This document shows, in pieces, positions 1-64,000 of a DNA stretch of 64,000 bases (within the stretch, counting starts at the first letter, position 1; every line of letters begins with the position of its first letter). Under the pieces are notes generated by a model. The model was given only the letters and a program-made list of their open reading frames with translations. It did not search any database and was not told where the DNA came from. The DNA lies in assembly GCA_019748195.1 (NCBI GenBank), contig JAIEPW010000005.1, positions 1 through 64,000 of the forward strand. The letters run 5' to 3'. This DNA is from Bryobacteraceae bacterium. GTDB taxonomy: Bacteria; Acidobacteriota; Terriglobia; Bryobacterales; Bryobacteraceae. The translations under genes and the position numbers were made by a program.

Positions 1-123
1 CTGAATCGCAAGCTGGGCCGCGTGCGGCTGGTGGCGGAAGGGCCGGACGGGTTGATTTACATCGGGACCGACAGCCGCGAGCGGGAGGCGGGAAAGCTGT
101 ACCGGATTCGCCCGGCGGGGTGA
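1..123 (+). CDS. PQQ-dependent sugar dehydrogenase-like protein, C-terminal end only
   Basis: Only the last 40 codons are inside the window, so the start lies to the left. The visible tail contains the pattern V-x-E-G-P-D-G-x-I-Y-I-G-T-D and ends in K-L-Y-R-I-R-P, which is how the last beta-propeller blade of soluble glucose/sorbosone (aldose sugar) dehydrogenases ends. Those enzymes are periplasmic, use PQQ and oxidise aldoses. The catalytic residues lie outside the window, so the family call rests on one blade and other six-bladed propeller proteins (SMP-30/NHL type) remain possible. Confidence 0.5.
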   Translation: MNRKLGRVRLVAEGPDGLIYIGTDSREREAGKLYRIRPAG

Positions 124-139
124 TGCCGCCCTTGCGTTT

Positions 140-165
140 CCGCTCGCTAACGCGAGGCGGCTCCC
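140..165 (-). repeat. REP-like element, copy A
   Basis: Read on the minus strand this 26-base unit starts GGGAGCCGCC and ends TTAGCGAGCGG. Four related units lie at 29716-29743, 29773-29808, 30001-30037 and 30042-30063, all in intergenic DNA. This copy sits between two convergent genes. Confidence 0.55.
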
Positions 166-170
166 AAGCC

Positions 171-195
171 GGGTGGGGCGAACGCCGCCCCACCC
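171..195. terminator. Hairpin between convergent genes
   Basis: A perfect 10-bp stem (GGGTGGGGCG at 171-180, CGCCCCACCC at 186-195) closes a 5-base loop, placed between the stop of the gene ending at 123 and the stop of the leftward gene ending at 203. There is no T-tract on either side, so intrinsic termination is uncertain, but the position fits a bidirectional terminator or transcript-end stabiliser. Confidence 0.45.
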
Positions 196-202
196 GCGAC
201 GG

Positions 203-1624
203 CTACTGTGCCGAGCTTGCCCGCGACTTCGGCGCGGGGAACGGATACACGTCCGGAGTCACCCGCACCGGGGTCGTGAATTTGAACGGATACTTGCCGC
301 CGCTGGTAAACGTCAGCTCCACGAAGTAAGCCGTCCAACCCTTGGGGGGCTTCGGAACCTTGGCCAGGTAAACACCCTTCGACACCTCAGCCAGTTCGCT
401 GGACTGGTATGCCGGACCGATCTTTTCCAGCCGGAAGTCGCGGGCATCGGCGTTGGTCGCCTGCCAGACCTTGACGGAAACGGGGCGCGTTTCCGAGGTC
501 ACGCGGATCGCGTCGTCCTCGAACTTCCAGGTGAACTTCGGCCGCTCCTGGTTGCGCAGCATCGCGTCATAGTAGGCAATGATGCTCTCGCGCGCATCGG
601 TGTTCCGCAGCGAGTGATCGCTGTTGGGGACATAGCGCAGGTATTTCTCTCCCTTCAAATCATCGAAGTAAAACTGCGACGAATCGGGAAGGAAGAACTG
701 ATCGCCCGCCGAGTTGACGATGAACTTAGGCATGGTCAGCCGGTTGCGATACTCGTACGGCTCCACGATCTTCATCAGCTTCCTGTACTCGGGCGTTCCG
801 GACCAGCCCATCAGGTCGCGATTTTCATAGTCGCGCACGGCGGGAGCCCAGAAGCCGTAGGCGCGGTAATGATGAATGAAGCTCGCTTCGACGTTCAGCA
901 GGTCGATCACGATGGGGCTGATGCCGACAACGCGAGGGTCCACCGCGGCCGTGGTCCAGGTGGTCCAGCCGCGCTTGGAGCCGCCGGCGACGAAGAACTT
1001 CTCCACCTTGTAATTGCCGCCGGCGTCGGAAGCCATCAGGGCGCTGACGGTATCCATGGCGCGGACCGCCGCCTTGGTCATGGGAAGGCGGGCGGGCCAC
1101 ATCTCGTTCTGCGACTTCAGAAACCGATCCCAGGTATAGGCGATGAACTCATCCTCGTACATGCCGCCGCCTCGCTGTCCGAACTTCTCGCCCTGATCGG
1201 GGAAGTTGATGGGCTGGTTCGGGACCATGCGCAGTTCGGCGGAGACGGTTCCGGTGGCCACGGCGCGCTCGATCAGCGCGGGATCAATGCGCTTCTCTTC
1301 GGGAAGCGGATCGCGGTTGGAGCCGCCGGTGATATACAGGAACGCGACATCGCTCTTCACCACGTCCGGCTTCACGACGATCAGCCAGTGGCGCCACGTG
1401 CTCTGGTCGGGGAGAACCGGCGGTTTCCAGGTCTGCGACGTCATGTCGATGACAAAGGTGGTGTAGCCGGCGCCGGGGTACGTCTTGGCGACTTCCCATT
1501 TGTAGCTGGGGTCCGGCGTCTTGACGTAGCGGTCGAGCGCGGTGATTTTCTCGCCCTGCGCCAGGAGCAGGGCCGGCGCCGCGAGAGTGGCGAGTAGCGC
1601 GTATCGTCTGGATAGGTTCATCAT
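203..1624 (-). CDS. PhoPQ-activated protein PqaA-like exported alpha/beta hydrolase
   Basis: The product looks like a PqaA-family (PhoPQ-activated pathogenicity-related) protein: an exported alpha/beta-hydrolase-like protein of unsettled substrate. After a Sec signal (N-terminal L-S-R-R, then a run of A and L ending LLLAQG) comes the hydrolase fold with nucleophile motif GGSKRGW (Ser about residue 216), an Asp in AGDQFF (about 308) and a His in NSDHSL (about 337), the expected Ser-Asp-His order. A GTG at 1639 would add five residues; I prefer the ATG at 1624 because it puts the positive charges directly before the hydrophobic core. Length about 473 aa is normal for the family. It stands alone and converges with the gene to its left. 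Confidence 0.85.
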   Translation of the reverse strand: MMNLSRRYALLATLAAPALLLAQGEKITALDRYVKTPDPSYKWEVAKTYPGAGYTTFVIDMTSQTWKPPVLPDQSTWRHWLIVVKPDVVKSDVAFLYITGGSNRDPLPEEKRIDPALIERAVATGTVSAELRMVPNQPINFPDQGEKFGQRGGGMYEDEFIAYTWDRFLKSQNEMWPARLPMTKAAVRAMDTVSALMASDAGGNYKVEKFFVAGGSKRGWTTWTTAAVDPRVVGISPIVIDLLNVEASFIHHYRAYGFWAPAVRDYENRDLMGWSGTPEYRKLMKIVEPYEYRNRLTMPKFIVNSAGDQFFLPDSSQFYFDDLKGEKYLRYVPNSDHSLRNTDARESIIAYYDAMLRNQERPKFTWKFEDDAIRVTSETRPVSVKVWQATNADARDFRLEKIGPAYQSSELAEVSKGVYLAKVPKPPKGWTAYFVELTFTSGGKYPFKFTTPVRVTPDVYPFPAPKSRASSAQ

Positions 1625-1770
1625 CCGCGAGGATATCACCCGCTCCGACTGCGGTGCAGCTACGCCCCGCTTCCGGCGCGGTCCGTCCCAATTCCGGCCA
1701 GTACGGGCTGATCCAAGCTATTTGTTTTCAAAAATGTAGCTGCGGAACTGCAATTGCCATCAGATAGCCG

Positions 1771-4140
1771 ATGACCGTTCAAGACCTGAGGCTTGCTGTC
1801 CGCAACCTCCGCAACCGCCCGGGCTTCGCACTGGTGGCCCTGGCGTCGCTTGCTTTAGGGATTGGAGCGAACAGCTCCATTTTCAGCTTCGTAAACTCGA
1901 TTCTCCTGGCGCCACTGCCGTTTCCCGAGTCACGCCGTGTGGTGGAGATTCAGGACTATGAGGGGGCGCGCCCGGCGAACGGGAACCCCGTCCGGCTGCT
2001 GGAGTGGGGCGCGAAATCGCAGACGCTGGAGGCGGTGACCGGCGGATACCTGGAGGATTTCACGCTGCTGAACGGCGACACGCCGGAGCGGGTGCGGGGC
2101 ATCCGCAGCTTCGGCAGCCTGCTGGACACCTTCGCGATCCGCCCCGTGGTGGGCCGGCCGTTTACGCGGGAGGAGGAACTGGGCCGCGGTGCGGTAGTGC
2201 TGATCAGCCACGCGATGTGGAAGTCGAGGTTCGACGGGGATCCGGGGATCGCCGGGCGCAAGATTACGCTGAACGGGCGGCCGCACGAGATTATCGGCGT
2301 GCTTCCCGAAGGCGCGGATCACTTCCGGCTGTCGATTTTCGCCGCGGAGCCGGTGCAGAGCTTTCCGCGCGGCGCACGGTTCATTTCGCAGACGGCCCGC
2401 CTGAAGGCGGGTGTTTCGCTGCAGCAGGCCCAGGCGGATCTGGAGAGGCTGGCGCTGAACTTCCGGGCCGAGTATCCGGCGACGGATAAGGAACTGGGCG
2501 TGCGGCTGACGCGATATCAGGACACGGTCGTGGAAGAAGTGCGAACGCCGCTGCTGGTGCTGATGGCCGCGGTTGGCCTGGTGCTGCTGATCGCCTGCCT
2601 GAACATCGCCGGGTTGGCCTTGTACCGTACGGCGGGGCGGAAGCGGGAACTGGCGATCCGCCAGGCTCTGGGCGCGACTCGCTCGCGGCTGGCGGGAACA
2701 CTGCTGGCGGAGAGCCTGGTGCTGGGGGTCGCCGGCGGGGCGGCGGGGTTGCTGCTGGCGTTCTGGGGAGTCGACTTCCTGCGCTGGATCATGCCCGCGG
2801 ACGTGCCGCGGCTGACCGAGGTCCGGCTGGACTGGCGCGTGGTCACCTTCGCCGCCGCGCTGTCCCTGTGCGCGGCCTTTGCCAGCGGCTGGATTCCGGC
2901 GTGGCAGGGGTCGCGGATGGGTTGGGAGGATGCGCTGCGGACGGCACGGGGAGCGTCGCGGCGGCAGTGGATCGCCGGCGCGCTGGTAGTGGGCGAGATC
3001 GCGTTTTCGGCCGCGCTGCTGATCGGCGCGGGCATGTTGCTGCGCAGCTTCTGGAACCTGCAACAACAGCCCCTCGGGTTCCGCAACGGCGGATTGCTGA
3101 CCTTCCGGTTCTCGTTCCCCTGGCAGAGTGAGCAGGAGCAGGTGAACGGCGCTTACCAACGCATCCTGGACGCATTGCGGGAAATCCCGGGCGTGCGCGA
3201 GGCGGCTCTGGTGGACCGGCTGCCGCGCGACGGGGGCTCGGCGAGTGCCAAGGCGTTCATCGAAGGCCGCGATCCGGCGCAAATCCCCGCGCAGGTGGAG
3301 CTGTTCAAGCGGTCCGCGAGCCTGAACTATCTTCGTATGATGGGCGTGCCTTTGAAGGCGGGCCGGTACCTGGAGGAGTCCGACCGCGGCCTGAAGCGTA
3401 CGGTGATCAACGAGTCGGCCGCGCGGCAGTATTTCGACGGCGCGAATCCGATCGGGCAGAAGATCGGCCTGGAGTGGAAGGGAGCCAAGGAGCCGCCGAG
3501 TGTCTTTGAGATCGTGGGCGTGACTGCGAACCTGCCGTTTGAAGAGCGGGAGAAGATCACACCGCCGGCGATGTACGTGGGTTTCGAGCACATGTTCTGG
3601 CCGATCTCGTCCTTCGTGGTGCGGACCGAGGGGAATCCGATGGCGCTCGCGGGTGCGATTCGCGCCAAGGTGGCGTCGCTCGACCGCAGCCGCGCGCTCG
3701 ATCGCATGCAAACGATGGACGATTTCATGTTTCAGCGGGCTGCCCAGCCGCGGCTGCAAACGGGGTTTGTCACGGTGTTTGCGCTGCTGGCCTTGGGGCT
3801 GGCGGCGATCGGGATCTACGGTCTGCTGGCGAACACGGTGGCCGACCGGGCTCGCGAGATCGGTATCCGGATGGCGTTGGGAGCAGTGCCGGCGGATGTG
3901 ATCCGCGGCATTTTGCGGCAGACGGGCCGCCTGGTGATTGCCGGCGGCGTCTTGGGTGTCGCGGGGGGGCTCGCGCTGTCGCGCGCGATGGGCAAGCTGC
4001 TGTTCGGGCTGTCGCCGGACGATCCGCTCACCTTCGCTGCTTCGCTGGCGGTGCTGATGGCGGTGGCTATACTCGCATCGTGGCTGCCGGCGCGGAAGGC
4101 CAGCCGTCTGGATCCGGCGCAAGTGCTGCGGCGGGAATAA
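1771..4140 (+). CDS. ADOP-type ABC transporter permease (duplicated FtsX/MacB core)
   Basis: A 789-aa inner-membrane protein of the acidobacterial duplicated orphan permease (ADOP) type. It begins with the typical DLRLAVRNLRNRPGF leader into a first membrane helix (about 20-42), then a MacB-like periplasmic domain (about 50-250), an FtsX helix block with the RKRELAIRQALGATR signature (about 265-420), a second periplasmic domain (about 430-660) and a second FtsX block with AREIGIRMALGA and a final LPARKASRLDP tail. Such proteins resemble MacB permeases but are usually encoded without an ATPase, and none is adjacent here. The PadR regulator often found near ADOP genes is also absent. Substrate unknown. 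MsrB follows with no gap and may be cotranscribed. Confidence 0.9.
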   Translation: MTVQDLRLAVRNLRNRPGFALVALASLALGIGANSSIFSFVNSILLAPLPFPESRRVVEIQDYEGARPANGNPVRLLEWGAKSQTLEAVTGGYLEDFTLLNGDTPERVRGIRSFGSLLDTFAIRPVVGRPFTREEELGRGAVVLISHAMWKSRFDGDPGIAGRKITLNGRPHEIIGVLPEGADHFRLSIFAAEPVQSFPRGARFISQTARLKAGVSLQQAQADLERLALNFRAEYPATDKELGVRLTRYQDTVVEEVRTPLLVLMAAVGLVLLIACLNIAGLALYRTAGRKRELAIRQALGATRSRLAGTLLAESLVLGVAGGAAGLLLAFWGVDFLRWIMPADVPRLTEVRLDWRVVTFAAALSLCAAFASGWIPAWQGSRMGWEDALRTARGASRRQWIAGALVVGEIAFSAALLIGAGMLLRSFWNLQQQPLGFRNGGLLTFRFSFPWQSEQEQVNGAYQRILDALREIPGVREAALVDRLPRDGGSASAKAFIEGRDPAQIPAQVELFKRSASLNYLRMMGVPLKAGRYLEESDRGLKRTVINESAARQYFDGANPIGQKIGLEWKGAKEPPSVFEIVGVTANLPFEEREKITPPAMYVGFEHMFWPISSFVVRTEGNPMALAGAIRAKVASLDRSRALDRMQTMDDFMFQRAAQPRLQTGFVTVFALLALGLAAIGIYGLLANTVADRAREIGIRMALGAVPADVIRGILRQTGRLVIAGGVLGVAGGLALSRAMGKLLFGLSPDDPLTFAASLAVLMAVAILASWLPARKASRLDPAQVLRRE

Positions 4141-4701
4141 GTGCGGATTTTCATCGCGGTCGCGTTGGTGGGCGTGGCGGGAACGGCGTTTCTGCTGCTG
4201 TCCGGAGGCTCGCCCGCGCCGGATCCGCTCGCGCCGGGCAGCGGCGGCGAGATTGAAGTTCTGCACATTGCAAAATCTGGCGAACCAGGCCGCGTCCTGA
4301 CCCTGCGCCGCGTGTCGAAATCCGATGACGAATGGCGCAAGCAGCTCTCGGCGGCGGAGTTCCTGGTGACGCGAACGGGCGCGACGGAGCCGGCCTTCAG
4401 CGGCCGCTATTGGCGAGCGAAGGAAGCGGGGCTGTATCGCTGCGTCGCCTGCGGGCTGGCGCTATTCGACTCCGGATCGAAGTTCGAATCGGGCACGGGG
4501 TGGCCCAGCTTCCGGCGGCCGGTAGCGCAAGGCAACGTCGCGCTGCGCGAGGATCGCAGCCTGGGCATCGCCCGCGTGGAGGTCCTGTGCGCGCGGTGCG
4601 ATTCGCATTTGGGGCACGTGTTCGACGACGGCCCGGCGCCAGAAGGGAAGCGATACTGCATGAACTCGCTGGCGCTGCGGCTGGAACGCGCCGGGTCTTA
4701 G
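4141..4701 (+). CDS. msrB: Peptide-methionine (R)-S-oxide reductase, exported or membrane-anchored
   Basis: MsrB reduces methionine-R-sulfoxide in proteins. The structural zinc site is complete (C101xxC104 and C150xxC153), with the family motifs GTGWPSF, CDSHLGHVF and the catalytic Cys in RYCMNS (C173). Residues 1-20 form a hydrophobic signal or anchor followed by a Pro/Ser/Gly-rich linker, which suggests action on the periplasmic side, unlike the usual cytosolic MsrB. The start is a GTG that begins on the base right after the TAA of the ADOP permease gene, so the two are probably cotranscribed. It converges with the symporter gene, overlapping its stop by 4 bases. Confidence 0.93.
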   Translation: MRIFIAVALVGVAGTAFLLLSGGSPAPDPLAPGSGGEIEVLHIAKSGEPGRVLTLRRVSKSDDEWRKQLSAAEFLVTRTGATEPAFSGRYWRAKEAGLYRCVACGLALFDSGSKFESGTGWPSFRRPVAQGNVALREDRSLGIARVEVLCARCDSHLGHVFDDGPAPEGKRYCMNSLALRLERAGS

Positions 4702-6374
4702 CTGGCCTTGGCGGGCTCGGGCTTCTGGAACAGCGAAATCACCAGCCCGGCGGCGATCACCACGAAGCAACCGATCACGTTGTACCAGAGGAACGCGATG
4801 GACGTGAAGCGGTTGGCGGCGAAGATCGCGATTTCGCCGAGAATCACGCCCCAGAAGGCGCCGTTCGCGCCCACCCGTGGAAAAAAGAACGCGAGCACGA
4901 ACACGCCCAGCATTCCGCCGTAGAACAGCGAGCCCACCAGGTTCACGGCCTCGATCAGCGCGCCGAAGTTCTTGCCGTAATTGGCGAAGGCGATCGCATA
5001 GCAGCCCCAGAATACGGTGGCGATGCGCGAGGCGAGCAGGTAGTGGCGGTCCGAGCCCTTGGTCTTGAAATGGCGTCCGTACACGTCGATCACGCTGACG
5101 GTGGCCAGCGAGTTGATCTCTCCGGAGATGGAAGACATGGCGGCAGTGAAAATCACGGCGACGATCAGACCCACGATCCCGGCGGGCAAATACCTGGTGA
5201 CGAAGCTCAGGAAGATGTAGTTGGTGTCGTTAAAGCCTTGCTCCACCATGCCGGTGGCCTGTTTGCGGGTGGCTTCAAATTCCCGCTGCGCCGCCTGATA
5301 GCGTTCGATTCCACGGCTGCGAGCCTGCTCATCCGATTCCCGCTGGATCCGCACCAGATCCCGCGCCGCTTCCTTGCGCTGGTCAAAGGCGGCATTGTAG
5401 CGGGACTCCAGGTCGGCGAATCCCCCTTGTGACTGGATCTTTTTCAGCTCGACCGGCTGGAACAACACCGGAGGACGCTCGAACAGGAAGAACACAAACA
5501 CGATGGCGCCGATGAACAGAATGAAGAACTGCATGGGGATCTTGGCCATGGCGTTGAACAGCAGCGAAAGGCGGCTCTGGCCGACGCTCTTCCCGGTCAG
5601 GTAGCGCTGCACCTGGCTCTGATCGGTGCCGAAGTAGGCCAGCGCGAGGAACATGCCCCCGATCAGCCCGCTCCACAGGTTGTAGCGGTCGTTCCAATCG
5701 AACTTCGTCTCCACCGCGTTCAACCGCCCCGCGGCCCCCGCGAGCTTCACGGCGTCGAAGAACGAGACATCCTGGGGCAAGAGGGAAATGGCGATGAGCA
5801 GCGACAGCACCAGGGATAACAGGATCATCACCATCTGCGGGACATCGGCCCACTGGACCGCCTTGATGCCGCCCAGCGTGGTGTACAGGATCACCAGGCT
5901 GCCCATCAGGATGGTGGTGACCATGTCCGGAAGGCCCAGGATTACGCTGAGAACCACGGCGGGCGCGTACAGCGCGAGCCCCGATCCCAGCCCGCGCTGG
6001 ATCAGGAAGATCATGCTGACCAGTGCTCGGGTCTTGGCGTCGAAGCGGTATTCCAGGTACTCGTATGCCGTATAGACCTTGGCGCGGTGAAAAATGGGGA
6101 CCGCGGTGGCTGAGATCAGCACCATGGCCAACGGAAGGCCGAAGTAGAATTGCACGAAGCGCATCCCGTCGACGTAGGCCTGTCCGGTGGTGGAAATGAA
6201 GGTGATCGCGGTGGCCTGGGTGGCCATGATGGAAAGGCCCATGGCGTACCACGGCATGGTCTTGCCGGCCAGCAGGAATTTGTTGACGCTGTCCGATCCG
6301 CGGCCGCGATAGATGCCGTAGCCCACCAGGAGAAACAGCCATCCGGCCAGAACGGCCCAATCGAGCGTGGTCAC
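4698..6374 (-). CDS. Sodium:solute symporter (SSS/SLC5 family) with coiled-coil insertion
   Basis: A 558-aa inner-membrane Na+-coupled solute carrier with about 13-14 hydrophobic segments. Typical SSS features are the N-terminal NKFLLAGKTMPWYAMGLS region, the GxGLALYAPAVVLS helix, and the AAMSSISGEINSLATV motif at about 411-426. Residues about 306-382 are an unusually long, highly charged, Glu/Arg/Gln-rich stretch predicted to be helical or coiled-coil, placed between two membrane segments. A GTG at 6374 overlaps the TGA of the upstream small membrane gene (GTGA), which decides the start. Substrate cannot be read from sequence; linkage to a PIG-L deacetylase suggests a sugar or sugar-derived solute (inference). 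Confidence 0.9.
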   Translation of the reverse strand: MTTLDWAVLAGWLFLLVGYGIYRGRGSDSVNKFLLAGKTMPWYAMGLSIMATQATAITFISTTGQAYVDGMRFVQFYFGLPLAMVLISATAVPIFHRAKVYTAYEYLEYRFDAKTRALVSMIFLIQRGLGSGLALYAPAVVLSVILGLPDMVTTILMGSLVILYTTLGGIKAVQWADVPQMVMILLSLVLSLLIAISLLPQDVSFFDAVKLAGAAGRLNAVETKFDWNDRYNLWSGLIGGMFLALAYFGTDQSQVQRYLTGKSVGQSRLSLLFNAMAKIPMQFFILFIGAIVFVFFLFERPPVLFQPVELKKIQSQGGFADLESRYNAAFDQRKEAARDLVRIQRESDEQARSRGIERYQAAQREFEATRKQATGMVEQGFNDTNYIFLSFVTRYLPAGIVGLIVAVIFTAAMSSISGEINSLATVSVIDVYGRHFKTKGSDRHYLLASRIATVFWGCYAIAFANYGKNFGALIEAVNLVGSLFYGGMLGVFVLAFFFPRVGANGAFWGVILGEIAIFAANRFTSIAFLWYNVIGCFVVIAAGLVISLFQKPEPAKAS

Positions 6375-6517
6375 GGCCGGAACGCTCGCGTGAAGAAGTA
6401 GAAGGCGAGGATCACGCCGGCGACGTAGGTAAGCACCACGGCGTAGACCCGCGGCCACTGGCCCAGGAAGGGCGGCGGTTCATCCTCGACGGACTTGCGT
6501 TCCAGGTGATCGTTCAA
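6371..6517 (-). CDS. Small single-pass membrane protein (48 aa) coupled to symporter
   Basis: This short frame starts at TTG 6517, inside the TGA stop of the PIG-L gene (TTGA overlap), and ends in a TGA overlapping the GTG start of the symporter (GTGA overlap). The product has a charged, Pro-containing head (LNDHLERKSVEDEPPP) and one hydrophobic segment (about residues 24-42, VYAVVLTYVAGVILAFYFF) with a short positive tail. Two 4-base overlaps in a row argue that it is truly translated. It may be an accessory subunit of the symporter, as small one-helix partners are known for other secondary carriers. No family recognised. Confidence 0.7.
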   Translation of the reverse strand: MNDHLERKSVEDEPPPFLGQWPRVYAVVLTYVAGVILAFYFFTRAFRP

Positions 6518-9024
6518 TCGGTGGCCACCTTGCCCGCGCTGATCATGTTGGCGAAGAGCCGCCAAGCTCCGGGAACGCCCGCGGGCAACTGCCGGAACCA
6601 GGAGTACGCGCTGAAGATATAGACGCCCTTGCCGTGCTTCAGGTAGAGCATCCCGCCGCGCTGGGGCTGCTCCTCGGGATCGCGGGTTTCGAGCACCGGC
6701 TCATACTTGGGATCCCACTCGGAGGCGAAGTACAGGCCGCGTTCCTGCACCCAGCCGTCAAAGTCTTTCGCTGAAATCGGGTTGGGACTCTTGAGGAACG
6801 GCAGGTTGGGGTTCAGCAGGGTCACCGGGGCATCCTCCACCGTCACACGCTCGCGCGAAACGCGGATGGGGTAGGGACCAATCTTTTCGAGCAGAGCCGG
6901 ATTGCCGCCCATGAAGCCCCCCTCCAGAACGTTGTACTGCACCACCATGGCGCCCCCGGCCGAGACATAGTCGAGCAGGCGCTGCTGGTTGGCGCGCAGA
7001 TCGGGGCGGGTATTGTAGGCGCGAACGCCGGTGACAATGGCATCGAAGCGGGACAGATCCGCGCGAGCCAGGTCTTCGCTGGAGAGCAAGGTGACGTCCA
7101 CGCCCATCTGCCGCAGCGCGTCGGGGACCTCATCGCCCGCGCCCATCACATAGCCGATCCGCCTGGAGAGCGTTCGGACATCGGCGCGAACCAGTTCCGC
7201 CGTGGCCTGCGGGAACAGGGCGATGGCCGGGATGTGCGAGTACTCGATCACATCCATGCCCACCGCGATATCGCGGCCGCCGACCTTCGCCACCGCGCGC
7301 ATCGTACCGGAAGAGGGCGCCGCCGGGGGCGTGATGACGAAGCTGAGCGCTTTTTGCTGGCCACGCTCCGCGAGCTGGAAGGGTTGCGCCGCAGGCTCCG
7401 CCTTCCAGCCGGCGGGCACTTCCAGGCGCAGTTCGCCCGACACGCCGGCGGTATTTGCTTTCACCGGAACCTCGATTCGCCGCGACTTTTCGTCCACGAA
7501 CATCAGGGCGCGTTCGACGATATCGACGGCCACCGGCGGCGCCACCACGAAGGGGCGCACATGCTCGCCGGTGACGCGATCGACGTAGCGATGCTCCACC
7601 GGGCGCGTGATTTCGATTTCTTCTCCCCCGGCCTTCAGGGTGAAGGTAGCCTGCAGCACGGGCGGCGTTCGCGCGATGCCGAGCATCTCGGGAGACGGGA
7701 TGGCGTAGGCGGCGTCGCGCGACGGGTTGCGCAACCAGTACGGTTGCGAGTAGGGCTGGTCCTCCGGCACTTTCCAGCTAGCGGCGAAGGTCAGCGGGCG
7801 GTTGTAGGCGAGCACGGCGGGCTCGATGGCCGCCACGGGCGGCCGGCCCGGGCCCGCGAAGCGGACGCGCGCCAGCGAGATCGCGGCGCGGGAGCGGTTG
7901 ATCGCGGTGATCTGGATCTTGACGCTGGAGCCGGGCACTGCGGACCAGGTTTCCGCGGACGCGTCCACCCACAGCCCGGCGCAGAGGGCGATAACTTGAT
8001 CCAGTTCCGTGAGCTTCTGCCGGGCCCATGGGTCGGCGATGGCGGCGATCATCGGCCGGGCCTTGACCAGAAGCGGCAGGATTTTGTCGGGAGACATGGG
8101 GTCGAAGGCACGGTTGGCTTCCGCAAGAATTTCGCCGACCGGTGCGCCGCCGCGGACGCGGCTCCATGAGGTGTCGATGCCCTCGAACAGGTCGCGGGTC
8201 GCGGCGTCGCCGGCGACGTTCAGCAGGATGTTGCGCTGCGAGCCTTTCCGCTCGCTCGATCCCATGCCCTGGCTGCGGTGTTCGCTGCGGCTCATGCCGG
8301 CGATTTCGCCATAAGAGTAACCGAGAAGCGGCGAGAACTCGCCGGTGTCGATCTCCAGGCGATTCGGCGTCCTGGCGGCTTCCGCTTCCTGTTCCCGGGT
8401 GAAGGCGAAGGTGTTGAACACCATGCGCTTGGTTTGCCAGGGCTGCACCAGGGACAACTGCTCCGGGAAGCGCGCGGGATCGGCGGCGGCGGCGAACGCC
8501 TCGCGGGCGATCAGCGCGGAGGTCTGATGATGGCCGTGACCGTCGCGCGGCGTGCCGGAGAAGCGGAGAACGATCACGTCAGGGCGGAAGCGGCGGATAT
8601 TGAACACCATGTCGGCGAGCACGTTGTCGCGGCCCCACCTGGAGAGCGTTTCGCCGGCGGTCTTGGAGAACCCGAAATCGATGAAGCGGGTGAAGTATTG
8701 TTCGCCGCCGTCCAGCTTGCGCGCCGCCAGCAGTTCCTCGGTGCGAATGATGCCGAGCTTGTCGGACTGCTCGGAGCCAATCAGATTCTGGCCGCCTTCG
8801 CCCCGTGTCAGCGCCAGGTAAGCGGTGCGCAGGTTGCGTCCACGGGCGAAGTAGGCGATCAGCGCGGTGTTCTCATCGTCCGGATGAGCGGCGATCATCA
8901 GCACGCTGCCCAGCGTGTTGAGGCGGTCCAAAGCCAGCTTGATTTCCGGCGTTCCCGCAAGGTTGCGCTGGCCCGGAAGTGAGAAAACGATCAGGAAGAA
9001 CAGGATGCAGGTGCGTGAAAGCAT
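6514..9024 (-). CDS. Exported PIG-L (LmbE-like) deacetylase with C-terminal amidotransferase-like domain
   Basis: An 836-aa exported protein. A signal peptide (1-19) precedes a PIG-L/LmbE domain with the zinc-binding A-H-P-D-D-E motif (H47, D49, D50, E51) and a second His cluster, GHGHHQTS; these enzymes remove N-acetyl groups from sugars or small molecules. The middle is beta-rich and resembles exported sugar-enzyme spacer domains. From about residue 610 a class I glutamine-amidotransferase/ThuA-like fold seems to follow (RIGYVMGAGDEVPDALRQM, then FDAIVTGVRAYNT). This long multidomain version is common in Acidobacteriota and Bacteroidota. First gene of a leftward operon with the small membrane protein and the symporter, so deacetylation followed by uptake of the product is plausible (inference). 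Confidence 0.88.
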   Translation of the reverse strand: MLSRTCILFFLIVFSLPGQRNLAGTPEIKLALDRLNTLGSVLMIAAHPDDENTALIAYFARGRNLRTAYLALTRGEGGQNLIGSEQSDKLGIIRTEELLAARKLDGGEQYFTRFIDFGFSKTAGETLSRWGRDNVLADMVFNIRRFRPDVIVLRFSGTPRDGHGHHQTSALIAREAFAAAADPARFPEQLSLVQPWQTKRMVFNTFAFTREQEAEAARTPNRLEIDTGEFSPLLGYSYGEIAGMSRSEHRSQGMGSSERKGSQRNILLNVAGDAATRDLFEGIDTSWSRVRGGAPVGEILAEANRAFDPMSPDKILPLLVKARPMIAAIADPWARQKLTELDQVIALCAGLWVDASAETWSAVPGSSVKIQITAINRSRAAISLARVRFAGPGRPPVAAIEPAVLAYNRPLTFAASWKVPEDQPYSQPYWLRNPSRDAAYAIPSPEMLGIARTPPVLQATFTLKAGGEEIEITRPVEHRYVDRVTGEHVRPFVVAPPVAVDIVERALMFVDEKSRRIEVPVKANTAGVSGELRLEVPAGWKAEPAAQPFQLAERGQQKALSFVITPPAAPSSGTMRAVAKVGGRDIAVGMDVIEYSHIPAIALFPQATAELVRADVRTLSRRIGYVMGAGDEVPDALRQMGVDVTLLSSEDLARADLSRFDAIVTGVRAYNTRPDLRANQQRLLDYVSAGGAMVVQYNVLEGGFMGGNPALLEKIGPYPIRVSRERVTVEDAPVTLLNPNLPFLKSPNPISAKDFDGWVQERGLYFASEWDPKYEPVLETRDPEEQPQRGGMLYLKHGKGVYIFSAYSWFRQLPAGVPGAWRLFANMISAGKVATD

Positions 9025-9111
9025 TGTCGTGAGGGTAAACAGCTAGTGTAGACGACGCCGCGGCAGCGGCGCGGGTTAGCCCGGCCCGCGCATTCCCGGC
9101 CGATTTGTCGG

Positions 9112-9181
9112 CGGACGGGCCGAAACCGGCGGCCGACGGGCGCGAACCACCGGTTGCTTTCTTCTTCCGACGGCCCGTCCG
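9112..9181 (+). promoter_or_regulatory. Nested hairpin in the leader of the glycine cleavage operon
   Basis: A perfect 11-bp inverted repeat (CGGACGGGCCG at 9112-9122 and CGGCCCGTCCG at 9171-9181) encloses a second one (AACCGG at 9124-9129 and CCGGTT at 9150-9155). The structure ends 20 bases before the gcvT start. It lacks the conserved core of the known glycine riboswitch that I would recognise, so its role is undefined; it could also be the operator region between the divergent PIG-L and gcvT genes. Confidence 0.35.
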
Positions 9182-9201
9182 TGTGCTAGATTGATTCTTT
9201 C

Positions 9202-10305
9202 ATGACCCAGCCCGTTGCCCTCAAGACCACGCCGCTGAATGGAGCTCATCGACGCCTGGGCGCCAAGATGGTCGATTTCGGCGGTTGGGACATGCCCGTG
9301 AGCTACTCGGGCGTGCTGGAGGAACATCACGCAGTACGCCGCAGGGTGGGGCTGTTCGATGTCAGCCACATGGGCGAAATCGAGGTCCGCGGTCCGGAAG
9401 CGCTGCGACTGGTCAACTACGTCTCGTCGAACAATGCGGAGAAACTGAAGATCGGCCAGGCGCACTACTCCGGGTTGCTATATGAGCACGGTGGATTCGT
9501 GGACGACATTTTGGTCCACAAGGTGGCGGACGACCATTATTTCATTTGTGTGAACGCGACCTGCCAGGACAAGGATTTCGAGCACATCCGCTCCTACAAC
9601 CAGTTCGACTGCGAGGTGGAGAACGCGGGTCCGCGCTATGCGCAATTGGCCATCCAGGGTCCGAAGGCGCTGAGCACGTTGGCCAGGTTGACCTCCACCG
9701 ATCTGAACGCGATCAAGTATTACCATTTCGTGGACGGCGAGGTGTCGGGTACGTGGGCGCGGATCGCGCGCACGGGCTACACCGGGGAAGATGGCTTCGA
9801 GATCTATGTCGCGCCGGACCAGGCGGAGCGGATCTGGAATGAAGTGCTGGCGGCGGGCGAGGAGTTCGGCATTCTGCCCGTAGGTCTGGGCGCGCGCAAC
9901 ACGCTGCGCCTGGAAGCGAAAATGGCGCTCTACGGCCACGAGATCGACGCGACGCTGACGCCGCTGGAAGCGGATCTGGCGTGGATCGCGAAGATGGACA
10001 AGAGCGGTTTCGTGGGCCGCGCGGCGCTGGAGAAGCAGCTGGCGGAAGGCATCACGCGCAAGCTGGCGGGCTTCGAAATGACCGGCCGCGGCATCGGACG
10101 GGACGGCTACGAGGTCCTGCTGGACGGCAAACCGGCGGGCTGGGTGACGTCCGGCGGGCCTGCTCCCACCCTGAACAAAAACATCGGATTGTGCTACTTG
10201 CCCGTGGACAAGGCGGTCCCGGGCCGGGCGATTCAGATCATGATCCGCAACCAGCCCGTGGATGCCGTCACGGCGCCAACCCCTTTCTACAAGCGAGCCA
10301 AATAG
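9202..10305 (+). CDS. gcvT: Glycine cleavage system T protein (aminomethyltransferase)
   Basis: The T protein transfers the aminomethyl group carried on lipoyl-H protein to tetrahydrofolate, releasing ammonia and 5,10-methylene-THF. The 367-aa product matches full-length GcvT: N-terminal LGAKMVDFGGWDMPV, LFDVSHMGEI, the catalytic-Asp region GGFVDDILVHKV, the ARTGYTGEDGFEIYV folate-site segment, and a C-terminal beta-barrel domain (from about 280) ending in VTAPTPFYKR. It is the first gene of gcvT-gcvH-gcvPA-gcvPB, 3 bases ahead of gcvH. The L protein (dihydrolipoyl dehydrogenase) is not in the window. Confidence 0.97.
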   Translation: MTQPVALKTTPLNGAHRRLGAKMVDFGGWDMPVSYSGVLEEHHAVRRRVGLFDVSHMGEIEVRGPEALRLVNYVSSNNAEKLKIGQAHYSGLLYEHGGFVDDILVHKVADDHYFICVNATCQDKDFEHIRSYNQFDCEVENAGPRYAQLAIQGPKALSTLARLTSTDLNAIKYYHFVDGEVSGTWARIARTGYTGEDGFEIYVAPDQAERIWNEVLAAGEEFGILPVGLGARNTLRLEAKMALYGHEIDATLTPLEADLAWIAKMDKSGFVGRAALEKQLAEGITRKLAGFEMTGRGIGRDGYEVLLDGKPAGWVTSGGPAPTLNKNIGLCYLPVDKAVPGRAIQIMIRNQPVDAVTAPTPFYKRAK

Positions 10306-10308
10306 ATC

Positions 10309-10689
10309 ATGTATCCGGAAAACTTCCATTACACGAAAGAACACGAATGGGTGCGGGTGGACGCCGAGGTGGGCGTGATCGGGATCACCGACCACGCGCA
10401 GAAGGAACTTGGCGACATCGTGTACGTGGATCTGCCGAAGGTCGGCACGGTGGCCGAGCAGGGCAAGACGCTGGGCTCGGTGGAGTCGGTGAAGGCGGTG
10501 AGCGACATTTACTCGCCCGTCTCGGGCGAAGTGGTGGAGATCAACGAATTGCTGGCGTCGGCGCCGGAGAAACTGAACGAAGATCCGCATGGCGGCGCAT
10601 GGCTTGTTAAAATCAAGTTGTCGGCCCCGGATGAAATAAAGCAACTGATGTCCGCTTCCGACTATCAGAAATATATCGGGGCGGAGTAA
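10309..10689 (+). CDS. gcvH: Glycine cleavage system H protein (lipoyl carrier)
   Basis: A 126-aa lipoyl-domain protein that shuttles the aminomethyl intermediate between P, T and L proteins. The lipoyl-lysine is K62 in GSVESVKAVSDIYSPVSGEV, and the HEWVRVD and GITDHAQKELGDIVYVDLP segments are standard for GcvH. It starts 3 bases after the gcvT stop. The 131-base gap to gcvPA is the largest inside the operon and contains small GC-rich palindromes such as GCTCGCGCGCGAGC. Confidence 0.97.
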   Translation: MYPENFHYTKEHEWVRVDAEVGVIGITDHAQKELGDIVYVDLPKVGTVAEQGKTLGSVESVKAVSDIYSPVSGEVVEINELLASAPEKLNEDPHGGAWLVKIKLSAPDEIKQLMSASDYQKYIGAE

Positions 10690-10820
10690 CCCCGGCGCTC
10701 CCCGCGGAGCAGCCGGCCCCGCGCCGGATCGCTTTGTCGTTTCGAGAAGATGGCGGGCTCGCGCGCGAGCGTATCGCCCGAGCCGGTTCCCCACCCGGCT
10801 CCCTGGATGGTTAATTCAAA

Positions 10821-12137
10821 TTGCGCTACCTACCGAAGTCCGACTCCGAGCGCCAGGAGATGCTGCGTGTCATCGGCGCTGAATCCATCGACAGCCTGTT
10901 CGAGCATTTGCCGGAAAACGCCCGGCTGAACCGGCCTCTGGACATTCCACCCGGCAAGTCCGAGTTCGAGATTGTCGAGCATTTTCGCGCCCGCGGCGAG
11001 GAGAACGCCATCGGCTACGCGAACTTCCTGGGCGCCGGGGTGTATCACCATTACCGCCCGGTGGTTTGCGACGTCATCGTGTCGCGAGGCGAGTTCCTCA
11101 CGTCCTACACGCCGTACCAGGCGGAGATCGCGCAAGGCACCCTCACGCAGATCTTCGAATTCCAGACCATGATCTGCCAGTTGACCGGCATGGACGTGGC
11201 CAACGCCTCGATGTACGACGGCTCGTCGGCCGTGCCGGAAGCGGCGATGATGGCCGTACGCGCCACCGGCCGGGACAAGATTCTGGTGGCGCGCACGGTG
11301 CATCCGGAATATCGCGAGGTGCTGCGGACGTACGCGCGATATCAAGGTATGCCGGTGGAGGAGTTCGGCTACGACGGCGAAACGGGCGAGATCGATCTGA
11401 ACGAGCTGGAAGCGAAGGTGGACGAGCATACCGCGGGCGTCATCATCCAGTCGCCGAATTTCTTCGGGATCGTGGAGGGCGTGGGGAACGCGGCCGGGAT
11501 CGCCCACAAAAAGGGGGCGCTGCTCATCGACATCTTCACGGAAGCCGTGGCGCTGGGGTTGATGGAACCGCCGCGGCAGGCCGACATTGTCGCGGGCGAG
11601 CTGCAGAGCTTCGCCATCCCGCCCAGCTACGGCGGCCCGTTCGCCGGCATCATCGCCACCAAGGAGAAGTTCATCCGGCAGATTCCGGGCCGGCTGGTCG
11701 GCGAGACCAAGGACGCAAACGGCAAGCGCGCCTTCTGCCTGACGCTCTCCACGCGCGAGCAGCACATCCGCCGGGAGAAAGCGACCTCCAATATCTGCAC
11801 CAATCAGGCGCTGATCGCGCTGATGGCGACCGTCTATCTGTCGCTATACGGCAAGCAGGGGCTGCGCGAGTTGGCGCATCAGAATCTGTCGAAAGCCCAT
11901 TACCTGGCGTCGAAGCTTCCGCTGAAATTCCAGGGGCGATTCTTCAATGAGTTCGTCGCGCAGGGCAACGGGCGGAGCGTGGAGGCGGTGAACCAGGACC
12001 TGCTGGAAAAGAAGATCATCGGCGGGCTCCCGCTGGAACGCTATTACCCCGAACTGAAGAACACGATGCTGCTGTGCTGCACGGAGATGTCGCGGCGCAA
12101 CCACATGGATGAACTGGCGGAGGTTTTCGCAAAGTAA
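10821..12137 (+). CDS. gcvPA: Glycine dehydrogenase (decarboxylating) subunit 1
   Basis: The alpha half of the two-subunit P protein, which decarboxylates glycine on pyridoxal phosphate together with GcvPB. The 438-aa product shows the GcvPA N-terminus ([14 protein letters not shown]), the [20 protein letters not shown] segment, [13 protein letters not shown] and the [10 protein letters not shown] region. The start is a TTG at 10821; no in-frame ATG lies close upstream and the residues after TTG match the family N-terminus. The TAA shares its last A with the ATG of gcvPB (TAATG), implying translational coupling in equal amounts. Confidence 0.96.
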
Positions 12138-13639
12138 TGGAGAAGAAGGTACGGTCCCACATATCGCAGAATGAGCCGCTGCTGTTTGAGCTGAGCTCGC
12201 CCGGCAAGATCGGTTACCAGTTGCCGGACCTGGACGTCCCGGCGGTGGATCCGGAGAAGGCGCTGGGCGCCGGCCAGACCCGGCGCGAGATCGAGGACTT
12301 TCCGGAGGTGAGCGAAGTGGATGTGATCCGCCACTTCACGCGCCTCTCCACGTGGAATTACGGAATCGACCTGGGGCTGTTTCCGCTGGGCTCCTGTACG
12401 ATGAAGTACAACCCCCGCGTGAACGAGCTGGTGGCTCGCACGGAAGGGCTGGCCTGGATTCACCCCTACCAGCCGGAGTCGCTGAGCCAGGGCGCGATGG
12501 AGATCATGGCGGAGCTGGAGCGCTGCCTGGCGGAGATCACCGGCATGGACGCGGTGACGCTGCAGCCCGCGGCGGGCGCGCACGGCGAATTGACGGGCGT
12601 GCTGCTGATCCGCAGCCTGCTCGAATCGAAAGGCAACCCGCGCAGGAAGATCATCGTGCCCGATTCCGCCCACGGCACCAATCCCGCCACCGCGATGATG
12701 GCCGGTTACACGGTGGAGAATTTGAAGTCGAACGACCTGGGCGTGGTGGATCCCGAGGCGCTGGCTCGCGCCGTGGACGAGAACACGGCGGCGCTGATGG
12801 TCACCAACCCGAACACGGTCGGCGTGTTCGAGGAAGAGATCGTGAAGGTGTGCGAGATCCTGCACTCCAAGGGCGCGCTGGTGTACATGGACGGCGCCAA
12901 CATGAACGCGCTGGTGGGTATCTCGCGTCCCGGCGATTTCGGCATCGACGTGATGCATCTGAACCTGCATAAGACCTTCTCGACGCCGCATGGCGGAGGC
13001 GGTCCAGGGTCGGGCGCGGTAGCGGCGAAGAAGCATTTGGAGCCGTTCCTGCCCGGGCCGCGGCTGGCTCGCAAGGGCAGCCAGTGGACCTGGAACTACG
13101 ACCTGCCGCGGTCGATCGGGCGCGTGCGGGCTTACTACGGGAACTTCGGAGTCCTGGTCCGCGCGCTGGCGTACATCATGGCGCACGGCGGACCGGGATT
13201 GCGCCGCGCCACGATGGATGCGGTGCTGAACGCCAACTACATCCGGCGGCGCCTGGAAGCGCATTACCATCTGGCCTATAAGTCGCCTTGCATGCACGAA
13301 GTGGTTTTTGGCGACGATCACCAGGCCAAGAGGGGCGTGAAGACGGGCGATATCGCCAAGCGGCTGATCGACTACGGGTTCCATCCCTACACCGTCAGCT
13401 TCCCGCTGATCGTGCACGGCGCGCTGATGATCGAGCCCACCGAGACCGAGTCCAAGCAGGAAATCGATCTGTTCTGCGACTCGTTGATCGCCATCGCGGA
13501 AGAAGTAGAGCGGGACCCCCAAATGGTATTGAAGGCGCCGCACACCACGCGCACGGCTCGCGTGGATGAAGTGTCCGCCGCGCGCCGGCCGGTAGTCCGC
13601 TGGCGGCGCGAGCCGGCGCAAAGCAAAGCGGCCGACTAG
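12137..13639 (+). CDS. gcvPB: Glycine dehydrogenase (decarboxylating) subunit 2
   Basis: The beta half of P protein, carrying the PLP Schiff-base lysine K279 in LNLHKTFSTPHGGGGPG. Other family signatures are FPLGSCTMKYNPRVNE (about 82-97) and VPDSAHGTNPATA (about 174-186). Length 500 aa is normal. The start overlaps the gcvPA stop by one base. This completes the T, H and P proteins of the glycine cleavage complex in one transcription unit; a 10-bp hairpin begins 9 bases after the stop. Confidence 0.97.
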   Translation: MEKKVRSHISQNEPLLFELSSPGKIGYQLPDLDVPAVDPEKALGAGQTRREIEDFPEVSEVDVIRHFTRLSTWNYGIDLGLFPLGSCTMKYNPRVNELVARTEGLAWIHPYQPESLSQGAMEIMAELERCLAEITGMDAVTLQPAAGAHGELTGVLLIRSLLESKGNPRRKIIVPDSAHGTNPATAMMAGYTVENLKSNDLGVVDPEALARAVDENTAALMVTNPNTVGVFEEEIVKVCEILHSKGALVYMDGANMNALVGISRPGDFGIDVMHLNLHKTFSTPHGGGGPGSGAVAAKKHLEPFLPGPRLARKGSQWTWNYDLPRSIGRVRAYYGNFGVLVRALAYIMAHGGPGLRRATMDAVLNANYIRRRLEAHYHLAYKSPCMHEVVFGDDHQAKRGVKTGDIAKRLIDYGFHPYTVSFPLIVHGALMIEPTETESKQEIDLFCDSLIAIAEEVERDPQMVLKAPHTTRTARVDEVSAARRPVVRWRREPAQSKAAD

Positions 13640-13647
13640 GAACTCAT

Positions 13648-13682
13648 AATGGAAGACTGCGCGTGAAACGTGGTCTTCCATT
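13648..13682 (+). promoter_or_regulatory. Hairpin spanning the start codon of the GT-C gene
   Basis: AATGGAAGAC (13648-13657) and GTCTTCCATT (13673-13682) form a perfect 10-bp stem. The 15-base loop contains the GTG start (13663-13665) of the next gene. It lies just after the gcvPB stop, so it could end the gcv transcript, or regulate translation of the next gene by hiding its start region. Confidence 0.4.
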
Positions 13683-15546
13683 TCTTCTCGCGGCGGCCCT
13701 GGTGCTGCTGCTCCGGCTGCCGTTCCTGAATCAGGCGATTCAGGGCGACGATTATTACTATCTGGCGGGCGCGCAGTACGCGCAAATCGATCCGGCGCAT
13801 CCCAACCACGCGCGATACCTGTTCCTCGGGGAGATGGTGGACATGCGCGGGCATCCGCATCCTCCCTTGAACTCCTGGACGCTGGCGGCGCTGCTGGCGT
13901 TGCTGGGCGACATCCGCGAGATCCCGTTCCACGCGGTATACGTGGTGTTCTCGCTCATCGCCGCGCTTAGCATGGCCGCGCTCGCGTTGCAATTCTCCGC
14001 GCGCCCCACGGCCGCCGTGGCGATCTTCTGCCTGACCCCTGCGTTGGTGGTGAACGGGAACTCGCTCGAATCCGACGTACCGTTCCTGGCGTTCTGGCTG
14101 GCGGCGATCGCGCTGTTCACGCGCGGTCGGATCGTGCTGTCCGCGATCTGTTCGGCGGCGGCGTCGTTGTTCGCCTATCAAGCCGTTCTGCTGGTTCCCG
14201 TGCTCGGGTTGTACTGGTGGCTGCAAAAGGAGAAGCGCCCCGTTGCGTGGCTGGCGATCTTCACCGCGCCTCTCGTCATTGGGCTGTGGCAAGTGTATGA
14301 ACGCGCGGCATCGGGCGCGTTTCCGGCGGCGGTCCTGGCGGGCTACCTGGGGCCGCTCCAGCTCCTGACCCAAAAACTGAGGAGTGCCGCGGCGTTGACT
14401 GGACACCTGGCGTGGGTCGCCTTCCCGGTGCTCGCATGGCTGGCTTCGCGCGGAGCGCCGCGCTGGGTTCCGGCCGCCGCCGCGATCGCCGGGCTGGGAG
14501 GCGCGCTGCTCGATCCGCATCCGTTGTTCTGGGCTTCGTTCGCCACCGGCGTGCTGGTTCTATGCCACGCGGCCTGGGGACTTCGCCGGCCGGAGGAGCG
14601 CTTCCTGAACGGCTGGCTTGTGATCTTCTTCGGAGCCTCGCTTGTTCTGTTTTTCGCGGGATCGGCGCGATACCTGCTGCCCCTCGCCGCCCCGCTGGCG
14701 ATCCTGATCGCGAATCGCGTTCCCGCCAGATCGATTTACGCGGGCTGCGCGGCCCAGGCCGTGCTCAGCCTCGGACTGGCCGCCGTGAACTATCAGCACT
14801 GGAACGCGTATCGCGAGTTCGCCGCGGGGCTCGCGCCGCGGATCGCCTTACACCGGACCTGGGTGACCGGCGAGTGGGGCTTGCGCCACTACCTGGAAGC
14901 CGAGGGCGCGCTTCCGCTTTCGAACGGGCGGGCGGTGCAGGGCGGGGAGATCCTGGTATCGAGCGAGCTGGCGCTGTCGCGGACCCCGGCGCTGCGGGGC
15001 GCGGCCGTGCGGCTGGAGCAGCGGGAAATCACCTCCGCGATTCCGCTGCGCATCATCTCGCTGGGCGGCCGCTCCGCGTATTCGACCGCGGCTGACGGGC
15101 TGCGTCCGTTCGACGTTTCCACCGCGCCCATCGATCGCCTGACCGCCGATCGCGTAGTGGAGCGAAAGCCCGAGCTTTCCCTGCTGGATCTGAGCAAGCC
15201 GGAATCGCGATCGCAGGTGATCGGCGGCATCTTCCCCGACGGCTGGATGGGAAGCGAGGCGCAGGTGGTTTTGAAAGCACCCCCGTCGCCTGGAAAGCTG
15301 CGGGTATCGCTCTATCTTCCGCAAGCCGCGCGGGGGGAACGAACGGTCACGCTGCTGGTGGACGGCGCGGCCGCCGCGCGAAGCGAGATCCGGGCGCCGG
15401 GCCTGCACGCGATCGAAACTCCGGACGAGATTGCGTCCACCCGCGATTCCGTGCTGGTGACCATACAGGTCAGCCGCACCTTCCGCGCCGCGCCGGACAC
15501 GCGCGACCTAGGGCTTCTGGTTCGCGAGATCGGATTCGGCCGCTAG
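13663..15546 (+). CDS. GT-C type membrane glycosyltransferase-like protein (ArnT/PMT-like)
   Basis: A 627-aa integral membrane protein with a signal-anchor start, then about ten hydrophobic segments to about residue 360, followed by a roughly 260-residue soluble C-terminal part. The first external loop carries an acidic cluster, GDDYYY (about 28-33), where polyprenyl-phosphate-sugar-using GT39/GT83 enzymes have their catalytic Asp, followed by HPHPPL. The fold is therefore likely GT-C, transferring a sugar from a lipid carrier outside the inner membrane; donor and acceptor are unknown. GTG start. Its last 39 bases overlap, antiparallel, the 3' end of the histidine-kinase gene. Confidence 0.65.
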   Translation: MKRGLPFLLAAALVLLLRLPFLNQAIQGDDYYYLAGAQYAQIDPAHPNHARYLFLGEMVDMRGHPHPPLNSWTLAALLALLGDIREIPFHAVYVVFSLIAALSMAALALQFSARPTAAVAIFCLTPALVVNGNSLESDVPFLAFWLAAIALFTRGRIVLSAICSAAASLFAYQAVLLVPVLGLYWWLQKEKRPVAWLAIFTAPLVIGLWQVYERAASGAFPAAVLAGYLGPLQLLTQKLRSAAALTGHLAWVAFPVLAWLASRGAPRWVPAAAAIAGLGGALLDPHPLFWASFATGVLVLCHAAWGLRRPEERFLNGWLVIFFGASLVLFFAGSARYLLPLAAPLAILIANRVPARSIYAGCAAQAVLSLGLAAVNYQHWNAYREFAAGLAPRIALHRTWVTGEWGLRHYLEAEGALPLSNGRAVQGGEILVSSELALSRTPALRGAAVRLEQREITSAIPLRIISLGGRSAYSTAADGLRPFDVSTAPIDRLTADRVVERKPELSLLDLSKPESRSQVIGGIFPDGWMGSEAQVVLKAPPSPGKLRVSLYLPQAARGERTVTLLVDGAAAARSEIRAPGLHAIETPDEIASTRDSVLVTIQVSRTFRAAPDTRDLGLLVREIGFGR

Positions 15547-16854
15547 CTCCGGCTCCGCCGAGGTGGCCGGCAGGTCGAACACCAGCTCCAGCCCCGGCTG
15601 CATGTTGCGGGCGATCACGGTGCCGCCGTGCAGTTCGACGGCGCGCCGGGCGATCGACAGGCCGAGGCCCACGCCGCCGCTGGAACGGTTGCGATCGGCG
15701 TCCACCCGATAGAAGGGATCGAACAGACGGGAAAGGCTTTCGGGAGGCACGCCCGGTCCGTAATCGCGGATGCGGACCAGCGCGCGGCTGGCGTAGCGCT
15801 CCGCCCGGATCTCGACGTCCGTTTCCGGCGGCGCGTAGCGGATCGCGTTGCGAATCACGTTCTCCAGGGCCCGCCGCAGCAACTCGGCGTCTCCTTCCAC
15901 GACCACCGATCCCCTCGCTTCCAGGTTCAGCCCGGCGCCGCGCGCGCGAGCCTCGATCCCGCAATCCTCCACCAGCACCGCCAGCAGTTCGTTCAGGCTG
16001 ACGGGCTCCGTGATGCGTTGCGAGGGATCGCCCTCGCTGCGGGTGACCAGCAGCAGTTCGCCCACAAGCTGATTCAGCCGGTCCGCCTCGCGCTGGATGC
16101 GATCCAAGCTCTTGGCGTCGCCCGATCTCGCCAGTTCCACGGCGACGCCGAGGCGCGCCAGGGGCGATCGCAGCTCGTGCGAGATGTCCAGCAGCAGGCG
16201 GCGCTCGGCTTTCAGCAGCGTTTCGATGCGGTCCGCCATGCGATTGAAGCTTCCGGCGAGCTGGCCGAGCTCGTCCTTGCGCTTCGTATCCGCGCGCGCG
16301 TTCAGGTCGCCTTCGCCGAAGCGCTCGAACATCCGCTGCATGTGCCGCACCGGCGAAGTCAGGTGGTGAGCCAGCACCCACACGCAAAGAACCACCAAGG
16401 CCCAGATCCACAGGGTCTCCGGCTGCGTGTACCACAGCAAGCGGCTGTTGTTCTCGCCGATCAGGAACAGCCAGTACTGCCCGTCGGAGGATGCTCGGGC
16501 GAAGGTGGCGGAATCCAGCCGCGACAACGGCCGTTCGGCGCGGATCATGCCTTCCTTCAGCAATTCGGTCCGGACCTCCCCGGTCAGCAGGTCACGCCCT
16601 TGCGCGTCGGTGAAGATCGCCTTGGATTGGATCACGCTTTCGGTGCGCTGGATTACGCCGCGCAACGCCTCGGATCCGCCCTGTTCATGGGCGTGCCGTG
16701 CCTCCTTTAAGAGGAAGTTGAGCAGCAGCGAGACCGGCGCCTGGCGCGCGTTGGGATTGTTGACGTTCAGCGCGGAGGTCAGCACGATGCCGGCGAACAC
16801 CAGAAACGCGCTGATCACGAACCATGCCAGGATCTTCGCGAACAGCGTTCTCAC
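15508..16854 (-). CDS. Sensor histidine kinase (CpxA-like architecture)
   Basis: A 448-aa membrane-bound kinase. Two membrane helices (about 8-28 and 148-166) flank a periplasmic sensor domain of about 120 residues; a HAMP domain follows (about 165-215), then the HisKA dimer with the phospho-acceptor H226 in LLDISHELRSPLARLG, and a HATPase_c domain with N-box ENVIRNAIRYAP, G1 DYGPGVP and G2 GGVGLGLSIARR. The order resembles CpxA, but orthology is not claimed. The GTG start overlaps the TGA of the upstream response-regulator gene by 4 bases (GTGA), so the pair is one unit. Confidence 0.95.
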   Translation of the reverse strand: MRTLFAKILAWFVISAFLVFAGIVLTSALNVNNPNARQAPVSLLLNFLLKEARHAHEQGGSEALRGVIQRTESVIQSKAIFTDAQGRDLLTGEVRTELLKEGMIRAERPLSRLDSATFARASSDGQYWLFLIGENNSRLLWYTQPETLWIWALVVLCVWVLAHHLTSPVRHMQRMFERFGEGDLNARADTKRKDELGQLAGSFNRMADRIETLLKAERRLLLDISHELRSPLARLGVAVELARSGDAKSLDRIQREADRLNQLVGELLLVTRSEGDPSQRITEPVSLNELLAVLVEDCGIEARARGAGLNLEARGSVVVEGDAELLRRALENVIRNAIRYAPPETDVEIRAERYASRALVRIRDYGPGVPPESLSRLFDPFYRVDADRNRSSGGVGLGLSIARRAVELHGGTVIARNMQPGLELVFDLPATSAEPELAAESDLANQKP

Positions 16855-17540
16855 ACCGCCACCTCATCCTCGGAATTCCGGCAGAACTGGTAGCCCACGC
16901 CGCGCACGGTCTTGATCAACGCGCGGTTGGTCTCCAGCTTCTTGCGCAGGTGGCTGACGTGCATGTCGATGGAGCGGTCAAACGGGGTCGCCTTGCGGTT
17001 GTACATGCTCTCCATCAGCGCGTCGCGCGACAGCACCCGCCCGGCGGACCGCATCAGCATCTCCAGGATGTCGAACTCCAGGGTGGTGACCTCCACCGGC
17101 TTGCGATCGAGAAACACTTGCCGCGTGCCCGGGTCGATCACCACTCCGTTCACTTCGAGCTTCGCGGGAGCCGGCATTCGGGCGTCGGAACGGCGCAGCA
17201 CGGCGCGGATGCGCGCCAGCAGCTCGCGCGCGTTGAACGGCTTGGGCAGGTAATCGTCGGCGCCCAGGTCCAGGCCGACGATCCGATCCTCGTCCTGCCC
17301 GCGCGCGGTCAGCATCAGCACCGGCACGCGGCTCTGCTGCCTCAGCTTCCTCAGAACGGAAAAGCCGTCCATTCCGGGCAGCATCAGGTCCAGCACCATC
17401 AGGTCCGGCGGCGCTTGCAGCGCCCGGTTCAGCCCGGCCCGGCCGTCATGTTCACAGGTGACGTCGAACCCCTCGCGCTCCAGGAACTCCTTGAGCAGCG
17501 AACACAACTCCACGTCATCGTCGATGACCAGCACTCGCAT
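16851..17540 (-). CDS. OmpR/PhoB-family response regulator
   Basis: A 229-aa transcription factor: receiver domain (1-115) with the acidic pocket at 7-9 and phospho-acceptor D51 in MVLDLMLPGMDGF, conserved Thr/Lys region (LMLTARGQ, LPKPF), then an OmpR-type winged helix (about 130-222) with DRSIDMHVSHLRKKL as the recognition-helix region and VRGVGYQF at the end. It is encoded directly upstream of the histidine kinase with a 4-base overlap and should be its cognate partner. Targets are not known. Confidence 0.96.
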   Translation of the reverse strand: MRVLVIDDDVELCSLLKEFLEREGFDVTCEHDGRAGLNRALQAPPDLMVLDLMLPGMDGFSVLRKLRQQSRVPVLMLTARGQDEDRIVGLDLGADDYLPKPFNARELLARIRAVLRRSDARMPAPAKLEVNGVVIDPGTRQVFLDRKPVEVTTLEFDILEMLMRSAGRVLSRDALMESMYNRKATPFDRSIDMHVSHLRKKLETNRALIKTVRGVGYQFCRNSEDEVAV

Positions 17541-17560
17541 TTGGTTATGAATCTATCACT

Positions 17561-19789
17561 TCAGGGCTGCTGTCCGGATACCGCCTCGCGGGGAGCGGAC
17601 TTGGGCTTCTTCAGGTGCTCCTCATACCAACTGACAATGCGGTTGTGATAGTCCACCACCTCTTCCACCGTGGAGGTTGGCATGCCGTGGCCGCCGTTCA
17701 CATAGTTTACCCAGGAAACGGTCTTGTTCAGCCGCCGCAGCGCGTAGTACATCTCCATCGCCTGCCGTGCCGGAACGTTGTGATCCTCCTCGCCGGTGAT
17801 CAACAGCAGCGGCGTCTTGATCCGGTCCGCGTTCATGATGGCGGAATGCGCGAGATACTTCTGCGGCTGCTGCCAAAGCGTGGCGCCGATGCGGTCCTGG
17901 CTTTTTTCAGGTGCGTGGATGTTACGAACCCCCAGCCGCGGCGAATCCGTGTAGAAACTGATCATGTTGACCTTGCCGGAGATGTTGATCGCCGCGGCGA
18001 AACGGTTGGTCTGGGTGATCAGCAGATTGGTGGCGTAGCCGCCGTAGCTGGTGCCCTGCACGCCCAGGCGCTCCGGATCGGCGACGCCCATGTCGATGAG
18101 CTTGTTGGCCGCCGCCGTAACCGCCTTCATCCATGCTTCGCCCGGGTATCCGGTCTCGAACTCCACCGAAGGCTGCACCACCACGTACCCATTGCTGTTC
18201 AGCACGCTGGTGGTGCCGTTGAACGGATCGTCGAAAAACTGCTCGTAGACGATGAACACCGCCGGGTACTTGCGTCCCGTTTGGAAATCGGGCGGGTAGT
18301 ACACCACCCCGGACTGCTTCTTGCCGTCGATGTCCAGATAGGAAATCAACTCCGTCTTGCCCAGGGCCTTGTCCTTCAGTTGCGGGTTCCACTCGCTCAG
18401 CCGATCCACTTTCGCGAAGTTTGCATCGGCGGCGTACAGATCCGCCGGGCGGTTTCCCTCCGCAGCGGCGAACACCCATCGGGAACCATCCTTGGACATG
18501 CGCCATTGGGACAGCATGCGGGTGTCGCGGAACAGCGGCTCCAGCTTCTTGCCGGAAACGCGATACGCATCCACCCCGCGCTCCCACTTCTGGCGGGAGG
18601 CGTAGCTCAGGTACAGCACGCCCGCGTCCAGACTCCAATCGAGCGGCTGGTAACGGGGCGCCGTTTTGTCGTCCTCGCCGCCCTTCGCGATCAGGTCCTT
18701 CGCGCCGGTGGCGACATCCACCATCCACAGACCTTCCTTGTTGGAGGCGACCAGGCGTTCGCCGCGCGGGCTCAGCCGTACCGCCGTGAACCGCTGCTTC
18801 GCCGCGTCCGCCTTCGCGGCTTCCTCATTGTCGGCGGGCTTGTCTTCCGGTTTCTTCGCCGGCCCCAGAATCTGCCTGGGATCGTCGCCGTCGATCGCGC
18901 CGGCAAAAACAGCGCCTTCCTTGCTGTACGCGAAATGCCTGCCATCGCGAGCCCAAACCAGGTTGATTCCCTTGGTCGACTTCAGCACCGTGCGCGGCGT
19001 CGCTCCGGCCACCTCCACGCGAGCCTCGCCGGCGCCCAGCGAATCGTAGTCGGTTTTCCCCAGAATGTCTTCGTTCACGATCAGGGCGCCGCCGTCCTCG
19101 GTAATGCGATAGGAAGCGCGCCGGCCCTCCGGCGCGAGTTCCTTCCACTCCCCGCCGGCGGGCGCGAAGCTCCAGACGCTGCGCTCCAGCGAGAGGCGGC
19201 GCAGGGCGATCCAGTTTAGAAACGGATCCTTGCTGCTATGAACGATGACGGGACCGCGCGCCTCCTGCTGGAACCTGGCCGCGGCTTTCGTGTGCCAGTC
19301 CGCGGAACGGAGGGCGAGCACCAGCTTGCCTCCGTCGCCGCTCCACTGCAAGTCCGCCGAGTCGTCCACCGCCTTGCCCGGCGGCGGTGTCAGCGCGGCG
19401 GCGGCGCCGCTTGCGCGATCCCACAGCATCGCCTCGAAACGGTCGCCGTTGCGGGCGAGCAGCGCAAGCTTCGATCCGTCCGGCGACCAGCTTGCTCCCC
19501 GAACTTCCTTGCGGCCGGCGAACACGCGCTTCTTCTCTCCGGTGCGGCTGTCGATCACCCACAGTTCCATGGCGGACGGCGCGATATAGGTGGGATCGCC
19601 GAAGCGGCGATTGTCGATCCCGATGCGGTCCCGCAGGCGCAGCGTGGTGACTGCCACCCACCGGCCGTCATCGCTCACGTCGGCGATGTTGCTGTTGACC
19701 ACGTCCAGCATGTCGTTCACCGTGAAGGGCGCCGGCGCGGACACCAGCAGGACGCTGAGCAGAAGCAGGGCAGGGAAGCGCATAGGCAC
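17561..19789 (-). CDS. Exported S9-family prolyl-oligopeptidase-like peptidase
   Basis: A 742-aa exported serine peptidase. Signal peptide about 1-19, then a TolB/WD-like beta-propeller gating domain (about 30-480) with repeated W-S-P-D-G-S-K-L type strands, and a C-terminal alpha/beta hydrolase domain. The triad is visible: S581 in GTSYGGY, D669 in LLITGEEDHNVP, H701 in VNGGHGMP. Family members cleave short peptides from the N-terminus (dipeptidyl or acylaminoacyl peptidases). The gene is single, between the two-component system and the TIGR03790 gene, both also leftward; no shared promoter can be shown. Confidence 0.93.
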   Translation of the reverse strand: MPMRFPALLLLSVLLVSAPAPFTVNDMLDVVNSNIADVSDDGRWVAVTTLRLRDRIGIDNRRFGDPTYIAPSAMELWVIDSRTGEKKRVFAGRKEVRGASWSPDGSKLALLARNGDRFEAMLWDRASGAAAALTPPPGKAVDDSADLQWSGDGGKLVLALRSADWHTKAAARFQQEARGPVIVHSSKDPFLNWIALRRLSLERSVWSFAPAGGEWKELAPEGRRASYRITEDGGALIVNEDILGKTDYDSLGAGEARVEVAGATPRTVLKSTKGINLVWARDGRHFAYSKEGAVFAGAIDGDDPRQILGPAKKPEDKPADNEEAAKADAAKQRFTAVRLSPRGERLVASNKEGLWMVDVATGAKDLIAKGGEDDKTAPRYQPLDWSLDAGVLYLSYASRQKWERGVDAYRVSGKKLEPLFRDTRMLSQWRMSKDGSRWVFAAAEGNRPADLYAADANFAKVDRLSEWNPQLKDKALGKTELISYLDIDGKKQSGVVYYPPDFQTGRKYPAVFIVYEQFFDDPFNGTTSVLNSNGYVVVQPSVEFETGYPGEAWMKAVTAAANKLIDMGVADPERLGVQGTSYGGYATNLLITQTNRFAAAINISGKVNMISFYTDSPRLGVRNIHAPEKSQDRIGATLWQQPQKYLAHSAIMNADRIKTPLLLITGEEDHNVPARQAMEMYYALRRLNKTVSWVNYVNGGHGMPTSTVEEVVDYHNRIVSWYEEHLKKPKSAPREAVSGQQP

Positions 19790-19809
19790 TTATTCTATGC
19801 CGTTCGGCG

Positions 19810-20913
19810 CTACTTCGCTCCTTGCGGGGGTCCGATGGCGCACAGGGGATCGCCGATCACGATGTTCATCCAGCTCAACACCGGAATCGACAACCAGTAG
19901 CTCTCTGCCAGGTTGCGCCCGAGGTAGTAGGCGGGCAGCAGCAGCTCGGGGCGCGGAGTGGTGCTCAGGAACGGTTCCGCGACGTGACCCGAGGCGCCGC
20001 TTGCGCCTTCCTCCAGGTAATCGCCGGCCAGGCTTTGCGGCGAGGCGGCAAACCAGGTTTTCTGATCGGTCCAGTTTCCCAAGGTCCAGGTGGCGGGAGG
20101 ACGGTGCAGGGTTCGCCCGTTGCTCGAAACGAAATCGCTGGCGATCGCCCCGGGGAGCCACTCGAAGTTCAACATGCGCTGCTTGCGGTTCAGATCGTTC
20201 GATCCCCAGGAGGCGTAACCGATCACCTGCCGGGCGCCGGTGATCACCCGCGGCGAGGAATCGAACAGCACGCGATCCCTGGGAAGCAGAATCGCGGCAT
20301 TGCGCAGCCAGTCATTCCCGGTCTGGTCGTCATCGGACCGCAGGTCGATCACGAACTGCCCGCGGTTCGCGGCGGCCAGACAGCGGTCCACCAGTTTCAT
20401 CGAGGTCGCCTTGTCGTAGGAATCCAGCCGCGTCACCAGGTACATCGGAAATCGCGGATGGGAGAACGGCGCGTCCTTTTGCCGGAAGAACGGATTGGCG
20501 ATCCAGCCGTTGGTCTGGTGGGCCTTGCCCTGAATCTTGGAGTACAACAGGGTCAATTCGCTGTCGATCGACGCCAGATCGCCGCCCTGGCCGCCCTTGC
20601 CGATCACCCGCAGCGGCAGGCCGACGGTTACCAGGTAGAGAACGCTGTCCACCAGGCCGTTGCGCTTGAGGCATTCCATCACCGGGGCTTCGATTTTCGA
20701 TTCCAGGTGCGGCCGCGGCAGGTCGTCGTCGATCTGCACTTCCACCGGACAGACGTTCTTCGCGGGGATGGCTCGCTTGGCTGTGTAGTAGCGGGCGATC
20801 TCCACCGCCGCTGGAGACGCGCGGTTCACGATCACCAGCACCTGCGCCGGTCCCGGAGCGCCGGCGCACAGGGCGGCCGCCAAAGCCGCGGCGAGACTCA
20901 GCCGTGCGATCAC
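19810..20913 (-). CDS. TIGR03790-family exported protein
   Basis: A 367-aa exported protein of unknown function matching what I know as the TIGR03790 family. After a signal peptide come VLVIVNRASPAAVEIARYY, then KRAIPAKNVCPVEV, and L-V-T-V-G-L-P-L-R-V, which are the recognisable early motifs of this family, found mainly in Acidobacteriota, Planctomycetota and relatives. No catalytic motif is recognised. The GTG start lies one base after the stop of the cytochrome c gene, so the two are probably one transcription unit. Confidence 0.75.
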   Translation of the reverse strand: MIARLSLAAALAAALCAGAPGPAQVLVIVNRASPAAVEIARYYTAKRAIPAKNVCPVEVQIDDDLPRPHLESKIEAPVMECLKRNGLVDSVLYLVTVGLPLRVIGKGGQGGDLASIDSELTLLYSKIQGKAHQTNGWIANPFFRQKDAPFSHPRFPMYLVTRLDSYDKATSMKLVDRCLAAANRGQFVIDLRSDDDQTGNDWLRNAAILLPRDRVLFDSSPRVITGARQVIGYASWGSNDLNRKQRMLNFEWLPGAIASDFVSSNGRTLHRPPATWTLGNWTDQKTWFAASPQSLAGDYLEEGASGASGHVAEPFLSTTPRPELLLPAYYLGRNLAESYWLSIPVLSWMNIVIGDPLCAIGPPQGAK

Positions 20914-20914
20914 A

Positions 20915-21316
20915 TTACTTCAACGACTTCAGATAGTCGACGATCGCTTCCGCGTCCTTCTGCGTCAGCGTGTACGCGGGCATCGGCGGGTCGGCGGGCT
21001 TGCCCTTGGGCGTCAGGCCGGTGGTCAGGTACTTCACCATGGCGCCTTCGCCCCACTTCTTCCACAGGCTGCTGGTCGGAGTCAGATCCGGCGAAGTCTT
21101 ATGCCAGCCGGGGACCGGTTGCAGCGGAGCGAAGTCGAGCACCGCGCCCTTCAGCCACTTGGTCTTGTCCAACTGGCCCTTCTCATCCCTGGGCGTATGG
21201 CAGTCGCCGCACTTGGCGACTTCGTCAACCAGATACTTGCCCCACTCCACGCTCTTGGGGTCGGCCGCCTCGGCGGACAGGCAGAAGGCGAGAAACGCCA
21301 CGGAAAACGAACGCAT
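20915..21316 (-). CDS. Small exported cytochrome c
   Basis: A 133-aa periplasmic mono-haem cytochrome c. A short signal peptide (1-17) precedes the haem-binding C36-G-D-C39-H40 site; a probable axial Met is M112 in DPPMPAYTLTQ, and DAEAIVDYLKSL is the typical C-terminal helix of class I cytochromes. It likely passes electrons to a periplasmic or membrane partner not in the window. It is the first gene of a two-gene unit with the TIGR03790 gene. Confidence 0.92.
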   Translation of the reverse strand: MRSFSVAFLAFCLSAEAADPKSVEWGKYLVDEVAKCGDCHTPRDEKGQLDKTKWLKGAVLDFAPLQPVPGWHKTSPDLTPTSSLWKKWGEGAMVKYLTTGLTPKGKPADPPMPAYTLTQKDAEAIVDYLKSLK

Positions 21317-21336
21317 CAGACCATGTTACCCCGACT

Positions 21337-22512
21337 TCAGATCACGTCCGCGAAGCTTCTGCGCAACTTGATGAACCAGGCATAGCCGGCCCACATCATG
21401 GCCGCGGAAACCAGCGTCAGCCAGCCCAGGGCCCCCAGATCCGGTGCAGCGCCCTCCAGCAGGACCGCGCGGTAGCCGCGCACCAGCGTCAAGATCGGGT
21501 TGTACTGGAGGACGGAATGGACCGGCGCGGGCAGCGCGGATTCGGGATAGCAGATGGGCGTGATGAAGAACCACAGCGTCAGCACGAAGCCGATCACCTG
21601 CCCCAGATCCCGCAGGAACACGCCGGTGGCGCTCAGCAGCCACGCCAGCCCCACCGTGAACATCACTTGCGGAATCAGCAGCACCGGCAGCCACAGCGCG
21701 GACCAGTGCAATCCGCGCAGCGCGGCGAGGGCCATCACCAGAATCCCGCCCGCGAATAACTCAGTGATCAGACCCGCTGCCACCAGCACCACGGGCAGAA
21801 CTTCCACCGGGAATACCAGCTTCTTGACGAAATTGCGATGCTCCAGGATCACCGACGGCGATCGCCCGGCGGCCTCGGAGAACGCCAGCCAGGGCATCAT
21901 CCCGGTAAGGAAATAAAGGGCGAATCCGGTGCGGGAGGGATCGCCGCCGAAACGCGCCTGCAGCACCACCCCGAAAACGAAGAAATACGTGGCCATCAGC
22001 AGCAGCGGATTCAGCACGGTCCACAGGACACCGCCGGCGGAACCCCGGTAGCGGGCCAGCACATCCCGGCGAACAATGCTCGAAATCAGAGGCCAGTGTG
22101 CGCGCAGTGTGCGGAACGGGCCGGCCAGCAGGCCCGGTAGTTCGGTGCGCCAGCGTTCCAGGCGAAGCGCGCGAAGTGTGGTGACGCGAGGCGGCGAAAG
22201 CCGCACGGCGCCGGCTGACGCATCGGCGTCAACGATGATGAATTCGCGCCCGCGGGCATATTCCCAGCCGCGCTCCTCGTCCACCGGCGAAATGTAGATG
22301 CGATACGGCCCGTCCTGCTCCGGCACCGTGATCTCCAGTTCCGCCGCGCCCCCATTCAGCGGGATCCACTCGCCCTCGCTGAGGAACAGTGATTCCTTCG
22401 GATCGTAGAGCTGCCACCCCACCAGGCCGGACGCTCCCGGAAGTCGAACGCTCAGGTGAATGGCGCGGCCGCGTAGCGTCGCTTCCACTTTGCTCGATGC
22501 GGCCATCGCCAT
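21337..22512 (-). CDS. ABC-2 type permease with N-terminal soluble domain (polysaccharide export type)
   Basis: A 391-aa protein. The C-terminal 250 residues are a TagG/Wzm-type ABC-2 permease: amphipathic IVRRDVLARYRGSAGGVLW leader, six membrane segments, the EHRNFVKKLVFPVEVLP loop and FFITPICYPESALP. The first about 115 residues form a beta-rich soluble domain that is not part of usual Wzm/TagG permeases. The ATG at 22512 shares a base with the TAA of the upstream gene (TAATG), which sets the start. No ATP-binding partner is encoded in the window, so the ATPase must be elsewhere. Last gene of the glycan operon. Confidence 0.85.
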   Translation of the reverse strand: MAMAASSKVEATLRGRAIHLSVRLPGASGLVGWQLYDPKESLFLSEGEWIPLNGGAAELEITVPEQDGPYRIYISPVDEERGWEYARGREFIIVDADASAGAVRLSPPRVTTLRALRLERWRTELPGLLAGPFRTLRAHWPLISSIVRRDVLARYRGSAGGVLWTVLNPLLLMATYFFVFGVVLQARFGGDPSRTGFALYFLTGMMPWLAFSEAAGRSPSVILEHRNFVKKLVFPVEVLPVVLVAAGLITELFAGGILVMALAALRGLHWSALWLPVLLIPQVMFTVGLAWLLSATGVFLRDLGQVIGFVLTLWFFITPICYPESALPAPVHSVLQYNPILTLVRGYRAVLLEGAAPDLGALGWLTLVSAAMMWAGYAWFIKLRRSFADVI

Positions 22513-24491
22513 TAACTGTACAGCCACCCGGGGTAGCGCTCGCGAACCGGTCCGCTTTTGCGCCCCAGGATGTAAATGCCGTCGCCGCGATGCTCGGTGG
22601 TCAGCATGTACCGCTGCAGCAGGTGTTCCACCCAGGCGAGTTCCGGGCAGGGCGCTTCCTGAAACGGGCCCGTTTCCAGCTTCACTACTTCGAAACCCGA
22701 GCTCTCGAACAGCGCCTGCATTTCGCGCGGCGTGTATTCGCGATTGTGCCGGGCGTCCGTTTCGCCGTCCGCGCGCGGGCGTAGATACGCCGGGAACAGC
22801 ATCGGATGAAACCCCTGCAGGATGCCGGACAGCGCCCGCAGGGAGGTGATGTTCGGCGTGGTCAGCACCAGGTGCCCTCCCGGGCGCAGAATGCGATTCA
22901 CTTCCGACATCAGGTGTACCGGATCGGCGAATAAGTGCTCGATCAGCTCCCCGCAGACCACGGTGGCGAAGTGCGCGTCCGGGTAGGGATAGCGGTCCCT
23001 CTCGGCGTCAAAAAGATCCACGACGCACTCGAACGCCTCGCCCGATTCGGCCGTCACCGCCTTGCGGTGACTCTCGCCCAGCGTTCCGTAGTAGCAGCCC
23101 CGTACCTCACCGTAACCGAGCCGAGTATGCAGCGCCGGTGTGATTTGCAGGTACGCGCCCATCTCCAGGATGCGCTCCTCCGGCGTTCCGGGCGGGACCA
23201 GGGACAACGTTTTCTCCAGCCGCGTCAGATGCTGCCGTGCGTACTGCTTCCCGCCGGCGTCGCGAACCCAGCCCAGGATGTACTCCGGCTCCACCTTCGG
23301 AGGCTCGGCGGGCGCCGGCGGCGCCGGTTCCGGTTCCGGCGGCGGTTCGATCACGGCGCTCTCCGCCCCGCGGCCCTCCCGCACCGATTGCAGGAACGCG
23401 ATGTACCGCTCCGCCGCGATCTTCCAGCTACACTCGCTCTTCACCCACGCCCGAGCCCGCTCCCCCAGCGACCGCGCCACAGGGGGGTTCGCCGCCAGCA
23501 AGCTCAGATACTCAAACAGGGTGTCTTCCTCGGTCGCGTCCACCGGCGCTTTCAGGCACACCGTGTCCGGATACTCGGCGAAGCTCCCGATGTTGCTGAC
23601 CACCACGGCGCGGCCCATTCCCAGCGCGCGCAGCAGCGTGCCCGAGCTCTCGCCCACGGTGGGATAGCGCAGGTTCAGCACGATGTCGCAGGCGGCGATG
23701 TAGCCGTCGAAGTCTTCCGGGCTGGCGAAGCCGATCGCGCGCACGTGGGATGAGAGCTCGAGCGCCTTCACCATCGATTCGAGCGGCAACTCCGGGTGAA
23801 CCTCTCCGCACAACAGCATCCTGGCGCGAGGCTCCACGCGCAGCAGGCGGCGAAACGCGCGCAGCGATTCGGCGATCCGTTTGTACGGCTTCAGAAAGCC
23901 GAAGATGCCGATCAAGGGATCCGATTCCGCCACGCCGAGTTTTTCGCGATAGGCATGGCGGTCCGGCGACACCAGCCATGCTCCGTGCCAGATCCGCCCA
24001 ACCGGACCCTGGAATCCAGCCTGGCGAACGTCCTTCGCCACGCGGTTCGAATGCACGATGACCCCGCGCGACCGTTCCAATACGCGGCGCAACATCGCGA
24101 CGCCGTCGTAGTCGGGACCGCGCTCCAGGGTCCGAACGTAGCGTCGCGCGTATTCCAATGCTTCCGGTCCGCCGTCGTGCTCCACTTCGCGCAGATACGC
24201 GTCCCAGTCGCCGCGCCGGATGTACAGGTCTGCGATGAGATGGTGCAGGTTCGCTTCGTGCAGCACCACGATGCCGGGGTGTTCCAGGGCCATCTCATAA
24301 GCGAAGACGTGAAACGGATTGTTGCCCAACTGGTAGAGAATCGCGTCGAACGCGGAGGCGTCGAAGCTCGCCGGCTTGTGGTCGAACACGGTGACCTCCG
24401 CCAGCGGCTTCAATTCGCCCAGCAGCGCGGCGGAGTAATCCGCGATGCCGCTGCGCGCCGGCGGCATGGGCGAAAAGAACGCAATCCGCAT
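22512..24491 (-). CDS. Fused GT4 glycosyltransferase and SAM methyltransferase
   Basis: A 659-aa cytosolic two-domain protein. Residues 1 to about 400 are a GT-B glycosyltransferase of family 4 (RIAFFSPMPPARSGIADYS start, LIGIFGFLKPYKR, and the acidic PTVGESSGT donor-site loop). After a Pro/Glu-rich linker (about 425-445) the rest is a class I SAM-dependent methyltransferase with a degenerate motif I (ERILEMGAY), ELIEHLFADPVHLM and ILRPGGHLVLTTPN. I chose ATG 24491 because upstream in-frame sequence is low-complexity and overlaps the previous gene; this start lies 2 bases after its stop. A role in building or capping a surface polysaccharide is inferred from the ABC-2 permease that follows. 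Confidence 0.87.
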   Translation of the reverse strand: MRIAFFSPMPPARSGIADYSAALLGELKPLAEVTVFDHKPASFDASAFDAILYQLGNNPFHVFAYEMALEHPGIVVLHEANLHHLIADLYIRRGDWDAYLREVEHDGGPEALEYARRYVRTLERGPDYDGVAMLRRVLERSRGVIVHSNRVAKDVRQAGFQGPVGRIWHGAWLVSPDRHAYREKLGVAESDPLIGIFGFLKPYKRIAESLRAFRRLLRVEPRARMLLCGEVHPELPLESMVKALELSSHVRAIGFASPEDFDGYIAACDIVLNLRYPTVGESSGTLLRALGMGRAVVVSNIGSFAEYPDTVCLKAPVDATEEDTLFEYLSLLAANPPVARSLGERARAWVKSECSWKIAAERYIAFLQSVREGRGAESAVIEPPPEPEPAPPAPAEPPKVEPEYILGWVRDAGGKQYARQHLTRLEKTLSLVPPGTPEERILEMGAYLQITPALHTRLGYGEVRGCYYGTLGESHRKAVTAESGEAFECVVDLFDAERDRYPYPDAHFATVVCGELIEHLFADPVHLMSEVNRILRPGGHLVLTTPNITSLRALSGILQGFHPMLFPAYLRPRADGETDARHNREYTPREMQALFESSGFEVVKLETGPFQEAPCPELAWVEHLLQRYMLTTEHRGDGIYILGRKSGPVRERYPGWLYS

Positions 24492-24493
24492 TG

Positions 24494-25174
24494 CTAGCGG
24501 ACCAGCTCCATCGTGAATACGCCGAGCTCCAGCGGCAGCCGCACCAGCACCGGAGTTCGCGCGGCGTCGCGGGAGAAGAAAATCTCGAAGTTCACATCCG
24601 TGGCCGGCCCCTTCACTGACGCCGCCATGCGATCGGCCTCCACCGGCTCGCCGTTCGCGGTGACCCTCTGCGCGCCCGTGTAGTTCAAACGGACATCGTA
24701 TTTCGCGCCGAACACGAGCGTCTGTCCGGGAGCCACCCGGCCCTGCGCCAGCTCGCGGCGCACAAAATGAACGAACGCCAGCAGGTCCCTCGCGCAAGCC
24801 GGCGTCGCGAATTCGCTCTTGCCGCCGCCGCTCACCAGCGTCTCGCGCGTTGCCGACATCCTCGACTGGTCGATCTCCGTCTTCTCGCGCGCCGACCGCC
24901 GGCCGTGGGCGTATTCCTTCTCCAGCAAGGCGGTGCACAGGTCCGATGTCGCCGTTGAAGTGAAACGGTCCGCGATCTTGAAACCGGGGATCGCCGCGTC
25001 AATGGTGAACTCGAAGCTCCAACCCCCTTCGGCATTCGGGGTGCTCCGAAGCTGGCTTTCGCCCAGGCTCAGCCCGCTCGGCCAGTTGATGGTGTAGCGG
25101 AGAATTTCGCCCGGCGTCTTCTGCGCGAACACCGGCGCCGCGGCCAGCACCAGCAGCGGAAGGAATCGGTTCAT
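24494..25174 (-). CDS. DUF3108 exported protein
   Basis: A 226-aa exported protein with a signal peptide ending near PVFAQ and the beta-rich layout of DUF3108 proteins: GEILRYTINWPSGLSLGESQL at the start, FTSTATSDL in the middle and a final strand pair. Function of the family is unknown; a periplasmic lipid- or glycan-binding barrel is a common guess. The ATG overlaps the upstream GT4 stop by 4 bases (ATGA), and the next gene starts 2 bases downstream, so it is a true operon member. Confidence 0.8.
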   Translation of the reverse strand: MNRFLPLLVLAAAPVFAQKTPGEILRYTINWPSGLSLGESQLRSTPNAEGGWSFEFTIDAAIPGFKIADRFTSTATSDLCTALLEKEYAHGRRSAREKTEIDQSRMSATRETLVSGGGKSEFATPACARDLLAFVHFVRRELAQGRVAPGQTLVFGAKYDVRLNYTGAQRVTANGEPVEADRMAASVKGPATDVNFEIFFSRDAARTPVLVRLPLELGVFTMELVR

Positions 25175-26310
25175 GCTCTTGCCTTGGCCATGTGCTCCTG
25201 GCGCGACATCCCGGCGACGCCATAGTATGCGTCCAGGGTGCGCTGCGCGGCTTTCTGCCAGCTAAACAGCGCCGCGCGCGCGGTTCCCAGGCGCTCCATG
25301 CGGCTCCGCAGCTCGGTGTCCAGAACCAGGTCGCACAGCGCGCGAGTCATTTCGCTGGTCGATTCCGGGTCGAACAGAATAGCCGCCGCGTTGGCCACCT
25401 CCGGCATCGCGGAGCTGTTGGAGCACGCCACCGCGCGCCCGCAGGCCATCGCTTCCAAAATCGGCAGCCCGAAGCCTTCGTAGAAGGATGGAAAGACGAA
25501 CACCTCGCAGGCGTTGTACAACTGCAGCAATTCCGGATCTTCCACGAAGCCGGTGATGTGCACGCGCTCCGCCACCGGCGACTTCTCAATGGTGGCGCGA
25601 ACTTCCGGCGAAAACCACGTCTCCTTGCCCACCATCACCAGCCGGTGCGGCAGATGCGGATGCAGGCGCAGCATCGCCTCAAATGCGCGCAGCAGCCCGA
25701 TGTGATTCTTGCGCGGCTGCAGGTCCCCCACCGTCATCAGAAACGGCGTCCGGATGCCGAATCGCCGGGCGACAAACGACCCCGCGTGTTCGCGCGAGAC
25801 GGGCCGGAACGTATCCGCCACGGCGTTGGGGATCACCAGAACCTTGTCCTCGGGAACGGCGTAGGCGCGGAGAATCGCCGTTCTCGAGAACTCGCTCGGC
25901 GTGATCACGCAGGCAGCTTTTCTTACGGTCGGCTCCACTGTGTAGCGAAGCTGTGTCGCGCGAAAACGGGTGAAGAACTCGGGGTGTTCCAAGTAACTGA
26001 CGTCATGCACGCTCACCACCACCGGAACCGGACAGAAAACCGGGGCGGTGTACTGAACGTGCAACAGGTCCGGGCCATGCTTTCGCAGCAGCCGGGGGAT
26101 GTCAAAACCCAGCCGGCGGAACGGATTGGTCGAGACCCATGCTGTGGAAAAGCGCTCCGGAACCTCCGCCTCGGCCCCCGGCTTGGACAGGAACGCCAGG
26201 AACTCGTTCCGTTGGTCTAATGCCGCGAACTCCCGCAATAAGTTGCGGATATAGACTTCGTTGCCAGTCAGGTGGCACCCGATGGCGTGAGCGTCCACAG
26301 AAAAACGCAT
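25171..26310 (-). CDS. Glycosyltransferase family 4
   Basis: A 379-aa GT-B enzyme. The N-terminal domain starts RFSVDAHAIGCHLTGNEVYI; VVVSVHDVSYLEHPEFF and ITPSEFSRTAILRAY are typical GT4 motifs, followed by LMTVGDLQPRKNHIGLL (start of the donor domain) and VFPSFYEGFGLPILEAMACG, the E-x7-E donor-binding region. It probably adds a sugar to a polyprenyl-linked surface glycan with the fused GT4 downstream. ATG 26310 is preferred; a GTG two codons upstream (26316) is possible. First gene of the four-gene leftward glycan operon. Confidence 0.92.
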   Translation of the reverse strand: MRFSVDAHAIGCHLTGNEVYIRNLLREFAALDQRNEFLAFLSKPGAEAEVPERFSTAWVSTNPFRRLGFDIPRLLRKHGPDLLHVQYTAPVFCPVPVVVSVHDVSYLEHPEFFTRFRATQLRYTVEPTVRKAACVITPSEFSRTAILRAYAVPEDKVLVIPNAVADTFRPVSREHAGSFVARRFGIRTPFLMTVGDLQPRKNHIGLLRAFEAMLRLHPHLPHRLVMVGKETWFSPEVRATIEKSPVAERVHITGFVEDPELLQLYNACEVFVFPSFYEGFGLPILEAMACGRAVACSNSSAMPEVANAAAILFDPESTSEMTRALCDLVLDTELRSRMERLGTARAALFSWQKAAQRTLDAYYGVAGMSRQEHMAKARA

Positions 26311-26386
26311 GCGCACTACTAGTATAGAGAATAGGAGCCGTAGGCTGCGCGGTCTAGTACGAGTCGTCGGGTACGGGTATCAGACG

Positions 26387-26986
26387 TTACGCTTTGCGTA
26401 GGACAAAGGTGAAGTCCGCCGTCCGGCCTTTCTTCGTTTCTTTCACGTCCAGGATCAGGCTTTTCTTCACCATCCCGTCCTTGTTGAGGTACGGATCGCC
26501 TTCAAAGTACAACGCCGTGGTCAGCAAGGGGTTTGTGGCTCCGCTCACCTTAACGTGAAAGTGTGCGGCTCGGACGATATTTCCCGCTTTGTACCACTTG
26601 GGTTGAATGGTCTTCAGGGTGTACCCCCCGGAACCATCGGTACGAAAGCGGCCGCGCAACTTCCAGCCCTGGTTGTCGTATTCACCGCTGGAATCGGCAT
26701 GCCACAGGTCGATGAGCGCGTTCGCCACCGGCTTGCCCGTGACATCGAGAACCCGGCCTTGGAGCAGAAAGGGTGTGCCGGCGATGCCGCTTTCCAGGAA
26801 AACGTTGCGTTCCGGAGCCCCCGGCTTGTAGAACGGGCCGTCACCTTCGTGCTCCGTTTCCGGCTCATCCGGCGTCGCTTCCAATTCTCCCGGCGCCACC
26901 AGTGCGGTTACGGCGATCGCGCCCAGCGCCGAACGCCGCGTTATCTTGTTGAGTTCCGCCATGCCGGCCAGTTTCACCAGGTTCAT
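26387..26986 (-). CDS. Intradiol ring-cleavage dioxygenase-like exported protein
   Basis: A 199-aa protein resembling the beta-sandwich core of intradiol catechol dioxygenases: GDGPFYKPGAPERN, GRVLDVTGKPVANALIDLWHAD, SGEYDNQG, GGYTLKTIQPKWY and the metal-site AAHFHVKV. Two Tyr (in GEYDN and PKWYK) and two His (HFH) could form the non-haem Fe(III) site. Near the N-terminus TRRSALGAIAVTALVAPG resembles a Tat signal, so it is likely exported folded. ATG 26986 has GGAGAGG about 13 bases upstream; ATG 26962 is an alternative. Such exported, stand-alone members have no settled substrate. Single gene, divergent from the TonB receptor. Confidence 0.82.
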   Translation of the reverse strand: MNLVKLAGMAELNKITRRSALGAIAVTALVAPGELEATPDEPETEHEGDGPFYKPGAPERNVFLESGIAGTPFLLQGRVLDVTGKPVANALIDLWHADSSGEYDNQGWKLRGRFRTDGSGGYTLKTIQPKWYKAGNIVRAAHFHVKVSGATNPLLTTALYFEGDPYLNKDGMVKKSLILDVKETKKGRTADFTFVLRKA

Positions 26987-27297
26987 ATTCGTTTAACGCC
27001 TCTCCGGGGCTGGGATTAGTGTAGCCGGGGCGGGCGCCGACGGCAACGGTAAAGGGGCGAGCCGGGCCGGGAGGGATCAGTTGCAAGCCACTAACCTATT
27101 CGCAGTCAGACAGATCGACGACCGATTCGATCCGGGTTTACCCTCCGCTCGCCATAACAGCAGAGAATTGTAGCGATTGGAAGCTCCCTCTCCACCCTCG
27201 AACCCTTCACTTCCTTCCTGTCGCCTTTCAATCGACATTTGCAACTGAATTGCGTTTTCCTCTTGACCGAGGCCCCGCCGTGACTCTAGACTGCCAA
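26987..27297. other. Intergenic region between divergent genes, nothing recognised
   Basis: These 311 bases separate the dioxygenase-like gene and the TonB receptor and must hold both promoters. A TTGACC at about 27263 with CTAGAC some 17 bases on could be a promoter for the receptor, but the match is weak. No riboswitch, Fur-like box or small gene is convincing. Confidence 0.4.
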
Positions 27298-29673
27298 ATG
27301 ATGCGAGCCAAAATCGCCCACGCATGTCTTGCCGCGGCCATCCTTGCGGGACTTTGTGGAGCCCAGGAAGCAAATTTGGATGTCAGAGTCCAGGACAGCA
27401 CCGGGGCGATGATCGGCGGAGCGCTGGTGAAGGCCAGGCGCATCGGGGCGGGTTGGGAGAACACGCAGTTCACCACAGACACTGGAAACGCTTCCTTTGC
27501 GGCCTTGCCGAGGGGTGAATACGAGGTGGTTGTGGAAGCGCGGGGGTTCGCGCCGGCGCGCCAACAGTTTTCCTGGCCCGCCGGCGGTAATTTGCTGATC
27601 GAACTCCGCCCGGCGGACCTCGCCGAGCAGGTGCGCGTCACCGCCAATCGAATCGCGGGGACACCGGAACAACTGGAGCGGCTGCCCGGATCGGCCTATT
27701 TGTTGCAAGCCACCGATCTGGAACAGGCTCGCGTACTCACCACGGAAGAGGCGCTGCGCAAGGTGCCCGGCGTTCACGCGCGCGGCGAGGACGGCTTCGG
27801 ATTGCGGCCGAACATCGGGATTCGCGGTCTGAATCCCACCCGCTCTTCGCGGGTTCTGCTGCTGGAAGACGGCGTGCCGCTGTCCTATGCTCCGTACGGC
27901 GACAACGCTTCGTACTACCATCCGCCCGTCGACCGCTTTGAAGGCGTCGAGATCGTCAAGGGCGGCGGCCAGATCCTTTACGGCCCGATGACCGTGGGCG
28001 GCGTCGTCAATTACCTCACGCCGGCGCCTCCGGCCGGCCGGGGCGGATCGCTAACCCTGACCGGCGGAAACCGCGACTACTTCAACGGGCACTTCCGCTA
28101 CGGCGGAACCTGGAAAGGCACCGGATTGCTCTTCGACGCGCTGCGCAAGCAGGGCCAGGGGCTGCGCGACAACACCCGGCACGGCGTCACGGACCTGAGC
28201 GCGAAGACGCTGACGCCGATTGGCGCGTCGCAGACACTTTCGCTGAAATTCAATCGCTACAGCGAGGACTCCCAGCTTACCTATTCGGGGCTGCGGCAAA
28301 CCGAGTGGGATCGCAACCCCCGGGCCAATCCCTTCGTTCACGATCAGTTCGACATTTCGCGCTACGGCGGGTCGGCGACTCATTTGTGGACCCCGCGCGC
28401 CAACATGACGGTTCGCCACACCGGCTACGCGACGTTCTTCGATCGCGATTGGTGGCGTCAGTCGTCCAATTCCAATCAGCGTCCCAATGACGCGGCCGAT
28501 CCCCGTTGCGGAGGCATGGCGAACCTCCTCACCGCTTGCGGCAACGAAGGCCGGCTGCGGCGCTATTACACATGGGGACTCGAGAACGCCAGCCGCGTTT
28601 CGCACGGGCTGCTGGGCGCATCGAACGTAACCGACTTCGGCTTCCGCGCGCACTTCGAGGACCAGCAACGCCTGCAGCAGAACGGCGACACGCCCCAAGC
28701 ACGCTCCGGCGCCGTGGTGGAGAACAACCAGCGCCTGGCGAAGACCTTTTCCACCTTCGTCCAGAATCAGTTTGTGTGGAACAAGCTGGTAGTGACGCCC
28801 GGGGCGCGGCTCGAATACATTCGCTACTCGCGCTGGAACCGCCTGAATAACGCGCGCGGTTCGGAAACGCTGGTCAAGCTGATCCCCGGACTGGGAATCG
28901 CCTATAACGCGAACGAAAGGTTCACGGTGTTCGCCGGCGTCCATCGCGGGTTCGCGCCCCCCCGCGTGGAGGACGTGATCAGCAACTCCACCGGGCAGAG
29001 CATCGAACTCGCGCCGGAGTTGAGCTGGAACTATGAAGTGGGATTCCGGGCGCGGCTGCAACGGTACTTCAGCCTGGAAGCCACCGCGTTCCGCATGGAT
29101 TTCGCCAACCAGGTGGTGCCGGCGAGTGTCGCCGGAGGCATCGGATCCAATCTCACCAACGCCGGGCGCACGCTGCACCAGGGAGCGGAGGCGGCGGGCC
29201 GCTGGGACTGGCGCAACGTGTTCAGTTCCCGCAGCAGCTTCTCGCTTCGCGGCGCCTACACCTGGGTCCCGGTCTCGCGCTATCAGGGCACCCGGCTGTC
29301 GTCCGTTCCCGGATTCACCAGCGTCCCCGTCTCCGGGAACCGGCTGCCGTACTCTCCCGAGAACCTGCTGACGGCCAGTGTGAGCTACGCGCACGCCACG
29401 GGTCTCAACGCGATGTTCGAGACCGTGTACACCGGGCGGCAGTTTGGCGACGACCTCAACACCGTGGGCGGGACTCCCGACGGCCAGCGCGGCGCGCTGC
29501 CGGGAAACGCGCTCTTTAATGCGAGCTTCAATTACCCGGTGGAGGCGCTGCGCTCGACTTTCTTCATCACCGCGAAGAACCTCACGAACCGTACAGTGAT
29601 CGTGGACCGCTCCCGCGGGCTGCTGCCGGGAATCCCCCGGCTGGTGCAGGCGGGATTGCAGTTCACGTTCTGA
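27298..29673 (+). CDS. TonB-dependent outer-membrane receptor (FecA-like plug)
   Basis: A 791-aa outer-membrane active transporter. Signal peptide (about 1-22, ending LCGAQ), an N-terminal carboxypeptidase-regulatory-like domain (DVRVQDSTGAMIGGALVKAR, about 25-95), a plug with ALRKVPGVHARGEDG and the FecA-type RPNIGIRGLNPTRSSRVLLL, then a 22-strand barrel ending in LQFTF with a terminal Phe, as expected for BAM recognition. The plug resembles ferric-dicitrate-type receptors, so a siderophore or metal chelate is a fair guess, but the added N-terminal domain also occurs in glycan receptors. The double ATG at 27298 is chosen since it leads straight into the signal peptide. Confidence 0.92.
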   Translation: MMRAKIAHACLAAAILAGLCGAQEANLDVRVQDSTGAMIGGALVKARRIGAGWENTQFTTDTGNASFAALPRGEYEVVVEARGFAPARQQFSWPAGGNLLIELRPADLAEQVRVTANRIAGTPEQLERLPGSAYLLQATDLEQARVLTTEEALRKVPGVHARGEDGFGLRPNIGIRGLNPTRSSRVLLLEDGVPLSYAPYGDNASYYHPPVDRFEGVEIVKGGGQILYGPMTVGGVVNYLTPAPPAGRGGSLTLTGGNRDYFNGHFRYGGTWKGTGLLFDALRKQGQGLRDNTRHGVTDLSAKTLTPIGASQTLSLKFNRYSEDSQLTYSGLRQTEWDRNPRANPFVHDQFDISRYGGSATHLWTPRANMTVRHTGYATFFDRDWWRQSSNSNQRPNDAADPRCGGMANLLTACGNEGRLRRYYTWGLENASRVSHGLLGASNVTDFGFRAHFEDQQRLQQNGDTPQARSGAVVENNQRLAKTFSTFVQNQFVWNKLVVTPGARLEYIRYSRWNRLNNARGSETLVKLIPGLGIAYNANERFTVFAGVHRGFAPPRVEDVISNSTGQSIELAPELSWNYEVGFRARLQRYFSLEATAFRMDFANQVVPASVAGGIGSNLTNAGRTLHQGAEAAGRWDWRNVFSSRSSFSLRGAYTWVPVSRYQGTRLSSVPGFTSVPVSGNRLPYSPENLLTASVSYAHATGLNAMFETVYTGRQFGDDLNTVGGTPDGQRGALPGNALFNASFNYPVEALRSTFFITAKNLTNRTVIVDRSRGLLPGIPRLVQAGLQFTF

Positions 29674-29715
29674 TCTCAATGCCGCAGCCGAAGGAACCCC
29701 AGACCAATCTACACC

Positions 29716-29743
29716 GGGAGCCGCGCGCGAGCGAGCGGCAGGC
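29716..29743 (+). repeat. REP-like element, copy B
   Basis: GGGAGCCGCG followed by CGCGAGCGAGCGGCAGGC. It faces copy C (29773-29808) in inverted orientation, so the pair can fold into a long hairpin downstream of the TonB-receptor gene. Confidence 0.6.
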
Positions 29744-29772
29744 GAAGCGCCTTCCTATAACGCCTCTTCGTC

Positions 29773-29808
29773 GACAACGTTTGCCACTCGCTCACGCTCG
29801 TGGCTCCC
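29773..29808 (-). repeat. REP-like element, copy C
   Basis: The reverse complement of this unit matches copy D (30001 onward) over about 36 bases with one mismatch, including an AACGTTGTCG tail outside the REP core. That length of identity shows recent copying or homogenisation between C and D. Confidence 0.7.
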
Positions 29809-29879
29809 AGTTCGCAATGGGTAGCACCGTTGCCTCGCCGGCAACCTGCGTAGGCCAGCCCTGGCCGCTCAGAACGTAA

Positions 29880-29993
29880 TCAACGGTCCGCGTCAACTCC
29901 GACCGATTGAACAGCCAAACGGTGCTGCCGTGTCGCGGCGTGCCGCACCTTCCGCTGCGGCTGGTGCAGGACGCACCGCAGTTCACGTTCTGA
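29880..29993 (+). pseudogene. Decayed 3' end of a TonB-dependent receptor gene
   Basis: Bases 29958-30001 match 29638-29681, the last codons and stop of the intact receptor, at 38 of 44 positions, offset by exactly 320. In frame, 37 codons ending in RLVQDAPQFTF and TGA mirror the receptor's RLVQAGLQFTF; the preceding LNSQTV resembles the receptor's LTNRTV. An in-frame TAA at 29877 closes the frame upstream. It is either a leftover of a lost paralogue or a copy made with the flanking repeats. Confidence 0.6.
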
Positions 29994-30000
29994 TTTCAAT

Positions 30001-30037
30001 GGGAGCCACGAGCGTGAGCGAGCGGCAAACGTTGTCG
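30001..30037 (+). repeat. REP-like element, copy D
   Basis: GGGAGCCACGAGCGTGAGCG followed by AGCGGCAAACGTTGTCG. It begins directly after the decayed receptor end and pairs with copy E in inverted orientation across a 4-base gap, like a bacterial interspersed mosaic element. Confidence 0.7.
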
Positions 30038-30041
30038 CGGT

Positions 30042-30063
30042 CCGTCTGACGCTCGCGGCTTCC
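30042..30063 (-). repeat. REP-like element, copy E
   Basis: On the minus strand GGAAGCCGCGAGCGTCAG followed by ACGG. It is the most diverged copy and ends 2 bases before the stop of the leftward decarboxylase gene, where it may act in transcript-end stability. Confidence 0.5.
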
Positions 30064-30065
30064 AC

Positions 30066-31439
30066 CTATCCGCCCTCGCACAGGCTGTGCGCACGCAGGA
30101 TCGACTCCAGGCTGCGCTCGACGTCCTTGCTGGTCGTCGACCAGTTAGACACGCTGATCCGCATGTACGCCTTGCCCTGCCATTCCGTCCGGCCCGCCCA
30201 CAGGATGCCGTCCCGCTGGATGGCGTCAATCACCCGGTCCGTCCGCTTATCATCGCCAAAACGCACCAGCACCTGATTCAGAACGACCTCATGCGGCACC
30301 TCGATCCCCGCCTTTCGCAGTTCACGCGCGAAGTGCTCCGCATGAGCGCAGCAGCGGTCCACCATTTCCTGCAGCCCTCTGCGTCCCAGGCTGTGAAGCG
30401 CCGCCCATACTTCGAAGGAGCGCGCCCGGCGCGAGGAATCGGGCGCCAGGTTCATCGAATCGCGCTCTTCGGTCTCGATCAGGTAAGCTGCCTGAGCGGA
30501 CATCGCCTTGCGGAGCGGAGTTCCGTCGCGCACCAGCACGACACCGCAGTCGTAACCCACGTTCAGCCATTTGTGCCCGTCCGTGGCCCAGGAGTCTGCC
30601 AGCTCCACGCCGTCCAGCAGAACACGGCGCGCGGGCGACGCCGCTGCCCACAGGCCGAACGCGCCGTCGATGTGAACCCATGCGCCGGCTTCGCGAGCCC
30701 GCTCCGATGCCGCGCGCAGCGGGTCAAAGCTGCCGGTATTCACATTGCCCGCCTGCAGGCAGAGAATGGAGCGATCGCTGAGCCGGGGGATACGCGCCGC
30801 GATCATGCGGCCCTGCGAATCGGTGGGCACGCGGATCACGCGTCCTTTCCCCAGGCCCAGCATCGCCAGGCCTTTCAGCACCGTGGAGTGGACTTCGTCG
30901 CTGACCACGACGTCGAGGGGCGGCGCGCCGAACAGGCCCTCCGCCTCCACGTCCCAGCCCGCGCGTTCCAGCACCGCGTGCCGCGCCGCGGCCAGACCAG
31001 TGAAGCTGGCCATGGTGGCGCAGGTGACCAGGGCGCCCGAGCATCCGGCTGGCAGCCCGAATAGCTCGCTCATCCAGCGCAGCACGATGCGCTCCACGTC
31101 GACGGCCGCGGGCGAAGTCAGCCACAGAATCCCGTTCTGATCCCAGGCGGACGTCAGCCACGCCGCGCCCAGCGCCGCCGGCAGCATGCCACCGGTGACG
31201 AACCCGAAGTAGCGGGGTCCCGTGGTGGCCACGGTCGCCGGCGAAGCGATCGCGTCCAACTGGCGGATCGTCTCGATGGGATCGCGGGAATCCTCGGGCA
31301 GGCTGCCGCCCAGCTCGGCCAGCCGCGCCGTGGCGCCGTTGTCCGGAAACACCCGCCGCCCTTCCACGCCTTCGACGTACCGGACGGCGCGATCCAGAGC
31401 TTCGCGAAGCAGAAGCGGAATCGACTGGCGAGTGTGCAT
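30066..31439 (-). CDS. Pyridoxal-phosphate-dependent amino acid decarboxylase (group II)
   Basis: A 457-aa cytosolic enzyme of the aromatic-L-amino-acid/glutamate decarboxylase fold. The Schiff-base lysine is K290 in DGHKWLNVGYD, the pyridine-nitrogen Asp is D258 in VHIDGAFGLWAA, and the ring-stacking His is H184 in SDEVHSTVLKGL. RYFGFVTGG and the WDQNGILWLTSPAAVDVE segment match the bacterial group II branch that includes tryptophan, tyrosine and phenylalanine decarboxylases; substrate cannot be fixed from sequence, and some members are aldehyde synthases. The gene is 17 bases downstream of the small exported protein ending at 31457 and may share its transcript poorly, as both run leftward but no overlap exists. 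Confidence 0.88.
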   Translation of the reverse strand: MHTRQSIPLLLREALDRAVRYVEGVEGRRVFPDNGATARLAELGGSLPEDSRDPIETIRQLDAIASPATVATTGPRYFGFVTGGMLPAALGAAWLTSAWDQNGILWLTSPAAVDVERIVLRWMSELFGLPAGCSGALVTCATMASFTGLAAARHAVLERAGWDVEAEGLFGAPPLDVVVSDEVHSTVLKGLAMLGLGKGRVIRVPTDSQGRMIAARIPRLSDRSILCLQAGNVNTGSFDPLRAASERAREAGAWVHIDGAFGLWAAASPARRVLLDGVELADSWATDGHKWLNVGYDCGVVLVRDGTPLRKAMSAQAAYLIETEERDSMNLAPDSSRRARSFEVWAALHSLGRRGLQEMVDRCCAHAEHFARELRKAGIEVPHEVVLNQVLVRFGDDKRTDRVIDAIQRDGILWAGRTEWQGKAYMRISVSNWSTTSKDVERSLESILRAHSLCEGG

Positions 31440-31456
31440 CCGCTCAGGATCTCATG

Positions 31457-31909
31457 TCACTTCTCAAAAACGAACTTCACTTCCATCTCGCCGAAATCCC
31501 CGTGGATCCTCCCCGCGCACGTCAAGGTCCTGCCGTCCGCGGACAAGGTCCATGTTTCTTTCTGGTGAATATCGCCGCGCGGAGAGCCACGCTTGGTCTG
31601 GAGCACCAGCGAACTGCCTTCCCAGCGCATGGAGCCGGTGGCGTGCTGCCCGGCGAGTTCAAACGTCTGCTCAACGCCGTCGGTGGTGAACTGCACTTCC
31701 GATTTCTGTTCGGCTCCGTTACGGGTTTGCAGCGTCACCAGGTGAAAGCGCGGCTCGCGATGAACCACGCGGCGGGTCCACTTCTCCGGAGGAGGAGATT
31801 GCGCGAAGTTGCTCTTGTCCAGATTCAACTTCCACTCGCCGGAGAAATCCGGCCCGGCCGCGATGCAGGATCCGGCAACCAGAACGAGAGTCAGGAGGCG
31901 TCCCATCAT
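31457..31909 (-). CDS. Small exported beta-rich protein, FSGEWKLN paralogue 1
   Basis: A 150-aa exported protein: signal peptide ending near CIAAG, then DFSGEWKLNLDKSNF, a motif seen in many small acidobacterial lipocalin-like exported proteins. The middle has KWTRRVVHREPRFHLVTLQT and the end TWTLSADGRTLTCAGRIHGD. It aligns along its whole length with the protein from 31983-32441, so the two are tandem duplicates. Function unknown; a small beta-barrel binding a lipid or other hydrophobic molecule is possible but not shown. Confidence 0.75.
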   Translation of the reverse strand: MMGRLLTLVLVAGSCIAAGPDFSGEWKLNLDKSNFAQSPPPEKWTRRVVHREPRFHLVTLQTRNGAEQKSEVQFTTDGVEQTFELAGQHATGSMRWEGSSLVLQTKRGSPRGDIHQKETWTLSADGRTLTCAGRIHGDFGEMEVKFVFEK

Positions 31910-31982
31910 GAGACGCTCTACGGATCACCTCGTGCCGCGGTTTGCCGGCAGGGGCGGACCTGAGTGGGACAGGGGCCACCCG

Positions 31983-32441
31983 CTACTTTTCGAAGACCAG
32001 CTTCAACTCGGTTTCGCCCATGTCACCCTTCAGCTTGCCCATGCAGGTGAGGGTCTTGCCGTCGGGCGAAAGGGACCACCGCTCGGTTTGATAAATATCG
32101 CCCTGGTCGGTCTGGCGGTGGGTATCGAGAACCAGCACCGCGCCATCCCACTTGAGCGAGCCGGTTGCCTGCGCGCCGGCCATCGGGAAGGTCTGTTTGG
32201 AGCCGTCGGTCTTCAGCTTGGCTTCCCACGTGGCGTCCGTTCCGCCGCGCGTCTGGACGCTGGCGAGCTCGAACTGCGGCTCCCGATGGACAACGCGGCG
32301 CACCCACTTATCGGGCGGCGACATCTGGCCGAAGTCGCTTTTCTGCAGGTTCAGCTTCCATTCACCGGAGAAGTCGGGCTGGCCGGATGCCATCACTACG
32401 GGGCAGAGAACGAGCGCGGCAAGGAACAGTTTCCGGGTCAT
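31983..32441 (-). CDS. Small exported beta-rich protein, FSGEWKLN paralogue 2
   Basis: A 152-aa exported protein with signal peptide (TRKLFLAALVLCPVVMASG) and the same core as its neighbour: DFSGEWKLNLQKSDF, WVRRVVHREPQFELASVQT, RWSLSPDGKTLTCMGKLKGD and a LVFEK C-terminus. I use ATG 32441 because the signal peptide starts there; an upstream start would add seven residues with no support. It is 73 bases upstream of paralogue 1 and probably cotranscribed. Confidence 0.75.
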   Translation of the reverse strand: MTRKLFLAALVLCPVVMASGQPDFSGEWKLNLQKSDFGQMSPPDKWVRRVVHREPQFELASVQTRGGTDATWEAKLKTDGSKQTFPMAGAQATGSLKWDGAVLVLDTHRQTDQGDIYQTERWSLSPDGKTLTCMGKLKGDMGETELKLVFEK

Positions 32442-32498
32442 GCTCGATATACGCGGCAGCAACGGGGACGTTTGGATGTTTTTCCGCCGCCGGTCGCG

Positions 32499-32529
32499 AA
32501 AAAAAAAGGGCGAGCCCGAAAGCTCGCCC
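32499..32529 (-). terminator. Rho-independent terminator of the TIGR03437-TonB-beta-helix operon
   Basis: On the minus strand a perfect 8-bp stem (GGGCGAGC / GCTCGCCC) with a 6-base loop is followed by nine T residues. It lies about 32 bases past the stop of the beta-helix gene and before the next leftward gene, ideally placed. Confidence 0.88.
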
Positions 32530-32560
32530 GTGAAAGTTCGAAGCGTACGATTCTGTTACG

Positions 32561-34366
32561 TTACGGACGGATGTCCTGTTCCTGCAGGAAATTGGTCCAT
32601 TCCTCGGTCCAGTCTTCGTCGCCGAAGGCGCCGATCCAGGTGGCCCACTGGTCGAAGAAGCCGTCGTCGGGCGGCGCCACCCATCCGGCGCGCCATACCG
32701 GCGATCCCAGGGTCGGGCGGAAGTCCGGATCCGAGTACTCGAAGGGCCGACGCAGCATCGGATCGGCGACGATGAAGTTGCGGCCGGTTCCCCGAGTGCC
32801 CTGGGCGAACGTCAGCAGCGGCGCCGTCACTTGCCCAGCCAGCGTGTTGGCGGCCTGGCGATTGCTGCCGTTGTTCCACAGCAGGAAGCCGTCCGCGCGC
32901 AGGTCATTGCCATCGATGCGGTCCTGAGTGGCCTGATCGCGAGCATCGACGCCGGCCGAATACCAGTTCTGGATCAGGAAGTTGTTGTAGCTTCCCGCCG
33001 CGCCGCGACGCCACCACACGCCGGACACCGCGGTCCCCTCGTCGCGGGTGCCCGCGCCGGTGCCGATGATGGTCATGTTGTAGAACTGGTTCGCTCCGAG
33101 CGGGCGATCGTTGAACCCGAATTGACTGTTGTCGATCTCCAGGCCGCGGTTCGAGAAGTCATTGTTCGCAACCGCCAGCCCGTGCTGGATCTTCCCGGTG
33201 AAGCCGAGCTGGGTATCGAAGTAGTCGTCCGCGGCGTACGTAGCCACCAGGTACTTCGCGTTCATCGTCCCGCCGAACCATTCGAAGGCATCATCCAGGC
33301 CGTAGGTGGTCTGCAGATACTCGGCCGTTGTGCCGGTGCCGCAGCCGCCCCAGGTGAAGGCGTTCACTTCCTCGTTGGGCTGGAACTCCGCCCCCGCGAA
33401 CTCCACGCGAACGTAGCGCAGGCTGCCGCAGTTGTGAGCCGGTTCATTGCCGCCGTACTGGGTGTCCACCGAGGCGGTAAGTCCCTCGATGTTGCCGGTG
33501 CCGCCGGGGATGTTGGTGGGCGCCGACCCGAGCATCACCAGGCCGCCCCAATCGCCCGCGCGACGCTGGCCGAATGGCTGGGAGCTGGTCATGATGATCG
33601 GGCGGGTGCGGGTGCCGTTGGCTTCAATCCGCCCGAAACGGGTCACGATGATCGCCGAGGGCGGCTGCGAGCCCGGCTGTCCGATCACGAACGTGCCCGG
33701 CTGAATCCGCAGCACCGCGTTGCTCCGCACGAACACCAGGCCGCTGACGCGGTAGGCCTTGGTGTTCACGAACTCACGGTTGCTATCGATGTTGCCGCGC
33801 ACGTCCACCACCTCATCCACCACGCCGATCTTGAAGTAGGCCGTCTTCACCACGCGCGTGCCGGTGTAGTCGCGAACCTGGACGGTGAGGGTGTGCATGC
33901 CGAGTTCGTTGGGAATCACGCCGCGGTCGGCCGGGAACAGGCCCCCGTCGCCGATCAGAACCGCTTTATCCGCGGCGCTCAGCCGCGTGATCCGGAAACC
34001 CTGCTCCACCGTGTTGCCGAAAATGTCGGTGACGGCTTCGGTGCCCGCCGGCAGGTAAAACCGCCGCCCGGTCTGGTTGTTCTGGCGGAAGGCGACGATG
34101 GTGTAGGGGTAGAGATCGTTGTTCGGCTTCACCGTCCAGCGCAGCGTCAGCCGCTCGCCCGCCCGGTATACGTACTTGTCAGCCCAAATCCACATGGCGG
34201 CGGTGGTGCTGAGCTGGCTGTTCGCAGTCAGCGCCTGGCGCCCTTCGGCCTCGCGCGTCGCGTCGGCGAGGCTGACGGTGGTGAACTCGGGCGTCCTGGA
34301 ATCCGCCGCCTGCAGCGCCATTCCGGACACAGCGAGGGTCACCGTCAGGAAGATGTTGGTTCGCAT
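32561..34366 (-). CDS. Exported right-handed beta-helix protein encoded next to a TonB receptor
   Basis: A 601-aa exported protein. Signal peptide 1-20; residues about 55-180 form an Ig-like region; from about 190 a parallel beta-helix begins: AYRVSGLVFVRSNAVLRIQP, GTFVIGQPGSQPPSAIIVTR, RAGDWGGLVMLGSAPTN, NIEGLTASVDTQYGG, LRYVRVEFAGAEF, LDDAFEWFGG. The same repeat pattern occurs in exported proteins next to TonB receptors in Bacteroidota and Pseudomonadota. Location on the cell surface or in the periplasm is open. It is the last gene of the operon, 47 bases after the receptor, and is followed by a strong terminator. Confidence 0.7.
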   Translation of the reverse strand: MRTNIFLTVTLAVSGMALQAADSRTPEFTTVSLADATREAEGRQALTANSQLSTTAAMWIWADKYVYRAGERLTLRWTVKPNNDLYPYTIVAFRQNNQTGRRFYLPAGTEAVTDIFGNTVEQGFRITRLSAADKAVLIGDGGLFPADRGVIPNELGMHTLTVQVRDYTGTRVVKTAYFKIGVVDEVVDVRGNIDSNREFVNTKAYRVSGLVFVRSNAVLRIQPGTFVIGQPGSQPPSAIIVTRFGRIEANGTRTRPIIMTSSQPFGQRRAGDWGGLVMLGSAPTNIPGGTGNIEGLTASVDTQYGGNEPAHNCGSLRYVRVEFAGAEFQPNEEVNAFTWGGCGTGTTAEYLQTTYGLDDAFEWFGGTMNAKYLVATYAADDYFDTQLGFTGKIQHGLAVANNDFSNRGLEIDNSQFGFNDRPLGANQFYNMTIIGTGAGTRDEGTAVSGVWWRRGAAGSYNNFLIQNWYSAGVDARDQATQDRIDGNDLRADGFLLWNNGSNRQAANTLAGQVTAPLLTFAQGTRGTGRNFIVADPMLRRPFEYSDPDFRPTLGSPVWRAGWVAPPDDGFFDQWATWIGAFGDEDWTEEWTNFLQEQDIRP

Positions 34367-34412
34367 TGATACTCTCCTGGTCGTTCGTTTGATCTAGAGT
34401 CCGTCTTGCTGT

Positions 34413-37163
34413 TTAGAAGAAAGAGAAGCTGGTGCCTATGGAGAAGGTCCGTCCCAGGCGGTACTGCCGCACCAGGAAGTCCCCCTGCGTCCACCGGTAG
34501 TTGTTGTCGCCGAGATTCTCGGCCGTGAAACGCAGATTCCAGCGGCCGTTTTCCAGGATGTCGTATTGGTACACGAAGTCCAGAAACGTGTTGCGCTCCT
34601 GGTAAATGTCCGGCAACCGCAGCGTCCCGACATCGGTGATGCGCCGCGATACCGAGTTGACGAAGAAACGCGCGTTGGACCGCCATCGAGGCTCCACCCA
34701 GTCCACAATCACGTTGTAAATATGCCGCGACTGCCCGATCAGTGGACGCTGCTTGCTCGTCAGAAACGCCGTCTGCTCGGACGGAATCCGGATGTTCGAG
34801 CTGACGAACGTATAGTTGCCCTGCAACGCGAACTTCGACAGCCACGGCCGGATGAATCCCAGCGACTTCCGCGCCTCCAGTTCAATCCCCTGGTTGCGAG
34901 CGCCGTCGGCGTTCAGGAAGCTCTGCCGCAAGTCCGTGGTCGGCTGGATCGTAACCTCGATCGGGTCCTTGAAGTCCTTGAAGAAGTAACTGGCCGCCAC
35001 CACCTGGTCGCCCCCGGGGAACCATTCCCAGCGGAAATCCGCGTTCTGAATCGAGGCCCGCCGCAGGTTCGGATTCCCAACCGTATTGAACCCGCCCAGC
35101 ACGTTGGTGAAGTCGAACGGCGAGAGCTCGCGGAAGTCGGGACGGTTCACGGTGCGTCCGTAGCCCGCCCGCAGGTTCTGGCGCGCCGTCAGCGCGTAGA
35201 TCACGCTGACACCCGGCAGGTAATCGCGATTATTCAGATTGGCCAGAGCCGGCACGCCGCCAGGCACCAGCGGATCGATGGTCCGAACGTTGATATCGGC
35301 ATCCTCCACGCGGACGCCGCCCACCACGCGCCACCGCGGGCCCAGCGTCAGATCCACCATCGCGAATCCGCCGTACACATCCATCGAGCCCGAGTACGTG
35401 TCGGTGCTGCGCGTGTTCTCGCGCAGCGTCCATCCGTCGGGCCGGATATTCGACGGTCCCAGCAGGAGGTTGTCCGGCTGCGAAAAATCCAGCGTCTGCG
35501 TTCGCACTGGAACAAATCGGAACCGCCGCGCCTCGAACTGGCGGTCGCGGAACGTGCCCCGGAAGCCCACCTTCAGCAGGCCGCTGATGCTGCCCTTGAA
35601 AAACGGCAGGCCCCACTCCGCCAGCGGTTCATAAATCTTGTCCCGCAGGTTGTTGTAGAAACGGCCGGCGGACTGGGGCAGCGGCAGAAACTGGCCGGTG
35701 CTGCTCTCGCGGATGTTCTCCCGCAGGTCCGGCTCATCGCGCCGCGAATCGGAATAGGAAAACTGCCAGCGGAAGATGCTGTTGCCCAACTTCGGCGCGG
35801 AATGCTCGCCTTCCACTCCGGTGGAAAACACCATCCGCTCCACCCACCGCAGCCGCGTCGCCGTGATGTCGTTGTCGATACCCCCGTTCAGTCCGCGGAA
35901 CACTCGCGTTTCCTTGTCGGTGTCGCGCGTGACGGTGTTGCGGAACACGATCTTGTTGCTCGGATTGAAGCGGTAGGCCACATTCACCACGCCGCCCATC
36001 CGCGCCGACTGCAGGCTGGCGTTGAAGTCGGGGTAATCCGTGAAGATAATCGGCCGCGAGCCCGCGTTCACCAGGTACCGCTGCAGTTCCTGATAGCGCT
36101 GCGGCTTGTTGGTGAACGTGAACGCCCCCACCACGCCCAGCTTGCCGAACGTGTTTCCTCCCGTCACCGAAAGGCTCATCTCCGGTCGCATCGAGCCGAT
36201 CTGCTCCGGCTGGTAGTTCACCGGGAACGACTGTCCGAACTGCTGAAACTGCTGCTCCGTGAAGCTGCCGGGGAACAGTCGCTGATTCACGGGGATCTGG
36301 CCCGGAAGGCCCCGCCCGCCGTCGTCAAAGCCAAGCGCGTCCCAGCGCCCGCCGCGATGCGTCAGGAAATTGTTGAACGTGGTGACGCTGTTGAACCCGG
36401 TGGAGGCGCTGACGCGGAACGTCTTCGCCGTGGGGAACTCGATGGTCTGCATCTGCACCAGGCCGCCCGAGAACTCGCCCGGCAGGTCCGGCGTGTAGCT
36501 CTTCAGCACCCGGATGGATTCGATCAGGTTCGCCGGGAACAGATCCAGCGGCACCACCCGGCGTTCCGGCTCGGTGGAGGGCAGAATGGAGTTGTTCAGC
36601 ATGGTGGCCGAGTAACGCTCGCCCAGTCCGCGCACGTACACATATCCCGAATCCACAATCGACACGCCGGTCACTTTTTCCACCGCGCCCGCGGCGTCGG
36701 AGGCCACCGTCTTGCGGATCTCCTCGCTCGAAATGCCGTCGCTGACCGCGGCCGCCAGCTTGCGCTCGGTCAGCATCGCCTCGGCGTTGGCCTGCGCCGC
36801 GGAGAGCTTCTCCACCACATCCACGGTGGTCACCGCAGACTTCAGCGGCATCACCGTGGAGCCGTCGGCCGGCTGCTCGGGCCCCACTACCACCGCGTCC
36901 ACCGTGGTGTCGATGTAGTTGGCGGCGGTGTATTTCAGCTTGTACGTGCCGGCCGGAAGAGTCAGCCGGAAGGCTCCGTCCGCGTCCGTTTGCGTCTTGA
37001 ACTCAGGCTTGCCGTCCACCTGGATCAGGGCCCCGGCGATGGGCCTTCCGCTTTGGGCGTCGAAAACCGTGCCGGACACCAGGCCGGTGGCTTGCGCCAG
37101 CAGCGCCGCCGCGGCGAGGACCGAAACGAGACAGATGCGAAGGAAGAGATACGGAACTTTCAA
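34413..37163 (-). CDS. TonB-dependent receptor with carboxypeptidase-regulatory domain
   Basis: A 916-aa outer-membrane receptor. Signal peptide ending near LLAQA, then a CarboxypepD_reg-like domain (SGTVFDAQSGRPIAGALIQV, about 28-110), a plug with IRKTVASDAAGAVEKVTGVS and GYVYVRGLGERYSATMLNN, and a large barrel ending in SFSFF. The plug motif is that of receptors paired with beta-helix surface proteins. The start is a TTG at 37163 preceded by AAAGGAAA at a proper distance, 22 bases after the stop of the TIGR03437 gene. Substrate unknown. Confidence 0.9.
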   Translation of the reverse strand: MKVPYLFLRICLVSVLAAAALLAQATGLVSGTVFDAQSGRPIAGALIQVDGKPEFKTQTDADGAFRLTLPAGTYKLKYTAANYIDTTVDAVVVGPEQPADGSTVMPLKSAVTTVDVVEKLSAAQANAEAMLTERKLAAAVSDGISSEEIRKTVASDAAGAVEKVTGVSIVDSGYVYVRGLGERYSATMLNNSILPSTEPERRVVPLDLFPANLIESIRVLKSYTPDLPGEFSGGLVQMQTIEFPTAKTFRVSASTGFNSVTTFNNFLTHRGGRWDALGFDDGGRGLPGQIPVNQRLFPGSFTEQQFQQFGQSFPVNYQPEQIGSMRPEMSLSVTGGNTFGKLGVVGAFTFTNKPQRYQELQRYLVNAGSRPIIFTDYPDFNASLQSARMGGVVNVAYRFNPSNKIVFRNTVTRDTDKETRVFRGLNGGIDNDITATRLRWVERMVFSTGVEGEHSAPKLGNSIFRWQFSYSDSRRDEPDLRENIRESSTGQFLPLPQSAGRFYNNLRDKIYEPLAEWGLPFFKGSISGLLKVGFRGTFRDRQFEARRFRFVPVRTQTLDFSQPDNLLLGPSNIRPDGWTLRENTRSTDTYSGSMDVYGGFAMVDLTLGPRWRVVGGVRVEDADINVRTIDPLVPGGVPALANLNNRDYLPGVSVIYALTARQNLRAGYGRTVNRPDFRELSPFDFTNVLGGFNTVGNPNLRRASIQNADFRWEWFPGGDQVVAASYFFKDFKDPIEVTIQPTTDLRQSFLNADGARNQGIELEARKSLGFIRPWLSKFALQGNYTFVSSNIRIPSEQTAFLTSKQRPLIGQSRHIYNVIVDWVEPRWRSNARFFVNSVSRRITDVGTLRLPDIYQERNTFLDFVYQYDILENGRWNLRFTAENLGDNNYRWTQGDFLVRQYRLGRTFSIGTSFSFF

Positions 37164-37185
37164 GCGATTTCCTTTTCTTGGCCGA

Positions 37186-37941
37186 TCACTGCACCCAGAT
37201 GCTTACCTGGTTGCTTTCGATACCGTTTGCGGCGATGACCACGGGGACCTCGCCGGTGATGAAGTCGCGGTCCGGCACGAAGGCGTTCACCTGCCAGACT
37301 CCGGGAAATTGCGATAGTCCTGCGAACTGTACGTCGGCGGAAATCACGGAGACGAACACTCGCGGATTCTCCCGAACGCGAATCAGGGAGGTTGCCCCCG
37401 CGCCGTCCGGCGGATTCGTTTCCAGCGTTCCCACGCCGGTGCAATAGATCTGGACCACTTCCCCGCGCCGCGCCGGGTTGTTTGGGCCGTTGATGGTGTT
37501 GTTTTGGTTCAGCACGCGGCCGGGCTTGTTGGGTGAGGCATTTCCGAGGTCGGCATAGAGTCCCGGCCCCACTTCCAGAACGTCGATGAAGCCGCGAAGC
37601 TCGGTATTGCCCGGCAGCGCGATCCGCATCTCCGACCGCCCGATCGGCGTGCCGAACGGGACTTGAAAGTTGATTTGCGTCGGACCAACGAACTGCACGG
37701 GAGATTGCACATTGTTGATGAAAACCCGTACGCCGCCAAGCTCATTCGGATACGGAATCGCGCCGGCGGCGAGCGCGGTCACGCCCGTGAAGTTGCCGCC
37801 GGCCGTGGCCAGCGAACCCTGGGCGATAGGAAAACGGGCGAAGCTGGCGCTGTTGCCGATCACGAACGCCGGCTGTTGCGCCAGAACCGGGAGCGCGAGT
37901 GCTCCGGTCAGCAGAAGTCGAGTAAGGGTGCTGTCCAGCAT
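37186..37941 (-). CDS. Exported TIGR03437-domain protein
   Basis: A 251-aa exported protein whose body matches the TIGR03437 domain, first described at the C-terminus of many Solibacter proteins: GNSASFARFPIAQGSLATAG, NELGGVRVFINNVQSPVQFV, PTQINFQVPFGTPIG, then QIYCTGVG and WQVNAFVPDRD. Function is unknown; the fold seems Ig-like and extracellular. Here it is nearly the whole protein rather than a C-terminal add-on. ATG 37941 follows a GGAAAGG ribosome site and starts the signal peptide. First gene of the operon with the TonB receptor and the beta-helix protein. Confidence 0.85.
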   Translation of the reverse strand: MLDSTLTRLLLTGALALPVLAQQPAFVIGNSASFARFPIAQGSLATAGGNFTGVTALAAGAIPYPNELGGVRVFINNVQSPVQFVGPTQINFQVPFGTPIGRSEMRIALPGNTELRGFIDVLEVGPGLYADLGNASPNKPGRVLNQNNTINGPNNPARRGEVVQIYCTGVGTLETNPPDGAGATSLIRVRENPRVFVSVISADVQFAGLSQFPGVWQVNAFVPDRDFITGEVPVVIAANGIESNQVSIWVQ

Positions 37942-38173
37942 GCTTTTGCAGGCCTTTCCAGTGGATGACTCCCAGGTCATGCGAGCGCGCGATGCGACGC
38001 GCCGGAGAAACCTTGAACGAGACCGAATTTACCGAGTGCAAACGACAGTTCGATGACAAACTGGAAAATGATTTGTGACGATCTGTTAAACGCAAGTCAG
38101 CACGGTAGTTGGGGGTGAACCGTATCGGCTAGAATGAAGCTAGCGAGGACCTGCCTCTTCCTGCTTTCCCCTT

Positions 38174-41100
38174 ATGGATCCCATTCGCCACCGCGCACTA
38201 CTTGAGACTCTGGAATCGAAAATCCTGGTGCTCGACGGCGCCATGGGAACCATGATCCAGCAGTACAAGCCGAGCTACGAGGATTGGGGCGGCTCCAGAT
38301 TCGAAAACTGCTCGGAAAATCTCCTGTTCACGCGTCCGGCCTGGATTCTGGATATCCACCGCAAATACTTCCAGGCCGGCTCCGACATGGTGGAGACGAA
38401 CTCCTTCGGCGGTTCTCCCGTGACGCTGGCCGAGTTTGGGATCGAAGACAGGTGGTACGAGGTCAATCACACCGCCGCGCGGCTGGCCAGGCAGGCGGCG
38501 GACGAGTATTCCAGACCCGGCCGGCCGCGTTTTGTCGCCGGTTCCATGGGCCCCACCACGAAAGCAATCAGCGTCAGCGGCGGCATTACCTTCGCCGAAC
38601 TTCGCGACGGCTACTATCGTCAGGCGAAGGGACTGTGGGAGGGTGGCGCGGATCTCTTGTTGATCGAGACTTGCAACGACACCCGCAGCCTGAAATCGGC
38701 CTTGCTCGCGGTGGATCGATTGAGCGCCGAAGTGGGATTCGAGATCCCCGTGATCGTATCCGGCACCATCGAGCCTACCGGCACCATGCTCGCCGGGCAG
38801 ACGGCGGAGGCCCTGGTGGCCTCCATCGGTCATCGCCGCCTGCTGGCCATCGGCTTGAACTGCGCCACCGGGCCCGAGTTCATGACCGACCACATCCGGA
38901 CCATCCATGAGATGTCGCCGGCCCGCGTGTCCTGCTATCCCAACGCCGGGCTGCCGAACGTCGAAGGCAGCTACGACTTGACTCCGGAGGGGCTGGCCTC
39001 GCAGTTGGGCAAGTTCGTCGATCACGGCTGGCTGAACATTGTCGGCGGATGCTGCGGTACGACGCCGGAGCACATCAGGCTGCTCGCGCAAATGGTGGAA
39101 GGCAAGCCGCCCCGCCGGGCGCGCGCGGTCGCCCGCCGCGCGTTTTACTCGGGAACGGAGCTCATCGAGGCGGATGAGCAGAATCGCCCGCTGATCGTCG
39201 GGGAGCGAACCAACGTCATCGGCTCCCGCCTGTTCAAGGATCTGGTGGCGCAGGAGAAGTGGGAAGAGGCCACCGACATCGCCCGCCGCCAGGTGAAGGG
39301 AGGCGCCCACGTCATCGACGTCTGCCTCCAGTCCACTGACCGGGACGAACTGAAGGACATCCCCTTCTTCTACGACCTGCTCATCCGCAAGGCCCCCAAG
39401 AACCCGCTGATGATCGACACCACCGACCCGCGCGCGGTGGAACTGGCGCTGACTTATTGCCAGGGCAAGTCCATCATCAACTCCATCAACCTGGAGGACG
39501 GCGAGGAGAAGTTCGAGCGCATGTGCCCCATCGCCAAGGCCTACGGCGCGGCGCTGGTGGTCGGAACCATCGACGAGGACCCCCTGCAGGCCCAGGCTTT
39601 CACCCGGGAGCGCAAGCTGGCGGTGGCGCAACGCAGCGTCCAACTGCTCACCGGAAAATACGGGATCGCTCCAGAAGACATCATCATCGACCCGCTGGTG
39701 TTTCCCTGCGCCACCGGCGATGAGAATTACATCGGCGGCGCGGTGGAAACCATCGAGGCGGTTCGCCTGATCAAGCAGAACATCCCCTATGTCAAGACCG
39801 TGTTGGGGATCTCCAATATCAGCTTCGGTCTCCCCGCGTCCGCGCGGGAGGTGGTCAACAGCGTCTTCCTCTATTACTGCACCAAGGCCGGCCTGGACCT
39901 CGCCATCGTGAATGCCGAGAAGCTGGAGCGCTTCGCCTCGATTCCCATCGAGGAGCGGCGTCTGGCCGAGCATCTGTTGTTCAACACGCCGCCCGAGGCC
40001 GTGCCCGAGGATCATCCCCAGGCCGCCCTCCTGCGGGCCGTGCCCGAGGACTGGCGGCAGCAGACCCGCGAGCAGAAAGCCGCCGTGAACCAGTTCCACA
40101 TCGCCGCCATCGCCGAACACTTCCGCGGCGCGGCAAAAAAACAGAAAGCCAAATCCTCCGCCGATGTCCCCCTGGACCAGCGGCTGGCCAACTACATCAT
40201 TGAAGGCACCAAGGATGGCCTGATCGCGGACCTGGATCGCAAGCGCGCCGAAGGAATGGCCCCCCTGGACATCATCAACGGTCCCCTGATGGCCGGCATG
40301 AGCGAGGTGGGACGCCTGTTCAACAACAACGAATTGATTGTCGCCGAGGTGCTGCAGTCGGCCGAAGCCATGAAAGCCGCCGTCGCGCACCTCGAACAAT
40401 TCATGGAGAAGGCCGACACCGCCGCGCGCGGCAAGATCGTCCTCGCCACCGTGAAGGGCGACGTCCATGACATCGGCAAGAACCTGGTGGAGATCATCCT
40501 CGCCAACAACGGCTACGAAGTGGTCAACCTGGGCATCAAGATCCTGCCCGAAACTTTGATTGAAGCAGCGCGCAAGCATCAGCCGGACGCCATCGGCCTC
40601 TCCGGTCTGCTGGTGAAAAGCGCGCAGCAGATGGTCATCACCGCGTCGGATTTCCGCGAGGCCGGCCTCGATGTCCCGCTGCTGGTCGGCGGAGCCGCGT
40701 TGAGCGAAAGGTTCACTCAAACGCGCATCGGGCCGGCTTACCAGGCGCCCACGTTCTACGCCAAGGACGCCATGACCGGGCTGCGCCTGATGAACGAAAT
40801 CATGGACCCGGAAATGCGCGACCGCGTGCTGCGCGAGCATATCTTTGCCGAAGCCGTGGCGCCCGCCGCGGTGGAAGCACCCCCGGAGATTCCCAGCGGG
40901 GAGATACGCAGTCCCAAGGTCCGCCCGGAGATTCCGATCCCCCCGGCGCCGTACCTCGATCGCCGCGTCCGCGACATCCCGCACCTGGCGGAAATCTGGA
41001 GCTATATCAACCCGTACATGCTCTACGGGCGGCACCTGGGCTTCAAGGGCAACTTCGAGAAGCTGCTCGCCGAGCGCGACGCGAAAGCGCTGGACTTGTT

Positions 41101-41752
41101 CCACCAGATGGAAGAGGTGAAGCACAAGGCCGCCGCGTTCATGAAAGTGAAGGCGGTCTGGCGGTTTTTCGAAGCGGAGCGGCGCGGCAACGCGATCGAC
41201 CTGTTCGAGCCCGGCGCTCCCGCGCCACTCCACACCTTCCTCTTCGGGCGCCAGGCGAAATCCGACGGGCTGTGCCTCAGCGACTACGTGCTGGATGCGG
41301 CGGAAGGCCGCCGCGATCACATCGCCTTGTTCGTGGTCACCGCGGGAGAGGGCATCCGGGAGCGCAGCGAGGAAGCCAAGAACAAGGGCGAGTTCCTCCT
41401 GGCCCACGGCCTGCAGGCGCTCGCGATTGAAACCGCCGAGGCATGCGCCGAATGGCTGCATCGCCGTCTGCGCGAGGATTGGGGGTTCCCCGACCCTCCC
41501 ACCCTGACCATGCAGGAGCGCTTCACTTCGCGTTATCGCGGCAAGCGGTACAGCTTCGGTTATCCCGCGTGTCCCAACCTGGACGATCAGCAGGGGTTGT
41601 TCGCCCTGCTGCGGCCCGAGGATATCGGCGTCCGGCTCACCGAAGGCATGATGATGGAGCCCGAGGCCAGCGTCAGCGCGCTGGTGTTCCACCATCCCGA
41701 TTGCGCCTACTTCACCGCGGCCGAGGGTGTCGAGGCTGGCGCGAACGCCTGA
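38174..41752 (+). CDS. metH: Cobalamin-dependent methionine synthase
   Basis: MetH moves the methyl group from 5-methyl-THF through cobalamin to homocysteine. All four modules are present in 1192 aa: homocysteine domain with zinc ligands C230 (GLNCATGP) and C293/C294 (VGGCCGTTPEH); pterin domain (about 340-620, starting VGERTNVIGSRLF); cap and B12-binding domain with the lower-ligand H765 in DVHDIGKNL; and the SAM-binding reactivation domain (about 960-1190) with RGKRYSFGYPACP. No SAM, SAH or cobalamin riboswitch is recognisable in the 232-base region upstream. Shortly after follows the CocE hydrolase, probably from its own promoter. Confidence 0.97.
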   Translation: MDPIRHRALLETLESKILVLDGAMGTMIQQYKPSYEDWGGSRFENCSENLLFTRPAWILDIHRKYFQAGSDMVETNSFGGSPVTLAEFGIEDRWYEVNHTAARLARQAADEYSRPGRPRFVAGSMGPTTKAISVSGGITFAELRDGYYRQAKGLWEGGADLLLIETCNDTRSLKSALLAVDRLSAEVGFEIPVIVSGTIEPTGTMLAGQTAEALVASIGHRRLLAIGLNCATGPEFMTDHIRTIHEMSPARVSCYPNAGLPNVEGSYDLTPEGLASQLGKFVDHGWLNIVGGCCGTTPEHIRLLAQMVEGKPPRRARAVARRAFYSGTELIEADEQNRPLIVGERTNVIGSRLFKDLVAQEKWEEATDIARRQVKGGAHVIDVCLQSTDRDELKDIPFFYDLLIRKAPKNPLMIDTTDPRAVELALTYCQGKSIINSINLEDGEEKFERMCPIAKAYGAALVVGTIDEDPLQAQAFTRERKLAVAQRSVQLLTGKYGIAPEDIIIDPLVFPCATGDENYIGGAVETIEAVRLIKQNIPYVKTVLGISNISFGLPASAREVVNSVFLYYCTKAGLDLAIVNAEKLERFASIPIEERRLAEHLLFNTPPEAVPEDHPQAALLRAVPEDWRQQTREQKAAVNQFHIAAIAEHFRGAAKKQKAKSSADVPLDQRLANYIIEGTKDGLIADLDRKRAEGMAPLDIINGPLMAGMSEVGRLFNNNELIVAEVLQSAEAMKAAVAHLEQFMEKADTAARGKIVLATVKGDVHDIGKNLVEIILANNGYEVVNLGIKILPETLIEAARKHQPDAIGLSGLLVKSAQQMVITASDFREAGLDVPLLVGGAALSERFTQTRIGPAYQAPTFYAKDAMTGLRLMNEIMDPEMRDRVLREHIFAEAVAPAAVEAPPEIPSGEIRSPKVRPEIPIPPAPYLDRRVRDIPHLAEIWSYINPYMLYGRHLGFKGNFEKLLAERDAKALDLFHQMEEVKHKAAAFMKVKAVWRFFEAERRGNAIDLFEPGAPAPLHTFLFGRQAKSDGLCLSDYVLDAAEGRRDHIALFVVTAGEGIRERSEEAKNKGEFLLAHGLQALAIETAEACAEWLHRRLREDWGFPDPPTLTMQERFTSRYRGKRYSFGYPACPNLDDQQGLFALLRPEDIGVRLTEGMMMEPEASVSALVFHHPDCAYFTAAEGVEAGANA

Positions 41753-41773
41753 GGCTCCCGCGGCGTTCGAGAG

Positions 41774-41785
41774 TATAATCAGGAG
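41774..41785 (+). promoter_or_regulatory. Consensus -10 box and ribosome site before the CocE hydrolase
   Basis: TATAAT (41774-41779) is followed at once by AGGAG (41781-41785) and the ATG at 41790. No good -35 box sits 16-18 bases upstream. If the -10 is used, transcription would start almost at the ribosome site, so the AGGAG is the firmer of the two and fixes the start codon. Confidence 0.35.
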
Positions 41786-41789
41786 TTTT

Positions 41790-43673
41790 ATGCGACTCCT
41801 TAGTTCTCTCCTGTTCGCTTTTGCCCTGGTTGCGCAGGAAACCGGCGATACCGACGAGAAGCCGAAGAAAGTACCGCTTCCCGAATTCATCAAGGCCAAT
41901 TACACCAAGTACGAATACCGCATCCCCGCGCGTGACGGCAAGCGCCTCTTCGTCTCCGTCTACGTTCCCAAGGACCAGGGCGAGAAGTGGCCCATCTGGC
42001 TGAACCGCACTCCGTATTCGGTGGCGCCGTACGGCGTCAACAACTACCGCACCAGCCTGGGACCCTCGGAAAAATTCGCGCGCGAGAAGTTTATCTTCGT
42101 TTACGCCGACGTCCGCGGCCGCTATCTCTCTGAAGGCGAGTACGTGAACGTGCGGCCCCACAATCCCAATAAGCGCGGCCCCCAGGATATCGATGAGTCC
42201 ACCGACACCTACGACACCATCGACTGGCTGGTGAAGAACATCCCCAACAACAACGGCCGCGTGGGGATCTCTGGCATTTCGTACCCCGGCTTCTACAGCT
42301 CGGCCGGCTGCGTCGATGCGCATCCGGCGCTGAAAGCCTGCTCGCCGCAGGCCCCGGTGACCGACTGGTTCATCGGAGACGATTTCCACCACAACGGCGT
42401 CCTGTTCCTGGCGCATGCCTATCGCTTCTTCAACGGCTTCGGCCGCCCGCGTCCGGAGCCGGTCAAGCCCGACGAGATCGTGCAGCCGCTCAATCCCAAC
42501 CGCACCGATGGCTACAAGTTCTTCCTGGATGCCGGACCGCTGGCGAACATCAATGAGAAGTACTTCAAGAACGATGTCCCCTTCTGGAACGAGTTGATGA
42601 AGCATCCCAATTACGACGAGTACTGGAAGGCCAAGAACATCCGCCCCCACCTGAAGAACATGAAGCCCGCGGTGATGACCGTCGGCGGCTGGTTTGACGC
42701 CGAAAACCTGTTCGGCGCGCTCAAGGTGTACGACGCGATCGAGAAGCAAAGCCCCGGCGCCAACAACATGCTCGTGATGGGTCCATGGTTCCACGGAGGC
42801 TGGTCCCGCGGCGACGGCGAGCGCCTGGGCTTCGTCGATTTCGATTCCAAGACCAGCGTCTTCTATCGCGATGAGATCGAGTTTCCGTTCTTCAACTACC
42901 ACCTGAAAGGCAAGGGCGATCCCAAGCTCCCCGAAGCCTACGTGTTCGAGACGGGGACCAACATCTGGCGCAAGGAAGCTGCCTGGCCGCCCAAGGCCGC
43001 CGCCGCGAAATCGTTGTTCTTCCATCCCAACGGCAAGCTCGCCTTCGAGCCGCCCCAGGCCGAAGGCTTCGACGAGTACATCAGCGATCCCAACAAGCCC
43101 GTGCCATTCATCTCCGAGCATCGGACGGGCATGACGCGCGAGTACATGGTGGATGATCAGCGCTTCGCTTCTTCCCGGACCGACGTGCTGACCTATCAGA
43201 CCGACGTGCTGGAGGGCGAGGTGACTTTGGCCGGCCCCCTGAACGCCAGTCTCTTCGTGTCCACTACCGGCACCGACTCGGACTGGGTGGTGAAGCTGAT
43301 CGACGTGTTCCCCGACGATTTTCCCAATCCGAAACCCAATCCGCGCGACGTAACCATGGGCGGATACCAGATGCTGGTCCGCGGCGAGCCCTTCCGCGGC
43401 CGCTTCCGCAATTCGTTCGAAAAGCCGGAGCCCTTCACGCCAGGGAAGATGGAGAAGGTGGAGTTCGAGCTTCCGGACATTTACCACACGTTCCGCCGGG
43501 GGCATCGCATCATGATCCACATCCAGTCAAGCTGGTTCCCCCTGGGCGACCGCAACCCCCAGACGTTTGTCGACATCGGCGCCGCCAAACAGTCGGATTT
43601 CGTGAAGGCGACACAGCGCGTCTACCGGCAGAAAAACGGGCAGTCTGCCGTTAAGGTCCGGGTGCTGCCCTGA
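41790..43673 (+). CDS. Exported CocE/NonD-family hydrolase (X-Pro dipeptidyl-peptidase type)
   Basis: A 627-aa exported serine hydrolase. Signal peptide 1-17, then the alpha/beta hydrolase core with nucleophile S164 in GISGISYPGFY, VYADVRGRYLSEGEY before it, the YDTIDWLVKN segment, and a C-terminal jelly-roll domain (from about 400) with VVKLIDVFPDDFP and FRRGHRIMIHIQSSWFP. Relatives include cocaine esterase, glutaryl-7-ACA acylase and Xaa-Pro dipeptidyl-peptidase, so it cleaves esters, amides or short peptides. Start by AGGAG spaced 4 bases from ATG 41790. Confidence 0.92.
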   Translation: MRLLSSLLFAFALVAQETGDTDEKPKKVPLPEFIKANYTKYEYRIPARDGKRLFVSVYVPKDQGEKWPIWLNRTPYSVAPYGVNNYRTSLGPSEKFAREKFIFVYADVRGRYLSEGEYVNVRPHNPNKRGPQDIDESTDTYDTIDWLVKNIPNNNGRVGISGISYPGFYSSAGCVDAHPALKACSPQAPVTDWFIGDDFHHNGVLFLAHAYRFFNGFGRPRPEPVKPDEIVQPLNPNRTDGYKFFLDAGPLANINEKYFKNDVPFWNELMKHPNYDEYWKAKNIRPHLKNMKPAVMTVGGWFDAENLFGALKVYDAIEKQSPGANNMLVMGPWFHGGWSRGDGERLGFVDFDSKTSVFYRDEIEFPFFNYHLKGKGDPKLPEAYVFETGTNIWRKEAAWPPKAAAAKSLFFHPNGKLAFEPPQAEGFDEYISDPNKPVPFISEHRTGMTREYMVDDQRFASSRTDVLTYQTDVLEGEVTLAGPLNASLFVSTTGTDSDWVVKLIDVFPDDFPNPKPNPRDVTMGGYQMLVRGEPFRGRFRNSFEKPEPFTPGKMEKVEFELPDIYHTFRRGHRIMIHIQSSWFPLGDRNPQTFVDIGAAKQSDFVKATQRVYRQKNGQSAVKVRVLP

Positions 43674-43738
43674 AAAAAACGCAAAGGCCGGCCGCTGAAG
43701 GAACCCGGGAACGGATCGGGCTTTGGAAGCGGCCGGCC
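43673..43738 (-). terminator. Hairpin with T-tract between CocE and LolA-like genes
   Basis: GGCCGGCCGCT (43686-43696) and AGCGGCCGGCC (43728-43738) form an 11-bp stem around a 31-base loop. On the minus strand it is followed by TTTGCG and seven T, so it could terminate the leftward operon ending at 43917; on the plus strand it lies just past the CocE stop. The long loop lowers confidence. Confidence 0.4.
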
Positions 43739-43916
43739 GGCGATGGTCAACGCGGTTGCGAGGGGCTTCGCACCTGCGCTGCGCCCAAGAATGCGGTCCG
43801 GAACGGTGGCCCGCACTGATGCGAGTATAGTGGTTCCCTGCCGGGTCACCAACAGCTTTTCTCACTTAGAAATGCTTGAGCAGGAAACACTTAGTACGTC
43901 GTAGGGCGTTTCGATA

Positions 43917-44735
43917 TCACTTCACCGGCTCGTACTCCACACGGCTGCTGACGTCCGCGACGCGAAAATCCGAGTTCACCAGCGAGAGCGTCAGAGTCCG
44001 CTTGTAGAAGAACAGGATGGACACGTCGATTTCGCTTCCATACGAGACGGGGAACCAGACATTCTCCGCAACCCGTTCATAAGTAAGCCCAAATCCGAGC
44101 TGCCGGAAGTCGGTTCCGAGCATCGTGCGCACCACCAGCGGGATCTTCCGGGAGAGTTTGGTGGAGACGAATGCGGGCTGGTATTCGGCGGCGTCCACCA
44201 GCAGTTCGCCGCTCCATCCAAACTCGCTTTTGTCCTTGGGGCTGAACGCGATCCGGTGGGATTTGCGCCCTCGGAACATCTCCGTTCCCAGCAACCGGAA
44301 ATCGTACTGCCATTGTTCTCTCGAGGCGAACGGGAACAGGTCCATGCTGATGCCGTCCCGCGACTCGCTGTCGTTGGCCAGATCATCGGCCAGTTCGCGC
44401 ATCAGGTCCCCGTCGACGTCCGTGTCCTTGTACTGAAACCCCGGCTTGTCGTACGGATAAGTCCTGCCGTTGTTTGCGTATTCACCGGTAAAGCTCACCA
44501 GCTCCTTGCGATACCCGGAGGCGCTCGGCAGCACCGTGTAAACCCGCTTCTCCTGCCGCGCGAGCTTCTTGTTGCCACGCAGCATCTTCAAATCGAACTT
44601 CTGCTGATAGGTGTACCGCCCCCGCTCCTCCTGGAACCGGTCCTGGTTGCGACCCACCTTCTTCATGATCTCGCCCACGGTTTCGGGAGCGGCGGCATCC
44701 GCCGAGAGCACGGTCGCCAGCAGCAGGGCGATCAC
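43917..44735 (-). CDS. Exported LolA/outer-membrane-lipoprotein-sorting-like protein
   Basis: A 272-aa exported protein with a short signal peptide (IALLLATVLSADAAA). The body starts with a helical ETVGEIMKKVGRNQDRFQEE segment and continues as a beta-rich half-barrel (YTYQQKFDLKML, RKSHRIAFSPKDKSEFGW, GELLVDAAEYQPAFVSTKL), similar to LolA/LolB-like and DUF4292-type lipid-handling folds. The exact family is not certain. The GTG start overlaps the stop of the DUF4252 gene (GTGA). It is the last of four genes led by an ECF sigma factor, so probably part of that regulon. Confidence 0.6.
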   Translation of the reverse strand: MIALLLATVLSADAAAPETVGEIMKKVGRNQDRFQEERGRYTYQQKFDLKMLRGNKKLARQEKRVYTVLPSASGYRKELVSFTGEYANNGRTYPYDKPGFQYKDTDVDGDLMRELADDLANDSESRDGISMDLFPFASREQWQYDFRLLGTEMFRGRKSHRIAFSPKDKSEFGWSGELLVDAAEYQPAFVSTKLSRKIPLVVRTMLGTDFRQLGFGLTYERVAENVWFPVSYGSEIDVSILFFYKRTLTLSLVNSDFRVADVSSRVEYEPVK

Positions 44736-45280
44736 AGCTCCTCCTCATCGTCGTTCTTCTTGTTGGGGCTGCGCTTGATCTGAATCTCCGGGATCCCCAG
44801 CCGGCCGCCCAGCTTCTCCAACTGCTCCGGGGTGATGCTGCCCTCGATGCTGATCACCGTCAGTTCATTGGGGGCGGTGTTCACCAGAACCAGACCCCCG
44901 AGCTTACCCGCCTCATTCTTGATGAACACGGACTTGCGCTCCTTGCCGCCGCGTTCCTTCAACTCCACCACCTGCGACCACGCCGGCGTCTTCAACTGCT
45001 GGTATATGCGGTCCACGTCGGCCAGCGTGTACTCGCCTTCCCTGCTGAACTGGAAACTGCGCACATAAATGGCCTTTAAACCCCCCAAAATGCCCTTTAA
45101 CTCGCGCAATTCGGGGTCGGATTGCGGGAAGAAGGACGATCCCAGGCGAATCAGGCCTTCGTCCAGCGTGATGTTGATGCTCTCATCGGTCTTGTCCACC
45201 AGCCGGTCCAAGTGCTTCAAATCGAGGCCTTGGCCGCTTGCCGCGATCGCAACTAAGCCTAGTGTAATCAGTAGTTTCAT
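44732..45280 (-). CDS. DUF4252 exported protein
   Basis: A 182-aa exported protein with a signal peptide ending ASGQG and the DUF4252 layout: LDRLVDKTDESINITLDEGL, then KGILGGLKAIYVRSFQF and KSVFIKNEAGKLGGLVLVN, ending in an acidic low-complexity tail (KKNDDEEEL). DUF4252 proteins often sit beside sigma/anti-sigma genes; function unknown. It starts 4 bases after the anti-sigma-like gene and overlaps the next gene by 4, so it is firmly in the operon. Confidence 0.82.
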   Translation of the reverse strand: MKLLITLGLVAIAASGQGLDLKHLDRLVDKTDESINITLDEGLIRLGSSFFPQSDPELRELKGILGGLKAIYVRSFQFSREGEYTLADVDRIYQQLKTPAWSQVVELKERGGKERKSVFIKNEAGKLGGLVLVNTAPNELTVISIEGSITPEQLEKLGGRLGIPEIQIKRSPNKKNDDEEEL

Positions 45281-45284
45281 GTAG

Positions 45285-45596
45285 CTATTCCTGTGCTCTC
45301 TCGTTCACCTGCTGGCGTACTGCGTCCAACTGGGCGCCGGTCAGCCGCAGAGCGATCAGAAGCTGATCCCGCGCGTTTTCCGCGCGTTCCGCCTGCCGCT
45401 TCTGGTAATAGCGTTCGCCGCCGGCGGCTCCAATGATCACCAGGCATGCGGCCGCCGCCCAGCGGGTCCAGTGCGGCCGGGGCTTCATCACCGTGACTTT
45501 GTCGCGCGCCGCCCGGGCGGCCACCCGCTCGGCGAAGCCCTCGGGCGGCTCCACACGCCGCAGCGCATTCGACAGTTCTTTCTCGAAGTCGTTCAT
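45285..45596 (-). CDS. Small membrane anti-sigma-like protein
   Basis: A 103-aa protein with a cytosolic N-terminus (MNDFEKELSNALRRVEPPEG, a common start of short anti-sigma proteins), one membrane helix (about 47-61, WAAAACLVIIGAAGG) and a charged helical C-terminus on the other side. It lacks a zinc-binding HxxxCxxC anti-sigma domain, so its action as anti-sigma factor is inferred from position: its ATG overlaps the sigma-factor stop by 4 bases (ATGA). Confidence 0.7.
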   Translation of the reverse strand: MNDFEKELSNALRRVEPPEGFAERVAARAARDKVTVMKPRPHWTRWAAAACLVIIGAAGGERYYQKRQAERAENARDQLLIALRLTGAQLDAVRQQVNERAQE

Positions 45597-46186
45597 ACTA
45601 AGCCTTTTTTCGACACCCGCTCCATCTTTCCGCGGAGCAATTCCAAGCCCCGGTGCAGGGTGCTCTTCACGGTTCCCACCGGGACCTGCAGCGTCTCGGC
45701 GATCTCGGAAGGCTCCATCTCCTCCTGATACCGGAGAACGATCATCATTCGCACCCGCTCCGGCAGACCCGCCACCAACTGCCGCAACTGGCGGCTCATC
45801 AGCGGATCACTGAAGCGCCCGGGCACCGACGGCTCCGGAGCGTCTTCCAGGCCGACTCTGGGCCGGATCCGCGCCTTGCGCACATGGTCGATACACTTCC
45901 GCGAAGTCACCCGGCGGAGCCAGAAATTCAGATGCGCCGGCGATTCGATCGATTTCAGGTTGCGGTGCAGCTCCAGAAACACGTCCTGCGCGATATCCTC
46001 GGCGAGCGTCGCATCGCCGAGGAAATGCAGGGCGATGGAGAACACCATGGACTGATGCTCCCGCACCAGCACGGCAAAAGCCGTGCCGCTGCCGCCGGCC
46101 GCTTCCATGAGCTGTTGCTGATTTGCCGGTTCCGTTGCTAGCTCCAGACCTGCCAGACAACCTCGCTTCCATACCAGGATACGCAC
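45593..46186 (-). CDS. ECF-type RNA polymerase sigma factor
   Basis: A sigma-70 family factor of the extracytoplasmic-function type. Region 2 spans about 38-105 (VREHQSMVFSIALHFLGDAT, EDIAQDVFLELHRNL), region 4 about 130-185 (LPERVRMMIVLRYQEEMEPS, EIAETLQVPVGTVKSTLHRG). The GTG at 46186 gives 197 aa; the N-terminus is uncertain and a start some 20-27 codons later is possible. Followed by an overlapping membrane anti-sigma-like gene, DUF4252 and a LolA-like gene, it probably responds to an envelope signal and controls its own operon. Confidence 0.9.
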   Translation of the reverse strand: MRILVWKRGCLAGLELATEPANQQQLMEAAGGSGTAFAVLVREHQSMVFSIALHFLGDATLAEDIAQDVFLELHRNLKSIESPAHLNFWLRRVTSRKCIDHVRKARIRPRVGLEDAPEPSVPGRFSDPLMSRQLRQLVAGLPERVRMMIVLRYQEEMEPSEIAETLQVPVGTVKSTLHRGLELLRGKMERVSKKGLV

Positions 46187-46250
46187 CAGCGTGGACCGGG
46201 ATGGCAGAAAAATCCGCGTTACGAATCAGGAAGTTCAGTGCGAGAATGAC

Positions 46251-46673
46251 ATGGTGGCGGAGATGAACAGCGGCTTGATCGAAATTCCCGTGTTGCGCCA
46301 GGTGGAGGCCCTGATCGGCACGCTGACGCCGGTGGAGCGGAATTGGGCCGTGCAGCAGGGGCGAGTGCTTTTGACCTCCGTAACGCCCCTGGACAGCGAC
46401 CTTTGGTACCTGCGCAACTCGATCGCGCCGTTTGTGAAGGAAACCGGGTCGCGTCAGGTTCCCGAGCTGCTGTTCGTGGCGGTGCTGTACGAGGCCATTT
46501 CCAACCCGCGCCTGGGCGGGATTCGCGACCGGCTGGACTCGCTGGGCCGCTACACGCTGGATAATCAGACGCGTTTGCAGCGCCAGGAAGATCGGCGGAA
46601 ACAGATCGCCGGCAAGCTGGCGGATTTCGTGCGCTGGATGGGACAGAAGGGCCGCCTGGCCCAGACCGCGTGA
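46251..46673 (+). CDS. Hypothetical protein of 140 aa
   Basis: No family recognised. The frame from ATG 46251 gives a soluble, mostly helical protein with no signal or membrane segment: IPVLRQVEALIGTLTPVERN, then LDSDLWYLRNSIAPFVKET, LFVAVLYEAISNPRLGGIRD and a basic Arg/Lys/Gln-rich tail. Codon usage is in line with neighbours (G/C at third positions), which supports a real gene. ATG 46263 is another possible start. It is divergent from the sigma operon and converges with the XRE gene, only 6 bases from its stop. Confidence 0.55.
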   Translation: MVAEMNSGLIEIPVLRQVEALIGTLTPVERNWAVQQGRVLLTSVTPLDSDLWYLRNSIAPFVKETGSRQVPELLFVAVLYEAISNPRLGGIRDRLDSLGRYTLDNQTRLQRQEDRRKQIAGKLADFVRWMGQKGRLAQTA

Positions 46674-46679
46674 TGTAGG

Positions 46680-46967
46680 CTACACCAACTCGATGCGCAG
46701 ATGACGGCCCACAGCATGTGCCGCGCGCGTTAGCGTTTGCAGCGTTACCGACGAGTTGCTTGGATCGAGAAGCCTGTCCAGAGCGGCCCGGCTGGTGTTC
46801 ATGCGCCGCGCCATCTCCACCTTGCTGATCTTTTCTTTCTTCATCGCTTGCTGGACCTGCCACGCCAGTGTCTCTTTCAGCGCGACGGCGCGGGTTTCTT
46901 CGAGGATGCCTTCCTCTTTCAGGAAGTCGTTCAGGGACGGGCCGATATGTTTGTTGGGCTTCTTCAT
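46680..46967 (-). CDS. Orphan HTH (XRE-type) antitoxin-like regulator
   Basis: A 95-aa DNA-binding protein. The start is fixed by an excellent GGAGGTGACGAA ribosome site directly before ATG 46967. An N-terminal helical part (LNDFLKEEGILEETRAVALK) precedes a helix-turn-helix, KKEKISKVEMARRMNTSRAA, then LDRLLDPSNSSVTLQTLTRA. This layout is that of HigA-like antitoxins usually found with a RelE/HigB-type toxin, but no toxin frame lies on either side. A weak promoter may sit at 47016-47044 (GTGACC, 17 bases, TTTATA on the minus strand). Confidence 0.82.
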   Translation of the reverse strand: MKKPNKHIGPSLNDFLKEEGILEETRAVALKETLAWQVQQAMKKEKISKVEMARRMNTSRAALDRLLDPSNSSVTLQTLTRAAHAVGRHLRIELV

Positions 46968-47101
46968 TTCGTCACCTCCTTGACTCGTGTGCCCCTTACG
47001 CCGCGGCCTCACGTGTATAAAACGGGGGAGTCGCGGACGGTCACCTTATTTAAGATTGCCCCGCATGCACGCAGGCGCAATTGTCAGGTGGCAAAGGTCA
47101 A

Positions 47102-48229
47102 TCATTCGAACGCGCCTTTCTCGCCGGCGGCGCGCTGGTTAAGCCGATAGCTCGTACTCCGCCCGCCTTCGGGATTTTGAACCAGGACCCCTCTGTCGAT
47201 CAAGGCGAGAATATCGCGATAGGCGGTGTCCTGTGAGCAATTGGCAAGCGTTGCGTACTTCGAGGTGGTGAGCTTGCCCTCGAATCCGTTTAACAAGCGA
47301 TTGATGACGTTCCGCTGACGTTCGTTCAGTTGGACGTTCTTGACGCGCTCCCAGAAGCGCGCCTTGTCGAGCACGACGCGGAGCGTGTGCTGCGCCCCAT
47401 CGATGGCACGCCCAAGGCAGCCAAGAAACCATTCCATCCAGGACGTGATGTCCATCGTCCCTCGTTGTGTCTGTTCCAGAATGTCGTAATAGGCGTTACG
47501 CTCCTGCCGTATCTGCGCCGACATGCTGTAGAACCGTTGTGGGCTGTTCTCCGATCGCGCCAGGGCGAGGTCGGCAATCGCGCGCGCGATACGACCGTTG
47601 CCGTCGTCGAAGGGGTGTATGGTCACGAACCAGAGATGCGCAAGCGCGGCTTTCATCACCGGATCGATCTGCTTGTGGCGCGCAAACCAGTCCAGGAAAG
47701 AGGTCATCTCGTCGGGAAGACGATCTGCATTCGGTGCTTCGTAATGAACGCGCTCTTTACCCATCGGGCCGGAGAGGACCATCATCGGCCCCGCGCTGTC
47801 GTCGCGCCAACCCCCGGTCTTGATTCTGGTCATGCCGCTACGGCCAGCGGGGAACAGCGACGCATGCCATGCGAATAGGCGGTCTGAAGTGAGAGGCTGA
47901 TTGAAGTTGCGGGTGGCGTCCAGCATCATCTCGACCACCCCTTCGACGTTCCGGTCGGCGGGCGTGAGGGCGCCGATGTCCATCCCCAAGCGCCGGGCGA
48001 TGGACGAACGGACCTGCCCGGCATCGAGATTTTCACCCTCGATCTCGCTGCTCTTGAGAACATCCGCCGTCAGCGTTTGCAGGTCGGCCTCCTGCCGCAA
48101 ATGGAAACCGAGCCCTTCCATGCGCCCGATCAGGCGGCCCTGCCGGTGACGCGCCGAAGCGAGAGGCTCCGCGATTCGCTTTGCACTCCAACGGAATCGG
48201 GGCCAATCCTTGAGCAGGTGGATATACAT
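47102..48229 (-). CDS. Fic-domain protein with N-terminal auto-inhibitory motif
   Basis: A 375-aa Fic protein, expected to transfer AMP (or another nucleotide part) to a target protein. The catalytic motif is HPFDDGNGRIAR with H205, D208/D209, N211 and R213, matching HxFx(D/E)GNGRxxR. The inhibitory helix motif SxxxEG is present upstream as S60-S-E-I-E64-G65, so it is a class II, self-inhibited Fic. A DUF4172-like N-terminal domain precedes it, and the C-terminal winged helix (about 310-365, KLTTSKYATLANCSQDTAYR) may bind DNA. Single-gene, next to antitoxin-like genes. Confidence 0.92.
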   Translation of the reverse strand: MYIHLLKDWPRFRWSAKRIAEPLASARHRQGRLIGRMEGLGFHLRQEADLQTLTADVLKSSEIEGENLDAGQVRSSIARRLGMDIGALTPADRNVEGVVEMMLDATRNFNQPLTSDRLFAWHASLFPAGRSGMTRIKTGGWRDDSAGPMMVLSGPMGKERVHYEAPNADRLPDEMTSFLDWFARHKQIDPVMKAALAHLWFVTIHPFDDGNGRIARAIADLALARSENSPQRFYSMSAQIRQERNAYYDILEQTQRGTMDITSWMEWFLGCLGRAIDGAQHTLRVVLDKARFWERVKNVQLNERQRNVINRLLNGFEGKLTTSKYATLANCSQDTAYRDILALIDRGVLVQNPEGGRSTSYRLNQRAAGEKGAFE

Positions 48230-48505
48230 TCTCCGCGCCTCCTGCGGATAATATAACCTGCAGTGTTCGCGTGGGCAAGGCTTTCTCCGCTCGCGATGCG
48301 GAGAATCGGCGCGCTAATCTCCGCAAGTCCGCGAATCGCGCGACCAGCCTTCCGCCACGACCGCCTCCGGGCCTCGATCTGGAAGTTTCCTCAATCCCCC
48401 TCCGGCCACTCTTCACCGCCCAGCGCCCGCCATTGCCCCTTGATGGCAGGGTGGGGAAGGCTAGGGATCAGAAACGCCAGGCGTCCCCAAAACGAGGTTG
48501 ACAGT

Positions 48506-48733
48506 ATGAAGCTACCGGAACGCATCACGGCAAAAGCCGAGGTCATGATGGGCGAGCCCTGCATCCGGGGAACGCGGATTCCGGTGTACATCCTGCTTCA
48601 AAAAATAGGGGCGGGTGAGAGCTTTGAGGACCTGCTGGCCGCCTATCCTTCGCTTCAGGCCGAGGACCTCCGGGCGTGTCTGGAATATGCAGCGGCGCTG
48701 GCGGGTGAAGAAATCGTGTTAACCGAAGCGTGA
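48506..48733 (+). CDS. DUF433 antitoxin (VapB45-like)
   Basis: A 75-aa winged-helix-type DUF433 protein: ITAKAEVMMGEPCIRGTRIP (the family's G-x-P-x-I-x-G-T-R-I-P motif), VYILLQKIGAGESFEDLLAA and YPSLQAEDLRACLEYAAAL. DUF433 proteins are antitoxins normally followed, with an overlap, by a DUF5615 PIN-like toxin. Here the stop overlaps a GTG (GTGA) that opens exactly such a toxin, but the toxin is cut off after about 16 codons. Confidence 0.9.
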   Translation: MKLPERITAKAEVMMGEPCIRGTRIPVYILLQKIGAGESFEDLLAAYPSLQAEDLRACLEYAAALAGEEIVLTEA

Positions 48734-48777
48734 AGCTCCTTCTGGACGACAACCTCTCGACGCGACATGCGGCGCGG
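48730..48777 (+). pseudogene. Truncated DUF5615 (PIN-like) toxin
   Basis: From GTG 48730 the frame reads KLLLDDNLSTRHAAR, the hallmark N-terminus of DUF5615 toxins (K-x-L-L-D-E-N-L-S), with the first acidic residues of the PIN-like site. After about 16 codons the likeness stops: the next residues are Arg/Ala-rich, the frame then runs antisense through the 3' end of the neighbouring gene and ends at 48903. The usual 110-120 aa are lost, including the remaining acidic residues, so the toxin must be dead. Confidence 0.75.
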
Positions 48778-48821
48778 CGACGCGCCGCCCGACGACTCTG
48801 TTTAGCTTTCGGAGCCGCGGG

Positions 48822-50456
48822 TCACGGCGCTAAATGCGGCCGCAACTCGACAGTCCGGAACATTCGCGCGTCCAGCTTGACCTTCTCCGAATTCGCGATG
48901 TGATTCTGGATCAGCTCGAAGCTCTCCACTTCCTTGTCTGGCACCCCCACCAGAGCCAGCAGCCGGTAGTTGCCCGGCGGCACATTTGAGAAGCGGAAAC
49001 TGCCGCGCTCGTCCGTCCGACCAATTTCAATTCCGGCGAATCGCCCGCGCACCAAAGGGTCCGGCACCAGAAACACCCTCGCGCCCGGTACGGGACGGTC
49101 CTCCGGCGGCTGCTTCACCACGCCGCTTACCGCTGCCGCATCGCCCCTTAAGCGGACCGTCAGCACACCGGGACCCGCGACCTCGAACGGACCATTCGTC
49201 ACATCAAGTCCGTCGAACGTAGCACTCGCCAAGTGGTAGCCCGCGGGCCGGCCCACCCAACGAATGCGAAATCGCCCGCGGAACAAACGGACGGGACGGC
49301 AATCCGCCAAAGACAGATGGGCATCCCGCTCTTCGCCATACCAGCCGTTGCGATCCATCGGCTCGAAAACAATGATGCCCAATCCTTCCGGCGTGCGACT
49401 TCCCTCCTGAACCACCACACGCGTCTCCACCTGCAGCAGAGGCTCGAGCGCGAGAGCGGGAATCTCCACGTCGCGCTTGGTAACTTCTACAATCGCGTTC
49501 CCCAACCGGAACGGGCTGCCCGGATTTCGCACATAAGCGACGATCCGATATCGTCCGGGGCCAACCCCGCACAACGCGAACCGCTCCCCTACAGCGATCG
49601 ATCCGCCCCCCACGTTATTGCCGATCATGGGCCCGCCGAGCTCCCATACGCGTTCGAAATCAACCGATGCCATTCCCCCCGGCGGCGGAGCCGTTACCTC
49701 GCCGCGCACGCAGAAACGAGGTCCTTCCCGAACGCGCAGGTCGATACCCTCGCGATGTTCCGAGGCATTCAAATGCAAGGGAGCGGCATCGCGGAGTTCG
49801 CGGCCGGTGGGCCAGAAGGACGGCGCGAGCGGGCGCACCGCGGATGTTTCCGCGGGGGGCGCCGCCGCGGGCGCCAGGCGTTTGCGGTACTCACCGGTGC
49901 CCACGTAGTAAATCGCCTTGCCGAGGCCCTCGATCGTGTAGTTGCCGCCGGAATCCGTAGAGGCGTGGCCCTGGATCATGTACGCGGCCGAGCCGTTGGA
50001 GAACCAGCGGTCCCAGGCGAGCACGCGGAGATTCGGCACCGGCTTGCCCTCCTCGTCCACCACTCGCCCGGAGATTTTGGATTCCGGGGTGAGCACAAGC
50101 TCCATTACTGCGGGTTCGTCCCCCTTCCGGACGCGCACTTCCTTGCGCATTCCAAGGCCTGCGCGGCGGTAGCCCGGCTTGTTGGCGAGAATCGAGTAGC
50201 GGCCTTCTTCGGCCAGCGGGATCGCGAAGCTGCCATCTTCGGCGGTGGTGACGGAGGCGACCGGAGGCTCGAGGCCGAGGACGGCGGGACCTTGGGAGGG
50301 CAATTTTGTCGCAGTAACGTTCGCGCCGGAGACCGGTTTTTTCGAGACGGAATCCACCACGTGCCCGCGGATGGGGAACGCGGGGATAAATTGTGCTGCG
50401 AGAAACCCCGGACACGCGCAGATTGCCAGCACCCGCAGACACAACAACCGGATCAT
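48822..50456 (-). CDS. Exported carboxypeptidase-regulatory-like domain protein
   Basis: A 544-aa exported protein. Signal peptide (MIRLLCLRVLAICACPGFLA), then at least three CarboxypepD_reg/CNA-B-like beta-sandwich units: IRGHVVDSVSKKPVSGANVT (about 28-115), KISGRVVDEEGKPVPNLRVL (about 125-190), and a last unit with SGVVKQPPEDRPVPGARVFL and GSFRFSNVPPGNYRLLALVG. No catalytic domain is visible, so a binding or structural role at the cell surface is likely. ATG 50456 overlaps the TGA of the thioredoxin-rhodanese gene (ATGA), which decides the start and ties it to that operon. Its GC is nearer the genome norm than that of the genes upstream. Confidence 0.8.
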   Translation of the reverse strand: MIRLLCLRVLAICACPGFLAAQFIPAFPIRGHVVDSVSKKPVSGANVTATKLPSQGPAVLGLEPPVASVTTAEDGSFAIPLAEEGRYSILANKPGYRRAGLGMRKEVRVRKGDEPAVMELVLTPESKISGRVVDEEGKPVPNLRVLAWDRWFSNGSAAYMIQGHASTDSGGNYTIEGLGKAIYYVGTGEYRKRLAPAAAPPAETSAVRPLAPSFWPTGRELRDAAPLHLNASEHREGIDLRVREGPRFCVRGEVTAPPPGGMASVDFERVWELGGPMIGNNVGGGSIAVGERFALCGVGPGRYRIVAYVRNPGSPFRLGNAIVEVTKRDVEIPALALEPLLQVETRVVVQEGSRTPEGLGIIVFEPMDRNGWYGEERDAHLSLADCRPVRLFRGRFRIRWVGRPAGYHLASATFDGLDVTNGPFEVAGPGVLTVRLRGDAAAVSGVVKQPPEDRPVPGARVFLVPDPLVRGRFAGIEIGRTDERGSFRFSNVPPGNYRLLALVGVPDKEVESFELIQNHIANSEKVKLDARMFRTVELRPHLAP

Positions 50457-51325
50457 TGCGTTTTCTTCTCGCATGATTGAAATGTTGAGCCTGCCCCTAT
50501 GGTCGCCACCTCTAGTCCATGCGCCACCAGTTTGCCGGCCGCGCTCCCACAGAGGCTGCCCGGAATTCTTCTGCAGTCCACAAATTGGAGGGTCGTTCGG
50601 TCAAGTTCAGAGGCGGCGCGGAACGTAATCTCATCTAATGGCATAACGAGAGCCTGAGAAGTTTCATCCACATCCTCACGTTCTCGCGGATCGATCAAGT
50701 TCACTTTCTGAGACGCTCGAAGCTTCTGATACTCCTGCCAGGAATAATCTCGTACCGCACCCGGAAGCGAAACGGCCGCAGCCGCCACTACGCGCCCGTC
50801 CACGACCCACCGCCGAACCACTTCTTCGACATTTTCAGGAAGCCTCCCAACCCACAAGGCCGTCGTCTTGCCGTTGTGGTCGAGCGCAGCGAGCGTTGGG
50901 GTTGCGCCGGGTGACACACTGAGCCCGCCCCATTCTCTCACCACCCCCGCGTCAACTTCGAGAAGCTGCGAAACTTTAGCGATCTGTCCTGTAGTCGGTA
51001 CGAATACTTTGGTCGGCACTTTTGCAGCCTGCGCCAGCTTCACCAGCGTTCGATGAAACTCTGCACTCGCCATGCAATAACGGCAATCGATGGAAAAAAA
51101 GATCGCCAAAGTTCTCGGAGATGGTCCAACGTCATCTCTATTCGAGGCTAAGACGTTCGAGCCGACGGCGATCCGAGGCTTACTCGACTTCGCAATATCG
51201 ACTCGGTTTGGTGAGGGTCGCATGTAGGTTGTGATTCCAAGGACCACCAACGTCGCACATGCTACGATGACAGCTTCGCGACACACCACAAAAGACCACC
51301 TTCTTACTGCTGCGGTCAGTTTCAT
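50453..51325 (-). CDS. Membrane-anchored thioredoxin-like / rhodanese-like fusion
   Basis: A 290-aa protein with one N-terminal membrane helix (about 17-35) and two soluble domains probably facing the periplasm. Residues about 65-185 are thioredoxin-like: LAIFFSIDCRYCMASAEFH holds a C81-R-Y-C84 active site and ATPTL (P143) is the expected cis-Pro loop. Residues about 195-285 look like a rhodanese: KVNLIDPRERED, then FVDCRR with C251 at the catalytic-loop position and GLEVATIGAG at the end. Together this suggests thiol-disulfide or sulfur transfer outside the cytoplasm. ATG 51325 is preceded by GGGAGGCG. The domain order is one I do not recognise as a named family. Confidence 0.7.
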   Translation of the reverse strand: MKLTAAVRRWSFVVCREAVIVACATLVVLGITTYMRPSPNRVDIAKSSKPRIAVGSNVLASNRDDVGPSPRTLAIFFSIDCRYCMASAEFHRTLVKLAQAAKVPTKVFVPTTGQIAKVSQLLEVDAGVVREWGGLSVSPGATPTLAALDHNGKTTALWVGRLPENVEEVVRRWVVDGRVVAAAAVSLPGAVRDYSWQEYQKLRASQKVNLIDPREREDVDETSQALVMPLDEITFRAASELDRTTLQFVDCRRIPGSLCGSAAGKLVAHGLEVATIGAGSTFQSCEKKTQ

Positions 51326-51358
51326 TGGGCGCCTCCCATGGCGAGCTTACGATGGTAT

Positions 51359-51745
51359 TTACTTAACTAGATCTCTAACTTGTGGACCCAGTTGTCCCAT
51401 CTCGTATGACAAAAGCACTTTTCCCTTGTACGGTCGCGCTTCGCTATTTTCGATGCCGAGAGGCCGGAACCTCCAGGTTGTGATCATCGCTTTGGCTGAA
51501 TTCGAGATATAAATGTCTGGCGATTGCAAAATCTCAACAACACGAACTTCGCCGGAACTCCCGACTGTGATCCGCGCCACGAACGTGCCAACGACCTTCG
51601 CCGCCGCCGACTGTGACGGGTATTCTGGGAGAGGGCAGTTTATGCACTGCCCTCGGAACACTTTCGTCCCCACTCTCACAGTTGCGAGCTCAGAGATCGA
51701 TAGTTGAGCTAAGCTGAATGCGAGGCACATATAGCGGACGAGCAT
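51359..51745 (-). CDS. Small exported TonB-C-terminal-domain protein with CxxC
   Basis: A 128-aa exported protein, start fixed by GGGGGAGA 7-8 bases before ATG 51745. After a signal peptide (1-16) comes FRGQCINCPLPEYPSQSAAA, i.e. a C34xxC37 pair just before a TonB-C-like fold: VVGTFVARITVGSSGEVRVV, then AKAMITTWRFRP. Stand-alone TonB-C proteins of this kind are frequent in Acidobacteriota, but the CxxC ahead of the domain is unusual in my experience. It lacks the N-terminal helix and Pro-rich span of a real energy-transducing TonB, so it does not energise receptors. Base composition of 51361-51600 is 121 G+C of 240 by hand count (about 50%). Confidence 0.7.
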   Translation of the reverse strand: MLVRYMCLAFSLAQLSISELATVRVGTKVFRGQCINCPLPEYPSQSAAAKVVGTFVARITVGSSGEVRVVEILQSPDIYISNSAKAMITTWRFRPLGIENSEARPYKGKVLLSYEMGQLGPQVRDLVK

Positions 51746-51781
51746 ATAAAGTCTCCCCCTGCAACCCGGTTTCCTCCCAGC

Positions 51782-52015
51782 TCAGGGGCAGCTAGCCTCC
51801 CCGGAACACCGCTCACCGCAACTCTCAGCGGGCGAGCAACCATAGATGCCAGTCGATTGATTCTCGAGGCAGACACAAACGGTCCCTTCGCCGCCTGGGC
51901 AATCTATCTCGAGCTTCTGATCGCAGGCGGCGGGTCCTTCGTTCGTCAGAAGTAATGAAAAAGCCAGAACGGCCGCGGTGCGCACCGCAACTTGCAACAG
52001 CTTTTGTCTGTACAT
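51782..52015 (-). CDS. Secreted cysteine-rich peptide (77 aa)
   Basis: Start ATG 52015 with GAGAGGAA about 8 bases upstream. Residues 1 to about 30 are a classic Sec signal (MYRQKLLQVAVRTAAVLAFS then LLLTNEGPAA). The mature part of about 47 residues has eight Cys (31, 39, 47, 49, 60, 66, 70, 76), many Gly/Ser/Glu and no hydrophobic segment, so it should fold through up to four disulfides. No known family recognised; it is not a lipoprotein by lipobox. First gene of the cassette with the TonB-C-like, thioredoxin-rhodanese and regulatory-domain genes. Confidence 0.6.
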   Translation of the reverse strand: MYRQKLLQVAVRTAAVLAFSLLLTNEGPAACDQKLEIDCPGGEGTVCVCLENQSTGIYGCSPAESCGERCSGEASCP

Positions 52016-52460
52016 TGGCCGGATTCCTCTCTCTAGAAGAGTTAGCTGCTCGCTTGCAATCCACACGAGCAAGCTAACTGATGTTGGACGGGTTCGAAAA
52101 AGCAAGAGTCAATCAGCCTAGTGATTGACCTCAGGCGCCGACAACAAGCCATCCGATAGCCGGAGAGGCAACAGTTCGTCACAATTCCAGCAAGGGGAGA
52201 GGCGATACTTCAACTGATTTGCAGCTTATTGCGGCTTCATAATGTTGTCAAGCCCAAAGGGGTGAAACGCGCTCTCAAGTTTGCTCAAATGTCTTTGGCG
52301 ACCTAAAAGTGTAACTCGGCTCACATAGGGAATCGGCACTCGGTGCCACAAAGTGGTGTGCTCCTTAGCGCAAGTCGAACGGAAACTCGCCCGTTGGCGA
52401 AAGCGCAGCTTCGGATTCGCCAACGCCGCCTCGTTACGCCATCAGGTCGTGAACCAACCC
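52016..52460. other. 445-base AT-richer gene-free region upstream of the Cys-rich cassette
   Basis: No gene is supported. It holds the probable promoter of the leftward cassette, an imperfect hairpin (GTTAGCTGCTCG at 52041-52052 against CGAGCAAGCTAAC at 52066-52078) and a perfect 8-bp palindrome (52108-52129). Codon bias toward G/C at third positions is absent in all frames until about 52380. Confidence 0.5.
52108..52129. promoter_or_regulatory. Perfect palindrome upstream of the Cys-rich cassette
   Basis: GTCAATCA and TGATTGAC flank a 6-base spacer (GCCTAG). It lies about 95-115 bases before the first start codon of the cassette, where a dimeric repressor or activator could bind. An RNA hairpin role is the alternative. 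Confidence 0.35.
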
Positions 52461-53030
52461 TCACCCCTCCCGCAACCGTCCCCCCGCACCAGCCTTCTGC
52501 CGCACGGCTTGCCAGCGGCGGCGGAACCAGGTTGACTGTCGCAGCCTCTCGCGCCACCGCTGCAGCTTCCCCCGCAGCCACCGATACACCGGCAGCGACC
52601 GCCACAAGCCGTACGCCAGGTTTCGCAACCTGAGAATCCGCTCGTAAGTCCAGGCCACCGGCCGAATGATGAGCAACGCGGGGCGGGTCAGCTCGAACAG
52701 GTGCGCCACCAGCGCGGTACCACCCACCTTGGCCCCCATCAGCGCGCCGAATCCGGCGACGAACTGCCCCTTCGCCATCAGGTAATACGCGAGCAGCTTC
52801 ACCGGCAGCAGCCCCAGGCCGGGAACCGCCAGCAGAAGCAGCGCCGCCCAGGGCGGCGCGCGACGGATGGCCGCTTCGACCACCCGCAGCAGCGGCAGGC
52901 GCCCGATCCAGCGGAAGACGATCTCCAGCCGCCACTGCAGTTCCTCGAAGGCGAGGACCAGCGACGCCGCCGCCAGCAGCGGCAGCGTCAACAGCCGCCG
53001 AAGCTTGCGTAAGGCAGGGGCCATGGCCAC
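52461..53030 (-). CDS. Conserved small integral membrane protein of unknown function
   Basis: A 189-aa protein. A basic N-terminus leads to LTLPLLAAASLVLAFEELQW (first hydrophobic segment), then RAPPWAALLLLAVPGLGLLP, VKLLAYYLMAKGQFVAGFGA and HLFELTRPALLIIRPVAWTY, and finally a strongly basic, Trp/Arg-rich tail. I have seen this pattern in uncharacterised membrane proteins of other bacteria, but cannot name a function. It lies 8 bases upstream-side of the M28 peptidase stop and runs in the same direction, so it may be the last gene of that unit. Confidence 0.65.
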   Translation of the reverse strand: MAMAPALRKLRRLLTLPLLAAASLVLAFEELQWRLEIVFRWIGRLPLLRVVEAAIRRAPPWAALLLLAVPGLGLLPVKLLAYYLMAKGQFVAGFGALMGAKVGGTALVAHLFELTRPALLIIRPVAWTYERILRLRNLAYGLWRSLPVYRWLRGKLQRWRERLRQSTWFRRRWQAVRQKAGAGGRLREG

Positions 53031-53038
53031 AGTATGAG

Positions 53039-54409
53039 CTACTGGTCGCTTTGCGTGTCGACTTTGGCGCGCGCGCGCGGCCGGGGCACGTAGGCGGTCA
53101 CCAGGCTCTCGTTTCCGTCGCGATCGACGGCCTTCACGCCGAACACGAGCTCGTCAATGGACACGCCGGGAAGCAGAAATTCCGTGACGTTGCCCGCGTA
53201 AGTCTCGCGCTCCCAAAAGGGCGCCGTCGTGGAGCGAGCGACGACCATATAGCCGGCGATGTCGGATTCCACGCCGGCCTTCCACCGGAGATGGGCATCG
53301 TAGCGGCTTTTCCCGCGGCCGAGCATCAGGTTGGAAGTCTTGCGCCCTTCGCGTTCCACCTCCTCCCAAACCACGGGCGCCTTGGGAGCCAGCGCCAGAG
53401 AAGCGGCGACAGCCGCGTTCACCCGGATCACGCGCGCCGTGTAGGGGACGCTGGCGTTCGCGAACGTGTCGGTCAGCGTGTGCTGGTTGGAGAAGTTCTC
53501 CGAGGGAGTTGAGAACCGTACGCCCGCGTAGCCGTGCTGGTTGAAGGGCGTGTGATCGCCGCCGCGGCCGAAGCGGTCGGCGCGGAAGATCAGGTCGATC
53601 TTCAGCGCGGGCACGTAGCGCTCGCCGATGTCCTTGATGTAGCGCGCAAGCTGGCGGGAGGCGCTGTCCGACGGATCCTCCGAAAACACGTTCAGGCGGT
53701 AGTTTTCGATGCGGCCATTGCCCGCGGTGTCCGACCCGATGATGTCGTTGTTCAGGACGGCTTCGATGAGGGCGCCGGCCTTCCTGGCCTTCTCCGCGTA
53801 GAGCGTGGAGCCGAGCAGGCCGTTCTCCTCACCGGCGAAGGCGATGAAGACCAGTGTCTTGTCCCATTCATAGGCGCTCATGATCCGCGCGAGTTCCATC
53901 ACGCAGGCGACGCCGGAGGCGTCATCCACGACACCGGGCGCGTCGGCATTGGGATCGAGCGGAGGCCGGGGCCCACCGTCCAACCCGCCGCCCGCCGGAG
54001 CCTCGCCCGGACGGCGCGGAGGGAAGGCCAGCGTATCGTAGTGACCGCTGATCACCACCTGATCCGGGTACTTGCCCGGAAGCACGGCCACCACGTTGTG
54101 CAGGTCGGTGTCGGCGGGGATGCGCGCCTGCTTCTTAATGCGGTGCGAATCGTAGGAAACCTGCAGCCGGGGTGAGTAACTCTGCAACTCGGCGTGAATC
54201 CATTTGCGGGCGGCGCCGATGCCGCGCACTGGATCGTCCTGCGAGGACGAGGTATGGCGGGTCCCGAAGCTTTCCAGCTTCTTCAGAATCGCGGCGATCC
54301 GCTCCTCGGAAACTTCGCCGGCGATCTTGCTCACTTGAGGGTGGATCGCTTTGTACTGGGCCGGCAGAACAGACACCGCCAGCAGGGACGTGATCAGAAG
54401 GTTTCGCAT
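53039..54409 (-). CDS. Exported M28-family metallopeptidase
   Basis: A 456-aa exported di-zinc aminopeptidase. Signal peptide ends near VLPAQ. The M28 metal sites are visible: SGHYDT (H123), GVVDDASGV (D162/163), AGEENGLLG (catalytic E194, ligand E195), NNDIIGSD (D222) and SNQHTLTDT (final His). After about residue 360 a fibronectin-type-III-like domain follows (YDAHLRWKAGVESDIAGYMV). The frame is open much further upstream, but that part is low-complexity and antisense to the next gene; the signal peptide fixes the start at ATG 54409. Confidence 0.93.
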   Translation of the reverse strand: MRNLLITSLLAVSVLPAQYKAIHPQVSKIAGEVSEERIAAILKKLESFGTRHTSSSQDDPVRGIGAARKWIHAELQSYSPRLQVSYDSHRIKKQARIPADTDLHNVVAVLPGKYPDQVVISGHYDTLAFPPRRPGEAPAGGGLDGGPRPPLDPNADAPGVVDDASGVACVMELARIMSAYEWDKTLVFIAFAGEENGLLGSTLYAEKARKAGALIEAVLNNDIIGSDTAGNGRIENYRLNVFSEDPSDSASRQLARYIKDIGERYVPALKIDLIFRADRFGRGGDHTPFNQHGYAGVRFSTPSENFSNQHTLTDTFANASVPYTARVIRVNAAVAASLALAPKAPVVWEEVEREGRKTSNLMLGRGKSRYDAHLRWKAGVESDIAGYMVVARSTTAPFWERETYAGNVTEFLLPGVSIDELVFGVKAVDRDGNESLVTAYVPRPRARAKVDTQSDQ

Positions 54410-54462
54410 AGCAGCTACGGATTGGAGGAGAAGACGCCCGGCGGCGCCGGAATGTAACCGGC

Positions 54463-55443
54463 CTAATAGGACTTGGCGTACTTCTGCCGGGAATTGGTGA
54501 TGGTAAACGACCCGTCCTGCCGCGCCTGCAGCAGGATATGCTTGCCCTGGCAGTCGTCGATCAGGTTGGCGATGAAGGCGTCGGGTGCGTTCGCCTCCTG
54601 GCCGCCGGCGTAGGAGAAGTGGAGTTGCCAGAGGTCGGCCGATGCGGCGATGGCGCGGACACTGGGCGGCGCGGCGGCCTTGCGGGGGCTGTTGTTCACG
54701 ATCAGAGCCTTGGGTTTCGCAGCAGCCAGAAACGGTGTCGCATTCGCGCCTTCTCCGGTGACCAGCACCGCGGCCGGGCCGATCCGATCGGCGGGGCAGA
54801 CCAGATCGTGCTCCAGGTCGGCGGCAAGGTCGTTCAGGCTGACCAGGCGGAAGTTCCCGTAGGTGAGGCGGAAGCCGATGGAGCGGCGATGCTCGCCTTC
54901 CTCGGCGGCAGGCCTGGGCGTACCGGCGCACGCGGGGTTCGCCGCCCCGGCAGAAGAGATCAACTCGCCTCCCGCGGAAAGGACTTCGAGCGTGACTCCC
55001 TTGAGGTCGATCTTCTCGCCGGCTTTCATCCGCCGCGGGGTGAGCGCGCCGCGCGCCTTTTCGTACTCCTCTTTCAGGCGATCCGCCATGCGGCCGGTTT
55101 CCACGGAGGGGCCCGGATCGAGGAACGCGCCGATGGCTGCGCGTTCGGCGAGCGGCAGCACTCCGCCGGCGTGGTCGGGATGGAAATGCGTGACGAGCAG
55201 CGTGTCGATGCGCTTGACGCCCGCGGCCTTCATGGCGGCTTGAATCCGGCGCGCTTCGCGGGCTTCCGCTCCCTGCCAGCCGGCGTCAATCAGCATGGTC
55301 TGGCCGGAGGGCGCGATCACAAGCATGGCCTGACCGCCTTCCGCGTCGATGAAGTAGATGTCGAGTGTCTTGGCGGCGGCGGCGGGAGTGGAGGCCAGAA
55401 TCAGGAGTGCGGCGGCGTGCGCGACGCCCGAGCCCGGCTTCAT
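54463..55443 (-). CDS. Exported metallo-beta-lactamase-fold hydrolase (ComEC-like domain)
   Basis: A 326-aa exported protein with the MBL zinc motif THFHPDHAGG (H86, H88, D90, H91), preceded by LDIYFIDAEGGQAMLVIAPS and the strand LIDAGW, which is the arrangement of the soluble ComEC-type MBL subfamily. Signal peptide about 1-24. Substrate unknown; relatives are nucleases, phosphodiesterases or lactonases. It is 53 bases upstream of the M28 peptidase gene in the same direction, so possibly cotranscribed. Confidence 0.88.
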   Translation of the reverse strand: MKPGSGVAHAAALLILASTPAAAAKTLDIYFIDAEGGQAMLVIAPSGQTMLIDAGWQGAEAREARRIQAAMKAAGVKRIDTLLVTHFHPDHAGGVLPLAERAAIGAFLDPGPSVETGRMADRLKEEYEKARGALTPRRMKAGEKIDLKGVTLEVLSAGGELISSAGAANPACAGTPRPAAEEGEHRRSIGFRLTYGNFRLVSLNDLAADLEHDLVCPADRIGPAAVLVTGEGANATPFLAAAKPKALIVNNSPRKAAAPPSVRAIAASADLWQLHFSYAGGQEANAPDAFIANLIDDCQGKHILLQARQDGSFTITNSRQKYAKSY

Positions 55444-55503
55444 ACCCCGATGCTAGCATTTGCCTGAACCATGCCGTTCCACGTATCGTAATCAACAGTA
55501 GAG

Positions 55504-55983
55504 ATGCCGTTCTGTACCCAATGCGGGAATCAAGTGACGCCGGCCGATCAGTATTGCGGCCGGTGCGGCGCCGCACAGCCGCGGTTCGATACGCGCCAAA
55601 CCGCATCGTCGGCGCCGAAGCTGGAGCAGATGAGCCCGCGCACGGCCGCCGTGCTCTGCTACGTGCCATTCGTGGGCTGGATCGCGGCGATTGTCCTGCT
55701 GGCCTCGGAACGGTTTCGCAACAACAGCCGCGTTCGTTTCCACGCGTTTCAGGGACTGTACCTCTTTGTCGCATGGTTGATCATCGAATGGGTGGTAAGC
55801 CCGGTGCTTTGGGTGGGCCCCTGGTTTGGGTTGGGATTTCCGCGTCTGCTGGAAGCTCTCCTGAAGCTGTCCGTGCTGGGCGCCTGGGTCTTCATGCTGG
55901 TAAAGGTGAGCCAGGAGGAAGATTTCCGGCTGCCGCTGTTGGGCGAGCTCGCCGATCGCTCAGTGTCGGAACAGCGCCCCTAA
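55504..55983 (+). CDS. Zinc-ribbon membrane protein (DUF4870-like)
   Basis: A 159-aa membrane protein. The N-terminus is a zinc ribbon (C4xxC7 and C18xxC21 in MPFCTQCGNQVTPADQYCGR). After a polar linker come three to four hydrophobic segments: TAAVLCYVPFVGWIAAIVLL, then RVRFHAFQGLYLFVAWLIIE, and a last pair up to about residue 135. VRFHAFQ is typical for DUF4870/Tic20-like proteins, whose role is unknown. Converges with the isomerase gene, stops overlapping by 4 bases. Confidence 0.85.
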   Translation: MPFCTQCGNQVTPADQYCGRCGAAQPRFDTRQTASSAPKLEQMSPRTAAVLCYVPFVGWIAAIVLLASERFRNNSRVRFHAFQGLYLFVAWLIIEWVVSPVLWVGPWFGLGFPRLLEALLKLSVLGAWVFMLVKVSQEEDFRLPLLGELADRSVSEQRP

Positions 55984-56864
55984 GCGCGCAGGCTGCTGAG
56001 ATAAGCCCAGCTCTTCCTCAGGCTCTCGATCGGGTCGCCGGGGCATTCGTCCTGCTCGACAAAGAAGTGTTTGGCGCCGGCGGTGGAAGCGGCGGCGATT
56101 GCCGCGCGGATGTCGAGTGAACCGGACCCGACCTCGCGGAACGCCTCCGGCGGCAGCATCTCATGGAACTGATGGGCCGTGTTCTGAGCCTTGTCCTTCA
56201 GGTGAACCAGCGCCAGTTTCCCTCGCAGCAACTTCAGGAATTCGGCGGGATTCTGCCCGGCGACGCTGGCCCAGAAGATATCCGCCTCGAACTGAACCAG
56301 TTTCGGATCGAAGCCGGAGGTCAGCGTGTCAATGGGGCGCTTGCCTCCCTTCGCGGAAGCGAATTCGAAGGCGTGGTGGTGATACGCCAACTGGATTCCC
56401 AGCTCGCGGCACTGGCGGCCGAAGCGGTTCATCCGATCCGCCAGTTCTTCATAGTTGCCGCGCTCTTCGGGAACCAGGTACGCGATCACGGCGTAGCGGA
56501 TTCCGGCCGCCTTCAACTCGTTCAGGACGCGGGTGGCCTCCAGCGGCTTCTCCGGATAGGTGGCTCCGAAGCGTTTCGCGAAGGCCGCGCCTTCGGCCCA
56601 CTTCCCCGTCACCAGGGCCGACTCGAGGTGACAACTGATGGGGATCAGCGAGTGCTTCCTCAGGATCGGGAGCACGTCCAACTGGCGGCGAACGATCTCC
56701 ACCTCGCGGTATCCGATTTCGGCGAGCCTGCGGATGGCGGTCTCCGGGTCCTTCTCGATCTGGTTGCGCAGCGTGTAAAGCTGCGCTCCGTACTGGGGCG
56801 GGCGTTGCGCATTCAGCATCGGTGCGGCACTGGCGAGCAGGAAACTGCGGCGATCCATTGGCAT
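55980..56864 (-). CDS. Sugar phosphate isomerase/epimerase-like TIM barrel, exported
   Basis: A 294-aa xylose-isomerase-like TIM-barrel protein (AP_endonuc_2 superfamily). It begins MDRRSFLLASAAPML, resembling a weak Tat signal (RRSFLL), so it may act in the periplasm. Core pieces are GAQLYTLRNQIEKDPETAIR, LAEIGYREVEIV, LAYHHHAFEF (metal-site His), VQFEADIFWASVAG, and LALVHLKDKA. The glutamate and His residues expected for a divalent metal site are present. Reaction unknown; such enzymes isomerise or epimerise sugars and polyols. It is 14 bases downstream of the BNR-repeat gene. Confidence 0.85.
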   Translation of the reverse strand: MPMDRRSFLLASAAPMLNAQRPPQYGAQLYTLRNQIEKDPETAIRRLAEIGYREVEIVRRQLDVLPILRKHSLIPISCHLESALVTGKWAEGAAFAKRFGATYPEKPLEATRVLNELKAAGIRYAVIAYLVPEERGNYEELADRMNRFGRQCRELGIQLAYHHHAFEFASAKGGKRPIDTLTSGFDPKLVQFEADIFWASVAGQNPAEFLKLLRGKLALVHLKDKAQNTAHQFHEMLPPEAFREVGSGSLDIRAAIAAASTAGAKHFFVEQDECPGDPIESLRKSWAYLSSLRA

Positions 56865-56877
56865 AGTTTATGCCCGA

Positions 56878-59800
56878 TCACGGTGCTGTCTTGCGCCACT
56901 CCGCGAGCACGGCATCCAGCGCCTTCTTCTGCGCGGCGATTTCCTCCGACAGCGTTTTGAAGCGATCGTAGGATTGCTGCGTGGGCGGAGCATCGCCCAT
57001 GGACGCCAGGTTGGCCAGGCGCGTGAGCTTGTTATCCAGCCCGGAGGGGTAGTTCGACAGGTCCTGCCCGGCCTTCGCGCGATACTGCGTCAGCCGTTCC
57101 TCGATGGGATAGAGCTGATCGTTCAGCGCCTGCACCTGCTTTTGACGCGCCGGGTTGCCGGCGGCCCACTGCTCGGCTTTATTGCGAGTCTCGCGAATCT
57201 GGCGCACGATATCGTGGGTCTCGCTCAGCTTATCGCGGACGGCCATCAGGAATGAGAACTGTTCCTGTAGCTGACCGGCGGGAAAAGTGACGCGCGGATC
57301 GGTGACCACGCGAAACTTCTCCGTGTAGCTCTGCCCGCCCACCGTGAGAGTAACCTGATATTCGCCCGAAGGAGCGAGCGGAGCGAACGGGGGCCCGTGC
57401 AGGGTAGTGCCGGGTATGACGCGCGAGGCCGGATACTGCAGGTTCCAGTTGAACGAGTTCGCCCCGGCCTTGGCGGAGACTCGCGGACCTCGCCCACGCT
57501 CGCTCGAGTAGGTCTGGATCACCTGGCCATTGGCATCGGAAATCGTGAGTGTCAGCGGCCCCTGCGGCTCGGACTTCAGGAAGTACTGGATCAGCGCTCC
57601 GCGCGGGGGCGGCGGCCCCTCCGCGCCTTCGCCGCGCGACGCGGGCCCGTTGGCGATCCGCAGGCGCAGCGCAGGCTTGGGCTTCAGCAGCGTGGTTTCC
57701 GCCGGCTTGCGGTCGATCAGTTCCGCCAGGCGATCCGCGCCGTCCAGGATCCAGAATCCGCGGCCATGCGTGGCGGCCACCACGTCATGGAAATGCGCAT
57801 CGCGGTGGATCACCAGGTCGTGCACCGGAGTCACCGGCAGATTCAATTGCAGCGGCTGCCAGTTGGCGCCGTCGTTCACCGAAACGTACACGCCGGATTC
57901 GGTTCCGGCATACAGCAGCCCCTTGCGCGCGGGATCCTCGCGGATCACGCGCGTGAAATCGCTCTCCGGAATCCCGTTGTTGATCGGCGTCCACGTCTTG
58001 CCGTAGTCGGAGGTCTTCAGCAGGTACGGCTTGCGGTCCTGCAACTTGTATCGCGTGGCGGCGATGTAGGCGGTTGCCGGATCGTGCGGCGACGCGTCCA
58101 GGATGGAGATCAATGCGAACTCCGGGAGATTCTTCGGTGTCACGTTCTGCCAGGTCTTGCCGTTGTCCTGTGACACATGAACAAACCCGTCATCTGAGCC
58201 CGTCCACAGCACTCCTGCCTTCACCGGCGATTCCGCGAACGCAAATACCGTCGAGTACCACTCGACACCGGTGTTGTCGCGCGTGATGGGACCCCAGAAC
58301 TCGCCCAGTTTCGGATTCGCGTAATTGGGAGTCGGCTCCAGCTTGGACTTGTCGGCGCGGGTCAAGTCCGGGCTGATGACTTGCCAGCTCTGGCCTTCGT
58401 TGGTGGAGCGATGGACGAACTGCGACGTCACATACAGGACATTCGGATCGTGCTTCGAGGTCACCACCGGGAAGGTCCACTGGAAGCGGAAGTTGATGTC
58501 GCGCGCGCCCCAGCCGTAGTGTGTTTCCGGATTGGGGGAAATGTCGCGCGTCTGGTTGGTTTTCTTGTCGTAGCGATAGGTCCAGTGATGATCGCCGACA
58601 TACAAGATGCTCGGGTCTTTGCGATTCACAGCAATATAGCCGGATTCCGAGTTCGCGGGCGACCACCAGTCCTCCTGCGTCACCCGGCCGAAATCGGAAT
58701 GCGCGGGAAGGGAAATCGAGGAATTGTCCTGCTGCGCGCCGTAAATACGATACGGATACTGGTTGTCCGTGATGACGTGATACATCTGCGCGGTGGGCTG
58801 ATTCAGGATGGTGGACCAGGTGCGGCCGCCGTTGAAGCTGATGGTGGCGCCGCCGTCGTTGCCCTGCACCAGGTGCAGCGGATCGCTGGGATTGATCCAC
58901 AGGTCGTGGTGATCGCCGTGCGGCGGACGGATCGGCTGCCAGTCCTTGCCGCCGTTGGTCGATTTCCACATGCCGATGTTGAGCACGTAAACGGTCTCCG
59001 GGTCCTTGGGGTCGGCGAAGATGTGGTGGTAATACCAGGGTCGCTGGGTAAGTTGCGCGTTATCGGTGATCCGGGTCCAGGTGGCGCCGCCGTCATCGGT
59101 GCGGAACACGCCCTTCCTGCCGGTTTCGGCGTCGATGATGGCCCACACGCGATCCGGCCGGGCGGGGCTTAGGGCGATCCCGATGCGCCCCTTCGGACCG
59201 GTGGGGAGACCCGGGTGATTCGAGATTTCGGTCCAGGTGTCGCCGCCGTCCACGGACTTGAACAGCCCGCTGCCCGCGCCGCCCGATTGGTTGGCCCATG
59301 GGTAGCGGCGGAATTGCAGGAGCGAGGCGTACAGCAGCTTCGGATTGGCGGGGTCCAGCGTGAGATCGATGGCGCCGGACTTGTCGTCCCGATACAGGGT
59401 CTTCTTCCAGGTGACGCCGCCGTCGACGGACTTGAAGACGCCGCGCTCCGGGTTGGGGCCGAAACCATCGCCGAACGCGGCCACCCACAACGTTTTCGGG
59501 TCCTTGGGATGCACGTGGATTCGCGCGATGCCGCGGCTGTCTTTCAATCCAACGTGGGTCCAGGTGCGACCGCCGTCGGTGGATTTGTACATTCCGTCGC
59601 CCTGGGCGGCGTTGCCGCGGAAGCAAGACTCGCCCATGCCCACGTAGATGGTCTTCGGATCGCTGGGCGCCACCGCGATCGCGCCAACCGCGCCGGACTT
59701 GAAGAACCCGTCGGAGATGTTGCGCCAGGTCCAGCCGCCGTCCTCGGTTTTCCAGACGCCGCCCCCGGTGGCGCCGAAATAAGCGGTGAGCTTGTCGGTG

Positions 59801-59934
59801 GGGTCGCCCGTCACCGCCAGGACGCGACCGCCGCGGGTGGGCCCGACCTGCCGCCATTCCAGCAGGTTCAGCAGCGCCGGATCGAGAGTTTGGGATAACA
59901 GGGGGAACGCGAGGAAAACAGTTGCCAGGCGCAT
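56878..59934 (-). CDS. Exported BNR/sortilin (VPS10)-like beta-propeller protein
   Basis: A 1018-aa exported protein. Signal peptide 1-15. Two seven-to-ten-bladed propellers are suggested by repeated S-x-D-x-G-x-T-W Asp-box motifs: TEDGGWTWRNI, STDGGRTWTHV, SVDGGVTWKKT, SVDGGDTWTEI, TDDGGATWTRI, STNEGQSWQVI, SQDNGKTWQNV, TSDYGKTWTPI. The C-terminal about 250 residues are a beta domain plus a helical tail (KLSETHDIVRQIRETRNKAE). Relatives are annotated as glycosyl hydrolase, VPS10-domain or photosystem-assembly-like; no sialidase catalytic set is visible. It is immediately upstream of the isomerase gene and divergent from the ABC ATPase. Confidence 0.85.
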   Translation of the reverse strand: MRLATVFLAFPLLSQTLDPALLNLLEWRQVGPTRGGRVLAVTGDPTDKLTAYFGATGGGVWKTEDGGWTWRNISDGFFKSGAVGAIAVAPSDPKTIYVGMGESCFRGNAAQGDGMYKSTDGGRTWTHVGLKDSRGIARIHVHPKDPKTLWVAAFGDGFGPNPERGVFKSVDGGVTWKKTLYRDDKSGAIDLTLDPANPKLLYASLLQFRRYPWANQSGGAGSGLFKSVDGGDTWTEISNHPGLPTGPKGRIGIALSPARPDRVWAIIDAETGRKGVFRTDDGGATWTRITDNAQLTQRPWYYHHIFADPKDPETVYVLNIGMWKSTNGGKDWQPIRPPHGDHHDLWINPSDPLHLVQGNDGGATISFNGGRTWSTILNQPTAQMYHVITDNQYPYRIYGAQQDNSSISLPAHSDFGRVTQEDWWSPANSESGYIAVNRKDPSILYVGDHHWTYRYDKKTNQTRDISPNPETHYGWGARDINFRFQWTFPVVTSKHDPNVLYVTSQFVHRSTNEGQSWQVISPDLTRADKSKLEPTPNYANPKLGEFWGPITRDNTGVEWYSTVFAFAESPVKAGVLWTGSDDGFVHVSQDNGKTWQNVTPKNLPEFALISILDASPHDPATAYIAATRYKLQDRKPYLLKTSDYGKTWTPINNGIPESDFTRVIREDPARKGLLYAGTESGVYVSVNDGANWQPLQLNLPVTPVHDLVIHRDAHFHDVVAATHGRGFWILDGADRLAELIDRKPAETTLLKPKPALRLRIANGPASRGEGAEGPPPPRGALIQYFLKSEPQGPLTLTISDANGQVIQTYSSERGRGPRVSAKAGANSFNWNLQYPASRVIPGTTLHGPPFAPLAPSGEYQVTLTVGGQSYTEKFRVVTDPRVTFPAGQLQEQFSFLMAVRDKLSETHDIVRQIRETRNKAEQWAAGNPARQKQVQALNDQLYPIEERLTQYRAKAGQDLSNYPSGLDNKLTRLANLASMGDAPPTQQSYDRFKTLSEEIAAQKKALDAVLAEWRKTAP

Positions 59935-60027
59935 GTGCTTTGGAACCTAACGCTATCACGGCGACCGGCAGGGTGGCAAAGGAACCAATCGCTACCGGGA
60001 TGCGTTTATTATGAAGCCTTGGTTTCC

Positions 60028-60900
60028 ATGGAACTTCAAATCGCAAACCTCTCCAAGACCTACTCCAACGGTGTCCGAGCGCTGGATGATGTTTCGCTCA
60101 CCATTCCGAGAGGGATGTTCGGGCTGCTGGGTCCGAACGGCGCCGGAAAATCGACCTTGATGCGGATTTTGGCGACGCTGCAGGAGGCGGACTCCGGCGC
60201 CGCGACGCTGGGCGGCATCGACGTACTGCGGCAGAAGGAGGAGGTTCGCAAGCGGTTGGGCTATCTGCCGCAGGATTTCGGAGTGTATCCGCGCATCTCC
60301 GCGCGCGACATGCTGGATCACCTGGCGATGCTGAAGGGTTACACCGAGGCGAAAGCCAGGCGCGAGCTGGTGGACGCGCTGCTGCACCGCGTCAACCTGT
60401 ATGACGTCCGCAAGAAGGCGCTGGCCGGCTACTCCGGCGGCATGAGGCAGCGGTTCGGCATCGCCCAGGCGCTGATCGGGAATCCGCAGCTCCTGATCGT
60501 GGATGAGCCCACCGCCGGGCTCGACCCGGGCGAACGCAACCGCTTCTACAATTTGCTGGCGGAAGTGGGTGAGAACGTCATCGTGATCCTGTCCACGCAT
60601 ATCGTGCAGGACGTGATGGAGCTGTGCACGAACATGGCGATCATCGACAAGGGGCGGCTGCTGTACTGCGGATCGCCGGATGTGGCGGTGCGGGCGCTCG
60701 AAGGACGGATCTGGGAACGCAGCATCGGCAAGCGCGAGCTGAAGGACTACGAGGCGAAGTATCGCGTAATTTCGCACAAGCTGGTGGCGGGCCAGCCGCT
60801 GGTCCATGTTCTCAGCGAGCAGGCGCCCGGCGAGGGCTTTGAGCCCGCGCCGCCGAACCTGGAGGATGTGTTTTTCTCCAAGATCGGAGGGCTGTCCTAG
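60028..60900 (+). CDS. ABC transporter ATP-binding protein
   Basis: A 290-aa ATPase of the ABC-2/DrrA type. Walker A GLLGPNGAGKST (33-44), Q-loop GYLPQDFGVY, signature YSGGMRQ (135-141), Walker B LLIVDEPTAGLDP (155-167) and H-loop LSTHIVQD are all intact, so it should hydrolyse ATP. A C-terminal about 80-residue domain (from RIWERSIGKRELKDYEAKYR) ends in PPNLEDVFF, typical of this subfamily. ATG 60028 begins the conserved ELQIANLSKTYSNG; longer starts have no support. The permease-peptidase gene starts on the base after its stop. Confidence 0.95.
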   Translation: MELQIANLSKTYSNGVRALDDVSLTIPRGMFGLLGPNGAGKSTLMRILATLQEADSGAATLGGIDVLRQKEEVRKRLGYLPQDFGVYPRISARDMLDHLAMLKGYTEAKARRELVDALLHRVNLYDVRKKALAGYSGGMRQRFGIAQALIGNPQLLIVDEPTAGLDPGERNRFYNLLAEVGENVIVILSTHIVQDVMELCTNMAIIDKGRLLYCGSPDVAVRALEGRIWERSIGKRELKDYEAKYRVISHKLVAGQPLVHVLSEQAPGEGFEPAPPNLEDVFFSKIGGLS

Positions 60901-63900
60901 ATGCTGCCGCGAATCGCCCTGTTTGAGATCCGCTACTGGCTCCGCGGTTTCATGGTTTGGATCTTCTTCCTGATCATGACGCTGATGATCGGGGGCGCGG
61001 CGTCATCCGACCAGGTGATCGTGGGGGCGTCACTTGAAAACACCAATCGCAACGCGCCGTTCGCCATCCAGAATTTCTACGCGTTTTCGAGCATCCTGAC
61101 GCTGCTGATGACGGTGGCGTTCGTGAATTCGGCGGCGGCGCGGGACTTCGCGCACAACACCGCCCAGATGATCTTCTCCAAGCCCTTGAGCAAGGTCGAG
61201 TTTCTGTTGGGACGCTTTCTCGGCTCCACGCTGATCGCCCTGATTCCCATGCTGGGCGCGTCCGCGGGCATCCTGCTGGCGCCGCTGGCGCCGTGGGCGG
61301 ACAAGGACCGCTTCGCGGCCATCGACTGGGGCGCGCACCTCGCCAGCATCTTCGTCTTCGCCGTTCCGAACGTGTTCTTCGTGGCGGCGATCATCTTCAC
61401 CGTGGCGGCGCTCACGCGCAGCACGGTTACCAGTTTTCTCTCCGCGCTGATCCTGCTGGTGGCCTACGCCGTGGCCGAAGGCCTGATGTCGGATATGAAG
61501 AACGAGACGCTGGCGACGATGCTGGATCCGTTCGCCTTCCGCACGTTCTCCGTGATCACCAAATACTGGACGGTGGCGGAGAAGAACACGTTGACCGTGG
61601 GCTGGGAAGGCCTGATGCTGTGGAACCGGCTGTTGTGGATGGCCGCCGGCTCCGCTATCCTGGCCCTCGGCATCGCGCGGTTTCATTTTGAGGAGCGCTT
61701 CCGAAAGGGCGTCAAGACCGCGGAAGAGGCCGAGGAAGCCACTCCGGTCGCGATTCCCGATCCGCGGCCGCGGTACCGCGCCTGGCCGCAGTTCGTGGGA
61801 ATGCTGCGCACCGAGTTTTTCGGGCTGGTGAAGTCGACCAGCTTCATCGTGATCGCCTCCGCCGCGCTGCTGAACGTGCTGCCGACGCTGATCTTCAGCG
61901 CTAATGAAGGCTACGGCAACCAGAGCCTGCCGGTGACGTACTGGATTGTCGAAATCATCACGGGCACGCTGATCGCGTTTCTGATCTCGATCATTACTTA
62001 TTACGCGGGCGTGCTGGTCTGGAAAGAGCGCGAAGCGCGGATGGACGAGATTCAGGACGCGCTGCCGTTCCCGGTTTGGGTGAGCTACGCGGCGAAGCTG
62101 ACCGCGCTGCTGAGCGTGGTGGCGATCCTGCTGGTGGTGGTGACCTTGTGCGGAATCGCGGTGCAAACCTATCACGGCTACACCCGCTACCAGCTCGGCC
62201 TGTACGCGGCGGAGTTCTTCGGCTTCAGCTTCAGCGATTACTTCTTCCTGGCGGTGCTGGCGTTTTTCGTTCATGCCGTCGCGCCCAACAAATACCTGGG
62301 CTACTTCCTTTACATCGCGTTTCTGATCGTCAACGCCTTCGTGTGGCGGCCGGTGAACGTTGCCACGCGCATGGTGCGCTACATGTCGCGCCCGGCCACC
62401 ACTTACTCGGACCTGTTCGGATGGGCGCCGTACCTGGAGGCCTGGACCTGGTTCACGCTGTACTGGCTGGCTTTCGCGATGCTGCTGATCGTGGCCACCC
62501 TCTCGCTATGGCCTCGCGGCAAGGAAACCGCGTTGAAGTTCCGCCTCCGCGTGGCACGCCAGAGCCTGACGGGCGCGCGTCTCACCGCCGCGGCGGTGGC
62601 CTTGGCCGCGTTCGCGGGAACCGGCGTCTGGGTCTACTACAACACCCTGGTTCGGAACCAGGTGTTTTCCGCCAAGGACACCCGCCGGCGGCAGGCGGAT
62701 TACGAGAAGACCTACAAAAAGTACGAATCGCTGCCCCAGCCGAAAGTGCAATCGGTTCGCTATGAAATCGATCTATTCCCCGAAGCGCGGCGGATCGTGA
62801 TGCGAGGCAGCCGCGTGCTGAAAAACACTCACACCCAGGCTCTGAAGGAAGTCCATTTCACGGTGGACAACGATTATGAAAGCACCATCGAGATTCCGGG
62901 AGCGAGGCTCGCCACCGAGGACCGCCGGCTCTCCTACCGCATCTATCAGTTCGATCCGCCGCTGGCGCCCGGGGCCGGGGTCCAGATGAACTTCACGGTC
63001 CAGGCCGAGCCCAAGGGCTTCGAGGACTCGCTCCAGCGGCCGCAGATCGTGCAAAACGGGAGCTTCTTCAACAACACCATCGCCCCCCAGATCGGCTATC
63101 AGCCGGCCTACGAGCTCAGCGACCGCAACGATCGCAAGGATCAGGGTCTGCCCGAGAAGGAGATGATGCGCCCGCTGGAGCGCGACTGCACCGCCAACTG
63201 CATGCAGAGTTACGTGGGCGGCCACAGTGACTGGGTGTCCGTGGAAACGGTGATCAGCACGTCGCCCGATCAGATCGCGATCGCGCCGGGATCCCTGCTG
63301 AAGGAATGGAATCAGGGCGGCCGCCGCTACTTCCACTACAAGCTGGATCGCGAATCGCTGGATTTCTATTCGTTCCTTTCGGCGCGCTACCAGGTGGCGC
63401 GGGAGGATTGGAACGGCGTCAAGCTGGAGGTCTACTACCACCCCGAACACGCCTGGAACGTGCCCAAAATGCTGGCGAGCATGCGCAAGTCGCTCGACTA
63501 TTACACGAAGAACTTCGGGCCGTACGCGCACAAACAAGCTCGCATTATCGAGTTCCCGCGCATCGCGCGCTTCGCGCAGGCGTTCCCCGGCACCATGCCG
63601 TACTCGGAGGCGATCGGCTTTATCGCCAACCTGAACAAGCCGGATGCGATCGACCTGGTGTACTTCGTGGTCGCGCACGAGATGGGACATCAATGGTGGG
63701 CGCACCAGGTCATCGGGGCCAACATGCAGGGAGCTACCCTGCTGTCGGAGACACTGGCCGAGTACTCGGCGCTGATGGTGATGGAAAAGGAATACGGTCC
63801 GGACCAGATGCACAAGTTTCTGGAATATGAAGCGGACCGCTACCTCCGCTCCCGCGGCACGGAGCGCCTGAAGGAGCGCCCGCTGATGCGCGTGGAGAGC

Positions 63901-64000
63901 CGCCAGGGTTACATCCATTATCAAAAGGGCGGACTGGTGATGTACCACCTGAAGGAAATGATCGGGGAGCAGGCGGTGAACCGGGCGCTCAAGAAGCTCG
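60901..64000 (+). CDS. ABC permease fused to M1-family metallopeptidase (3' end outside window)
   Basis: An open frame from ATG 60901 to the right edge, 1033 codons so far. The N-terminal about 580 residues are two ABC-2 permease halves: ALFEIRYWLRGFMVWIFFLI start, two blocks of about six membrane helices, and DFAHNTAQMIFSKPLSKVEF. A last helix (about 560-580) leads to an M1 peptidase part outside the membrane, with VAHEMGHQWWAHQ (H926, E927, H930) and E950 in LLSETLAEYSALM. I count 19 residues between the second His and that Glu, one more than the usual 18. Forms a transporter with the ATPase just upstream. Such fusions are known in Bacteroidota and Acidobacteriota; the substrate is not. Confidence 0.88.
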   Translation, partial: MLPRIALFEIRYWLRGFMVWIFFLIMTLMIGGAASSDQVIVGASLENTNRNAPFAIQNFYAFSSILTLLMTVAFVNSAAARDFAHNTAQMIFSKPLSKVEFLLGRFLGSTLIALIPMLGASAGILLAPLAPWADKDRFAAIDWGAHLASIFVFAVPNVFFVAAIIFTVAALTRSTVTSFLSALILLVAYAVAEGLMSDMKNETLATMLDPFAFRTFSVITKYWTVAEKNTLTVGWEGLMLWNRLLWMAAGSAILALGIARFHFEERFRKGVKTAEEAEEATPVAIPDPRPRYRAWPQFVGMLRTEFFGLVKSTSFIVIASAALLNVLPTLIFSANEGYGNQSLPVTYWIVEIITGTLIAFLISIITYYAGVLVWKEREARMDEIQDALPFPVWVSYAAKLTALLSVVAILLVVVTLCGIAVQTYHGYTRYQLGLYAAEFFGFSFSDYFFLAVLAFFVHAVAPNKYLGYFLYIAFLIVNAFVWRPVNVATRMVRYMSRPATTYSDLFGWAPYLEAWTWFTLYWLAFAMLLIVATLSLWPRGKETALKFRLRVARQSLTGARLTAAAVALAAFAGTGVWVYYNTLVRNQVFSAKDTRRRQADYEKTYKKYESLPQPKVQSVRYEIDLFPEARRIVMRGSRVLKNTHTQALKEVHFTVDNDYESTIEIPGARLATEDRRLSYRIYQFDPPLAPGAGVQMNFTVQAEPKGFEDSLQRPQIVQNGSFFNNTIAPQIGYQPAYELSDRNDRKDQGLPEKEMMRPLERDCTANCMQSYVGGHSDWVSVETVISTSPDQIAIAPGSLLKEWNQGGRRYFHYKLDRESLDFYSFLSARYQVAREDWNGVKLEVYYHPEHAWNVPKMLASMRKSLDYYTKNFGPYAHKQARIIEFPRIARFAQAFPGTMPYSEAIGFIANLNKPDAIDLVYFVVAHEMGHQWWAHQVIGANMQGATLLSETLAEYSALMVMEKEYGPDQMHKFLEYEADRYLRSRGTERLKERPLMRVESRQGYIHYQKGGLVMYHLKEMIGEQAVNRALKKL

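What the first reader, a model, noticed from the sequence alone, without database searches (positions are those of the whole stretch)
48822..52015. Four-gene exported, cysteine-centred cassette in low-GC DNA: a possible undescribed periplasmic redox or sulfur-transfer system
In order: a secreted 8-Cys peptide, a secreted TonB-C-like protein with CxxC, a membrane-anchored thioredoxin (CxxC) plus rhodanese fusion, and an exported regulatory-domain protein. All four run leftward; gaps are 36 and 33 bases and the last pair overlaps by ATGA. Each of the first three has a clear ribosome site. The first three genes lie in DNA of about 50% GC where sampled, against about 63% in sampled neighbours, hinting at transfer. 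Inference: the thioredoxin-rhodanese protein reduces, oxidises or persulfidates the Cys-rich peptide and the CxxC protein outside the cytoplasm.
Basis: partly seen in the sequence, partly recalled or inferred. Interest (0 to 1): 0.72.

Follow-up and report, generated by a model that had tools for sequence, protein, structure and literature searches.

The report
Dedicated folding cassette for cysteine-rich peptides
This soil bacterium carries a small set of neighbouring genes that most likely exports a tiny, cysteine-stapled protein together with its own custom helper for making the staples; the same set recurs in relatives and we did not find it described.

Summary
Genes, spacing and motifs are as described; core GC is about 55%, not 50%. 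The neighbourhood is conserved: 12 full-length thioredoxin-rhodanese proteins were found in 10 of 257 genomes of the order, two in this genome. All 12 lie near an exported Cys-rich peptide and a TonB_C-like gene; 10 of 12 have an adjacent CarboxypepD_reg gene. The 77-aa frame belongs to a real, divergent peptide family. In three other genomes of the phylum TonB_C and this rhodanese are one protein.

The sulfur-transfer idea is weakened. The usual C-x4-R rhodanese loop is replaced by C-x(6-8)-C in 19 of 20 relatives examined, and by none of seven other rhodanese matches in this genome. Peptides near such thioredoxins have an even number of cysteines in 49 of 53 cases, which points to disulfides. 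The thioredoxin motif is CxxC in 7 of 12, CxxS in 4, absent in 1.

Best reading: an exported disulfide-rich mini-protein with a dedicated, membrane-tethered thiol-disulfide folding helper. What the peptide does is unknown. Ten full-text searches of open-licence papers found no description.

The parts
51782..52015 (-). Exported Cys-rich peptide, 77 aa; signal-peptide-like N-terminus, mature part with 8 Cys (spacing 7-7-1-10-5-3-5)
   Evidence: frame conserved in two own-genome paralogues and in relatives; in 14 aligned peptides three Cys are invariant and two more are in at least 90%
51359..51745 (-). Exported TonB C-terminal-domain protein, 128 aa, CINC just before the domain; no Pro-rich linker
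   Evidence: PF03544 E=3e-8; 11 of 12 cassette members hit TonB_C at E<=0.01
50453..51325 (-). Thioredoxin-rhodanese fusion with N-terminal hydrophobic anchor, 290 aa
   Evidence: 12 full-length sequences aligned; invariant P143, G160, P229, E232, R236, C251, C259, G270
51074..51085 (-). Thioredoxin-type CRYC motif (residues 81-84)
   Evidence: CxxC in 7 of 12, CxxS in 4, absent in 1 (L057)
50501..50713 (-). Rhodanese-like domain (about residues 205-275) with C251-x7-C259 in place of C-x4-R
   Evidence: C-x(6-8)-C in 19 of 20 relatives examined; PDB rhodanese profile match E=1.3e-9; 10 of 19 segments hit PF00581
48822..50456 (-). Exported CarboxypepD_reg (transthyretin-like) repeat protein, 544 aa
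   Evidence: PF13620 E=8e-30; homologue adjacent in 10 of 12 cassettes (8 same strand, 2 divergent)

Best explanation
A cassette that makes one small exported disulfide-rich protein and its dedicated folding helper. (1) The 77-aa product is exported, its signal peptide is removed near the first Cys, and the mature part forms disulfides (inferred; the even Cys counts support it). (2) The Trx-rhodanese protein, tethered by one N-terminal helix with both domains outside the cytoplasm (inferred from hydropathy), engages the peptide through the first Cys of its CxxC or CxxS and acts as oxidase, isomerase or monothiol holdase (inferred). (3) Its rhodanese domain has lost the sulfurtransferase loop and gained a second Cys (shown); C251 and C259 are likely a second thiol-disulfide or docking site (inferred). 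(4) The TonB_C protein is a partner of the rhodanese domain, probably an adaptor (inferred from fusions in three other genomes). (5) The CarboxypepD_reg protein is an exported beta-sandwich partner or scaffold of the finished peptide (inferred). What the peptide does is unknown.
For: Cys peptide within 1.3 kb on the same strand for 33 of 47 anchors (11 of 12 full-length; the twelfth, L067, by eye) against 5 in 742 strand-kb of background; 49 of 77 anchors in the wider phylum set. Even Cys number in 49 of 53 peptides, binomial 3.5e-11. TonB_C-like gene near 12 of 12 (Pfam 11 of 12). CarboxypepD_reg homologue adjacent in 10 of 12 (the window's). Distances of peptide, TonB_C and fusion correlate (Mantel 0.68-0.77, p 2e-4). 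TonB_C-rhodanese fusions L026, L115, L116. Rhodanese C-x(6-8)-C in 19 of 20 examined and in 0 of 7 other rhodanese matches in this genome. Own genome: no DsbB or VKOR match, one DsbD.
Against: No biochemistry or expression data. The Trx motif is CxxS in 4 of 12 and absent in L057, so simple oxidase action cannot be general. In G114 (L025/L134) the rhodanese lacks both Cys although a Cys peptide and a TonB_C gene precede it. Fusions L115 and L116 have no Cys peptide in the 10.5 and 6.5 kb fetched. 28 of 77 anchors have no peptide found. Related sequences inflate both the Mantel and the parity figures, and parity was not compared with Cys-rich exported peptides far from any Trx gene. The AlphaFold model was too poor to use (pLDDT 34).
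Confidence: 0.55

Rival explanations
1. Periplasmic sulfur-transfer or persulfidation system: the rhodanese domain carries a persulfide on C251 and hands it to peptide or TonB_C cysteines, with Trx reducing it.
For: Rhodanese-superfamily profile matches; catalytic-position Cys kept in 19 of 20 examined.
Against: C-x4-R loop lost and a second Cys fixed 6-8 residues on; Cys parity suggests disulfides. No sulfur-metabolism gene was recognised among the neighbours scanned, but neighbours were not scanned completely.
Confidence: 0.12
2. Modified natural-product peptide: the Cys peptide is glycosylated, sulfated or otherwise modified and released; Trx-rhodanese and TonB_C are maturation or export parts.
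For: Downstream of 5 of 12 cassettes lie glycosyltransferase or glycosyltransferase-like genes: L061 (Pfam GT4), L067 and L081 (Pfam GT domain in a gene 3.7 kb on, plus a protein of about 600 aa weakly like MftF in L081), L056 (similar to the L061 protein), L083 (only by similarity to the L067/L081 protein). Asn synthase and sulfotransferase lie near L064.
Against: None recognised among the neighbours of the window cassette that were scanned. None found beside L006, L057, L058, L059, L062 with these proteins as queries (not a Pfam scan of all neighbours). No background rate for glycosyltransferases was computed. Peptides carry a Sec-type signal rather than a recognisable RiPP leader (by eye).
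Confidence: 0.15
3. Exported metal-binding (metallothionein-like) peptide with a Trx-like metallochaperone.
For: About 15% Cys, and CxxC near the mature N-terminus of several peptides.
Against: Even parity in 49 of 53, varied spacing, about 1% His.
Confidence: 0.08
4. Chance neighbourhood of unrelated exported genes in low-GC DNA.
For: The window peptide and fusion have no relevant family matches by themselves.
Against: Recurs around 12 of 12 full-length fusions in 8 genera and in another family of the phylum.
Confidence: 0.02

Closest known systems
MauD and methylamine dehydrogenase small-subunit maturation (recalled; the search returned nothing)
   Same: Membrane-anchored Trx-like protein dedicated to one exported Cys-rich small protein encoded nearby
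   Different: No such enzyme seen here; adds a rhodanese domain, TonB_C and CarboxypepD_reg partners
DsbC-type periplasmic isomerases (4fyb matched weakly, E=0.0074)
   Same: Exported Trx fold acting on disulfides (inferred here)
   Different: Tethered and peptide-linked, CxxS in 4 of 12; no DsbB match in this genome; DsbA was not searched for
PspE and other single-domain rhodaneses (2jtq E=2.9e-5, Alr3790 3hix E=8.8e-8)
   Same: Rhodanese-superfamily sequence profile; PspE is periplasmic (recalled)
   Different: C-x7-C loop in place of C-x4-R; fused to Trx or to TonB_C
TonB C-terminal domain proteins (PF03544)
   Same: Window protein passes the Pfam cut-off; 11 of 12 members hit the model
   Different: Short, no Pro-rich linker, fused to rhodanese in relatives
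Monothiol PDI such as AGR2 (title and start of abstract in a search listing; its CxxS is recalled)
   Same: Trx-fold partner of Cys-rich secreted proteins with CxxS
   Different: Eukaryotic, no rhodanese domain

Membership tests
Rhodanese superfamily (PF00581) | Sequence profile of the domain | tested here: met
   PDB rhodanese 1.3e-9; 10 of 19 segments hit PF00581. The window segment alone does not.
Rhodanese superfamily (PF00581) | Catalytic Cys after the central strand | tested here: met
   19 of 20 examined; lost in G114 (L025/L134)
Rhodanese sulfurtransferase | C-x4-R (CxxGxR) active loop | tested here: not met
   C-x(6-8)-C instead; 5 of 7 rhodanese matches elsewhere in this genome have C-x4-R
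Rhodanese sulfurtransferase | Sulfur-transfer activity | not testable with these tools
   Needs an assay
Thioredoxin-like oxidoreductase | Trx sequence profile and the conserved (cis-) proline | tested here: met
   5 of 14 hit Thioredoxin_2 (best 8e-6), not the window protein itself; P143 invariant in the 12 of A4
Thioredoxin-like oxidoreductase | CxxC active site | tested here: inconclusive
   Present in the window (CRYC) and in 7 of 12; CxxS in 4; none in L057
TonB energy transducer | TonB C-terminal domain | tested here: met
TonB energy transducer | Pro-rich periplasm-spanning linker between anchor and domain | tested here: not met
   128 aa, domain match starts at residue 40, no Pro-rich stretch by eye
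Dsb or VKOR oxidative system | DsbB or VKOR re-oxidase in the genome | tested here: not met
   no match at E<=1e-3 in a 99.67% complete genome; matched in 3 (VKOR) and 6 (DsbB) of 14 control genomes
RiPP gene cluster | Modifying enzyme beside the precursor | tested here: inconclusive
   None among the window neighbours scanned; glycosyltransferase or similar downstream in 5 of 12 cassettes, Asn synthase and sulfotransferase in one more
Radical SAM-associated lipoprotein TIGR04134 | Score above the curated cut-off | tested here: inconclusive
   The CarboxypepD_reg protein scores 40.3 against 39.8 on residues 127-177 only; no radical SAM gene was looked for systematically
Known anti-phage defence system | Match to a PADLOC model | tested here: not met
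   none of the four proteins matches at E<=0.01

The most novel reading that the evidence does not exclude
A new class of extracytoplasmic oxidative-folding machine: a rhodanese fold re-purposed as a C-x7-C dithiol relay, working with a tethered thioredoxin and a TonB_C adaptor, in a bacterium where no DsbB or VKOR was found, each copy dedicated to one exported disulfide-rich mini-protein of an undescribed family spread through Acidobacteriota.
Probability: 0.25. Interest if true: 0.85.

Novelty: new variant of a known kind. Interest (0 to 1): 0.7.

Why it matters
It links an unclassified set of exported disulfide-rich mini-proteins, found in several families of the phylum, to a genetically dedicated thiol-disulfide helper, and shows a rhodanese domain whose active loop has been rebuilt around two cysteines and joined to Trx or TonB_C. 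This makes the folding route of such peptides testable in a bacterium where the usual DsbB or VKOR re-oxidase was not found, and may offer a genetic kit for making disulfide-rich peptides.

Tried and rejected
Rfam and tRNA scans of the window: nothing. Promoter and terminator scans: nothing above shuffles. No plasmid match for the fusion. Considered and rejected: that the rhodanese Cys are lost where the peptide is missing (in G114 the Cys are lost but a peptide is present); that the TonB_C CxxC is a conserved redox site; that the peptides are cationic antimicrobials (46 of 52 hand-trimmed peptides are net negative). The 14 cassette peptides share no Pfam family: each of five weak hits is to one member only (best E=0.0089).

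Literature: ten searches, all of open-licence PMC papers, gave no description of this cassette. Of the papers listed I saw titles and starts of abstracts; in two Acidobacteria genome papers (PMC3174227, PMC5900883) I saw only term passages.

Not examined: the weaker rhodanese-only hits, except L115 and L116 (fusions) and L124 (an HTH-rhodanese with a C-x4-C loop, an ordinary protein outside this family, not counted). score only 9 and 6 candidates per genome, so copies may be missed.
Full report
OBSERVATION. The four genes, their strand, gaps (36, 33, ATGA overlap) and motifs are as reported. TonB_C (E=3e-8) and CarboxypepD_reg (E=8e-30) are direct Pfam matches; the peptide and the fusion match no relevant Pfam or NCBIfam model by themselves. 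The CarboxypepD_reg protein also just passes NCBIfam TIGR04134, a radical SAM-associated lipoprotein family, over 51 residues (40.3 against 39.8 bits). Core GC is 55.2% against 63.9% for the rest of the window.

PARALOGUES. The same genome (154 contigs, 99.67% complete) holds a second cassette in the same four-gene order on contig C126 (L006) and a reduced third on C124 (L007): peptide, rhodanese part only, CarboxypepD_reg, no TonB_C gene seen between them. The peptide of the reduced copy has five Cys, an odd number.

CONSERVATION. A profile of the 12 full-length fusions, searched over 257 genomes of the order, returns the same 12 in 10 genomes and 8 genera, then a sharp gap (E=3.2e-78, next 5.1e-30; only 9 candidates per genome are scored, so copies may be missed). 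Near the 12: a TonB_C-like gene in 12 (Pfam 11); a Cys peptide in 12 (11 by the automatic rule, L067 by eye); a CarboxypepD_reg homologue in 10, of which 8 directly downstream on the same strand and 2 (L057, L083) divergent; L056 and L064 have TIGR03435 proteins instead. Peptide, TonB_C, fusion follow in this order in 9; L056 and L064 place the peptide after the fusion, and L058 has two peptides, one on each side of the TonB_C gene. Distances of the three genes correlate, partly because some loci are close relatives.

BACKGROUND. By one fixed rule (signal-like start, at least 5 Cys and 8% Cys after it), 33 of 47 anchors have such a peptide within 1.3 kb on the same strand, against 5 in 742 strand-kb elsewhere in the same loci and the window; two of those 5 (L058, L081) lie in cassette loci and look real.

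BEYOND THE ORDER. In a phylum sample of 396 genomes, 40 have a match at E<=1e-9, most to the Trx part. In G114, of another family, L134 shows peptide, TonB_C, fusion in the same order. L026 (G172), L115 (G348) and L116 (G203) are single proteins with TonB_C followed by the variant rhodanese, a sign that these two domains work together; only L026 has a Cys peptide nearby.

PEPTIDES. In 14 aligned cassette peptides three Cys are invariant and two more are in at least 90%. The nine tested fit C-x(2-14)-C-x(2-14)-C-x(9-12)-C-x(5-9)-C-x(4-7)-C; the listed spacings of L058, L059 and L062 fit too, those of L007 and L083 do not. Near all anchors, 49 of 53 peptides have an even Cys count. The four odd ones are L007 (the reduced copy), L076, L077, and an L113 frame that overlaps the Trx gene and is probably spurious. 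Hand-trimmed, 50 of 52 are even (L077 and L085 not included there). Net charge is negative in 46 of 52.

FUSION PROTEIN. Profile matches to PDB and Pfam show both folds through relatives. The rhodanese loop is C-x7-C in 17, C-x8-C in L083 and C-x6-C in L116 (19 in A12); one further relative, in G114, has neither Cys. Of seven PF00581 matches in this genome, five have C-x4-R and none C-x(6-8)-C. The Trx motif is CxxC in 7 of 12, CxxS in 4, absent in L057.

MECHANISM. Shown: conserved linkage, exported-type sequences, Cys parity, loop change, domain fusion. Inferred: topology, disulfide state, direct action of the fusion on the peptide, adaptor role of TonB_C, role of the CarboxypepD_reg protein. 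No DsbB or VKOR match was found in this genome, but a DsbD was (DsbA was not searched), so the electron route is open. Glycosyltransferase or similar genes follow 5 of 12 cassettes, L083 on weak evidence, and Asn synthase and sulfotransferase genes lie near L064; further modification of the peptide in some species is possible.

TRANSFER. Core GC is below the flanks in 14 of 14 loci, although by 0.2 points or less in L064 and L090, and GC3 of the fusion gene is below the median of 2-10 neighbouring genes in 12 of 12. The distribution is patchy (10 of 257 genomes) and a RAYT-like transposase gene (named from memory) lies near both other own-genome copies. This fits repeated transfer but does not prove it; the site without the cassette was not sought in relatives.

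NOVELTY. Database scans gave single known domains only for the TonB_C, Trx, rhodanese and CarboxypepD_reg parts, no shared family for the peptides and no PADLOC match for the four proteins; no paper was found in the searches listed. It works like a dedicated disulfide-maturation helper. It is not filed as a sulfurtransferase or as a TonB energy transducer, since a defining feature of each was tested and not met.

Noticed in passing
L007:8616-9140: A 105-aa Trx-like frame followed by a 59-aa signal-like frame with 3 Cys after the signal, in this genome near a contig end.
   Followed up: no
L063, L068, L069, L071, L074, L075: Trx-only relatives directly followed by a conserved exported protein of about 244 aa; the L069 and L071 proteins have no NCBIfam match. 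A Cys peptide was found only near one L071 copy.
   Followed up: partly
L086, L123: Three exported peptides with spacing C-x4-C-x5-C-x3-C-x-C-x(6 or 10)-C, which recalls eukaryotic knottins (comparison from memory).
   Followed up: no
window 46680-48229: Fic-domain protein (DUF4172; PADLOC SoFic 3.9e-44) and a small gene with a weak PADLOC match, downstream of the cassette.
   Followed up: no
L067:8029-9852, L081:1642-3447, L083:3083-4912: Proteins of about 600 aa related to each other, downstream of cassettes; the L067 and L081 ones have no Pfam match, the L081 one is weakly like the mycofactocin glycosyltransferase.
   Followed up: partly
L079, L099: Peptides with near-symmetric spacing C-x3-C-x10-C-x(11-12)-C-x10-C-x3-C, recalling helical hairpins (from memory).
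   Followed up: no
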